A stretch of 64,000 nt of DNA, taken from contig OY540817.1 in assembly GCA_961205875.1 (NCBI GenBank), positions 13,117,001 through 13,181,000 on the forward strand. The letters run 5' to 3'. Positions 1 through 64,000 of this stretch are shown piece after piece; the first letter of the stretch is position 1; each line of letters starts with the position of its first letter. The notes below the pieces were generated by a model. It worked only from the letters and a program-made list of their open reading frames with translations, did no database searches and was not told where the DNA came from. A program made the position numbers and the translations under genes. The DNA is from Sialis fuliginosa. Taxonomy: Eukaryota; Arthropoda; Insecta; Megaloptera; Sialidae.

Positions 1-1490
1 ACAGCATCATAAAATTTATTTGATATCAGTTCATGAGTTATAGACGTGATAAGGATTTAGGGAACATACACGTTTGAAAAGTATTTACCTGAAAAAGAAA
101 GATCAAGTAAAAAAATTGAAATCGGAGACCAACAATTTGTCTTGTTACAGAAATGATCACTTAGCTTCCTCCTATCCTTTGTATATAAAAAGAAAACAAC
201 TTACGTTTAGATCTAAACTTACTATCAAATGGCATAAATAAACAACACATTTGATTATTTGAAAAGTATTCGACATATGCAATTAAAATAACCATTTTCA
301 ATTTAGTACTATTAAACTAATCATTTCAATTCAAAAATTTCATAAATTAGTACAGATTTTTGTCGCAAGAGCAACCGAAAATCAATTTTGGTCAAAATAA
401 ATTTTTATACTCAACTGAAATAAGTAAGACTACTGGCCCGCGAGTAAGTTTAATATTTAATCCGGACCTCTTATGGTTTTCCTGTCCCGCTTTGACGGAG
501 ATTGAGATACCTGGGAGAATAATTTGTTGAACCAAGAGATTCGACGTTGCTAAATTCCTGATGACGACCCTTGTAAACTTCATTAAGGGACAGGGTTGTT
601 ATCAAGGGGTAAGACTATAGTAAATATCGGAGTCAGTACATACACTAAGTGCTTGATCAAATAAAATAACAATACCCTGTACACTGTACATATTAGTATT
701 CTTATACCCTAAAGAGTAAAAAAATGTATTACCTATTATTTATGTTCGATGTTATTTATTTTACCAGATATAGAAAATGTTCAGTCATATTTAATAAATA
801 AATAAAAATAAATAATGAGTGCAAATTTAGCTCCCAGCTAACGCTATCTGCTAGGTATTAAATATAAATGACAACCACTCACAGATGTAGCCAATGATGC
901 TTTAAAATATCGAGCAATTTCACAACAATTTGACTCCCAATATATAGCGTTAGCTGGAAGCAAATTTGCGTTCAAATTCTATATAATACTGGGAATAAAA
1001 ACTAAAAACCGCTAATTTAATATATAAGGAAGATGATTATTCTATTATTTTTATAAGCGCTACAAATCAAACAGAATAACAAATGATAAAAGCCAACAAC
1101 AATTAAACTTTCAACTATTACGTCAAATCCCGAACTAATTTCATACAAAATGGAAATGTCAACAATGATACGGATTTAATTTGATTGTCCCCCTCTGAAC
1201 CAGATTTAAACCTACTTTGCCCTGTACAAATCTGCATTGCGTTGTACATTCATATACAGGAACGTATTTGCCACAAAATTACCTATATAATTAATGTCAA
1301 ATGCCACCAATCTGATCAAACAGAAACACAATGTCTTTAAAACAAATCGTAATAATTCTAAAGTAAAATTTTCAAAGGGTCCATATCAAATATTATAAGT
1401 AAAAATAATTTTGAGTAATTTCCCATTCTGTAATGTGACTGTACTATATTATTTCATGCAGTTATATTTTTCACGAAAACATTCGATATT

Positions 1491-1775
1491 TAGGGTCGAT
1501 CCAGACTATCGAACCAGTCTCGGGTCGATCTCGCTCCAATCAAATATGAAATCATTCACACTATAAATAGGTATCGGTCAGGTCTCGGTCTAATCTATAT
1601 TAACCTGTTATGGATTATACCCATAATGTGAATAGGATCTTGTTTGTCTTCGATCATTATAGTACTGATTACTTAGTAAAGCGTGATCTAAACTTGAGCG
1701 ATAATGTATATACCATAAGATTTGATTGGACCGAAACCAGATCGAGACCAGCTCTATAGTCTGGATCGACCCTTA
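1491..1775. repeat. MITE family 1, copy 1
   Basis: The ends are inverted copies of each other: the left end reads GGGTCGATCCAGACTAT and the right end carries its complement (ATAGTCTGGATCGACCC). Inner arms also pair, with CTCGCTCCAATCAAAT on one side and a matching fold on the other. Two more copies lie at 9637-9925 and 43225-43335, so this is a dispersed non-autonomous element. TA-rich flanks are compatible with a TA target site, but the superfamily is not determined. Confidence 0.75.
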
Positions 1776-2985
1776 GAGAGCAGAAAGCAAGGCAGCGTCT
1801 AAAGCTTTCCAGACCGTTGGCATATAAATGAAAGCTGAAGCCCTTCTTGTAAAAATAAAGGGTGATATTAGTTTTAAAAAGTTGTGTCAGTTTATATGAT
1901 TAGTTTCAGATTACCAAAAAAATATAAAACGAAAATAAAATTAGTAATTTTAAATTATTTTAAAAACTTAAACTTTTTTATTTTTTATTTTGACACCTGT
2001 TTCTATCAAAATCAAAACTAATCTATTACAAATATTGCGGACCGATCAAATATGGCGTTGACATTCTAAAAAGTATTTTTAAATTAAGAGGTAAAAATCA
2101 GTGGATTTAATTATATAATACAGTAATGACAAAAACATCATTTCAGCGGTAAATGCGGCCCTGGCAAAGAGAAAAATACATGATGATATATAAAAAAATA
2201 CTTGATTACGGTCCTATTTGTGCATACGTGCGTGTGTTTGTGTGTACAAATGCTCTATTGCGTATGCAAATTAGATGGCTTTAAGTTTGCTTTCACACCA
2301 TGTTATTCAGAATTAAGGGGGCTTCAAGTTTGTTACATCCTAGTTGATTATTTTTTTCACAGACGAGGTAGGTATATACGAGTACACATAAACATATACA
2401 TATATAGTAAAACATACATTTTTTAAAGTTTTTTGTTTTACTAAACAGAATTAAAATTTATGATACCAAAAATATTATTTGATTAATAAAACAATTGCAT
2501 GATTTTTATTCGAAAATTTCCAATTGTTATGGTGTAAAAATAAGACATTGGGTCGTCATGGTAACTATGTATTAACACACACAAAATAAAGATAATCTTA
2601 ACACAGTATGCAAAAAGAAGCAGAAAATGTATGTTAAAAATATTAAAATTTTTTTTAATGATAATATAAACATACATTAATTAGTACTGTATTTAATTTA
2701 CGTTTTAAGTTTTAGGAGCATATTTTTAACCACCTCTCCCCTATGCATTTTGTTTATATTTCTTGCCCGAGCTACTACTAAGTAATTGTGTTTAATCCAC
2801 TTTACGAAGCACAATATTCTAAAAGCAAATATGTAGCCGTATTATAAAAGTAGCAATATTCATTGAAGAAAATTTTAATATGATGTTATGTGCTTATCAG
2901 ACAGAATGATACAGTTTTAGAAATGTATTCAAGTATAAATAAACAATTATAGTAATTATACTCACATTTATAAAGAACTAGCTGG

Positions 2986-3792
2986 GCCCACGCGGCTTCG
3001 CTCGCGTAGACTACGGAATTATTGAAAAATATAGTTTAATTAATTAAGTACAAACACGATTAGTTATTATTGTAATAATAATTTATCAATACCTAAATTA
3101 CCTAACAAAAACGAATCAGAAGAAAAAAGTACAAATAATTTGTGTTCTGTTTAAATTTAAATGTTAATTATTGAAAACAAAATTAACTCAAACGTCAGCC
3201 GAGGGACTCCGAATATCTACCGAACGTAAGCGAATCCAGTCTGATGTACTCGCTTCGATGCGGCACGACACCATACATTTAAGATATTATCTTTATAAAT
3301 ATATTTTAAGATATTTTCTAAACTATACGACCAAATTGGATGCTGTAAATGGCAAACTATATCTACATTAAGTACTTATGACGATGAAATCATTTATTTC
3401 GATAAGGATTAATGTTTTGCAGGTCATAAGTCCATGTAAACAAAACCCAAATATTTTATGTTTTTTTTGTAACATAAAAGCAGTCATTGTGGCTTAAATA
3501 TAAAAGTTAGACATATCGTGTCACTGACTTAATTGTAGAACTTTTGATTCTACACAATTCTTTAATACATTATTTTGTTCTATATTGAACGGTTTAGGCA
3601 GCGTATTACAAAACAGCGCGCCGACGGCAAAATTTTTTCCGACTTGATTTACTATTATCGTCACTGCTTTGTTGTTATGTTACCTAACGTAAAAAAATAT
3701 AGCCTATAACCTGGCCAGAGAACGTACCTATGAATTAAAAAAAAAAACTCGTAAATCGGATAAGTGGTTCTCGAGTGATAAGGTAACTAACG

Positions 3793-3826
<34 letters not shown>

Positions 3827-3856
3827 GAGACGTTGAGCTTTATATATATTAAGGAT
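2986..3856 (+). repeat. Dispersed retroposon-like repeat, copy 1
   Basis: It begins with a GC-rich motif containing CACGCGGCTTCGCTCGCG and ends in a GACA microsatellite followed by a TTTATATATATTAAGG tail. The same end motifs and the internal TTATGTTACCTAACGT and CAGCGCGCC segments recur in opposite orientation at 40760-41108. Tails of this type are common in insect non-LTR retroposon remnants. That assignment is from memory and was not searched. Confidence 0.6.
3792..3826 (+). repeat. (GACA)n microsatellite
   Basis: About eight uninterrupted GACA units lie inside the 3' part of the dispersed repeat at 2986-3856. Confidence 0.9.
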
Positions 3857-6227
3857 GATTGAAATTTAAAGTTAAAACTACATTAAGGTCAACGAAATAT
3901 TTTGAAAATATTTTTTCAATGATATAAAAAAAATTTCTATGTGTTTTAGGGGTTATATAAGAAATATTCCTTTCTTTTATTGTATGTAAAATAATATATA
4001 AATTATCTGCTATTGGAGCCACAGGACTTTCTTATACGTAATCCTGACAGTGCACAGTATACGTGATTTTTATTTTATTAAAACATATTTCTGACAAAGT
4101 TATGAAAGATAGAATAAAATAAATGGGACATAAATTATAGATTTCTTCTCTGTTACCAACTATTTGATTTATAATTAAATTTCTTTTTTCGAAAAATTGT
4201 TTTTTCGCAAAAAATGAATAGAACATAAATTATACATAGATAATAACATTACCTACAATTTTTAACTTGACTATTTTTCTCTAATTCACACTGTTTCAAA
4301 GTAATTCGACTATATTACTATACATTCGATACAAAAATTATTCTTAAATAAAAAAATTTCACCATTCTACGATTTGTCGTATTTGAGTTATTATACATGG
4401 GTAAAAGAAAGTAAGAAATTCTGTGTAAATACATCAACAATAATATTAATTAAACCAGAAAGTATATAATAGCAAAATAATGAGATAATTTTTATAATTC
4501 TAATTATTCACTCTTTTTATTTTGATACTTGCTGCTAGCAATTATGACTGAATTCTTAAATGGCTGTGGAACTTAAGATTTTTCCCCTTTCATAAATGAT
4601 AATTTAATTTTTCCTTGTACATAATACACATTTAAAATTTGATGTTAATTAATATAATTAACTATATAAAAAATATGTTCCTACGTGGAATCTTTAAGAT
4701 AACACCAATTTAAAATCTTTACTTTTTAAAATATACACTTTTGAGCACTTTTGGTACGTACGTACTCTTAAATTCCCGGGAGTACGTATTACTTCAGTGA
4801 AGTATTTTTAAGTTATTTATTTAACTGTACGTTCCATCAAAACAAAATATTTGTTTTAGTTTTGTAAATACTATTACCCAACGGACATTTATTCATACAC
4901 ATTGAGTATATTTGTAAACCTTACAAATGAATTAAAATTAAATAATGTTTACCAATATGCTATTTGTGTTTCATTATTTTCCTTTCTTTCATCGAATTTA
5001 ATGAAACAGTTGAACTTCTATTTAATAGACTTGGGTAGATTTTCTTTAAACTAATAACAAGACTGTTTCTGACATTCATTCTAAGAAAAATCCTATATCG
5101 GATTTTCCAATTTCACTTAATTTGAATAAGGTCTTCTATTCTGATCTGATAGTAAATGGGGTGAATTCAAAAACGATAGGGTCAATTTATTGCATTTTAC
5201 GATCTCTATGTAGTCTTTACATAGTCCGTACAAATCGATATTAAATTAAGTAGAGATGCATTTAGGTACAATGACATATTACAAGAAAAGAAATTACATA
5301 TGCATAACAAAGTGAGATGTGCAAATATTAAAAAATAAATATTTTTTTAATTTTGCGCATCCCATTCTTCTATACCCACAATCAGAAATTTTTGAAGATT
5401 TTTTTTTCAAACGACAAATGTAGTATTTATAGTCAAAATAATAATACTAATACTAAACCTTACTCCTCAAAATCTAAATACCTATATATTTTATAAATTC
5501 TTTTTGAATTGTATAATATATATTATTAACAATTAATTATTCAAAATTTTAAATTAATCAGAAAAAAGTTATTGAGTAAATATTTAACCAAAATTTTGTT
5601 TTACGCAAACAATATACTCGGGCCCTTTACCATCACAGATTTACTCGTAGTAGATACTACACTACGGCCCTGAAACGAATATGATGTTAAATATAACATA
5701 TTTATTTATATTAATAGTTTAATCAAAATCAATATTCCAAAAATGTCAAACCAGAACAGGTTACTCTATAACAGTTTTAAAGATTGAACACGGTTCTTTT
5801 TTTCCTTACAAAAACATTATTAACTTTCGTAAATTTAATAAAACCAGCGTGCGAAGCTTAATTAAAAACTTTATCGAGTAGTCAGCAAATAGTAATTAGA
5901 AAATAATTAAGAATATTGGCAAAAACCCACCAGCCCTCAATAAAAAATAGAGGATTTAATTATATATTGAAAGGTTTCTCTAGATCTGAAGCATCTTTGG
6001 CGATGAGAAACGTCACTTTTACATACGAGTATAACATTGATTTGATTTATTTTGTTGTATTTGAATGTCCTCTACAATTAAACCTAGTAAATGTGTTATT
6101 CAGCCACTTTTTAATGAATTACTGATTTTGATCCAAGAGAACTGATATTTAACATCTTTGTCAATAAATTGAAAACCATATTTGTTTCTCCTATTTAATG
6201 TAAATAAATCAATTATCTCGACTAATT

Positions 6228-6785
6228 AAGGGGTTACATCTAATCGTCACTTCGGAAAATTATACTTTTTAGATATTTTTTAGAATAATGTCTCAAACAA
6301 TACCAAAAAAATGTTTTAATGAAATATAAAACAAAATGGTAACTTTAGCGTTGCTACATTGACTGTATCTTTTTTGTTATGTGCTCCACTACGGAAAACA
6401 GAACTTCCATGGATCAACACCCAGAAAAAAAAATTTCTCGTTATTTACATGAGTTTTCCCATCCATACATGATTATTAAAAAATATCGATTTTTGTAAAT
6501 TTTGTATCACTTTGAACAAAAAATCGCGTTTTTGACGAAAAAAATGACCTAAAATTGTTTATAAAAACCGTAATTATTAACCAACCATAAAAATCGATGT
6601 AAAATCTATCTAAGGAAGTTACAGTTAAAGTTTCAAGTAGATCGGATGGAAAATGGCTAAGATACGTTTTCTGCAGTTTTTAAAAACGTGGTTTCGATAT
6701 GTAAACGTCGATGTTAGTTCCGACTTTTTTTCGGGACTATGTTTAGCTTCTGTTTTAGCTTAAGACCGAATTATAGTGCCCCTTT
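6228..6785. repeat. Candidate MITE
   Basis: The left end (TTAAGGGGTTACATCTAATC) and the complement of the right end (AAAGGGGCACTATAATTC) are imperfect inverted matches about 555 bp apart. The interior is AT-rich without a reading frame. The terminal match is only moderate, so the borders are uncertain. Confidence 0.4.
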
Positions 6786-7810
6786 ACATTACCATATACT
6801 CATTATCACTCATTTTTCATCACTTTCACCATCCAGTTTATTTCGTTCGTTCATACACTTTGGAAAGTGAGCTCTAAATTAAAAAAATTGTTTTTGCTTA
6901 TAATTACTTTTGAATATAATTTTTAAGATGTTTATACATCATTTAAGTCGATAAAAAATTGTTAATACATTAGATTTAAACCCTTAACAAATGTATCTAC
7001 TTATTGTTAGTCACTTTAATAATTCAAAAATCTGAGTTTTTAAATATGTATTGGTTAATTTAGTGTGCAGTTGTAACTAGATTTTTTTTATTTTCACTCA
7101 TATTGTGCAGTTCTGAAATATCCTCAAAACATATACACATCAAATCTATACCAAACGTAAAACCGACGAAAAACTAGAATTTTATTATAAAATATATTTT
7201 ATATTCATCCGACTTCTAATGTCTTTATTACTATATTTACATTCCACAACAATAAAAAAGTTATTTAAAGTCTATTTCATAAATACATTTAATTTAATAG
7301 CGGCGGTATATTTTCTTGTTTAACTTATATAATCGATCTTTTATTATAGTTCGATGTTTAGTTTATGCCAAACAATAAGTTTAAATACCAGGACCGGGAC
7401 GTGAACCAATGAACTTTGGCACAGTTATGTTTGTCATTGTGCCAACCATTTTTTAACAGTGGAAAATTTCTTAATCATAATGAGCATATGAATAATAGTA
7501 ACAGTTATTAACACGTTTCCGTGCCAATCACAATAAATAATCTTTTATTTTCCAATTTCCATTCGGCTAACAATAGGTAACAGTTAGAATTAGAAAATGG
7601 GATTGCAAAAGCATATGTGTGCAAAAAATTCTACATGTTTATTGTATATCTAAATTTCAATAGTTTCAGGCGATGTTGAACTGGACCGGCGCAGAAAAGC
7701 AAACAGTTATTCCTGATGGAGGGGATGGGGGGAGATAAACGATCAGACTAATGGAAAATAACTGAAATTGAATACTATTTTATAGTTTACTTAAATATTA
7801 ATTAATTAAA

Positions 7811-8252
7811 TACACAGCTACACAAAAAAAGTGTGGAACCAAAAAAACCAACCAATATAGCTTTGTAGTATTAGTCAAGCATAGTCGAAATCCAAATTTT
7901 TGGAATTTTCTACTTACTAGATTTTTTTATTTGAGCTTGAATTTTGGGTTTAGGTTGAATTTTTCCAAGTTGGCTAAACCCAAAATTCAAGCTTAAATAA
8001 CATAAACTGGTAAGCAGAAAATTCCAAAAATTTAGATTTCGACTATATCTACTCGACCAATACTACAATGCTATATATGTTTGTCGCCTTTTTGGTATCG
8101 CACACTTTTTTTTTTTTTTTAATTTAACCTAAACCCAAAAGTCAAGCTCAAATAAAAAAAACTGACAGAAAATTCCAAAAATTTGGATTTAGACTATGCT
8201 CGACCAATACTACAATACTATATATACTTTTTTTGTTAAGCTGTGTTATTAA
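7811..8252. repeat. Three-arm fold-back element
   Basis: The terminal repeats ACACAGCTACACAAAAAAAG and (complement of the right end) ACACAGCTTAACAAAAAAAG enclose it. Inside, an arm of about 140 bp beginning near 7824 is repeated in inverted orientation up to about 8115. A third copy of the second arm, about 110 bp long, follows at 8125-8235. The shared arm contains AATTTTTGGAATTTTCT and GAATTTTGGGTTTAG. The RNA or single-stranded DNA could form a long hairpin. Confidence 0.75.
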
Positions 8253-8540
8253 ACACACAAATTTTTAAATTTTAATAAATAACTCATGTTCTTTTAACAT
8301 TTTTAATGAAAACTTTATTGTTTAATTCATGCTAAAAAAATATATTCTAATGAAAGATATTTATTATTCGAGGGGTCAAAACTTGCCAGTCCGACACTGG
8401 CTCTAAGAAAAGAAGTAAAAAACTTTTAGATAGTCCACCTTTTGTTAATAACAAATTAACCGTATTCTATTTCTAAACTAATACTGGAATTAAAAAAGTT
8501 TCTGGTAAATAAGAATGTATGTATATAAAATGTAACAAAC

Positions 8541-9150
8541 CTTTCGGAGTGGAGCTAAAAGATCGTATCCTAACGGAGTCATCATCAACCGGTACATCCA
8601 AGAAGGCCGCAGACTTTCTGTGATGTGGTGGATGGTAAACCGACGTAGCTCTACGCGAGGACCCTTTCCTCCGCATGCTGTTCGGCGACGGCTCGGCACT
8701 TCCGCTTCCTCCCACAGCACTTCCGTTTTTACCGCCAACACTGAACGTCACCGCAGACGCCGCATTCTTGCCTTGACCGCCTTTAACACTCTTACTACCA
8801 TTTTTCGACAAATTTCCACCACTACCGGAGTTGTTTAATCTAGGTTCCGAACCACACCTGGCTGCGCGTGTAGGATCTTGCTGCGCTTGCTGTTGTTGCT
8901 GCTTGCGCCGTACTGCACCTGCGCCTCCCGGTACACGAGCGCTCTGCGATCGCGCAGCTGGTTTGGATTTACGGCCTGATCCAGGTGTCGCAGGCGGTCG
9001 TTGGGTCTGCGCTGACTGTTGTGGCTGCGCATTTGACTGCGCTGACTGCTGTACCGTTAAAATTGTTTCCATATTCGTTGTCGTTGCACAGATTGACGCG
9101 GAACGTACTTTCATGCTAGTGCGGTGATGCGTGGCTAATTCATCTGCCAT
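8541..9150 (-). CDS. First coding exon of an unrecognised gene
   Basis: The exon encodes 203 residues plus one base of the next codon. The start (MADELATHH...) is preceded in frame by a TAG twelve codons upstream, which supports this ATG. The exon ends CCGAAAG then GTTTGT, a plausible donor. The protein is rich in Q, S, G, A and basic residues, with a QQQQQ tract and a basic, Ser-rich block (MRRKGSSRRATSVYHPPHHR), then an acidic patch (VPVDDD) and RIRSFSSTPKG at the exon end. The base composition is visibly GC-richer than the surroundings, as expected for coding DNA. No catalytic domain is present in this exon. The basic, Ser-rich tail loosely recalls the N-terminal extensions of insect RGK-type small GTPases, but this is a guess. 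No downstream exon is recognised between here and the left edge, so the gene is partial. Confidence 0.65.
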
Positions 9151-9636
9151 GCTCTTTGAACTTTGTAATTGTAAACCTACACGCTAACTTTATTTGATTA
9201 TTGTATCGAACATTTTTTAAATTAAGTTTTTACTGATGTAATTTACAACATGAAACGCGTGTGTACACTCACTTTATATAATTTTATACACGTTACTTTT
9301 TATTATTCATTGTTAATTAGCAAATGTTTATTTATATAGTAAGTATATAATTTAAAACTGTTTTTTATCTCTCAGTGATTATGTTTTTTTTGAAATCAAC
9401 TCGAAAACAATTTATGTAATCTGAAACAAAATTTATTTTATATACTTGTTATTTATGAACATGTATGGTATTATATATTTATTGATTTTTTTACTTAAAG
9501 CGGAGGAAATTGAAAATTATGTAAATTTAAATTTTCAGAAATGTATTCCAAACATCCTACATAATTACAAACAGTTAACACCCAGAATATATTATAGGTA
9601 CCTATATATTTTTAATGATACTTTATTTTAACCTCT

Positions 9637-9925
9637 TAGGATCGATCCAGACTATCGAGCCGGTGTCGCTCCAGTCGAATATTCAGTATAGTAAGGGTCA
9701 ATCCAGACTCGCTCCAATCAAATATAAATATACAATAAACAATGAAATCATTCACACTGTATAGGTATCGTGCTGGTCTCGGCCCAATCACGCTCCGATA
9801 CATTATTACTATACTAAATATTTGACTGGACCGAAACCGTTACGATACCTATAGTGAGAATGATTTAATTGTTTATTTTTATTTGATTGAAGCGAGACCA
9901 GCTTGATAGTCTGGATTGATCCTAA
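9637..9925. repeat. MITE family 1, copy 2, with nested end
   Basis: The termini match the copy at 1491-1775: GATCGATCCAGACTATCGA on the left, with the inverted counterpart AGTCTGGATTGATCC on the right. A second partial left end (AGGGTCAATCCAGACTCGCT) occurs inside near 9687, suggesting self-insertion or tandem duplication. Confidence 0.75.
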
Positions 9926-12900
9926 TAATACATAGTTCCAATATAACATATGTGACAAATATTTTGAATTATGGCATTTAATATTGCCATTGTTAATTCA
10001 GTCAATTGTTAAATAACAATCATGTTAATTATTTTAAGCTATTAACATGCTACAATATTCTATCAATAATCATATTATTCTAACTATATGGACAATGTCC
10101 GAACTGTGAATATTATTATTTCAATAATACCGAATATGCAATATTGTCAACTTTTCAATATTGAATATACAATTATAATAATATATAACCTAGGCGTAGG
10201 TGCATCTCTTTTTATATATTGTCATGTGCCAACTCAAAATTGAAGAACAGAAAAATACTGGATAAAAATTGATGCCGGGTCAATATCTCTCACAGTTAAT
10301 AATTATATAACGCATAAATACCAACACAAGTTCAACGAATTAACAACGATAAAAACAGAAAATAACTTGGAGAAAAAAAATAATTTAACATGGTCTACTA
10401 GACGTAATGGACTAAATATAGATTGGGCACAAACATTTTTGACCTGGTTGAGTATTTATAAAAACGTTTGTACGTATGCATGTTTGTCCAATTCACGCGA
10501 CCTGCTTAGTTTCATGTTATACGTGTGTCTCCCTGCGTGTATTATAAGTGTATGCACAGTGGCACCCAACGTGTTTTTAATAAGGGGAGAAATAAGCCAT
10601 TTGAAACCCAAATGACAAACTCGGTATTATCGTTCTACAAGGTACCATTTATTCAGAAACAACCGACAAAATTCAGTACCTCATAAAAAAGAATTGATTT
10701 AACTTTAACCAAAATAAAATTTGAAAAAAAATTATTTAATTAAAAATTATTCAAACGATTGTAATGATTAAAACTATTAGATATATAATTTAATATATAA
10801 AGATACTTTTATTGTAAAAAAGATAATCCTTATATTAATAAATCCTCGAAAATAATTTCACTGAACATACAAAATATAACATTTCATGAATGCCTACAGA
10901 CTTAAAAACTTTTTATAAAAAAAAAACAACTTACAATTAGGCAAAATATATTCTTCAAAAAATATACAGATGTCCACAAAGTCCCGTTCCACTCGTTGTG
11001 TCTCGAGAACAATTTATTGAACAAAAATAAGGCTCTTTCAGAATTCTATATCCAGTTGTATTTTCACTAATTTAAAAAAATAATTTTCTTACACATTTTA
11101 TGAAAACTACAAAACACCCATATTAAAACATTAACATCAAAATAATCAAGTTTTACTACTTTCCGTGAAGAGACATACACCTAAAAAAATTAATTTTTAC
11201 ACCCCTAAAAACCTCATACCGTCACACCCACATTTTCTGCATATTTAAGTTACTAAATTAAATACATATATGTTATGTTATTCAATAAGATGCATATGAT
11301 ATTTAATTAATTATATTTCATCACACAACGTAAACACGCATGCGACGCCACTGCATATATGTATAAATATGTGTGTAGTAAATGAACATGTGTTATTTGC
11401 GGTTTTCGAAATAATATTCTAATTATCATTACTGTATGTATACATTTAATTTGGGATGAACTTTCATAAATAATGTTGACGTGAAAACATAACATATATG
11501 TAGTATTATTATTTACCCTTATTAATGGGGAGGACGGGTGAGAACTCATTTGTAATAATAGAAAATGATATTGAACTATATTATATTGTTTCGAATAAAT
11601 TTTATATTATTTTATTTTATATCATATATCACGATATAGGTCAAAATGATAATAAAAAATAATTAAATGTGTAGGGAATATTGAACATCTAACAATAAGC
11701 ATAATTCGTACTTATATTATAATTATAGTTAACATATATATACCTACTTATTAGTATTAATATACCTACTTACATACATCTGCATATTAAAACGTGAACA
11801 AACGTCGATAATTGTCGTACGTTTCTATAGTATTTATTATAAAAGGAGGCGAATGAAACTTACTGTGGCATAGATGAGCACACCGGCTGCCCCCCACAAA
11901 ACCAGTTAAGAATTAAAAATAATTATAAATATTTTTAAGTATTTGAATCTCCTTCGATGTACCTTTTTATATCCAAAACATTTTTCTGTAATGTGGATTG
12001 GGGGATGGGTGTTGTAATTGGGTAATCTAATAGCTCCACAAAAATTGGTACAGTTTAATCGAAACAAAGAAACAGAAAAAAAATCAAACTATCAAAATTA
12101 GTGCTGTACGCTAAGAAGAGTTTAAGTTAAATTCAGACGATACAAGAACAAGACTATATTAAATTTATTTATTTATTTATCAACAGTTTCATTTTTAAGG
12201 TATAATCAATAATTAGTAGGTAAAACATTACTATTTGGTATTAATCTTCACTTCAATTTCAAAACCCGAAAAGAGACGAGACTTACTTACCTCCCGTCTC
12301 GTATGCAACCATAATTAAGATGGATTATGTTGCGTATAATACGACGTTTGACTTAAAAAAACAAAATATTTACATTATACATTCAAATCCTACAGATTTA
12401 TAAACATATCGTATTGATATTGAGACGTATTTTTTTATTGATTCCTTTATATATTTTCTTTTCCATTATTTTTTTTTCTTCGATTTGATGTTATAATTTT
12501 AAAATAACATATATTTTATTTTCTATTAATAAGTAATTAAATTATAAAAGTAATTTTTATTTCAATTTCTGATTTTATGCACTAATGTAATGTTTGAGGG
12601 GGTTGGGGGAATGGCATAGATAAAAACTTCTGCCATGGATATATATCTATTTTATAGCCCATAACAAAGGTATATACGACGCGGCAGAAGTTTTCATTCA
12701 ATATTTTAGATTTAATAGCATTTTCAAAATTTGGGTTCGATTCTGAGCTTTTGTAAGTCATAAAGTCCCTATATAAGTCCCTATACAAAAATTCTGCCAT
12801 GATGTTTTTATGTAAGTGCACATCAAAATAAACATTTTGCATCAGGTCTGGTTCGGTTGCTCTCTGGAATTTGGGGGACGAAATTTTGAAGGGCCCGCGT

Positions 12901-12959
12901 AATAATATCCCTAAAAAAATTCTACTGTATATCCAAAACATGTTTAATTAGGGTCTAGT

Positions 12960-13085
12960 TTATAAATAACCGTCACTTCCAAGAGGTTGTGACGGACCGG
13001 ACCCATCTGAGTGGGTACTTCAAAGCAACCACAACGGCAGACAGTTGTGAAATCTACAGTGAAAATACAACTGACTCCTCTACTA
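12960..13085. other. GC-richer island, exon or repeat remnant
   Basis: A segment of about 125 bp stands out from AT-rich surroundings and is open in one frame on each strand (plus-strand frame reading RHFQEVVTDRTHLSGYF, minus-strand frame reading TTVCRCGCFEVPTQMGP). There is no clear splice-site pair. It could be a retroelement remnant or an exon of an unseen gene. I do not recognise it. Confidence 0.25.
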
Positions 13086-16000
13086 GTATGATATTTTAAA
13101 CAAAAAGATATCAATTTGTACGTTCATAAAAATATTGTATAATATACCTACTAGTATATTTTCAATATCTAAATCTTGAAATACCTTCAAACAAACACGA
13201 AATACCCGTGGTTATTGAAAGGTGATGATGATCTTGAAACATTTATAATCCTTAACGATGTTAATTTCGACCACACCGACAGATACACAAATATCCAGAA
13301 GGGTAAAAAGGGGTTGCTTTAGTAAACCTTACCTTTTACCTCAGAACACAGATGTTTAATAATAAGTAGTACATTTAATTGGGCCGGGAACTTTGTTAAT
13401 TAGTTTGAATATACCGGTAAATTTAATTCAGAGAAAAAATGTTGAAAAATACATTTCGTCTGAGTTGTTTTTTTTATAAAAAGTTTTTATGTCTGGAGGC
13501 GTACTTGAAATGATATTTTTTGGATGTTCAGTGAAATTATTTTCAAGGATGTATGTATATTATACCAGATATAGAAGAAGATAAAATATTTGTTTTGCTC
13601 TGAAATGGTTAGCTATACCTACGAGTATATATTTTATATAGATAAAAAACGTATTCTGTGAGGCGATATTGTACTCTATAATAGTTTTTTTTACATAGAA
13701 CTATAAATCCTAGAATCATTATGTCTATAACGTTCGTTATAAAGTCTACGTAGTTTTACATATTATTCAAATATCAATTCATTTCAAAAAGATTTTAATA
13801 TTTAGTTAGGGTAGTTTTTATTTGGGGTATTTTCAAAATTTAATGGTTTCTATCATCAAATCGAGTTTAAATATGTTTTTTTAAATTAGGGGTTGATTTA
13901 GGAAAACCCTGCTTACGTCTTAAACATTTTTCGTTTATAGATCAAGATGTTTAAGCTGGGCTTTGATAAATCAGTCATTCATAACTTCTCGTTTTATACA
14001 TAATATAAAATATATAGAATGTAGATAGATAAAATCTATATATGTATATCCATCAAATACAAATTTCCCAACCATAGACATACAGGTGTTTCAACTTTCA
14101 ATAGCAATGCTATCATCATGAGAATCTATCATTTCAAATTATTTCATCCATTTTGATGTTTTATGTGTCAATCTTTTATCGATTTTTGTATTTTTATTTT
14201 ATTTTTTAAATATAAACTAGACTGTTAATAAAAGGTTTTTGTTGTTTTTGATTATCGTTTTGTCAAAGGCAGTAAAATCAAATAATGTTGATCATGGGCG
14301 GTCTTTATTATCTCGTATAAGGAGAACAAAAGCATTAAGACAATGAAGTATTGATGATTCCGTTTTATAACAATCACATATCCACTTGTAAAATCATTTG
14401 AAAAACCTAATAAATTATAAAATAAAATAAAAATTTATTCTATTGCACAATATTCATATTTTTCTAATCACTGTCCCTATAAAATAATGAAGAATACTAT
14501 CTTGTTTATATCACATAAAACATTTTGAACCGCTGGTTCACATTATTATACTATAACTAAAAGTCAAAAGTCAATTCAAATCCCCGGGCATTTTTCACAA
14601 AGTTGTCGTTGAGGAGATTTAGATAATATTATTTTTACGACTCCCGAGATCATTTTAAATATCCTTGTTTTGATATAGTTTCAATCCCTTTCGTTTTTAA
14701 ACAAGATTTTTAAAGGGTTATCATTCCACATAAAGAAGCCTTGTTGCTTATATCATATTATACCATACCATAGTCCATTTCATAAATTTAATATTGTATA
14801 CAGTAACTTATTTTTTATTGTTCTATATAAAAAAAATACTACCGCATACAATAGGGTCTTCTAAATTTTATTATAAACTTTATAATGTAATATATAAATT
14901 GGATAAGCGGAATTTCGTGTATTTCTGAATGGGGAAAATACATTAATTAATTAATTAATGGAAATAATTAAAAAGTATATATATAAAATTAATTAATTCC
15001 GAACAACGTTTAAAAAATACACGTACATAATAATATGTTATTGAAATGCTTACTTTATTTCCCAAATGTATAATGTAGATAGAGGGGGGGGGGGCTACGA
15101 GGGCCATATGACCCGGACCCCTGATAATAATTCAATTTTAAAATAATTCTAACCTTTGTTCAAAATTATTGAAAAATTGTGTTGTTATTGCATTTACCTG
15201 AAAATATAATCCATAAGTTAATCACTATATGTACATAAAGTTAAAATGGCGTGGGAGGTAGGGTTGCTGTATCAAATTGTAATAACTGTAGTAGTTAACT
15301 GTTTGTATGCAGATTATTTTGACAGTTTAATCTATGGAAACATGGGCGTAACCAGGGTGGACATATAGGGGAGGGGATTCATCACTTTGCTTTGTGGAAA
15401 AGAGTGCTCCCAGCCATGAAAAGTGTCAATAATTATAATTACTTATAATTAATTATTCATCTTCCATTTTATAGAAAAAAGTATTAAACAAATAAGTTCA
15501 TTTTGGATATTTTGGATCCAGGAATTAAAATATTAAATTAATATTTTTTAATATGCAAGGAAAAATTCGTAAAATAATTGTTTACCACTTTTTATACCTA
15601 TATAAAGCAATAATATATTGGCTACGCCCTTGTATGCATGTACATGTTTTTGTAATAAATCTATACAAATTCAAAATTCGCATGATTATTGTCAAAACCT
15701 ATTGTAGATTATGTTATCAACAGAATAAAACAAATTAATTTATCCATAACAAGCTTTTATAATCTGTAGTTTAATTGGAAAAATTTACAGTGGAAATTTT
15801 GAATATAGGGGATGTACACGGGGTGATTCACCAATACATAATTTTCAATTATAATAATATGGCTGTCACAAAACTTTTTCTATACATTTAAACATAAATG
15901 AATATTATAAAAAATACAATTAAATAATAATAATAAAATAAATTTATTTTGAACAACCGGTATAAAAGTCTTGTGGTGACCACAGCAGTTTATTTCTTAA

Positions 16001-16711
16001 TTAGCGTCATTCCTAATTAATTGAAAATAAAATTCGTCTGTTTTATCATCACACTGAATATTTTTATAACTTAGGTAGATGTTAAATATAGGGTTGCCAG
16101 AATATCTCTTTTAAAGAGAAAATGTTCTCTTTTTTAGCTTTGATCTTTCTTTTTCTTTTTTTTATATTTAAATCTCTATAATGTTCGGCCTGATGAGTTT
16201 TTTACTAACAAAAAAATTACCTTAGAAAGAAAATTAAAGGTTCCTCGTCACTGGGTTAGACAGAGTGGATAAAATAATAAAATATTATTTCCTAAACCAA
16301 TTAAAATTATATTTTTACAGCTATAATTAAAAAAAAACTAAGTAGACCTCGGTAGATATTTTTAAATTTTCGATTTATTCTCTATTTGTTCTCTAAAAGT
16401 TCTCATTTAACATTCTGCGTTTCTGACAACCCTAGGTAAATATACCTTTATGTTTAAATGAATAAACAAAATATGTTATATTATGTCTGACAGCGATATT
16501 TACTCATTTATATTGGTTTGTCTGTCATATTAATTAATAAATAAACATTTTATGCTTTGTTTTTAAATCGTCGTAAATAAATATTACAACGAATAAATGT
16601 TACGTGTCATCAAATTTTTTAATTTAAAAAAAAAACATGGTTTAAATTTTATGTGCCTATATTAATTATATATGTAGGTGGACATATAATTTATTATAAA
16701 TTATAACCATA

Positions 16712-17659
16712 TAGTCCGGTGCAGTTAGCCGTTAAAAATGTGAAACCTCTGAACCCGTCTAATGAATGGGTTTTCATGGGACATTTTTCATTGAGTTTCT
16801 AATCGTAAGAAGTTTTGTGTGCAATTACCCTAACATGTTGGCAGTTCAAACGGGCCATAATTTTAATTTTATTGTTTTTTTTTCGCATGGTGGCCATATT
16901 TGTTCGACAGGTGGCACTATTTTTTGTACTAAGAGTTTACGGGGTAAAGTTAGCAAGATTTTTTTACAAAAAAGTGGGAACTAGTTATGTTCACACACCA
17001 AAATTCAACCCTGAGACTGGCACCTCTTTTTTCAAAAAATTCTCAAAGTTTAAAAATTTGAAAAAATGGTACTTTTTAAAGATTAATAATTCTGGTGGGG
17101 AACCAGATAAAAATCTGAAACTTCAACCCATAATAGTACTACATATGTATCAAAAAAATGACTTATTGACTCTACTTTCATGGAAAAACAGCCTTTGAAA
17201 ATGGGATTTTTTTAAAAGAAAAACAATTAAGGCCGAAATTGAACCCTTTTGATTAAATTTTGAAAAAAATGTCTAAGTAATCTTGTAACTAATTTTTTTT
17301 CTGAACAATTTGCTTATAGCTCCATGTTGATAGGATAAATAGATGCTCAGATATTGCAGTTTCCGTAAACCCTTTAAAGTGCAAAAAATGCTGCACCCTG
17401 TAGAAAAAATATTATCGCCACGCGAAAACAAAAAACAATAAAATTAAAATTATGTTCATTTTGAACTACCGACATGTGAGGATAATTGCACACAAAAAAT
17501 CAATTTAAGAATGGTCAAGTAACCAGTGCTGGACCACTGATATGGTTGACCCATAAATAATTAAATAATTACTAGCAATATTTTTTAATGAAAAAAGTCC
17601 TTTGAAAATCAATTCACTATAGACGGCTCCCGAGGTAAAAAGCTAACTGCACCGGACTA
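16712..17659. mobile_element. Non-autonomous DNA transposon, 18-bp perfect TIRs
   Basis: Both ends carry the perfect 18-bp inverted repeat TAGTCCGGTGCAGTTAGC. Sub-terminal arms also pair: TTTGTGTGCAATTACCCTAA near 16813 is mirrored near 17490. The element is 948 bp and encodes no transposase. An open frame inside it is low-complexity. A diverged fragment of the same family lies at 39117-39310 in an intron of receptor A. The outer TA may be the target duplication. Confidence 0.85.
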
Positions 17660-18734
17660 ATAGCTATTTGGCAAGAATTATCAATATACAGATGATCGTG
17701 AAAACTCTGTTATTATTGAAGTTATAGAAAATCGATTAAATGGGTATATTATTAGTATTTTTAAGAATAAAGAATTAATGTCACAAAAAAATAATTGAAC
17801 GTCGATTTTCAGATATTTAATTATTAAGAATTATTATCAATCAATTGATTATGATAAATAATATTATTCTTTGCCAGTAACACTAACAAATGTGATTTAC
17901 CTGCGAACAATTGACATAAATACTAATAAAAAGCAAAAATTATTGTTTTACAGATGTTTACATTTTTTGAAATTTTTCGGTATTTTCTATTAAACTAACA
18001 GTTGTTTTTAATACCTATTTGAACACCATATGTATATATACCACAATTTATAGAGAGTATACCTAACTATTAAATTCACTGTTGATATATAAAGTTGTTC
18101 CATTAAATATTTTTCAAAATATCTCTGAAATTGAACGCTATTTAACCTTTAAACTGCAGTAAAAACACAGTTAACAATATCACTCGATTTCCGCGATCAC
18201 CTCTATACGAATGCATAAAATGTAATTATAAAAGTTTAAATTTCACAAACCCTATTTTAATAAGCATATACATATTTTAGTTAGTTGGCAAAAAAACGTA
18301 GTCAAGGTATAGATAAAATATAATATAAGTAATTATTTTTTAAACTTATTATAGGTACGTTAATAATAATTCTACTGGTCTTAAAATATAACTTTGAATC
18401 ATACCTGGATCTAATTTAAAAACTTTAGATATACTTTTATAATAGATTAATTAAATACACTTTCAAGTAAAATAAAACACTTACATTTAAGATAAAAATA
18501 AAAGTTAAGATTTTTAGAAGAAGAATACGAGTAATTTACTTTATTTAATTTAATGTCATCACGTTAATATAATAATTTTTAATAAACATAGATTTAACTT
18601 TCAAATTCATTTATTTCACGAAACAAAAAACATAAAGATAAATCACATAAAAATAAAAATGTAATAAACAACAAACAAATCACTGAAAAAACAAAACAAA
18701 AAACTACTGCGACAACAATTAAAAATGTAGTATC

Positions 18735-18960
18735 GGCTCACTTGATCGCGTACGTAAGTATATGTTAGCGCGCAACAATCGACATTCAGTGGGTAATCGA
18801 CGCCGCGTCGCGACGGTACAGAGTGTAACAGGTGCAGCCGTGGCTCACTGTGTACATTCGGGCCTGCGTACGCGTGCATCTGTATGTGTATATCTGTATA
18901 TATATACATGTGTTTGTGTGTGTTATTTTCTATTCAGTAGCATAATTTAACGCCTAGGGA
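18735..18960. promoter_or_regulatory. GC-rich, CpG-containing patch
   Basis: A short island has many CpG dinucleotides (for example CGACGCCGCGTCGCGACGG) in AT-rich DNA. It contains good donor-like sites on both strands: GCGTAC then GTAAGTAT on plus, and ATCAA then GTGAGC on minus. It could be a non-coding first exon and promoter, for instance of the minus-strand gene at 8541-9150 about 9.6 kb downstream. This is inference only. Confidence 0.3.
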
Positions 18961-19101
18961 CCCTTGCGCGTTGTGAACTCTAAATTCAATCGTTGTAACA
19001 TTTATTAACAAGAAGAAAACTCACTCTATAGTATGCTATGATAGATATTAGTTGGAAAGCTCTTTCATTATAAAACAACAATGTAAGTACTTATAATACT
19101 A

Positions 19102-19495
19102 CAGGCCCGGGGGCCCCGGGGCAAGAACTGACCAAGACCCCCCCAGAATATACAAAAATAAAAATTGAAGACCTTTTTTATCCTTACTGGGAAATTTAAC
19201 AGTTATTACTAATTTTGATTTTAATGACCTTTTGATTTTTTTAATTTTACAATTCTTACTAATTTTAATGAATAATAAGTGTAAAATTCAAGTTCGCAAC
19301 AAAAAAGGTAATTAAAAATCAAAATTTGTAATAAGTGTAACATTTTCAAGTTAGAATCAAAAAAGGTCATTAAAATTAAAACTAGTAATAAATGTAAAAT
19401 TCAAGTTAGCAACGAAAAAAAAATGTCTTTAATTTTTATATTTTAATTCGATCACTTATTGCCACAGGGCCCTCGAGCCTTTAGTTACGGCCCTG
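19102..19495. mobile_element. MITE with GC-rich ends and internal tandem repeat
   Basis: The left end (GGCCCGGGGGCCCCGGGGCA) pairs imperfectly with the complement of the right end (GGCTCGAGGGCCCTGTGGCA), the outermost right bases reading CAGGGCCGTAAC on the minus strand. Inside, a unit of about 60 bp (AATAAGTGTAAAATTCAAGT...AAAAAAGGT) is repeated roughly three times between 19273 and 19420. The CAGG-type ends would suit a hAT-like element, but no target duplication is clear. Confidence 0.55.
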
Positions 19496-22400
19496 GTGGA
19501 AGGTGATAAGAATATCTATACGACATTACATAATTTTCGTATTATAAATGGAAACGTATACTAAAATGCAGTGGCGAGGCGTAAAATTTTTATTAAGGGA
19601 AGCATATTTTGTCAATCCTCTCCCTCCTATTAACAAAAAAATTAATTATGAAACACCTTAAGTTCAAGCTTTTACACTAAAAAAAACCTTATATATTTAT
19701 ATAGTAACTTAATGATTCTGTCTTATTTTCTTGTATTTTAGTCGATATTTGTATGACGAGTTGAAGTTCAATGCAAGAAATTTCACTAAAAAATTTTATG
19801 TTTACTGTATAGAAAATGACGTAAAAAGTTGAAATTTTCAAACCGCAGGTCTGTATCTCAAATCATTCTCGAGATATAGCCTCTCGAAGTTTTAGTTTTA
19901 TCAAATTTTTGGAGAAAAAAGGCCATAACTTTTGAACGGGTGGTTCGGAATTGATTTTAGTTGACGGATTTGAAATCAGCGTGTCAAATTCTATATAATG
20001 ACATGTATAATACCTTAAAACTCGAAAAAAAAAATGCGCGAAAAATTAAAAAAATGTCGATTTTTGACCAAATTTTTTTTGTCATGGCATTCATAAACGT
20101 GGTGTGTTAATTCCTCCTCAAAGTTGTTGATGGGTCAATCTGACCCAACGTTCATTTAAAAATGAAAATTATCAGATCCGAAAGATATTGAATAAATTCA
20201 ATATTCAACCCTTCCGCTACGTTTATTTAATGTGATTTACATTAAACTGGAGATCTAATGACTAACGGGTCGATCAGGAATATTTCACATCTCCACTGCC
20301 GGGTTAAAGTCGAAACGGATTCATTTTTTAAATTTTTGAAATGTTTTCAATTTATACTGCCAGTTTTTAAAGGTAAAAAAAATATAGTAGGTCTTACTTA
20401 ATTTCCATTTTATCATTTTTTTTAGACCGAATTAAATCTAATTTTTTTTTCCTGAGAGTTTATAAATTATATTATCTTATTTAGACTGCCTGTAATTTAT
20501 TATATAACTTCTCATAATTAGAGGGCCCTTTAGACTAGTGGTATATTTGGAACTGATTATACTATATACTGTGCCGTAGCATGGGGTCGGCGTACTCTGA
20601 AATAGCGCCCCCTGTAATAATTGAAGACATTCTTTTATCCTGTTAATGCTATTTTCACCTATTTTGCCACCACCCTAGGTCTGGTGGCCCCGGCTGCGCC
20701 TCTGCCTGTATAAATTACAGGACAGGATATGAAATAAAACCATGAATATTTATTTTTTTAAATAAAATGTTTATTATTAAAAAATAAAACAAATATATCC
20801 AGAAAAAATTGACAATATACCTTTTTCCAGAATGGAGAAGACAGCAAAAACATCATTTTTATTTGTAGAATGAAAATAATAACTAAAAACTATGGTCTTG
20901 TCAATGTAAATAAAAAAGTTAAGGAAATTATTTTACAGAGAAATAAGGGAAAAATAATATATACAAATAGGGAAAAGACAAAAAAAATTATGCCAAATAG
21001 ATACATCAATATAATAGTGTTTTTAAAATGTATTTATTAATGAAACTTTTGACAGTTATTTATGAAATTTTAACATAACTGAGCAATATTTCAAAATCTA
21101 ACAAACAGTAAAAAGAATTGTAAATAAAAATAACAGTTTTGGTACAATTTTTTTTAATATCATCAAAATAACACAAAAATATAAAAACACTATTACTTTA
21201 TGTTCCGTTGGCATCTTCACCTAGCTTCATACTTTTATTTATTTAGTTTTTTTAACAGTTCACAGCAGTCTAACTCCTCTACACGTCTTTTACACAACAA
21301 TAAATATCAAAACATTTCAACTCTTCAACAATATACACAAGAGGAACCGATAAGGAGTGAGCCTGCCTTAGCATAATATTCATCGGCGGATTGATATGAC
21401 GCTTCAACAGCATATACAGACATTTGTCACGACAATAATTCATTTGTATCATAAAATAACGACTTTGATTCAAATAATAGACTAACATTGACATGAATTT
21501 AATTTTAATAACAGAAAAGTTTATATATTCAATAGATTCCCAAACTTTCTTGGTTCACAACACAAACCCTAGATAACTATAATAATAATAAATGGTGCAC
21601 AGTTTGGGAAGAATTCATTACAAAAAAGTACATAACTTTTTTTTAATTGTTGAATAAAAAATAATTACAAGTAATTGTTATTATGCAAATTTTAATAGTT
21701 ACTTTGTTACGATGCAATATAACGTTAGCTGATAGTTTTTACATGTTAATAAAGGAACAAAATGTATCATAAAAATAAATATAAAACTGATTTGAAAAAC
21801 ACAAAAGTTTTAAACTATTTTTTATTTGTTAATGAATTTGAATATTACAAAATGTAAAACATATTTTTTTTTAGCAGCTTGAGAAACAAAAAATGGTATA
21901 ATTTAATTAAAGTTATTTACATTATCTATTATTTGAGTCAGAGAGTTATTAAGTAAATAATCGATTACATACATATAATTAAAATCTAAAGTCTGTATAC
22001 GATTGTTTCATCATCACATTTTCACCAATAGTTTGCATTGTTTGATGGTGATTAAATTCACATTAATAAATTAATAGCCTGTGTTAATTGATTCATTCTA
22101 TATTAATTAGTTGGAATGGTGTATTTTACCTTAGGCAGAAACCAACATTTATATTAATATTTGTTTGTAATTATTATATAAATTGAACTTAAAAATATTC
22201 TATTGTATAGTACTATTAAAATGTATAAGTTTTTCAAAATATAATTGACTAAAAAAGTTTTTTGTATAATTAGAATCAAGTAGTAAATTTGTGCTCAAAT
22301 TATAATTAGTAACATCAATTCAATTAGAAAGTCTTGTTTTGCAGTCATATAATAACAATTTCAAATTGAGATTACTTATTTTGTATCATATATGTATATT

Positions 22401-23164
22401 GAAATCCACACGATATGTGTATTACGTTAATAAAATTATATATTAATACATTAACACACTTTTCCAAACTGCGTGCTCCCCTAGAAAAATATTTTCAGCA
22501 TAAAAAATATACTTAGAATTAAGGGACAATTCCACTGTAAAATTTTTTGGAAATCTTTTTTTGCATTATCAAAAAATATGGACTTCCATAAATATGTTAT
22601 TAAATTTTGGTTGCGACATTCAAATTATTTCGGTTGCTACAGTATTTCTTAGAAAAACAGATTATTTTAAAATTTCACATTTTTTTGAACAAAAAACTAT
22701 TGAAAAAAAAGCCCAATTTGACACTTAACTTTGAAATGATCACCATTTTGTTAATTTTCATCAGAAAAAAAATCCTCTATAAGACACTACAGTTTTTCAT
22801 ACTGATTAATAATATTTTTAGTTTTTTTCTTTCAGACAATTTTTGGAGGAGTAGGACTCTCCGCCGTCAGGCACTGTTTTTGATTGAATTTTTATGCATT
22901 TACAACAGAGTAATAAAGCAAGCAAAAAAATGTATCAATTTTGATTAAATTATGGATGAAAATTTTTATACCTTTAACAAAAAAAATCACAATTCAGAAA
23001 CTTTTCGCGACCCACTAAAAATCGACTTGCAGCCTTTAATTAGAGAAATGTTGATGTAAAGAACTAACAAAAATGATAGCATGTGGTATTATTATTATTC
23101 ATATGTTAATGTATTAATACATATATGAATAAATACGTATTTATAAGGGTATTAGACATAGGAC

Positions 23165-23336
23165 CAGGGCTTTTTTTAAACAAAAAAGTGCCATAACTCA
23201 CTTCTTGTAGAGTTTTTTTACTGAAGAAAATTATATTCAAACATTATTTAAATAAAATTTACAGCAGTTTTTTTATGCCACGAAAAAAAGGTGCCCGAAT
23301 GCCGTTCCACCGCGTTACATTACAAAAAAAGCCCTG
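23165..23336. mobile_element. hAT-like MITE, 172 bp
   Basis: The ends are CAGGGCTTTTTTT and its inverted complement. Flanking octamers (cataggac on the left, attaggac on the right) match at 6 of 8 positions, consistent with a decayed 8-bp target duplication. There is no coding capacity. Confidence 0.7.
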
Positions 23337-26300
23337 ATTAGGACACCGATGGTTGAACAATTGTCCTTTATTATAAATGACAAATAACAAAATCTACCAA
23401 GTAAAATTAAAGTGTAGTATAAATACAAGGTGTTCTAATGCACTAAACTCCAATGTAAAATAACTGTAAAATAAAATTTAGTACCTCATATCAAGGTTTT
23501 GCTTTAATTTTATGAGGAACATTAAGTTAACTGTCATTTAAGAAAAAAATCGTGTAGCTCACCGAAATAAAAAATTCATCAAAGAATATAAAAGGGATCC
23601 CTTATAAACCTGGAATCACAGATGTATACATTTTATATTTGAAATTTTAAACGCGTATTTTTTTGATCTTACACATCGTTTATTCTGAAATTTTAACACG
23701 TTATTCTGTAGATCATTGACTCTTATAGGAACTAGAATTATATTGATATCTGAAAAATTTGATATTTTTACATTTCTCGAGACATTAACTTTTTCAATTT
23801 TTGACTTAAAATGTTTTATTCTGATTTCTGTAATGAGTATTTGGAAAAAAAGTTTTCAAAAATAAAAATATGGTAAAATAATTTTCAGTAGGTTTTGATA
23901 GGCACCTGGAACTACGAGTCAAGAGAATATAAGGTAGCTTACCCTCTAGCTATATGTATTATTTTAATCTTAAGTATTTGGCATTTTTAAAATTAATTTC
24001 ATTAAAATTAACTGATATTTTATTCTGTAAATATTGTAAATTAGTTTATTAGGTACATTTCCAGTCTTTTTTTAATTGAAAAAGGTACGGAATCAATATT
24101 CTTTTTCATAATAGTTATTTTCTTTAAATTGCGTAAGCCAATGTATATAAAAAATACGAAAATATTAATATCCGTTATAAAATTTTGTTTCATCACATTT
24201 TTTATGATCGTTTCAAATAAATATTTTTTAAATTATCGTTTCGTAAAAATATAGGTTTGTAATTGACACTTTGATCATTTTCATGGCTCATAAAAACTTG
24301 TTTTGATAATGATGAATCAAAGAATACTATAAAATAGAAAACATATGAATACAAATTATGTTTTCACCACAAACAATGCACATTGATTTATTTTTGACAA
24401 AATTTTAAAACCACTTGTATATTTATCAACTTATCAAATTTATAATTTATAACCTCGTTTTTCTTTTATAAAAATATATACCCATATTAGTTATATATAT
24501 TTTTAATATTAGACTTTTTTAACTTATTACAAAATTTCAAAAATATCATGTTCTTTTATATAAACAATTGTGACTTTTAAATTGTCTTCAAGTAATTATA
24601 AATTACCATATACAAGTGGCCTTTGTTGTAAAATAAATATAAATTGTCATAAATAGATCAACATCTACAATATCTTTTAAAAATTATTTGCTGGCCTGAC
24701 CCATTAGAATATCACAGTTGAAGTACATTCATGTACTTTTTTAATTTTTTATCCGTTACTGGATATAAATAATATATTGCAGATTATGAGACATTTATTA
24801 CTGATCTAAAAATTTAATTTCCTATTTTCTGTTAAATAAATATTTAAACTGTCAAAATAATTCATGGCAAATGTAGTTATTAAGCATTTATTACTACAGT
24901 TATATCACAAAATTACGTCATCTTAGTTTCCAGATTGATACTGTAATTCAAGAATATCCGTAACTCAAAGCATTGTTCATTTATAATTCAAACATAGCAA
25001 CACCGTTGGAATTCGATCAGGCGCTTGCGTCATGCAGCTAGAGTCGTAACTCCGAAGCCAACGCCACAACTTTGAAAGTATATATATATATGTAATTCAC
25101 GGTATAACTGTACCTACTTGATTATTAAAAATAAGCCACTATTTCGCTTCATAAATTTTCCGTGAGCAATTAAATTAAAAACTTTTTTTAATTTTGAAAA
25201 AAAAAAGAATAGTATATAAATTTTCAGACAGGATAAATGAGCTATATCCGCAACATATACATACCAAATATGACGACACGGGTCGTTATAAAAATTCTAG
25301 ATTCCATGGATCACACCATGAAACTTATTCTAAACTAATCTAATTTTTTTATTATCTTTAAACACTAACTTTATTTTAATTGTTGATACACACATTGTTT
25401 TTAATATTATAAATATGTTATTGTTAACTCGGCAAACAATCATACGCATATATTTTTACATGATATTTGATTTAATTTGGTTTACGAAAACCGAAAAAAA
25501 AAACAGTGGAACAAAGAAAGTAAAATTGTTTATAGCATTATTTCTTTGCAAAATACATGAGTAGTTTTATAATAATAAAGAAAATATATTTATATATTTA
25601 TAATTCATGATAACAATTTTGCATTGAATTTGCAACTTTATTAATTATATATATCAAAATTTTTGGCATATTTTGTATCAAATTTTCCGTATAAAGTTGC
25701 AAACTGATACCTACTTTAATAAGTGCAAATATTATACCAATATACAATTCAAATTCCAATATAGCATATTTGCACTCATATATTTATAGTTAATGTATAT
25801 TATGTAGAACAAAAAAGGTAAAATATTTTACATTTTATATGTTACCGACATAACATTATACAACAAAATGTAAGTACATTTACATTACATTCAACTTTTG
25901 TCCATTAGATTTTCCTATTCGCACTTTATACACTGATCAGAAAAAGTGAATATAACAAATTGAATTTTGGCAAAATAAATTTTTTGAAGTGTTTAAAGGG
26001 CACATTTCAATTTACCAAATTGAAATAATATCTGCAACAACATCCAACCTTTGAGTTATTAAATAACAATCAATTTAAAATTAGTATATATTTTATACAT
26101 AAATACACAGACTATATTAAAAAAAAAATTGAACAAAATATATATACTTACATAAATTTTAGCAACTAATTTTTTAATGACAAGATTTAAAAAATTTACA
26201 TTCAAAAGTTGGATTTATGAATCTTGCAGATGTAAAAAATAAAAACAAAAAAATCTATAAAAGAAATTCTAATATTTAAGTAAATGTACAAGTGCATATA

Positions 26301-26551
26301 ATAATTATAATTCATAACAAATAATTTTCAAAATGTAAATGGCTGTAATAAAATAAACAAAAATTCGATGCACCAAAATATCAACAAAATAGATAAAATC
26401 ATACTAGTATGAAATCATTTTAAGAAAATAATAATGGAAGTTCAGTGATAACTTGCACGATTTTTAAATAATAAATATCAATAATAATAAGCCGTTTATC
26501 GACGTGCTGATGTTGGATTATACCAAACCCTCCAAGAGTCCCTTGGAGGAA

Positions 26552-29500
26552 CTATCGTTGAGTTCTTCTTATAGCTTTCTTCATTCTGCGCTGTGGGCCA
26601 ACGGTACTTCCAGTTGTGGTTGAGCTGCTATAAAATGAATTATCCATCATTCCGTATAGTCACCTCATTTTATAACTGTTCGTTTTAATATTGGCAAAAC
26701 TTTTTTACATACACTATGGTTAATGACCTTTTAAAAATTCCAAGACTTTTCCAAGTATGTTGGTCACCCTGAGATAACACCGTGCATATATTATTTAAAA
26801 GATACTTACGCAAATGCAGAGGTTCCTCTATCAGCTGTGAAACTGAGCACAGGTTTGTTGTTAGGATCAAAAGCGGGAGAAGCTGTTTGATTCATCGATC
26901 CAAACGAAAATCCTCCGGAAACAATAGGCTCTGACTACACACGCACGCACAAAATATAAAGTTAGTGTAAAAAATAAAAATAAAACATAGTACATATTAG
27001 TGAGCAAAACACATTGCAAAATACATTAAATCAAGCACTACAAACAAAACTTGCAATAATTTGGTATTGTTGGATTTATTTTACACTTGGCTATTAAATA
27101 GTCTCAATTCTATGAACATAGTTTATGGAGTACATATATACAAGCTCATTCTATGTATTTTATAGTTTTATATCAATATTTCTGTAATTAATTATTTTAA
27201 AATAGTTTAACGTAATCTCTATCACAACAAATTCTAAAATAACCAGAGATTATCACAATAATTGTAACATAGAATAATTTACATGTGCATATTTGAGATG
27301 TGTAATTAATGAATCATTTTAGTCAACAAACAGATTATGTTCTTAGCGTGTTCATATTTCTGTGACTGGCCACAAACAGTCTAGTACTACATTATTAAAC
27401 GAGCTGTTCAAAAGCTGTGAAAAACTTATAGGAAATTAATACGAGATATAAAGTTGAATAATTTTTTGTTTTATAAAAAATAAGAACTTTTCGAGCTTTA
27501 TATAATAAGACCAAAATTATTGTCCATGTTAGTTAAAAAAATTAAAAATACAACCTCAAAAGTAAAAAAATAAAACACATACCTTTGTCGGTCCAACTCC
27601 AAATGGTTTAGCAGAATTTTCATTTGAATTAGCAGCACCAAAATTAAAAACAGGCATATTTGCTGCCGTAGAAGCAAAAGATGAATTCTGCGTCTGACTA
27701 GTCGAGGGGGTCTCCGTTTTGGGAGCTCCAAAAGTGAAAATTGAGGGCGCTGGCTTTCCAAACTGGAACGTTTGTCCTTGAGCGGGCGCCTCAAATGGAA
27801 CAGGATTGAACTTAAATCCTGAGGACTTTACTTCTTGTGAATTAAAAGTTGATAAACCGTTTGGTACGGTTGAGGATTGTTGATGTTCAGGAGGTTTCAT
27901 TTCAAACATGTTCTTAGGATTTGTATTACTTAGGACTTTGTTATCAGAAAAGGTAGAACTTGACCCAAAATTCAGTGAAGGTATTCCATTATTTGGTTTG
28001 AATTCAAACTTTGAACTGGAGAAACCTGCAAGAATAAAAAATAATAATTTATATATGTATATCTTGAAGTAAGTAAAATGATTTTAAACATTTAATACAT
28101 TTAAAAGAAACTTACAAGTTTTATTAGTTAAGTCATTTTGTGCAGGGCTCGAGAATGTTGAAAATCCAGGCAGATCTGCAAGTTTTTGTGTGCTCTTTGT
28201 GGAATTATTTTCAGAAGCCGTACCACCAAAACCAAAAAGATATGGCGTGCCTGTATTGTTTGGTGAATTAAATGAAGAATTTGCAGGTTTTAATGAAAAT
28301 GATGGAACTGGAGCTGCAAGAACAGTATCATTAACTTTCCCAGTCTCAAAACTCGAAGGTTTTACAGCAGTTTGTTTTGAAGCAGGTACTCCAAACATTT
28401 CTACAGTTGTTTGCTCCTTTTTTGTTTGTGCTCCGAAAGTGAATCCTTCTGTAAGGGGACCGTTAGTCTGTTTAGCTCCAAAACTAAAATTTTCACTTTT
28501 AGATTCGTTCTTTTCTATCAAGTTACTTTCATTTCCTTTATTACCGAACATAAAATTATTATTTAAAGTTGCATTAGAATTGACTTTTCCAAATTTAAAT
28601 GAAGAAGCTGTAGGACCATTTTCCATTTTCTTTTCACTTTGTGATTCAATCTTTATTGGATTTGTTCCTGGTTTATTCGTACTGCAAGCTACACATTTAT
28701 CTACGTTGTTTTCATTTCGTATCATGCATCCAGTGCATTCCCAAGTATTAGGTTTTGGTTTAAATTTATCACCAAAACCATCACTTTTCAATGGACTTTT
28801 TACTTCGTTATTAGTTTTTTGTACACCAAATGTGAATCCTTGTGATTTTTGATCTGCTCCCAAACTTTTATTTGGTTGTGCTCCAAATACAAATCCATTC
28901 GATGGCTTGTCTACTTTATTAGTGTTATTTTCACTTGGTTTTGTGCCGAAAATAAAATTATTAACAGCACTAGGAGTGACTGAATTAACATCTACTTTAT
29001 CAATACCAAACTTGAATGTTGTTTGAGGTGGTGACTTAATAGTTGGTTTTAACTCAATCTTTGTACCTGGTTTACTAGTTTCACAACAAACACACTTTAA
29101 TTTTGTGGGTTCATTATAAACCATACAGCTTGGACACTCCCATTTTTTCTCATCTGATGCTTTATCAATTCCAAATTTAAATGTTGATTCAATTGGTTTA
29201 ATCGGTGTTTTCATATTAACTTTTTCACCAGGTTTAACTGCTTCACAACAAACACATTTTAGTTTTGATGGTTCGTTGTAAACCATACAACTTGGGCATT
29301 CCCATTTTTTTTCTTCTGTACTTTTATCTACTTTGTCAATACCAAATTTAAATGCCATTCCAGTTTGTGGAATTGTTGGCATTTTTAAATCGACTTTTTC
29401 ACCAGGTTTAGCAGTTTCACAACAAACACATTTTAGTTTTGAAGGTTCGTTGTAAACCATACAACTTGGGCATTCCCATTTTTTTCCTTCAGCACTTTTA

Positions 29501-32500
29501 TCGACTTTGTCAATTCCAAATTTAAATGCCGTCCCAGTCGGTTCAATTGTTGAAACTTTTGTATCAACTTTTACACCAGGTTTAACAGTTTCACAACAAA
29601 CGCATTTTAATTTTAACGGTTCGTTGTAAACCATACAACTTGGGCATTCCCACTTCTTTTCTTCTGTCTTTTTTATATTTGATGGATTTTCAGCATTGCA
29701 TGCTACACATTTATCAGCATTTACTTTATTACGGATCATACAAACCTTGCATTCCCAAGTATCAGACTGCGGTTTGAATTTATCTCCGAACCCATAACCA
29801 GTAACTACTTTGTTCTCAAGTATGGATACATTTTTTGGATTGGTTGTTCCAGGTTTTGACGTGGTACAAGCGCTACATTTTAAATCACTGTTGTTATTAC
29901 GAACCATACATGAAGGGCATTCCCATTTATCTGTAGTAAGTTTAAATTTGTCCCCAAAACTATTCTTTGATTCAACCGTTAAAACTGTTTTTGAATCACT
30001 ACGAACTGTTTCACAGGCTACGCACTTTAGAGCGTCTACTTTATTTCGGATTAAACACGTTTTACATTCCCATGTATTAGATGCAGGTTTAAATTTGTCT
30101 AAAAGGTTATCGTTTTTGTTCGATACATTTTTCACTTTCTCATTTGTATTTTGTTGCGATGAATTAAATGTAAATTTATTATCGGGCTTTTCGATCACAA
30201 TTGTTTTATCATCTAAATGCTTATTATTGTCTGTGTTCACATATAACGGTTTACTGAAAACGAAATTATTTATCGAAGTTACAGATTTAAAACCATTACT
30301 ATCTAATAATATCGGGCGCGAAAACTCAAAACACGATTTTTTAACATTATCTGTATTTCTTGTAACTGTTTCAACTTTCTTTTCATTTTGTTTTACTTTA
30401 CAAATACTACTTTTAGTTTCGTTCATTTTCGGTTCAGGTTTATTTGGGAAAAGAAAATCGAACTTCGGAAGAGTTGTTATAGGTAGAGCGATATCCGGCA
30501 ATTTAACTTCTTCAACAGCTTCCAGTTCTTTCTCTGGTCGCACTTTTGATAACTTCGTCTTGATTTTTCGAGAAGTGTTTTTATTGTTGTTATCCATATT
30601 GCTCTTATCGTCCGTTGTTATTCTGTAAACAGTTTGTCTTGCACTTTCTGTACTCTGACGAATCCGTTCAATGTGTTTCATACGTAATACGTCTGAGACA
30701 GAAGGGACGCACAGAGGTGGTCGGGAATATGGTGTTGTGGTTCTGGTAGGCTTGCGAGCTTCTGTTGGAGGCGATGAGAAATGCTCCAAAGTATTTAAAA
30801 TACGTCGAGCTGTCTGACTTAACCCCGTTGAAGACCTTGCGGTTGTTGTTGTTTGAACCCGCTTAAAAATAAATAAATGTTATAGAGCTGCTATTACAAA
30901 AAATATCAACCAAGTTCAAGTTAAAGTGAAACATTATCTATAAGTGTTATGTTGTCTGTAGATTGATCATATGATTTATTATTCAATGAAATTATGTATT
31001 AAAACTACCTACCTTGCTTAAATACATAGGCAACATAACACAACTAAAAGATAAACTTTCAATATATTATGGAATTATTCATAACAATAAAAATAAACAA
31101 AAACTATTTTTAAATTATTGTCTGCAATTCATATTCATATCATACCTGATTCCGATAATATCATTATTATTTTTACAGTACAATAGATGTTTATTCAATA
31201 CCTTATAATCTTATATTTATTTAAATATCATATTTATTAAAACATCATTTCATAAATATCTAATGTGCTCTGTTTATATAGAAATATTTTAATACACATT
31301 CATGGAATTTATTTACATTATGCACTAGGTGGAACGAAAAACTATATTTTTTCAAATATTCGAATGCATAATGCACAATATTTACCTATTTGTATCCTAA
31401 AAACACCTATCAAAGGAATTTGTAACTAAATATTATTGTCAGGTAGTGCAACAATCATCTTTATAAGAAATAAACAAATTAGGGTGTTATATTTCATAAA
31501 TAATTTTTAAAAACGACGCTTATTTTTGTTTTATACAAAAAAAATATGCTCATTTTGAGAGTATTTTTAAAACAATTACTGCAGTGAATCTTTTAACTTA
31601 TATATTATCTCAAAAATACTTAACTGCTCTATAATTTACATTACTTGGCATTTAAATATTTTTTTCCGTTACCTAGATATAATGCCCTATATATGTTAAT
31701 TTTTTTTAAAGATGATATACAATTACAAATTCCTATCATAAGTTTTATTTTTGGTGTCAATAGACAAATATTAATATTAATTTAAATCGATTAAAATACA
31801 GATGAGTTTTTATTTCATTACGTTTTAATGAGTTTTGATACAACAGAGCTCAGCAGTAAAATAAAGTAATATCGTGGTTGTTTGATAGAAAATAAAACTT
31901 CAAGAAGTAGGTATCATCATCTGTTTCAAATAGTATAAACCTACATATAGAACAAATGGGTAATAATTAAAATAAACATTTGAAAATATATTTACATAAA
32001 ATAATACAAGATCCATGAATATGCTCATCAAAAACTATTCACGTAAGTGATAATTATAGGGACAAAATCAAATATTTACCTGTATAGGTGTTATATTTCT
32101 TCTAATTGGTGTTCGATATGCAGAAGCACCTCCAAATGCAGTTCTTCCTTGATAGAAAGGTGAATGAACCTTTTTTTCACTTGATAACGTACGATCGACC
32201 AAAGAAGAAGGACTAAATGATGGTTGTTGAGGTGACAAATATGAAAACAATGAACGGGAAGAATTGTTCAACCGACTTGTTGATAAAAATTTATTATATG
32301 AAGTATTTATTTTCGGAAGTGATGCAGAACCAGCTAAAAACAACATAAATAAGTTGTGTAAAATAAAAAGGAAAAAGAAATATTAAATTTACCTTCAGAA
32401 TTATTTGTGCTACAGTTGCTTAAAACCTCTGGTAATTTTTCAGTTTCACTTTTTTCAGATTCTACATTACTTTGACTCTCCCACGTTTTGCTATTTTTCT

Positions 32501-33095
32501 GTAATCCAGATGGGCCTGCTACTTCGTTATCAAACCTATAAGGATGTCCATTCATTTTAGCTTGTGGGACCTCTGTGTTCGGTGCACTGCTACACTCCGC
32601 ATTACAGCTCCGTGAAAATAACGGCGTTCTATCACTATAAGGTATTGGTTGTGGGTTGATAGGCACCTCGTTTCCTCGTGCTCGCTTTGGAGGAGAGTGA
32701 ACTTCCAATAAATCGTTAGAATCTGATTCACGACGACGTGAAACTTGTATGGGTAACCATTTACTCAATGATGTGGGTAGAATGTCAGATACACGAGACG
32801 TTATTCTCTGCACAAGTGACTAAAACAAAATATCAATATAAAAATGACACTGAATTAATAGCAAAATCACATGACCACAATTCAAGGATCTATTGTGAAA
32901 GACCCAAATAAATATTTAATGTTGACATGAAAACATTCAAATTATATACACAGCCACAATGATAAGTTATGTCAAAATAAAAACCGTGTGTGGTCAAATT
33001 TTAGGTGGTTAGTGCGCGCCAAACAATTTTTTACGTACATTATCGAGGTTAGATGACGTTGAATTTAAATTATGACCTCCTTGATTATCACCCAT
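26552..33095 (-). CDS. Nup153: Nuclear pore protein Nup153, complete, 7 exons
   Basis: Nup153 is a nuclear-basket FG nucleoporin. It anchors the basket and binds transport factors and Ran. Exons, in coding order: 33039-33095, 32393-32819, 32080-32333, 28116-30861, 27583-28025, 26810-26934, 26552-26627. All junctions have GT/AG sites and matching phases, giving 4128 nt (1375 residues plus stop; human Nup153 is about 1475). The N-terminus carries the amphipathic segment (SLVQRITSRVSDILPTSL) typical of the membrane- and pore-targeting region. Exon 4 opens with RVQTTTTARSSTGLSQTARR, the conserved motif before the zinc-finger region. Eight RanBP2-type fingers (W-x-C-x2-C-x10-C-x2-C) follow at about residues 505-980. 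FG repeats (FKFG, FTFG, FNFG) are interspersed and continue to the end, which closes with the basic tail MKKAIRRTQR. The start ATG was chosen because it alone opens a frame that joins exon 2 in phase. Confidence 0.95.
28116..30861 (-). CDS. Nup153: Nup153 exon 4: zinc-finger and FG exon
   Basis: This 2746-bp exon holds all eight zinc fingers. Approximate Trp positions are residues 507, 558, 614, 649, 707, 765, 820 and 952. Fingers 1, 3 and 8 share the TWEC...CMIRN/CLIRN type, finger 2 is intermediate, and fingers 4-7 are the near-identical KKWECPSCMVYNEP type. The linkers carry FGDKFKP or FKFGIDK motifs, so FG units and fingers alternate. The acceptor precedes 30861 and the donor (ACTT then GTAAGT) follows 28116. 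Long open frames on the plus strand here (28190-28852 and 29810-30628) are antisense shadows. Confidence 0.95.
29015..29690 (-). repeat. Tandem array of four zinc-finger units in Nup153
   Basis: Four copies of a unit of about 160-175 bp lie in tandem; the finger cores start near 29654, 29480, 29306 and 29141. Each unit encodes KKWECPSCMVYNEP-x-KLKCVCCE followed by a linker with FKFGID. The near-identity at DNA level indicates recent internal duplication or homogenisation. Confidence 0.9.
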
Positions 33096-33430
33096 AATTG
33101 CACTTTACATTTTACACTTTTAAAACATTAAAATTTCATTATTTTATAACGCTATAGAACATCTTTTCATTACTTTTTAATCATAAATACAATAGTGAAA
33201 AATGGCTAACGATGGACATGCGTGGTCTACTTGTGGTCTACTTCAACATGTTGTGTGCTACCAAATTATTTCTCTACTTTTGAAGAATTGCTATCTTTGT
33301 TACATACACTACCATTTAATTTATAAAATGAAATCGAGCGAGAGTGTAACAGGTGTACCAAATGTACCATTTTTGGAATATGTTCTATGAAATTCAATTT
33401 ATGTATGTGTCATATACATATAGTATGTAT

Positions 33431-34481
33431 CATAGACATAGAGAATGGACAGTGCATTCTGTATTAACTCAATGGTGTAACATCTGTTCAAAAAAGGAGA
33501 GAGAGATTCAGTGTAGTTTGGAACATAGACATCATAGACATAGAGTTACACAGTTATTCCAAATCTGTTTCTATCTCTTTCTTTTGACACGGTTCTGTGT
33601 TCGAGTCAGATGCCTGGTCCACAAATCACATATAATATAGATAATCAGCTCTTATGGCAATCATTGGTTACTCTTGGAAATACGAAAGGGGCAAGGGGAA
33701 TGCACGGTCTAGTTATTTTCATGAGCTACGTTGGTAAAACTGTGCCCGTTTACTGGGAAGTTGACAGTTATTTGAAATGTATATTTGTTGCAAAAGTGTT
33801 AAACGTTATGAAGACGTGTTGTAGTTGTTTGTGTAGTGTTTTCTAATTTAAAGATATTTTTCTGTGTTATCGAGATTTTAAAGTATTATACCTATTTCAA
33901 TTTATATTCAAAAGTGTTTTTAGATAGTATTGAAAAAAGTAAAAGTTTGGTGTTAAATCTGTTACAGTGTCAATGCAATAATAATTTAAATATGTATTCT
34001 TAGTTTGTGCAGACATCAATTTATTTATTTATTGTAGTATTGATAGTTATAGGTAGTAGGTAGCATTCCTACATTTTAAAATTAGTAACAGATTTAATAT
34101 CATATACATTTGTTAATGTAATGGATAGATATTTAACATGCAGTAATGTGACTCTATATAGTGATGCATATTTTATAAGAAACTGTATAGTTGTAAATAA
34201 TTTAAAAAAATATATATATATTATTGTAAAATTCAAAATAATGTATATTATATAAATAAATCGATAACTTTGTTAAAGTTAAATTGCTTTTTATTGTTTT
34301 TACCTTTCTATTTGAAATTAAAAATAAGTACAAATATTATGCATAGTAGGCAACACGCATAACAAACCTTTTCACCCCTCCTGTCGTATTTTGACCCCCT
34401 CGCCTATGTTCGAACTTGGGAGTGTATAATACTATGGTAGCTGACTATGATTTGTGGCCTGGTCCATTCTCTATGTCTATG
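33431..34481. mobile_element. hAT-like insertion upstream of Nup153
   Basis: The ends carry the perfect 20-bp inverted repeat CATAGACATAGAGAATGGAC. The element is flanked by the identical octamer gtatgtat at 33423-33430 and 34482-34489. An 8-bp target duplication fits the hAT superfamily, though this octamer is low-complexity and could match by chance. The element is 1051 bp. Its short open frames show no transposase motif, so it is non-autonomous. A partial internal copy of the terminal motif occurs near 33521-33547. It starts about 340 bp upstream of the Nup153 ATG. Confidence 0.75.
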
Positions 34482-34783
34482 GTATGTATGTATATTTAAA
34501 TTTTGAAAATAATAAAATTTGTATTCAACAATCAAAAAATATTATTTTTTAAATCATTTTTATTGAAAGTAGTTTTTTAAACATAAATATATTTATTTTA
34601 TTTATATGTATACATTTACAAAATCAATTATTTTAATTAAAAACAATAAACTACATATACATATATACTTATATAATTTGTATATCTAGTATATCTACTT
34701 CACACATTATGTAAAATTATATTAATACATTCATATAATAAAATTATCACTTATGCTTTATTTAAAACAATTAATTCAGACCA

Positions 34784-35100
34784 TTAAGGGAGAAACCTAC
34801 TGTGACTAGTCAAAAAATTGTTAATGTTTGGGAATTTTTTTCATAGGAAAAATATTAAAAATTTATAGTTATGTCTCGATGTGACGACTGGAACCAGGTC
34901 GAAAAAAGTCGTTTAAAGAAAAACGCGTTTGAAGTTTTCTGAGGGTCATAACCAGCCGTGCTATACCTGGTCTCACTAAATTTACTGTAACTCAGGCAAT
35001 TTTTGGAGTTTTAATTTTTTTTTACATATTTTTGAATGTGTATACTTAAAAAAATACATAAACATCGATTTTTTTCTTTCACAAAGGCTTTCTCCCTTAA
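34784..35100. mobile_element. TTAA-flanked MITE
   Basis: Bounded by TTAA on both sides, with inverted ends GGGAGAAACC and (complement of the right end) GGGAGAAAGCC. The TTAA target suggests a piggyBac-like mobiliser. It lies about 90 bp past the stop codon of receptor A, so it may be part of, or abut, that 3' UTR. Confidence 0.65.
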
Positions 35101-35125
35101 ATAAATAATAACTGGTAATATAATC

Positions 35126-35131
35126 TTTAAT
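35126..35131 (-). terminator. Possible poly(A) signal of receptor A
   Basis: An ATTAAA hexamer on the minus strand lies about 60 nt after the stop codon at 35191. It is just downstream of the end of the MITE at 34784-35100, on the gene side. Confidence 0.3.
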
Positions 35132-35190
35132 AATAACAAATGTAACAATAGATTACATATTATAATTTAAAATACTGACTAATCATGCTT

Positions 35191-38100
35191 TCATTGTAAA
35201 GTTTTCTGACTACCTTGATCTTCTTCATCTTCAGTCATACTTTTATGTGATAAAACTGGCTTAGTCAACCCAGAACATCTGATCAGGAACTTAAGTTCAC
35301 TTATTAGTTCAGTTTTAAATGGCACTTTATTTTCATACGATCTAGTCATTGCACCATAGAGTAGTTCTATAAATGCAACAAGTGTCGATCCAAGAACACC
35401 AACGACTAAAACCAAGAATACACCTCCTACATTTGGGAGTCCAAGTTCATCAGCTTCTCCACTTGATTCTCCTTGCTGTAAAATAATTAATCCATTGTTA
35501 AATTAAATTAACCCTTAACCATCTACGTGCAGTCATAAAAATCACAAGTATTATTGTTTTTATTGTATCTCGATACAGTTGTATTATAGCAAGTGGTACC
35601 AGGTATCGCTTCACCAGGGCCTGAATTAGAAAAGGACCTGTTTTGACAAGGATGTAAAAGCATCACAAAGCGCTATGGCTGTCTTCTATATAATATGTAT
35701 TCAATTTTAAAAATTACTTTTTATTCTTATATAGATTTATCATTGTAGGTATGTACTATTATTCCAGCTGTAAAGCGAGTGTAAAATTTTCCTGGGGCCC
35801 ATTTTATATCCTGCATCAGAGTCCACACATCTCTATATAGCTATACTACTGTCTTAATAGATGTAAATACTAGATATTTGTTTGGTGTGCCCCTTTACCA
35901 ATGCACGGGTGATTAATGGCTTAAGTTAAAATCTAGGTCAGATAAATATATTTATATAAAAACTTACAGCACATGCACCACCTCCTCGTTTTTCTTTCCA
36001 CCACTTGTTTTTCAGTTGCGTTAATTTTCCTGATTCTTGCAACTTCAATACCGCTGTACTCAAAGCATTTCTATATGGTGCATCTGTAAAAAAAATTACA
36101 TAATTAAATTCAAAATAAATTTATCCCCTACTACATTCCTGGGCAACATTTATTAAAACATTAAATGTGATATTTTATATAAGTTTAATAATTTATTTAT
36201 TTTAACAGTCATTACCTTTTCTCATTGCTACCCCATATCCCTTGTCATCAAGTAAACCTCCTACTTGTGTTAAATCACAATTTCTTTCTGTGATGTATTC
36301 AATCGTAGTCGACTCCATTAAAAACGCATAATCAGTATTTTTCACACGGTTGACTCCTTCATCATTTGTTGCAGTAAAACGGGTTGGGTCTTCTATCATA
36401 TAGTCCCACATTTTTTGATAAGTAGAGTAATTTGAGTCCTTAAATATTAAAAAAATAAATATAAAATATAATTAATGTTAATTTATTCAATATAGTTATC
36501 ATAATAATTTACTTTGAAGAAACTAGCTGTAGAACCACCAACTTTAGCTCCATATTCAATAACTCTTTGGTTAGCTAAATCTTCTGCATTTTTTATTGGT
36601 GAAATTGTACTTTCTACCGTAAGACAAGCGGCTAAATTAGCAGTGTAAGATGATACCATAATAAGTGTAAAAAACCACCATATTCCTGCTACCATACGTG
36701 TTGACATGGCTCTGAAATAATTAAAAAATTATTAACAGAAATTACAGATATTTATTTTGGTTAAAATTAAGTGAAACTGTTTTTATCATATTTCAATGTA
36801 AATTTTGACTTACATCGGAGCAATTTCAGTACCTTGCTGCAACAAACTACCAACAGTAAACCATAGTGAATTTTTCATAGTAAATTGATTAAATAAAACT
36901 TCCGGTTCTTCAATACAGGGATACGGATTTGTCCATTCATACGGACTAATACGGCCCATAAAGAATAACAATAACGATACTCCTAAGTACGATACTCCTA
37001 AATAAAACCATACTTCGCTTGAAAATGGCGCCATGAATGTAAATAATTCTGGGGGCATTTTTCGTGGTTTTTTATATAATATACTAATTCCTGTAAAGAA
37101 AATTTATATATTATAGAACAATGTAGATTTGAATTTTTTATTTATATTAATCATATATATTACCTAAATTCATGAAAGGCATTGTAAAATCTACACCACT
37201 TTCTCTATCTGATGTTATAGTTAAATCAGTAACTGCAAGATCTGCCCTCTAATAAAAAAATATTGATTCATTAATTAATTTTAATCTATTAGTATTAAAA
37301 AAAGTTAAACATGTGAAACTTTGTAAAAAAAATTTAATTTAATTTACATACGTTTTCTCGTAGTTCTTTTATCATTCCGTTCCATTCTTTCGTTTCTTTA
37401 TTATAAGAACCATAAACACTGTCATGCTGGATTTTAAATGTATAATTAAAACCCAATATTAATGACATTTCATGAATTAGATCAATTCCAAATCCTTCAT
37501 ATTGATCATTACCACCCAGTTGTGCTGCAGAATCTTTTAACATTCCATATGGAGCAGTCTAAACATGTCAAATAAAAAATATAGATATATATAAAGTTAA
37601 ATATTAGAATACATATCTCTATTGAAAAATGATAGATTCCATTGAAAGGGATATATTTTTTCTTGGTTTCAGTTTTGGATATGGATTTTTATTACTTAGT
37701 ATTTGTTTTTGTACGCAGTTTGTCTTAGGCTTCGCATAACAAGTAGGAAACTGCTCGAAAGAATTATTTTGGATACGGTTTTAGTTCCAAAGTTTAGAAT
37801 AGTTTTGGAGATTAGATATTAGTTTTGGTTTCGGATATGATACTACTCCATAATATACCCTTCCTATCGGAATTTATCTTCGATTTTGATTTTAGTTAAT
37901 TTAACTTACTATAGCAGTAAGTACTCTGAAAGTTCTATTTTGCAAATTAATATCATCTGCTAAAACACTATGATATTGTTCTTCTCTTGTAAAATTAAGT
38001 CCTTCCGTAGAATTCCAAGTTCCTATTTTCTTCAAGCCAGTCATTGTCAATTCGACAATATCCAGTTCAAAATCACTGCGGTATCCTTTATTATCAAATT

Positions 38101-41100
38101 TGATCACTCCTGTTAATCCTTTATGTTGAACCTATAAAAAAAACATTATACATTTAGTAAACCTTTGATCATCTACTGCTGATTATTCTTGCTACAAATT
38201 TACCAAGCCTTAAAATTGTTTAAAGTTTAGTCTAAATAGTGTCGATAAAAATCATCAATTCTAGTTATCAAGATTCTATCCTTCACTGAAGCAATGGAAC
38301 TGTTTAATGAGTGAAGGATCAGAAACCTCAAGGGGAGCACAATGGGCCTTAGTAGCCTAAGACCCGGAGTCTCGCTCCCCTTTATCTATCTATCTATCAG
38401 AATAGTTATTTTTAGCTGTTAAATACAAATAAATACTTACAGTTTTTATATAATTGACTATAGTGTACCCTTGTTCCCAATGGCTATCAGTTTCTTCACA
38501 ATCAAGTGTAACTTGAGCCTTATAATCTGATATATTTAGTTCATGTAAAGTATGAGCGTACAAAAGCAAAGCATCGTACGTCAGTGCAGTATCAACTTTT
38601 AAATATTTTGCATTTAAGGAATCACTCATATTTCTTCCCCACCTTGAAATAAAATATTATTATATAATATATTAAATTACGTTTGACTAATGAAACTCTA
38701 TAAATGTAATCTTAATTTGTAATGATATTATTGTAATTATTTTGTGAATGAACATATATTCATATATAGTAGCTTATTAATTAAAGTTTACTTTATGTTT
38801 TTCATATTACCTCATCAAAGTATCGTTCCAAAATTCAGTAACTTTCATAACATCTGGGTCTTCCGGATTAACAAATCGAAAACCTGTTATATTCGATCCT
38901 CCAAATTGAAATGGTTCAAGATCAATTGTGTGAAGATCTAGAGATGTAATAATGTAGTTATGATGATCCGACATCAAGCCAACTTGTTGGGCTTGTTTCA
39001 ATACTTCTGGTAATTTTTCTATTGAACAATCTAAGACGAAGTTATGTTCACCTGATTTTTTGACATTTTGTAGAACTGGCCTTAAAACAAGTATTTAGAA
39101 ATTCATTAAAATTTATACTGGGTCAATCCATATGAAATGGTCCAACATTATTACTATTATTATTATTATTACATATTATACATTATTATTATTATTACCA
39201 ACATGTTAGGGTAATTACACACAAAAAATCATTTTTCTAACAGAATCTATTATAGAAAAAGTTCATATAAAGTTTAATCGTAATCTAGCTAGTAGTGGAA
39301 ACAGACAAATTTTTTTTATAAAATTTTTTACCTGTAATTATCATCTGTCCCAAAACCGAGTTGTTTTATTGTAATCGTATGACCTTTTGGATCATACATC
39401 TTGAGTAGTTCAGAAACCCCAAGTAACCCATATGCATTTTCATAGAGAATTGTAAAACTTGGCCAGTTCCATGCCTTCACAAGATCCATATACACTCTTC
39501 GGAGAACAGGTTCGTATGGATGGATGTTTATTAATGTTCCTATTCGGTTTGGGTTAGGATCTCTCCTTGTTTCCAGATGTGGTATCTAACAATTAATTAT
39601 TTAAACTAATTTAGTTATATTATATATGTAATATTAGAGAATTTTATTCTGTAACCAGTGGTGAGCTATGAAATTTTTAACAAAGGGCTCGCTCATAGTT
39701 AATAATTATATCGTTTATTTATAATATATAATATATTGTATATGAAAATGGTCACCAAGAAGAAAAAGGGGCTTGCAAATTATAGAATAATTTAACAAAG
39801 GGCTCATGCGAGCCCCATATAGCTCACCATTGCTTGTAACTCTTTAGCTCATGATCTAGGGGGCGGTAACTAGGACTTAGGTACATAACTGATTTTTTTT
39901 TTAAGTTTTGAATTTTTATAAATGAAACAAATTTTTGGACGACTATATTATAAACAATTAACAGTGGCGCGTTATGAAAGTTGGGAGCCCTACAAACAGA
40001 AATAACAAACAAAAAATGTAACCATAATATCTTAAAAGCAAAAAAAAGGTATTCACATACAATTTTTGATCCGAGAGGAGTGACATAAGAAACTTTGCAC
40101 CCTGGTGGTAGATGAGCTCTCGAGGGTATAAAGTACAAAAATGTGTATTTTGACTATCATAGTTGATTTAATGTGAGTAAATTTTGGTTTAATTTAATTA
40201 ATATGATAGCCAGGAAAATTCAAAACTTTTTTCTCCAGTAACTTATACCTCCATCGCATCACACAGAGACTGCACGTGGTCAGATGTAGAGGGAGAACCA
40301 GGTCCTAGAATCGCTATTGCACCGCTTCCGAGTAACCGACATATCGATTGTGTCACCAGCAAGGCATCATCTTGAGGCACGAGCTCCGTTTCAGCCTCGA
40401 CCCTGATGCCCGCTAATCTTGTTGCGGCTTCAGCCCCGAGAGTGAACACCAATTGTTGGTCTTCTGCGTTTACGTCAAAAACACCACCTGGAAATTTAAA
40501 TAGGTTCTTCTTCCTTTATTTGTAAATGTATACTACTATAGGTATAAGGGCGTCCGAGCTTCGAAAGACCAGACAATTTTTTCGAAATCGGCTTTACTTA
40601 GAGATTTGAATAGAAAACTATATTTAATTAATTTTTGCCCTCTGTTTAATGACAAATATTAATATTTTTGCGGCATTTAACACAACCAAACAATATTTTT
40701 CAAATTGCCCTCATTTTTTACAAATTGTTAAGAAGCTGATTTTTGCATAATACATACATATTGTCTGTCTGTCCGTCCGTTAGTACGCTTATCACTCGAG
40801 AACCACTTATCCGATTTACATGTTTTTTAATGTTCTTTGCCCAGGTTTAAGTTTAAGTATATATTTTGTTACGTTAGGTAACATAAGGAATAATCACTGA
40901 CGATAATATCAACTTGGTAAAAGTTTGCCGCCAGCGCGCTCTTTTGCAATACGCTGCCTAAATCGTTGAATAAGTATTGAACAATATAATGTAGTAAAGA
41001 ATTGTGTAGAGTTAAAAGATTTAAAATACCTACTTCAATTATATTTTCCAAAAATCCTAAACAATAATTCCGAAGTCCACGCAAGCGAAGCCGCGGGCAC

Positions 41101-42165
41101 AGCTACGACTACTATCTAATATAATAGAAAATATGAGGACGAGAAAACAATTAAATCTGTCGATTTCTACCGTAATTAAAAACTTGATTGGGTGTAGTTA
41201 TTTTTGTATGAAAATCGCATATTTAGTTGATAGGTATACGTATATTGTTATTTTTTTATTCATATTATCATAAACTCTGGTTCGCAAATAGAAAACTAAT
41301 CAAAAAACGAATAACATATACATACTATTAATTGAATGAGTCTATTATATACTTACTGTTTTTCAAACATGACTTATCGGAAATCCCATATTATTGCGAC
41401 ATTAATATGAGTATGTATAAATGTATATTGTATATTTATGTATTTATTTTTAACAACACATAAATAGAATGAAATTCAAAGTATAACGTGAAGTTATTTA
41501 GCTTTTATTAAACATGATTTATTTCTATTTTTGCTATAATTTAGAATAATTTCAATTATTATTAATTGTAGATATGTATCAAGATAAACAATAGCTAAAT
41601 GTAAGTTTATTTTGCGCATTAATTAACAAATATTTTATTTAAAAAAAGCTGGGTTTAAAATGCAGTTAAATTTTTAAGTTATTTTAATAACAAATTCTTA
41701 ATAAAATTTGTTTGTTTCTTTTTATATTTTTTATCTGCACCTAATAAACATATTTTTGTTGTTGTTAATAACACAAAGTTTATTATACCCCCCTCTGAAA
41801 TATGTCATGCCGGCACCCATGAATACGAGTTAAAGAATCTGATCTAGATCAAAAAATAAACAAAATCTTTCTACAGGGTATTGAATTGTAACACGTCTTT
41901 ATTATTTAAAATTGTTAATGGAGATATAAAAACTATATAAATATTTTTACACTTATTTTAAAACTAAAAATATTGAACAAATAATTTTAAATTACTTTTA
42001 ATTTATGATTAATTTGAAATGAAACTTAAAAAGATTAAAAAAACTGTTGATTTAATTTTAGAAATCCAGGATTAGGTACTTACCCACTCTGACACATATT
42101 CCAAAATTCACAAATAGTAAACACAAAATAAACACATGTATTTTATATAAACCAAATAAAGCCAT
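35191..42165 (-). CDS. Kainate-type ionotropic glutamate receptor (receptor A), complete, 13 exons
   Basis: A glutamate-gated cation channel subunit. Exons in coding order: 42084-42165, 40249-40487, 39332-39585, 38811-39080, 38441-38642, 37910-38131, 37352-37558, 37164-37248, 36814-37090, 36513-36711, 36216-36438, 35968-36083, 35191-35475. All phases agree, giving 2661 nt and 886 residues, close to the usual length of about 900. The order is: signal peptide, amino-terminal domain (about 28-400), ligand-binding lobe S1 with DLTITSDR (the glutamate-carboxylate Arg is near residue 507), M1 (about 545-567), pore loop with Q at the Q/R position (near 605), M3 with [10 protein letters not shown], lobe S2 with GGSTASFF and the ligand-contact Glu in [10 protein letters not shown] (near 721), and M4 (about 808-831). 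Oddities are a Cys in place of the Phe of [13 protein letters not shown] rather than MQQ, and Ile in place of the usual Lys before A-x-STR. It lies about 4.4 kb downstream of receptor B in the same orientation. The precise subunit class is not decided. Confidence 0.93.
38283..38400. repeat. Hairpin repeat ending in (TCTA)n
   Basis: In a receptor A intron, AAGGGGAGC near 38330 pairs with GCTCCCCTT near 38375, and the segment ends in about four TCTA units. This looks like the 3' tail of a small retroposon. Confidence 0.4.
39117..39310 (-). mobile_element. Fragment of the 18-bp-TIR transposon family
   Basis: Contains GGTCAATCCATATGAAATGG and ACATGTTAGGGTAATTACAC. These are diverged inverted matches to internal arms of the element at 16712-17659. 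It lies in the intron between receptor A exons 39332-39585 and 38811-39080. The complete ends were not found. Confidence 0.6.
39656..39832. mobile_element. hAT-like MITE, 177 bp
   Basis: The ends CAGTGGTGAGCTAT and (complement) CAATGGTGAGCTAT are inverted repeats. Flanking octamers tctgtaac and cttgtaac agree at 6 of 8 positions, suggesting a decayed target duplication. Two internal copies of AACAAAGGGCTC are present. It lies in the receptor A intron between exons 2 and 3. Confidence 0.75.
40760..41108 (-). repeat. Dispersed retroposon-like repeat, copy 2
   Basis: Read on the minus strand it starts with a GC-rich motif containing CCCGCGGCTTCGCTTGCGTG and runs to a degenerate GACA/GACG tract near 40775. 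Internal TTATGTTACCTAACGT also matches the copy at 2986-3856. It lies in the long first intron of receptor A. Confidence 0.6.
42084..42165 (-). CDS. Receptor A exon 1: signal peptide
   Basis: ATG opens a 27-codon exon encoding a hydrophobic leader ([14 protein letters not shown] core) that ends GTGG then GTAAGT. Joining in phase 1 to 40249-40487 gives the start of a typical receptor amino-terminal domain ([12 protein letters not shown]). The leader has a normal signal-peptide shape for a secreted amino-terminal domain. Confidence 0.85.
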
Positions 42166-43224
42166 TTTATAACAAATATTTACTAATAATTATTAAAAGG
42201 TTAGATAAATAATACAGTCCCTTAACATCATTAAAAAAATAACACTATTTTCTCAACCAAAACACCAAAACAAATATTATTGTAAAGTAATGACGTTAAA
42301 AAATTATTTTAGATCACATTTTCTACGAGTTTTTCGGGTTAGATGTTACAAGGAAAATATTTTTTCTCAATTAGTTTACAAAATAAAACTAAACTGAGGA
42401 TAAAATGAAAAGGATATAGTTCTAAAAGCGATTGTTGCTGTCTCGCACGAAATCTAAAAATATTTTAGGTTTATTTTTGGCTAGAAGTCAACTTCTATAA
42501 ATATTTACGCAGACTAGTATTCTTGAATCTGGACAATATGTTGAAAGAAAGATTTTATTTGCTTCTTGTGTGAATTTTCTTTGATTTTATTTTGTTTTAG
42601 AAAATTATATTTCTACTAGGGATTTAAAACTCAATTTTAATAACACGCTTTATATCAACTTTTTACTTTTTTGTAATAAAGAAAAAAACCATGATTATAA
42701 TATTAACTACACAATTTTATACATCGCTTAACGCAGGGGTTATTTTAAGTAAATTTAAGAGCTGCACAATTTGAGAAAAAAGAAGTTATGCAAAACAAGT
42801 AATTAAACACCTAGTACAAAAACGAAATACAGGTCAACAACTATACTAATTTTCAATCAGGCTGGACTTCAAGAATAAAATTAAATGAATCACAGTAATT
42901 GATTTAAGTGTTTATTTTAAATAATAAATCATAACAAAAAGTACATTATATATTATGTTTACATAATCAATATGACGTACGACAAATGGTGGTATTTACA
43001 GATTGTGACTGATTACATTTATTATACATGTATCTTATTTATTCATCTATTGCTATATTCAAGTTGTATTGCATAATAATTATATTGCGATAAAAAACAG
43101 AACCATTGCAAATGTAGAATGAAAAAAGTACTTACAAAGAGATGCACAATTGTACAAGGTGAATCGCATTTTGCATAACAAAAAGATTTGGTTTAAAATT
43201 GTTATACGAAAATAGAGTAATTGA

Positions 43225-43335
43225 TTAAGGGTCGAGCCGGACTATCGTGCCGGTCTCGATCCAATCAAATATTTAGTATAGTTATTCTGTATTGAACTGT
43301 GATTGAAACGAGACCTATAGTGTGGATGGACCGGC
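43225..43335. repeat. MITE family 1, copy 3 (short)
   Basis: Left end GGGTCGAGCCGGACTATCG and internal CGATCCAATCAAATATTTAG match the copies at 1491-1775 and 9637-9925. The right end (AGTGTGGATGGACC) is diverged. Most of the interior is missing. Confidence 0.6.
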
Positions 43336-43584
43336 ACAGTTACTTTATCGAGTTGTAGTTGCTTGAAATTGAGCTTTTTAGTTGTTTATATGTATTTAGA
43401 ATAATAATTTCATATAAGAAAAATTTTTAGGTCTCTTTCGGGAAAGATAAAAATCAATGTATTATAACTCGAAATATTATCATAACTGGACATTTTTATA
43501 CATTCTAGAATCATTTTATATCAATTTTAATATCTATAATTTTATCAAATTCTTTCTCTACACAGTTATAAACAAGCTTTTGGT

Positions 43585-43920
43585 CACCTCAGACGGGTTT
43601 CTAAAAAAGATTCTAGGTCAATGGGAAGTGCCCTATAGGTTTTAATGATGTCAGTGAGTCGGTCTGTCAGTATCAAAATACGCTTTTTAACTAAAAATTT
43701 TTATAGGACTTTTTTACAACTTGATACCTCTAGCCCATAGGTTCCCAAACTTATTTGACCCACTACCCCATTTTCAGCTATAAAAAATCACAAGTCTCCC
43801 CTGTAATTTAAATCAGTGACTCTAGCCGTTCCTGAAAAAAGGGTCTTGACGGGCAGACAGACAGACAAAGTGATCCTATAAGGGCTCCGTTTTTTCATTT
43901 TGAGGTACAAAACCCTATTA
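43585..43920 (+). repeat. Retroposon-like repeat with GACA and AAAACCCTA tail
   Basis: Contains TTCTAGGTCAATGGGAAGTG, a CAGACAGACAGACA tract, AGTGATCCTATAAGGG and a tail of GAGGTACAAAACCCTA. From memory, tails of this kind are dispersed in several insect genomes. The repeat at 59311-59464 ends similarly (CGGAACCCTAAAA). Confidence 0.5.
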
Positions 43921-44439
43921 TATAAATTCGTTTAGGAACGGATTGTACGCCTCGAGCTTCAACCTTTTTAAATTTAATAAATACTCAAGCACAAAAATTC
44001 CAAAATTTACAATGGTTCTCACAAGAAAACACGAGTAGAAATATTAATAATAATTAACATAACATTTCTTCAACAAATTGCTGTTCGATAAATGCAACAA
44101 ATATAAACATATAACAATTATTCTTTAAAATTGTACACTATCATTGTTTTTTATTATAATAATTTGCATGCTACATGACATGTGTGGCGATATTAACAAA
44201 TTTATATAAACAATTTTAACATTTATTATAAATGATGAAGAATATGAACTCATTTACTTGACATTTATATTATATTTTGTCAGTCTTTATTTTTACATCA
44301 AGTGTTAGAATATTTTATTATTTATTAAATGGATTTATACAGATGCCACCATCTGTTGGTCTGAAAGTAAACCCATACCGTGTATCTCAACTTCGATTAC
44401 ATTTTAATGGGTCACAAGTGAGAGAAAAATAAAATCCTA

Positions 44440-44857
44440 TTAAGGGGGTATTCTAATCTAGAAAATCGAAAAAAAAAAATTTTATTTTCTGAAAAACACT
44501 ATATTTACTATATTTTATAAAAAACTTTTAAAGTACTGACAATTAATTTTTTTTCAGACAGCCGCCATTTTATATTTTCTTCGTTCTTTTTGGTACTTGC
44601 CATAATGAAATCGTTCCTGAATAAGAAACTTTTTTTATTTTATGTTTCAGACATTCGAGAGCTTTGGAATCATGTTAACCAAGGCTTATATAGAACCTAA
44701 TAACTATTTTCATTTTTTCTATACAATTTTTTTATAAGTTCTTGAAATATTAATAAATGAATCAGTAAAAAAGTATAGTAAACATATTTTTAGTTTTTTT
44801 ATTCAACCATAAAAAATGCACTGTAATTTACTCTCCTAGACTAGAATACCCCATTAA
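44440..44857. mobile_element. TTAA-flanked MITE, 418 bp
   Basis: TTAA occurs at both borders. The inverted ends are GGGGGTATTCTAATCTAG and (complement) TGGGGTATTCTAGTCTAG. The interior has no coding capacity. The TTAA target is typical of piggyBac-type transposition. Confidence 0.8.
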
Positions 44858-45945
44858 GTGATACAGGACTATTTGAGCATTAGTAATTTTCAAAAATTAG
44901 TATAAAAGACATATTACAACCTTAATGATGAGTAATTTAGTAATGTCATTATTTTTTGTTATCATTACTTGTTTTTTTTTCGCATAATCTTCATCACAGA
45001 TTTAAAGGAGTTTTTGGGGCACACGTTTCTATTTTATATAATATCAAGTAGGATTTTTATTTTTTATTTGGAAATCTCCTAAAGAGTTCACTGAATCGAT
45101 TTCAATATCTTGGTCAACAATTTTTTATATAAAATCGACCCATTTAAACATTTTATTACTGACAATTAAAACATACATTTTTTTCTTAAACATGAAATGG
45201 ATTTATAATGAAGTTCTATTTACAAGAAAAAATAAATATTATTTTCTAAAATACATAATTAAAAAAATTTCAAATGAGTTTGTTATTTTCCTAATTATGT
45301 TAAAATTAAAAGTGGATGTGAAAAGACAGTTGTCTCATTCAAAACATTTTTTTTATTATTATAATATTCTAATTTAACTTGTATAATATATCATAATATA
45401 TTTAAGTGCACATTGTAGAAGAAAATTTCTATTAAAATAATACTTTAGAATTAACATTTAATAGATATTTAACATTTAACTTTGATGTTCATTCCTTAAC
45501 AAATCAAATTCCAATGTCATTATAGATAAAGAAGTATATTTTTGTCTTCTAGATCCTTGATGATATTTTTAAACAGCGTTTTATATTTTAAAATAAGAAT
45601 AAAAAATAGTTCTTTGTTAGGGACAGTTTTTGTTAAATTTCAAATTGAAAGGATTAGAAAAAAACGATGTATGAAATTCTATTGGAAATAATTGTGTTTT
45701 TGCTACAATATAACAGAAGATATGGCAGTCAAAAAAACAAACATTCGGTAGAAACAAACAAAAATGAAGTGAGGAGACATGTGGAAATAGTATTTACAAC
45801 CTAGTTTCAAAAGAGAAAAGAATTGAATCATATGTAACAAAATTAGTTACTGCCTTTTTAAAATCTAGAGTATTTACAACACAAATATACTGTAAATTCT
45901 TACTTCAATATTAAAAGGCAATACCCGGGAAAAAATTTCAGATCT

Positions 45946-46301
45946 GAAATGATCAAATCAGATCTTGATAGATCTGCATTTTGAGACATCATATTTTTTC
46001 ACTGACTTTTGATCTGTGGAGACCTGCAAGGATCTACAACGATCTATAATGATCTACAAAGACCTCAATGATTTACAAAGATCTGTGAAGATCGTTGTAA
46101 CGTTGAAAATTCATAAAGTTTCAACGTTTCAATCTCTATCACGAATAACGATCTTCAACGATCTTTAGAAATCTTTGTAGATCGTTGTAGATCTTTGTAG
46201 GTCGTTGTAGATCTTTGCAGGTTTCCACAGATCAAAAACCAGTGAAAAAAGTTGATGTTGTCTCAAAATGCAGATCTATCAAGATCTGATTTGATCATTT
46301 C
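45946..46301. repeat. Fold-back element made of 10-bp GATCTACAAN repeats
   Basis: The two arms (about 45946-46105 and 46125-46301) are inverted copies. The outer part reads GAAATGATCAAATCAGATCT and the inner part is a run of decamers of the form GATCTACAAN, with the complement in the other arm. A small terminal loop is formed by CGTTGAAA and TTTCAACG near 46100-46125. There is no open frame. It sits about 230 bp past the stop codon of receptor B. Confidence 0.85.
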
Positions 46302-46363
46302 TGTTTTGCAGTTCCTGTTTTACCCCATAGTTAGGGGAAATATAGTTAATATTCGCTTTCTAA

Positions 46364-46369
46364 TTTATT
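46364..46369 (-). terminator. Possible poly(A) signal of receptor B
   Basis: The minus-strand hexamer AATAAA lies about 165 nt downstream of the stop codon at 46531, before the fold-back element. Confidence 0.45.
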
Positions 46370-46530
46370 AACTTAGCGAAAAACAATTATTCTTGTAAAA
46401 CTGTAAAAACTTTGAGATAACTAAATTAAATTTTAGGAATGAACATCTTTTTAAATATGTATCTGTATCGACCATATATTCACAAATTACTTTTCTAATT
46501 TATACTATCGAGTGTGCTGCTTAATTGTGT

Positions 46531-46725
46531 TTACATTAAGGGTTGTTTGGCTATAAATCCGTAAGCAGGTACAGGGGTAGCCGTTGGTCCTAGGGGATGG
46601 AAGTGTCTGTCTCCGGACACAGACCCTACGGTAGTCACTGTTTGTGTTTTACGGCGTTCCTTTTTACCACCACCGCACTGCAACGCTTGTCCTAACTCGC
46701 GTGCCATTTCAGAACATAATGAATC
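46531..46725 (-). CDS. Receptor B C-terminal cytoplasmic exon
   Basis: The acceptor TTTACAG leads into [16 protein letters not shown], then a basic KKERRK segment and a Pro-rich tail ending AKQPLM and stop (64 residues). It joins in phase to VAVEER at the end of exon 49403-49558, where receptor tails of this family continue as a helical cytoplasmic segment. The intron is about 2.7 kb. Confidence 0.85.
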   Translation of the reverse strand, partial: DSLCSEMARELGQALQCGGGKKERRKTQTVTTVGSVSGDRHFHPLGPTATPVPAYGFIAKQPLM

Positions 46726-49700
46726 CTGTAAAAGTAAAATTGTTAAGTACTTCAGATATCATACACTAGCTTTAAAAGTGCCATAACAAAAAATATGGCT
46801 TTATATATATGTATTTATAGGGTCATTTCGGGAGAGATACATACGTCACTTTTTTTTACATAAATAATAATTTTAAAAAATAAGTAAAACATAACAGAAT
46901 TAAAAACTTTATTATGGTAGTTCTCGTGCAAAAATCATTTCGATATAATTTAGAAAAAAATTCAGAGGGTAAAAAGAACAATGATATCTATTTGAACTCG
47001 AAATTTTAAAGATATCGACCGTTTTAAACTCGAGATAATTGTCATCAAAGCTTGCAACTTTTGTACGTATTCTCTATACCAAGTACATTTTTGTTATTGA
47101 AAATTGAAATACAACTAGTATTTTAAAAACAAAATGATAGCAACACAATTTTTTTTCGATATTTTACCATGGTATTATGAGCGTAACTTTTAAATAGTAC
47201 TGTGGCACGAGAATTACCTTAAAAAGAATATGAAAAAGTGTATAACTCCCTAAATATAAGTGTTGGATGAAACCCTATTGATTGTATTTTTGGTAAAATA
47301 TGACATAATTTTTGAAAAAACATGTACTTTTGTAAGTTGATTGGAACATTGACAGCTGTTAACTATCGTATTATATTCATGACATCCAAAATGCTTCCTG
47401 AATTATAATATTATTGACTATGAAGTTTACATGTTAATGATTCTAAATTAAATTTTTTTATTTATCAATTTGGTATTAATATTTATAAATGTTGGCAAAC
47501 TTTTTGAAAAATCGGGCTCGCAGTTATTTTTCAAAATTAACGATTATGATGTTATGACCATATAAGAATTATTGCAGTCTGTAGCGATTTTTAAATAGTA
47601 ATTTTAGTTTTTGATTTGTTTCCACTTTGGTCAAATCTACAAAAATATTTCGAAGCTTAAACTACAAGCTTTCAAATAACGTTAAATATTTTAACTAAAA
47701 AAATTTTAACACTGCGATTTTTGACAAATTTAACAAAAAAAAATATTTTGCTTGTCGAAAATGAATTACATTTTAATTTGCAAAAATCTATGAAAAGTGA
47801 TTTTTTATTTATTTATATGGGATCATAATAACAGAGTTTTAATTGTTATGATACGTGTACTTCAGATCAGAGAGTTGAAACTTACTTTAGTGGGTATAGC
47901 TTCAATTACTAAATGAGTTTTCATAAAATATAATTTTACATTTTTGCAAGATAGCATAAATTAGTTAATGTAAATTTTAAAAGTCTATATCGAATAGTAA
48001 AAACTAATGCAAGATTATTTTTCATATAACCCAATGTTTTTTTTGTATAAAAATTAAATAAAAATATTCACTTACCTCCTAAATATTCCAATCAGGGGCG
48101 AAAGCAATAAACAATTTTTCCACAATAAAAATAGTCATTTAGATAATAGTTTATACTAACTAGTATCTTTAGAAAAAATACAAACTCATTTTTTTAAATT
48201 TCATTATTATACATAAAATCTTTTTCTATATAGATTATGAAAGAATAACAACAAAATATAACGATATTAATCTCGAGAATGCTCTTGGATTTTAAATATT
48301 AAGTTACATTTATATTTACAATAAATAATCAACAATTTAATAGAATTAATAATATTTGTCTAACTTCCAACACATAAAAAATATTTTCCATAAAAAATTT
48401 CTACGTAATCAAAACATTTTTTTACAAAATACGACGATACTTATTAAATATTTATTATTATAATATTATATTTACAAAATTACAAACAAATTGCTTATAT
48501 TTTAATACTTATAAATGAGCTATATATACATCGACTTTTTTTTAATTATCATTTAAATACTTTGTCCATTTTTGATGTATTGTCAGAAAATTCGTTAAAC
48601 GATTGATTTCACATTTATTGTATATACTTTTTTATTTATGATTACCTTAGGTAATATTATTTCCATAAATAACAATTTTATATTTTCAATTCTAAAATAA
48701 TCATAAATACTCGTACGTAATTTTTCTCAATGAAAAATACAATAAATTATGATTATTTTAAGCAAATTATAATAAAATGTCATTGAGCATTCGATTTTCC
48801 TATTTGCTTAGATTTCTATGATTCAATTATTACATAATTTTAATTAATCAATATAAATTAAAAAAACGTATTCTTTAAAAATGGAAATCATAAAAAAGTA
48901 ACATGTTTCTATGTTATTATAAAATTAGATTGTATTAGACGAAATTGAGTAAATAATAATACAAAAAAAAACATATTTATTTATTAGTTGATTTTTAGTC
49001 TCAAAATTTCAATAAATAGGTAGGTATATTTTTATGATTTTTTTTTATGTTACAATTATTTCTGTTTTATATAAGCTATTCAGAAGTGATAGTGAAAGCA
49101 ATTAAATCACGATTAGTATAGATTTTCAGATTATCAGTTTTTTAGGTAACAAGTCACCATATGCTTACAATATTTCAAGTCTCATTGTATCCGCGAACGC
49201 GTACAAGAAATAAGAAAATACGGGACCGAATTCGATAATAAATTACTCCCATAGATTCTCATTTTCTAAGAAACAAATCTAGAGTCAACTGTAAGTTTTT
49301 TTCACAACCATAAACATTATTTACTCAATCTCGTATCGTCACAGTCTGGTGGTCAGCGCGCGCTTGGACTTATAGCTACGTGTCGTTTAGAATAGAGCTC
49401 ACCCTCTCCTCGACGGCGACTTTGCGGGACTTCCAGACGAACTCGCAGACCGCGATGACGCATGCGACCCCCATACCTCCCATCAGCACTACAAATACGC
49501 CGCCCACATTGGCCAGGCCTAGTTCATTGGCGGCACTACTGCTTTTTGCCGTGTCGTCCTGAAATTAAGTAAAAAAAAAGATATAAATTTTAAAAAATAA
49601 AATAAAAAATATAGTTGAGAATTTTTTTGATAATATTTACTTACTCTACATGTTCCTCCCCCACGTTTTTCTTTCCACCATCTTGTCTTCAGTATATGCA

Positions 49701-52700
49701 GCTTTCCTTCCTCTTGTAACTTCAACACGGCGCCACTGATGGCCGTTCTAAATGGAGAATCTATAAAACGCAATTTTAATTATGTAATTAAAACTTATAA
49801 CAACAGATCAACACATTTCTGAATGTGAATTTTAAAGCATATTTTATGTGGCCTCATTGTTTAAAACGATATATTTTTAATTATATGAAAAAGATAATAA
49901 ATTTTATATTTAAAGATGAATATAATATTCTATAATAGAACATTTAAATAATATTGGGACAATTTTTAGTATGTATAACTAAACAGAAACTCGTTTCCTG
50001 CGAGAAAACGTCTAAAAAATAAATATTAAGGTCTTTATATACTACTTCATCATTCTACAATGAACATTGCGTGAAGATAACGGAGAAGCAAGTAATATTC
50101 TGGAATTATGTTATGTAATTAAAAGCAACTTAATTAATCTTTAATTTCAAGTAAAACCAATTAAATAATATATTCACATTTTCAAGATATAGAGCTGCAG
50201 CTAAAACAGTAAAAGTCGCTTAAACCGGCAATATAAAGGTAACTTTTGTCCCATAATAATTGAATTGATATTTGAACAAAAATTATCCTAAATTACTGTC
50301 AGAATATAATCAAAAAATAACAATACGTGATTTTTATGTGAAAATCGCATACTTTGAAAACAACATTTTGTTATGCTTCGACGCAGTAAGTTTTGATAAT
50401 TTATGTCCAAACTATCCAGAGCTAATTTACTACCAATTTTTAAGGGGAAGAAAAATTTATCTGGATCTTGTTGGTAAGTCAAAAATATATGTTTGAGCTG
50501 CAGCTAAAATCGGGATTATTTATAGTGAATTATTATTCACAAAATACTTACTAGGAGGCATTGCAATACCATATCCTTTAGAATCTAGCATTCCACCGAT
50601 TTGAGTCAGTTCGCAATTTCTTTCAATAACGTATTCGATTGAAGTCGACTCCATTAAGAAAGCGTAGCTGCCTTTTCCTTTTACAACGCGTTCCACGCCT
50701 TCGCCATTGCTTGAGGTGAAGACACTAGGTCTAGCTGATTCCATAAAAGACCACATTCTTTGGTAGGTTGTAAAATTTGAGTCCTAAATAAGGATGAAAA
50801 AAGATGTCAGTTTATACAGAGTTGAACATTAGCAAACAAATGTCTTTATAAAGAAATAATAAACATTTATTCAATTATAAAACTTACTCTGAAGAATGCA
50901 GCCGTAGAACCTCCCCTCAGGGCACCATATTTGATCTTAGTTTGCTTTGCAAGATCCTCAGCACTTTCTATTGGCGAGTCCATTCGTTCAACCGTGAGAA
51001 AGGCAGCTAAGTTAGCTGTGTATGAAGATATCATTATAAGCGTGAAGAACCACCACATTCCGGCGACCATTCGCGTAGATACAGCCCTGCAATTGTCAAA
51101 TAAACAAAAATACTTTTAATTTGTTGCTAACGATCCACAGAAAATTATGTTATAAATCAATTTTCATGCATACTTACTACGAGTAAGTATTTGGGTACAA
51201 AATTTAATTTTGCAGCAAGGTTTTTTTGTTTAGTACAAAATATATAAAATTTGAATTTATTTTTATTAATTTATATTTCTTTTCTTATTATTTTTAAGTT
51301 CAAATATTCTCCAATATCTACTTTAATTTATGTATAAAAAATCTTTTTTTTTTTAATTTGATATTTACACCATGCCTAAACATTTGTTAACTTCTGTGTG
51401 TGTGTATGTTTTTAACCTCAGTCAATATTTTCTCACACATAGCGATTGGCATGTTTGGATATTATTGAAGTATTTTAAAATTAAAAATTGCACTTAAAAG
51501 CCAATAATAATTAAAGAAATTTGCCTAGACATAACGTCTGATTTCTTCACAAAACATTTGTCGTGTTGTGTAGTTCAATCAGATTAGCATGAATATAACT
51601 GAAATCGGGAACTAATTCGGACCAAAATGATTTTTGGTGGAAACGTTCTACTAGTATCCCTGATCATTCCACAAAAAGTCCGAGCCAATCCGAGTTGTGC
51701 TACCGCCACCATCTTGAAAAATAACGGACGAGTTACATTTTCCATTGTTTTTCATGTTTTTTTTTCTGAAACCGTTGATTTTACGAATACGGTTCAAAGG
51801 ACTTTTTTTGTAGAACATAAAATTTTAACAAAAAAAAAAAAAATTTACTTGTGGGAATATATCTTGTTGTGTGGGGGTAAGAATATTAACCCTCTTTTTG
51901 TTACTATTGTATTAATCTTGATGTTTTTGGTCTTATTATATGCACAAATATATGATATTTTATAAAGTTTCTTTATAAAATTATCGTAATAGCATCGAGA
52001 GATAGTAAAATTGAAAAAATGCGAAAAAAATATTTTCTCCGTTTTCTATGATTTAAAAAAATCGGTGCTTCTTGTGTTACTATTAAATCGATATTAACGA
52101 CCTTGCATTTATTTTAAAAAAAATTTTATGCTCTACAAAAAGAGTCCTTTGAACCGTATTACGATTTCAGAGAAATACGCGAAAAACTATGAAAAAATCT
52201 AACCCGTCCGCCATTTTTCAAAATGGCGGCGGAAGCACAAGTCGGATCAACTCGAACTTTTTGTGGGATTATCACTAGCAGAACGTTCTGATTGGACTAG
52301 TGTGGAGGACGTTTAAAATTTCGAGAATAGTGTTTTGTTTTTTGATCAAATGATATGATTTCTACGGTGATATTTATTTTTGTTTTTGTTTTAATCAGAT
52401 ATGAGACTTACTTCGGCGCAATGTCTGAACCTTGCTGCATGAGTGACCCGATCGTGAACCAGAGTGAGTTCAGAAGGCTGAACTGGTTCTCGAGCACGTC
52501 TGGCTCCTCAACACAAGGATGGGGGTTGTCCCACTCGTATGGGCTGAACCTGTAACAGCAGCACACAAAACACTTACTTGGGCAAGAAGTCGCAGCCCTG
52601 TTGCATCAGCGACCCGATGGCGAACCACATGCAGTTGAGCAGCGTGAACTGGTTCTCCAAGTGGTCCGGGTTCGGATTGCACGGATGCGGGTTTTGCCAC

Positions 52701-55700
52701 TCGTATGGCGTGAATCTGTGCTCGGCACACATATACACATCATTTTATATGCTTCCAAAATAATTAAAATAAAATAAAACACTCTTGTCGGAAACAATAC
52801 TTATGTTCGACGAATCTGTTTATTATCAATTTATACAGCTAAGGAAATGGATTGTCCTCGACAGATTTTAAAAATGAAACGCTAAATAAAGTGTGCATTG
52901 CGTGTGTAGATGTATAAGAGAAAAATGGATGAATTGCACATGCGTACAAGTCACTTTACGTCGGTTATGCGTGTTATAGAAATGAGTAAATGTATAGAGA
53001 AAGATGTATGAATGTATACAAGTTTATCGGTGTTTTGTATACAACAAAATAAGCTTCACTTCAACCGTGCGGTTATGTGGGTAAGGCACAAACAACTCTT
53101 TTTTAATGAATGACATATAATTGTAAATAAATAATAATGATACGGATTATATAAGTAATATTTATTCATTCATAAGCGTTTATATGAACAGTACTGTTTA
53201 AAGACCGCCCCTCCCCCTGGCGCGTGTTATTTTGAGTTTTATAACTTTTTTGTCTGATTTATTAGATTGAATAGAATATAATAGCCACATAATTATTATC
53301 TTAACTATCATAATTCAGATATATGATCAGTTTTTTAGATATATTATAGTTACTGAAAAAAATACTCTAAGTGATTAATAATATTATATTCCTTTAAACA
53401 TATAGAAAAACTATACCGGGTGCTCCATTTTAATTTCCTCAGTCCAATATCTTGAAAACTGAGCAAGAAGGTACAAAATGTTTTAGAGAAAAGCTGTGCG
53501 TTTCGAGAGGGACATTTATTATTGCTATGGGTTTTTATGGGGCAACATTTTTTTCAAATGGTAACCTGTATTTTTTTATTGTAGACTTTTGTAGGAAACA
53601 TTTCTTTTACAATTTTAGGGCTTAAATCTAAAAAGTGATTGATATTAAATAATTTTAAATCAAATAAAATTAACTTTAATAAAAAATGTTTTATAATTTC
53701 TATTAATTTTGCTTAATATTGTAAAACGATATTTTCTAAAAAAAAAATTCGGGTCAAAGCTGCTAATTTTTTTTCGTAAATTACGAATCTGCAATACAAA
53801 AATATAGATATCCCATAAAAACCCATAGCAATAATAAATGTCCCCCTCGAAATGCTAAAACTTTGATCTTAAACACTTTTCTCCATCTTACATAGTTTTC
53901 GAGATATTGATCTGGGAAAATTAAAATTATAACACCTGGTATTTATATTCCAATCAATTTACATAAAATATTTTATATATTTTACCTTGCAAGAATAAAA
54001 AGCAGTACCGATACTCCCAGATATGCTGTAGCCATGTAAATCCAAACATCCAGAGACAAAGGAGACAGGAAGGAGAACAGATTAGGTGGCTGCTTAATCG
54101 GCTTGCGGTATAATATACTGATCCCGAGGTTCATGAACGGCATCGTGAAGTCCACAGCTTGTTCACGGTCGTAAGTAATTGTCAGATCGGCTATTGCCAG
54201 GTCGGCTTTTTGGTCTAGTAATTCTTTCATCATACCTTGAAGAAAAGTACTTTCTTAAAATCATTTCTAATTTTAAAAATTTAAATAATATAAGCAGATA
54301 TGAAATAAAAATATAAATAGAAAAAAAGTTTACTTTTGTTATTTAATAAACCCTTTCAACCTAAAGTTGCAGTGAGTATTATTACCTATGGTTTATGTTC
54401 TACCCATTATTCCGGAATATAAAAAATATAAGATTTTTTATAAAAATCAATATAAAAAATTTTATACGTTGATAAAAATTATTTTATGAATTATATCACG
54501 AAAATGAAATATAATTTAATATATTGCTCACCATCCCATTCTTTAGTTTCTCTGTTGAGAGAACCATATCTTCCATCAGGAGCTAATCGTATAGTGTAAT
54601 TAAATCCTAACACCTTTGATATTTCATGTATCAAATCAATTGCATATCCTTCAAATTGATCGTTCCCACTTAATTTTTCACTTGAGTCCTTCCTCATACA
54701 ATAAGGAGAGCTCTGAAAAAATACATATGAGACATTCCACATCAATAGATCCAATAAGATTTTCGTTATTAATTTTTGATTAACTCTTAACTTAAAAAAT
54801 CTTTACATATTTTTCTTTTCATGTCAAATATTTTTTGAGGTATGAATTTGCAATTTTCTAAATATGAAAAATTAGAACTAAAGTCGATTAGTATTAATAA
54901 TTTTTTTCGGCAATTATTTCTTTTTTTATTGCGTTTAAACGCTTACCATGGAAAAAATGTTAAACAAAATAACATTTTAGTATGAATGACATTTTTGTCC
55001 TACGATTGAGTTTGAACTTAATTATTCCGTTATATCAATAAAAATCATTTAAATGTTTAATTTAATTAACAATTAATTCCCTATTAAATACAATCTAATA
55101 TTTATAAAAAAAAAAAAAATTCAAGTAAAATTTCGTATTATAACAATTCAAATATTCATTTACCAGAATTGTTGTAACCACAAACGTTTTGTTCTGTATT
55201 ATTTCAACAATTTGCGTGTAAGCTTCTCCATAAGTTCGGGTGAAGTTAACTCCCTCCGTCGAGTTCCATGTGCCGATCTTCTTTAATCCCTCTTTACTGA
55301 GTTCCACTACATCAAGCACGAAGTCACTTCTAAATCCTTGATGGTCGAACTTTATTACTCCTGTTAAACCACGCATTTCAACCTAACGAAAAAAAGAACG
55401 AAATGTCATCAATGTTTATTATATTACGATTAAACGATCTTTGCATCATTAAATTTTAAATAAATATATATAGTATAAATATTGCATTTTGTTGAGGATG
55501 GGGATATCTTAAAATATTTCAACATACAGGATGTCCCACGGGAAGGTGTTGAAACTAATCAGCTGTCATGTTCAAACGGATGCTGTTATTGAAAAACAAA
55601 AATAGCGTTGAAAAAAAGAAAGTCTTCAGTTTTTTATGGATATAAATAAAATTTAATAAAATTTGTGTGCATCAATTTATTTTATTGATGAAAAATATGC

Positions 55701-58700
55701 AAATATTATCGATAATTCTGTTAAAAATATACCCAAAAATGGAGTGATGTAACGCATTAGTTCAGATAAATAATGAATTATAATCTTTTTAGTGAGGTTA
55801 CACTCTTAACTTTATGTTTTCCGTATTTAATATGAAACCCATTTTTCCTCTTGAAAAGCAGCATTTTTCGAGAGTAAAAGTCATTTTTTTTATTTTGACG
55901 CGCACGTATTTGCTTCTTACCCCTCATCTTTTCTACGTAATTTTTTTTTTTATAACTGCATCCAATTGAAAATGACAGTTAGTTTCATCACCTTCCCGTG
56001 GGACAGCCTGTACATATTATTGTTTATTAAGAAGCATGTACATAAATAATTATTGCAAAATATTTAGTTAATTTTAAGATTTCGTCGTTTAATTAATTAT
56101 ATTCTTTAATATACTTAGTTAATTACTTCGTAAGTTTGTTATTTTTTTTAATTAAAAAGCCATTTTGTATGCATGATTTACCAAAAAACTAATCTTGATC
56201 TAAAAGTAATTTATTATCTGGTCATGTTTAATACTCTTCCTATAGAGTAGATTAAAGTCCTCACAAAGTAGCCAGAATCTATCACTTTGGAAAACTTCGT
56301 AAACATGATAGTGAATAAAGATTAAAGAGACAACATAACTTTTTGTTGTAAGGGAGGTTTAATTTTTATCGCTATCAGAACTAATACAGAATGTTATTTA
56401 GTTTCTTACATATATAGATGATTTATTAAATCAGTCAGATTTAATAAGTATTGATTAGGTTAGTGGTCATTGACCTTTTTGTTGACAAGAAGGCGATATA
56501 TAGAATTTTGAAATGTAAAGTGGGCCATTAATGTATATATTTATCTATCCCATATTTGCTTGTTTTTGAGTTTATTGGAAAAATTGCTCCGATTCTCAAT
56601 GATATAGATTTAAAAGATCAATCACTAAAAAATTATCGATTTTTCTAAAATTTTTTCTAAAATTACTAAATGTTATTTTTATCCGAATTTCGTTTTTACC
56701 GAAACTATGTAGATAATGAAATTTATTTTCATGGAAATCAAAAGTATATATAATTTTTTAAAATTTAAAGTAAACTTTTAAAGATTAAAAATGTACTTAC
56801 AATTTTCATATAATTTATTAAACTGTATCCATGAGGCCAGGTATCAGAAGCATCACAGCTAAGGGGTTTAATATCAATTTGTTGACTGGTGTCTAAATCA
56901 TGTAGAGCTTTAGCAAACAGATGTACAGCGTCATACATTAGTGCAGTTTCAGCCTAAAATATACAATAGTTCTTATATTATATTCATTAGATTAAAAATG
57001 TAGTATTCAAAATGAATCTAATTTCGATAGTTAATTTTTAACACAAGCGCTTTTATTAACGTCTATACTTTATAATATTTTCTATATTTCGAGCACTGGT
57101 ATAACACAATCCAAATAATATTGAACAATTTATGCGAATAATTAATGCCAATAAAATTATAATCATAATATTCTTACCTTGATAAACGTAATGTTATCCT
57201 AAATTTTCAGCAAAACAAAAAATATAAATGATGAATAGAACCAATCAAATCTGATTACATTCAAAGGCAATGAATATAATGATATCTACTAGTATATACA
57301 TATGTAGGGATAATGAATTTTACAAATTAAAATAAACATGCAATACGCCATGAGAAGCAAAATTTGCCACAGTTAATTTTATCAACGTTAAAACTTTTGC
57401 TGGAAATATATATTGAGCTGATAGATAAATTCGTTCGTTTTTTGGTTACCTAATATAGATATTGACTATATAATAAGATTTGATTAAATTGAACTTATAT
57501 AGATTATATCGTTATATTGGTGAAATTTTCGTCACACATTTCATGGACACTTTCAGGATTAATTTTACACGTCCACAAATTTTGAAATTGAGTGCTTTTC
57601 TTTCTATATATCATTTTAATCCGACTTATAAAATATTTCATTTTAAATATATTGCTAAAAAAGTTCGTATTTGTTATGTCTGAAAATTAAAAGACAATAT
57701 TGATGCCTGGCTTATATTCAAAATAAAGTAATGAAAAGTTCCGAATAAATTTATTTGTTGCTTGTTTTTTATTAAACAAGAGAAAAAGTATTTTTCAACC
57801 GAACCTTGTATTTTACATTAAACCAAATTTATAGATCAACCCAATATATTGTTGCTTGTAATTTATTTTATATACAGAAAATACTTTAAATTATCGTCTC
57901 ACCCTTGTACTTGTGATCCCTAAATCTAGTTTTCTGCCAGTCCTTGCTTCGCCATGAATCCATTCCCTGACAACTTTCTGCAATTCCGGTTTCTCCGGAT
58001 CGACCAATCGAAAAGCAGTTATATTTGTACCACCATACTTAAACTCTTCTAGATCTACGCTGTGCAGATCCTAAAAATGATAAGGAAATCCTTATTGCCT
58101 TTGGTAAAATACTTACGCCTTTAAAGATATCTAAGATAAAGTTTTTGCAGTGTTACTTTACTTTTATGACTTTTTAAAGACCGCAATCATTTTAAAATCA
58201 ACTTTGCTAAAATTTTTATACTAATTATTCGTTGCGGTTGAGTTTTAATTCAAAACTTTAAGATTAGCTGTCATATAACTTCTTCTAAAACGTTTTTTTT
58301 ATATTCTGAATAGTATTTTAGGCTTCACACGAAAAATGAAAATTGTTTTAAAATTCTACAAAACTGAATTAAAGTTTTTTGAGAAGAGACCGGCTTAGGT
58401 AAATATTTAACAGACAAGACTATCTTTTATAAAAAGTCAAGATTTGTAAATACACGGAAAAAATGTGTTACAGAAATATGTAAATAAAAATTATAATTAT
58501 GTTCCACTTAAATCAAATATTTATAAAAAAATCAGTGCTGCGATGTGTAAACATGTGCTCCGGATTTGTTTTTCACATTAAAATGATCAGTGATAAATGT
58601 ACTATTTAAATCTGAAAACCGATTTTATGTAGTTTATGCCGTTATTGAGATAATGCAAGTTGAAAGTAAAATTTATGCGTGGCGTTGCTCGCATTTTATA

Positions 58701-59188
58701 TTAAAAAAAAAAACGTCTGCAGCGCCTAAGATAGCTAGATTCTCAGACTTTTATATAGAATTAATTTAATCCTACAAAACATACGTAATTTTGATCTATC
58801 TCTTATAGGGAATTTATATTGCAAATCATTTTCTTGTCTCAGATAAAAAAATAAATTAAATAAAATTGTAAAAAAAAATTATGTAACTGATATTGATATC
58901 TTGTAGTCATTTGAGTCAGTCTCTTTTCAGTTTTTTGTGAAGCATTGCATTGAAATATATTTAAATGGAGATTTTAAACGTAAAAAAATGAAACTGTAAT
59001 TTTTTGTAATACTGAAAATAATAAAGAAAAGTAAAAGAATATATACCAATGAGGTAATCAAGTAGCTGTGATAATCACTCATCATCCCAATCTGTTGAGC
59101 TTGTTTAAGAACATCGTAAATTCGTTCTGTTGAACAATCCAAAACAATATGCGACTCCGCTGAATTTTTTATCTGCTTCAGAAGTGGC
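46531..59188 (-). CDS. Kainate-type ionotropic glutamate receptor (receptor B), 5' exons missing
   Basis: A conserved glutamate-gated channel subunit. Exons in coding order: 59047-59188, 57903-58070, 57178-57198 (microexon), 56801-56953, 55164-55382, 54532-54712, 53986-54235, then either 52578-52715 or 52412-52549, 50888-51086, 50552-50783, 49645-49760, 49403-49558, 46531-46725. All junctions have GT/AG sites and consistent phase, giving 722 residues plus stop. The first visible exon begins mid amino-terminal domain ([10 protein letters not shown]). The signal peptide and first domain exons are not found up to 64000, so that intron exceeds 4.8 kb. S1 contains [14 protein letters not shown] with the ligand Arg, M1 follows [10 protein letters not shown]3 has [14 protein letters not shown]2 has GGSTAAFF and [10 protein letters not shown] with the ligand Glu, and M4 lies in the exon 49403-49558. 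Coding DNA is visibly GC-richer than in receptor A. Shared exons of 199 and 116 bp show common descent with receptor A. Confidence 0.93.
46913..47222. repeat. Weak inverted-repeat element
   Basis: TGGTAGTTCTCGTGC near 46915 has an inverted partner GGCACGAGAATTACC near 47205. The element is about 310 bp, in the last intron of receptor B. The interior pairs poorly. Confidence 0.35.
49403..49558 (-). CDS. Receptor B M4 exon, with read-through alternative
   Basis: Encodes [20 protein letters not shown] and the M4 membrane segment ([20 protein letters not shown]), then [18 protein letters not shown] donor follows at 49402. If the donor is not used, the frame continues for VSSILNDT and stops at 49376-49378, giving a short tail. 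Splicing to 46531-46725 gives the family-like tail, so that is the preferred form. Confidence 0.85.
51612..52314. mobile_element. Long-arm fold-back MITE in the receptor B pore intron
   Basis: Arms of about 200 bp pair: AACGTTCTACTAGT and CCACAAAAAGTCCGAG on the left match the complement of TCGAACTTTTTGTGG and CTAGCAGAACGTT on the right. Inner segments also pair (ACGGTTCAAAGGAC on both arms). It ends about 100 bp from the proximal pore exon. There is no coding potential. Confidence 0.75.
52412..52549 (-). CDS. Receptor B alternative pore exon b (IAP type)
   Basis: A 138-bp exon, entered in phase 2 and left in phase 2. It encodes [20 protein letters not shown] and a pore loop containing [21 protein letters not shown] occupies the Q/R position. 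Acceptor TTACAG, donor GTAAGT. It is the version most like the only pore exon of receptor A ([13 protein letters not shown]). Confidence 0.93.
52578..52715 (-). CDS. Receptor B alternative pore exon a (FLP type)
   Basis: A 138-bp exon with the same phases and length as exon b. It encodes [20 protein letters not shown] and a pore loop containing [20 protein letters not shown]. Acceptor GCACAG, donor GTAAGT. Only 28 nt separate its end from the start of exon b. Retention of those 28 nt would create an in-frame TAA immediately after the exon. The two exons are therefore alternatives, not consecutive. Confidence 0.93.
53413..53942. mobile_element. MITE with long inverted arms
   Basis: The ends ATACCGGGTG and (complement) ATACCAGGTG enclose arms of about 130 bp that pair, including GGACATTTATTATTGCTATG and its complement at 53822-53841. 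It lies in the receptor B intron upstream of the two pore exons. Confidence 0.75.
55525..56012. mobile_element. MITE with TACAGG-type ends, 488 bp
   Basis: The inverted ends are ACAGGATGTCCCACGGGAAG and (complement) ACAGGCTGTCCCACGGGAAG, extending further as GTGTTGAAACTAA/GTGATGAAACTAA. It lies in a receptor B intron and has no coding capacity. Confidence 0.8.
57178..57198 (-). CDS. Receptor B 21-nt microexon
   Basis: Acceptor AAATTTAG, seven codons (DNITFIK), donor GTAAGAAT. It is in phase 0 with exons 57903-58070 and 56801-56953. The resulting ...[19 protein letters not shown] matches receptor A, which reads [14 protein letters not shown] at the same place, so inclusion is supported by homology. 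Skipping would keep the frame and remove seven residues. Confidence 0.8.
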
Positions 59189-59310
59189 CTGCAATTGAAA
59201 ATACATAAATAATATTTACCGTAGAAATGTTATGTATTTACTCTTAAGAAGAAAATATAACAGTAAATACTGAGTTGTAAAATATATTTTTATTGATCAA
59301 CATTTCATTA

Positions 59311-59464
59311 TAGGGTACTGTCGCGCTGTTTTGAAAAAAAAACTCGCTCATTTTGACAGAATATGGATGATATTGGGTGCGTGTATACATAGTACGGGCA
59401 CCCACATCCTATTATAGGCGAAACTATGTATAAGGGTTCCTAGTTTTCTACGGAACCCTAAAAA
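59311..59464 (+). repeat. Short retroposon-like repeat with GGAACCCTAAAA tail
   Basis: It begins TAGGGTACTG and ends CTACGGAACCCTAAAA, an inverted-end arrangement (TAGGGT versus ACCCTA). The tail resembles that of the repeat at 43585-43920. Confidence 0.45.
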
Positions 59465-60013
59465 TCAAAAATAATAAAAAGACAATAATGTTAATATCTT
59501 TTTTTCATTAAACCTTTTTAAAACTGGTACATCTACTAAAACTAACGTTCATTATGTAGACATATGTATTAATGTGTACACTGCTACTTGTACGCACGCA
59601 CATGTAGCCGTATGTGTAAAAAACCATTCGACATAAGTGTTAAAAGCATACATCCCCACACACAGACAGTGCCGGGTTTAATCCACCAAAATTGTAGATA
59701 CTTTTTGTTCTCTATAAAATTACAAAGAAAATAAATAAAAAAATAACTCACTATGTTTATTTGTTAAGGAGATATGGTCAATCAATCATTTAGGTTTTGA
59801 TTTGTTAAATTACGACCTATAGAATGCTCACATATACTTATGATGCACGGAGACCCAATTTCACGACAACATATCTCATATCTATGTATATACCTATAAC
59901 ATAACTTATCAACTTATCTATATAGTTTAAACTGAGCTCATTTTATTCGTAATGTAGTCTAGTATAAATTAAGTTCTATAATTTTTTTTCATCAGAGTCG
60001 TTAAAAAATGTGT

Positions 60014-60220
60014 GAGATATTAACTATTCAACTTATTTGTTAATTTATCAATTTTAATTTTGTTAATAAGAGAGGAAGGGGGTCTCGACAGTCTTAGGGC
60101 ATTTGATAGTCTTAAAGTTAATGATGTAAGCTATATTTAAAAAAAAAGTTGGAGTCTGTAGAATCCGCCAAGCTGAGATATTAACTATTCAACTTATTTG
60201 TTAATTTATCAATTTTAATT
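60014..60220 (+). repeat. 46-bp perfect direct repeat
   Basis: The same 46-bp sequence, starting GAGATATTAACTATTCAACT, occurs at 60014-60059 and 60175-60220, offset by 161 bp. The spacer contains TTAAAAAAAAAGTTGG and is otherwise unrelated to the unit. Confidence 0.9.
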
Positions 60221-61350
60221 GACATTTTCGGTGATTTTTGAACATTTTTCTAGAGGGAGAGAGAGCGAAAAAATAAATCTCGCCCAAGGCACGAGACTTG
60301 CTAAGGTCGGTTCTGCTTACAGACGTCATCACCTTCACTATGATGCCTAAATCCTTACTCTGAGGGCGTCACACGTACACACATACACATCCACGCGCTT
60401 TATATAAACAGTCATATTGATCTAATTCATACTCATATCATCACACTCGCTCATTTAATATCTACCGTTCATCTGTCTCCCTCACACCATCCGTATATGC
60501 TCCTTTTCCTGTAGCCCTACAGCTATATTCTTCTTACAAAAAAAACTTCTTTGATACGGTTTTATTTGATTTTCCGCTGTTTCCGCGATAGATTCCGAGA
60601 AAACCTACCGGAATTTTAATATGCATAAAAGAAGTGTTTAATCTCAGTCCGAAAGGGTAAAATATATACCAGCTCTTTTGTTGGGAAAAGCAATAAATGT
60701 GAAGAGATATAGAGTGCCTTGTTTTCCGTATAATTGAGAGCGGTGATCTTTTGGGAGATGAGGGTAATTGTTCGTTTTGTTGATGTGATTAGTTTGATTG
60801 TTGGGAGCTATATTTTTTTGTTCGTGAGTAGCTTGTATACATTTGTATGTTTATAAACTTTGTTATTATGAATCGCGCCATGGACTATAGAATAAAAATA
60901 GGGTTTTATTGAGTGTTTACAGTCAGCAAAATTTCGAAGTAAGAGAATTTATGGATCGACATAATACTATTCTTGTTTGTGTCAAAGATTCTGTCATTCG
61001 GTTACTTTATTATACACGGTAACAACTTGAAAAATAATTAAGAGGTCAATATAGTGCTTTTAATAATTCGTTCAAGACATACACGAGTGTATGCCGTAAG
61101 GGTTTCGAAGTACGTACATCCACTTACAGGCGCATTTAGAAAAAAATATAAAAAGTGTCATGTTCTACTAATTGAGATCTACATTTCGACATCACACATG
61201 CCTATATATAAAAATCTATGACGCCCCTCCTTATTATTCCAAAATTTAAAATTATATTGTTGACTTTAATTATCGTTTGTAGTTCCACCAAAGCTTCGTT
61301 ACCAATTTTTTTCCAGATTTTTTGAGCCAGTAGTTACCGAGTGAGATGGA

Positions 61351-61364
61351 GGGGGGGGGGGGGG
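61351..61364 (+). repeat. G14 homopolymer
   Basis: A run of 14 G in AT-rich DNA. A shorter poly-G run occurs near 15085. Confidence 0.95.
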
Positions 61365-64000
61365 ACAAACCTCTACTTTTAAGTTTTCTACAAACTGATA
61401 TTTAATTAATTTTCTACAGTAATCGATTTATAAAACTAAAAAAAAGTTTTAATCAATTTCCGGCAAATATTGCGAGTTTGTGAAAACGAATTATGAAGCA
61501 CGGTTAATATCCTATGCAGCAAATATAGAATCAGTAAAATCATTGGTCGACAAGATTACAAAGTCTAGCAAGTAACTGTGGTTTTAATATAGAATTAAAC
61601 GTGGTCTTATTCGGCGAAACTGGAATGACGGTAGACGCAATTCAAAATGTTATTTGAAGAAGATGCAACAAAAGGAAATTGAATTAAGTTACTGGAAATT
61701 TCAGTAAATAAGGAAGCAATGTTGCGGCATTGACTTCACACTTCCGAACAACTTTGTGGTACTCGAAGTAAGGTAACTGTGGACAGAATATAAACCAATT
61801 ATCAAATAAAAATCGTTAAGGTTCTGTATGAGGATTTCGAAATTCAATTTTCGAAATAATTCGTCATAACGCAGATAGAGAAAATACAATTACCATAAAA
61901 GTAAAAAGTCGTTTAGCATCGATTTGTAAAAATAAACTTGTTAAAAGTTTATAAGTTAAAATTTTCAAAAAAGAACACGGAAAAAAATATACTGTAGAAT
62001 TACAGTTCTATCCTATCTATCTCGGATAGTAAGCAAAAACCTATTATAACTGTCTGAAACTGCAATGATATAATTTTAGGCTGTAATGTTTGCAGTTTAC
62101 CCATCAATTTTTATAGGGCTATTTCCTTGAATATTTTGGTTCTATTAAATATCACGCGTTATTTTTCGCAAATTATTTTTTTCCATGAGGGTACCTACAT
62201 ACATTACATAAATATATAAGTAAAAAGTATATGAAAGTTTTTACCACATAAATTCTGTTAAAATATTAGTAATCATAATATTATTAACCATATTGTAATA
62301 CCGTCGAAAAATCGTGTCCGAGATAAGAGCAGATTCTGATTGTACTACCTTCAAAACTTAAAGAAAAGTTGATTTCCGCATGGCGGAAATAATATGTGTA
62401 AATTTCTATCTGATATTCAACATTAATGCAGTGAATTTTATATTTATAATATATTCAGGAATAAATTAGGTGCATTTAATAAAAACAATATAAATCTAGT
62501 GCTGTAAGAAAAGCCTTTTTTTTAAATAAAATTATTCCTATCTAAACGATGAAAAAATGAAGTATCATATAGCACAAAATAATTATTAAAATGGCATAAC
62601 ATTTCAAAAAAGTACTAAGAAAATTTGTAAATAAATATTACAAAACATTAATAAAATTAATTTGAATAAAAAGAGTGACTTTTGCTTGATAAAAGCAAAT
62701 CTTCGCAGTTTAATTTGAGTAAAATAATTATCAGTGTTTTGTCTTATTTTGAATTCATTCGCTCCGATGTTTTTAATATCAACGTCATTAATATTTAACT
62801 AACTTTTACAGAAGCTTTGAACTACCAAGGCGTAATGTTATCAAGATTACAATTATAATTTCCTCTTACAAAACATACGAGTTCCAAACAGACGTAACTT
62901 TAAATTAAAAAGTTGACACAAAATAATAACCGTTGTTACAGATTTATAACGAATTTGATTATAGCTGTTAGTAAAACTTTAAGATGTAATTATGTACAGT
63001 CTGGATTGAAAAAAAAACAACGTTTCCTGTTTGGCGACATAGAATTCTGGAACTATAAATCACACACAAAATTTAAAATAAATCTTAAAATGTACGTTAA
63101 TAATTTTCAATTTAAAATAATTTTAATTTAATAATTATTACTTGGACAGCAAATATGTAAATGATGTATCTTTATATTTCATCTAAACACCTTACTTATA
63201 TTTTATGGCAGAAGTCTTCAGAACTGTTTTAAATTCAGTCCAAATTGAAAAAAGCTGTTACGGAGGTTCGAAATATGAAGGACTCAAAAAAAAGTAGCTG
63301 TAGAGAAATATAAAATAAACTGATTTATATAATTTATATAATATATATTATATTACATATTATATTATTATTTATAATAAATTGAAAAACTATACGGTAC
63401 AGGACACTACTACGCGAGGTTTATAAAATAATTAAGAACTGATAGAATAATCTAAAAAAGCAACTTTATACGCACTTCTTTTTCATAACTCAAAAAACAA
63501 GGCATGTCGAAAAAATCCAATTCTCGAAGCTACTTTGACATAATTTTTTTAGGAGATAGGGGGCTTTTTTAAAAGAATCGACATAGGTGAAGAACCATTG
63601 TATAAGATGTATTTCAATTGAAATTAATAAAATATAAAATATAAAAGATATGCCAATAAAGTAATTCTCGGAATGATTTTAAAAATTCATAATGTTAGAC
63701 TATACCTATATGTACATAACAAATATTTAAAGATAATTCTCAAGTTTCTAGAGTACTATATTACCAAACATGAACCATTTTTTATCCTTCCGGTATATTG
63801 TCTTTTTATCAATCAAGAACTTTTATAAATAATTATATCAAACTTTTTGCTAATGAATAAAAAGCAAAACAAAGAAGATTTAATTTAATTTAACTGTTTT
63901 AAAATCATAAAAGAAGTTTGAAATAAGTATTCCCGGTTTAAATAAACAATAAAAATCCATAACTTTCATAATTTTTGTATACTTGTAACAAGTTTAAGTC

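Follow-up and report, generated by a model that had tools for sequence, protein, structure and literature searches.

Does one insect receptor gene make channels with two different pores, and if so, what keeps the two pore loops out of the same transcript? The question is raised by a kainate-type receptor gene of Sialis fuliginosa, in which two similar exons, here called a and b, lie only 28 nt apart. We analysed the window around this gene, a stretch of 64,000 nucleotides of contig OY540817.1, and compared the gene with protein models from other species.

The modelled product contains the domains ANF_receptor, Lig_chan-Glu_bd and Lig_chan in this order, all above the Pfam cut-off, and the closest protein fetched is Chrysoperla carnea GRIK2 X2 (90% over 724 columns). 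We assign the gene to the KaiR1D-type kainate receptors, its nearest relatives being named KaiR1D or insect GRIK2. In Drosophila, KaiR1D is able to work as a homomer (PMC11188076, citing Li et al. 2016). The N-terminal (first ATD) exons were not found on looking through the list of open reading frames. The features are as follows, in window coordinates:

46531..59188, minus strand: modelled part of the KaiR1D-type gene (exon modelling, Pfam)
59188-59047, 58070-57903, 56953-56801, 55382-55164, 54712-54532, 54235-53986, minus strand: modelled exons upstream of a and b
53986..54235, minus strand: upstream constant exon, with part of the glutamate-binding domain, the linker and M1, ending in phase 2
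52578..52715, minus strand: exon a, pre-pore segment and pore loop, 138 bp, phase 2/2, GT-AG
52550..52577, minus strand: 28-nt gap, with the exon a donor GTAAGTG and the exon b acceptor GTTACAG
52412..52549, minus strand: exon b, pre-pore segment and pore loop, 138 bp, phase 2/2, GT-AG
50888..51086, minus strand: downstream constant exon, M3 and the following segment
51086-50888, 50783-50552, 49760-49645, 49558-49403, 46725-46531, minus strand: modelled exons downstream of a and b

A preliminary description of the locus had reported two 138-bp pore exons, phase 2 in and out, and their coordinates, lengths, phases, GT-AG boundaries and both peptides were confirmed. Its further statements about the gap also held: one donor and the other acceptor lie within 52577-52550 (GTAAGT and TTACAG), retention of the gap gives ...FLPK followed immediately by TAA, and 28 nt is shorter than usual introns, the shortest other modelled intron of this gene being 86 nt. 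The two exons have 96 of 138 bases in common (42 differ) and 32 of 45 residues; the 26 codons that differ divide into 13 synonymous and 13 nonsynonymous changes. A tblastn search of the window with the exon a peptide gave exon b at E=1.6e-23 and, at E=2.7e-17, the pore of a second receptor gene (36953-36816), and the next match had E=0.78; the likeness of a and b is therefore not due to chance. Across five tblastn pore queries, the single, b-like pore of the second gene was the sole other strong match in the window, and no third pore copy of the a/b kind was found there.

Frame analysis places a restriction on how the two exons can be kept apart. The reading frame is kept when both are skipped and also when both are included, so exclusion must come from splicing. 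Frameshift or NMD as a guard against double inclusion is ruled out, as the length of each exon is a multiple of three.

Protein models of other insects indicate that a and b are used one at a time. From 11 hand-picked pairs of a- and b-models we retained seven, each from a different species, in which only 32-33 of the 45 pore-unit residues are common to both models. Outside the unit the models are identical in Schistocerca americana and S. gregaria (848/848 each), Cloeon (881/881), Macrosteles (855/855), Euwallacea (856/856) and Cryptotermes (525/525, from a partial model with 312 gap columns), and differ at a single position in Cacopsylla (812/813). Therefore, the a- and b-models of these seven species represent alternative exons of one gene. 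The pairs from Thrips palmi, Frankliniella, Pollicipes and Hetaerina were rejected as isoforms and are paralogues (467/848, 456/815, 399/811 and 553/840 identical outside the unit). The comparison with other insects, which the preliminary description had proposed, thus supports its claim that one gene yields two pores, since the orthologue models of seven species carry a or b singly.

The gap itself suggests how joining of a to b could be prevented. Its only adenines are at gap positions 3, 4, 25 and 27, within GTAAGT and TTACAG, as expected from the earlier claim that there is no room for a branch point outside exon a. In a branch scan, the 11 adenines listed at 12-80 nt before exon b all fell in exon a or its donor, and the single AG-free candidate for exon b, with scoring weights that are approximate and taken from general knowledge, is an A inside the GTAAGT of exon a, 24 nt upstream of exon b. 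The donor and the branch and acceptor of exon b should compete, because this only AG-free candidate sits in the donor motif of exon a. A steric limit of about 50 nt between donor and branch point has been described (PMC7969005), and any exon b branch in the gap, at its predicted site, would necessarily lie closer than that, the whole gap being 28 nt. Potential steric interference has been noted in 57 (9%) of 629 human clusters of mutually exclusive exons (PMC5740500).

We propose that each pre-mRNA would take either exon a or exon b, giving subunits that are alike except in the pre-pore segment and pore loop. The exon b branch site would be placed in the donor of exon a (the A 24 nt upstream, in GTAAGT) or within exon a itself, where the A of a CTGAT 56 nt upstream of exon b is a candidate. 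U1 on the exon a donor and U2 on the exon b branch site would then be rivals for identical or adjacent bases, and the first to assemble would win. Joining of a to b in Sialis fuliginosa would be blocked by a 28-nt gap that has no usable branch adenosine. Of the steric block to double inclusion that had been put forward before, the gap sequence without free adenines stands and the block itself we infer; some orthologue models that join both units speak against it. Based on sequence comparison, we consider it very probable that a and b are an old mutually exclusive exon pair of the insect KaiR1D-type receptor, with the gap blocking a-b joining.

The models that join both units lead to a different reading, in which a and b are alternatives without strict exclusion: the 28-nt intron could be spliced, or some transcripts could hold both exons and encode tandem pore loops. 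Two tightly joined units occur in 43 of 184 listed proteins (orthologues and paralogues together), including NCBI 'isoform X' models of Anabrus, Bombus, Vespa, Helicoverpa, Spodoptera and Cydia; the a-like unit comes first in the insect KaiR1D-type doubles displayed, and the frame would survive double inclusion. In Pieris macdunnoughi the only difference between a double model and a b-only model is a cleanly inserted exon a (44 gap columns; 898/898 positions identical outside it). However, many double models are titled hypothetical or predicted, seven species have clean models with a single unit, and the gap has no usable branch adenosine. It is also far shorter than the other modelled introns of the gene (minimum 86 nt) and than a 43-nt human intron that has been reported as spliced (PMC4463651). 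Gene predictors are known to call impossibly short introns, one published set listing introns from 17 bp (PMC5769321); the double models may or may not be of this origin. We regard non-strict exclusion as unlikely. That exon a or exon b is decaying, as a duplicate no longer in use, is highly improbable: the weak acceptor of exon a is the sole point for it, whereas both exons are open with intact splice sites, the pore region of exon a (71 residues with flanks) matches the hemipteran models of Rhodnius (subunit 1D isoform X1) and Cimex at 100% identity, and that of exon b reaches 97% identity with b-form models from other insects, including a grasshopper. Even less credible is an assembly artefact, which two similar blocks near each other might suggest, since the copies disagree at 42 of 138 bases and each of them has matches of its own class in other species. 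We rejected both the pseudo-exon and the assembly duplicate on these intact sites, class-specific conservation and base differences.

A more serious alternative, although we still doubt it, is that exclusion works mainly through regulators or RNA structure and not through gap geometry, with the weak-acceptor exon a needing an activator or a fold. The acceptor of exon a has the lowest pyrimidine content (0.47) of the 13 acceptors listed. The region spanning a, gap and b is predicted to fold more stably than any of 100 shuffled versions (z -2.9), and the predicted fold pairs gap positions 7-18 with the intron before exon a and the exon a donor GUAAG with the end of exon a. GC3 is high in a and b (0.89 and 0.71); among the other eleven exons it is 0.22-0.50 in ten and 0.71 in one. 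Yet the fold comes from a single sequence without covariation, and control of this kind would account for the choice of exon more than for exclusion and does not conflict with the gap mechanism, which we continue to prefer.

The exchange affects the surroundings of the Q/R site, which was located by aligning the pore with GluK2 and GluA2 chains. This site controls polyamine block. It also controls calcium permeability (PMC8257547). In the window the Q/R residue does not differ: Q occupies the site in both exons, and position +4 is D in both. The altered Ca permeability or polyamine block suggested earlier would be a possible effect of the exchange, to be weighed against these shared residues. 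Past the site the exons differ at +3 (C/S), +5 (F/I) and +6 (L/A), and ten further differences lie upstream, in line with the earlier claim that the differences flank the Q/R position. Here, the swap may tune the inner side of the selectivity filter at +3, +5 and +6.

In Hymenoptera, the swap would switch the Q/R residue itself. Among bee and wasp orthologues, all 10 listed models have R in exon a, and the seven that show exon b have Q there; the exon a R stands exactly where PDB GluA2 chains have R (MRQGCDI). A hemipteran paralogue has A in exon a and Q in exon b. Arthropod kainate genes of the CG11155 type provide a further case: 102 of 122 proteins examined are two-pore-copy models with R first and Q second, and R-only single models occur in beetles (P0284-P0290). 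Their duplicated unit also includes M1, and the gene is distinct from that in the window. The chances seem to us evenly balanced that arthropods encode by exon choice what vertebrates obtain by RNA editing, with tandem pore-loop exons giving one kainate gene varied chemistry at the Q/R site: Q/Q with unlike flanks here, R/Q in Hymenoptera and in the CG11155 type, A/Q in the hemipteran paralogue. In this reading exon b is fixed as Q and exon a is free.

Mutually exclusive exons enforced by branch-point proximity are known from tropomyosin. In OGDH, the branch point of exon 4b lies too near the donor of exon 4a, as we propose for a and b, but the intervening intron measures 118-131 nt in birds and mammals, against 28 nt for the whole a/b gap, and the human branch points lie 25-41 nt from the donor, whereas the candidate branch A here is inside it (PMC7969005). 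Flip and flop of the AMPA receptors (GRIA1-4) are likewise tandem, similar and mutually exclusive exons of an ionotropic glutamate receptor (PMC8257547). They alter the ligand-binding-domain interface, whereas a and b alter the pore; double inclusion of flip and flop shifts the frame, in contrast to a and b, which are both multiples of three, and flop-flip junctions are reported at 0.7-12% depending on the subunit (PMC8257547). ADAR editing of the Q/R site in GluA2, GluK1 and GluK2 similarly changes pore-loop residues of glutamate receptors post-transcriptionally (PMC8257547), but by base editing instead of exon choice, and both exons in the window keep Q.

Public KaiR1D and insect GRIK2 models (such as Schistocerca X1/X2, Cloeon X2/X1, Macrosteles X2/X1) show the same exchanged 45-residue unit and are otherwise identical or almost identical, so that the a and b isoforms are already in databases, where they are known as isoform labels. 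Among the open-licence literature listed, judged by titles and the beginnings of abstracts, we recognised no paper on pore-loop alternative exons in insect kainate receptors, and the main text of a study of fly kainate receptors (PMC12875582) does not mention splicing, isoforms or exons. No solved insect KaiR1D structure was recognised among the listed matches (60 of 403, 60 of 240 and 60 of 112).

If the proposed exclusion is correct, the 28-nt gap would be an extreme and simple case of mutual exclusion between two splice sites. A whole-pore-loop exchange by splicing, conserved in several insect orders, would allow a neuron to pick its kainate-receptor pore without RNA editing. One could then test whether splicing and editing have converged on the same solution.

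The window contains, on its minus strand, the greater part of a gene for an ionotropic glutamate receptor of the kainate type. Twelve coding exon positions were rebuilt between 59188 and 46531; all introns are GT-AG, the frame stays open, and the modelled gene contains Pfam matches to ANF_receptor, Lig_chan-Glu_bd and Lig_chan. The window's list of open reading frames did not yield the first exons, which encode the signal peptide and a portion of the amino-terminal domain. Among 290 fetched proteins, Chrysoperla carnea GRIK2 isoform X2 is closest over the whole modelled length (90% over 724 columns), and in the pore region form a shows 100% identity both to a Cimex model and to Rhodnius prolixus 'kainate-type subunit 1D' isoform X1. 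By these matches the gene is of the KaiR1D type, and most likely from an insect. A possible alternative C-terminus (49558-49403 versus 46725-46531) would arise by read-through of the donor after VEER, adding VSSILNDT and a stop, instead of splicing to 46725.

At one exon position the gene has two alternatives, each encoding a 45-residue pore unit (pre-pore segment and pore loop):

52715-52578, minus strand: exon a, 138 bp, phase 2 on both sides
52549-52412, minus strand: exon b, 138 bp, phase 2 on both sides

The 28 nt between them are GTAAGTGTTTTGTGTGCTGCTGTTACAG. The exon model and the sequence agree in every detail checked with the preliminary description of two 138-bp phase-2 exons 28 nt apart. 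The exons share 96 of 138 bases and 32 of 45 residues. Their GC3 (0.89 in exon a, 0.71 in exon b) contrasts with a window GC of 28.5%, and possibly reflects selection on the RNA or gene conversion; the gene's eleven other exons have values of 0.22-0.50, except for one at 0.71. Of the 13 acceptors listed, that of exon a has the lowest content of pyrimidines. The predicted fold of the region spanning both exons (52400-52760) is more stable than any of 100 shuffled sequences (z -2.9), with gap positions 7-18 paired with the intron directly before exon a, and the exon a donor GUAAG paired with the end of exon a. GC3, predicted fold and poor acceptor may bear on regulation. UG-rich stretches occur in both the gap and the intron directly before exon a.

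The only adenines of the gap are those at positions 3, 4, 25 and 27. Eleven adenines lie 12-80 nt upstream of exon b, and an AG-free path leads only from the one 24 nt upstream, which is part of exon a's own donor, GTAAGT. The best match to the branch consensus, using approximate weights, is a CTGAT within exon a; it lies 56 nt before exon b, with three AGs between. The branch scan thus upholds the earlier claim that there is no room for a branch point outside exon a, all candidates being in exon a or its donor. Whichever candidate serves, exon b would have its branch site within exon a or at the exon a donor, leaving an a-to-b intron without a branch point of its own, and U1 commitment at the exon a donor would compete with U2 at the exon b branch site. 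A donor-branch steric limit of about 50 nt has been published (available text of PMC7969005), and potential interference of this kind is given for 57 (9%) of 629 human clusters of mutually exclusive exons (available text of PMC5740500). We infer that exclusion would operate through this donor/branch-site competition. As 138 is divisible by three, skipping or joining both exons keeps the frame, and nonsense-mediated decay, unable to police such errors, is ruled out as a guard. The AMPA receptor flip/flop exons differ in that their joint inclusion causes a frameshift; joint junctions there reach up to 12% (available text of PMC8257547).

Database models of orthologues point to the use of both exons. 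Two homology searches, each with 120 proteins listed (of 1430 and 1362 matches), gave 184 different proteins, among which 11 same-species pairs of a-form and b-form models were chosen by eye. Seven of these pairs are identical or nearly so outside the pore unit and agree at 32-33 of 45 positions inside it, in line with the proposal that one gene makes two alternative pores.

Agreement of a-form and b-form models outside the pore unit
Schistocerca americana: 848/848
Schistocerca gregaria: 848/848
Cloeon dipterum: 881/881
Macrosteles quadrilineatus: 855/855
Euwallacea fornicatus: 856/856
Cryptotermes secundus: 525/525 (partial model)
Cacopsylla melanoneura: 812/813

The Frankliniella, Thrips, Pollicipes and Hetaerina pairs differ widely outside the unit, and were rejected as isoforms in favour of paralogues. 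With grasshoppers and hemipterans (two species each) as well as a mayfly, a termite and a beetle among the seven, the exon pair is old.

Evidence against strict exclusion comes from models in which two units are tightly joined, found in 43 of the 184 proteins by a pattern count that includes paralogues. They include NCBI 'isoform X' entries from Anabrus, Bombus, Vespa, Helicoverpa, Spodoptera and Cydia; the double model of Pieris macdunnoughi equals its b-only model plus exon a (898/898), and in Rhynchophorus the double and b-only models agree at 496 of 501 positions. Either the gap is longer in those species, or predictors accepted an impossible intron (introns as short as 17 bp are listed in one published gene set; available text of PMC5769321), or double inclusion is real.

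Two neighbouring genes lie on the same strand. One, downstream, is a second gene for a kainate-type receptor (40515-35191). It has a single pore (36953-36816), fused with M1 in one exon, which resembles exon b (72%) more than exon a (54%); over 408 columns a partial translation of the gene shares about 61% identity with KaiR1D-type models. A Nup153-like gene (30879-28084) has seven RanBP zinc-finger matches.

Mutually exclusive channel exons are of a known kind, and a- and b-isoforms are already in databases; this pair is set apart by the exchange of the pore loop itself and the extreme 28-nt separation. Among the papers listed by searches of an open-licence library, from which most subscription papers are missing, we recognised none that describes alternative pore-loop exons for kainate receptors of insects.

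The Q/R site, the pore residue changed in vertebrates by RNA editing, falls on the first Q of MQQG when GluK2 and GluA2 chains are aligned. Both exons of the window encode Q there and D at +4; the region around +4 shapes polyamine block. The differences between the exons, at +3 (C/S), +5 (F/I), +6 (L/A) and ten upstream positions, flank the Q/R site, as first described. When the pore units of the 184 proteins were classed by nearest consensus, in loose classes with some paralogues mixed in, the exon-a class (102 units) had Q in 89, R in 11 and G in 2, and the exon-b class (98 units) Q in 95 and C in 3. These counts and those that follow are samples from the listed part of 1430, 1362 and 1029 matches. 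The G residues belong to a louse protein (P0015; P-numbers are working labels) and one other (P0110). All ten listed hymenopteran a-units carry R (Dufourea, Vespa, Bombus, Polistes, Mischocyttarus, Apis cerana, Aulacocentrum, Andrena, Osmia, Venturia); the eleventh R is in a Caerostris spider model of odd structure. Three of the ten hymenopteran models are single-inclusion a-models (Andrena, Osmia, Venturia), and the remaining seven are double, with Q in the b-unit of each (7/7); the matches listed include no hymenopteran b-only model. The best PDB match to the hymenopteran segment, among those listed, is to R-bearing GluA2 chains (MRQGCDI). In a hemipteran KaiR1D-like paralogue class the first unit has A in five of five proteins (P0021, P0022, P0037, P0045, P0065), and the second unit listed has Q.

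CG11155-type genes, distinct from that of the window, are modelled in insects and crustaceans with two M1-plus-pore copies (P0156, P0185-P0290 and others). Among units classed so in the 184 proteins, the first copy has R (16/16) and the second Q (13/13). A pattern that can miss units found R then Q in 102 of 122 CG11155-type proteins, only R in 12, only Q in 7 and R twice in one, a Bombyx mandarina model; seven beetle models (P0284-P0290) are single-inclusion R forms. Together, the CG11155-type, hymenopteran and hemipteran patterns indicate that in some arthropods the choice of exon can alter the residue at the Q/R site itself.
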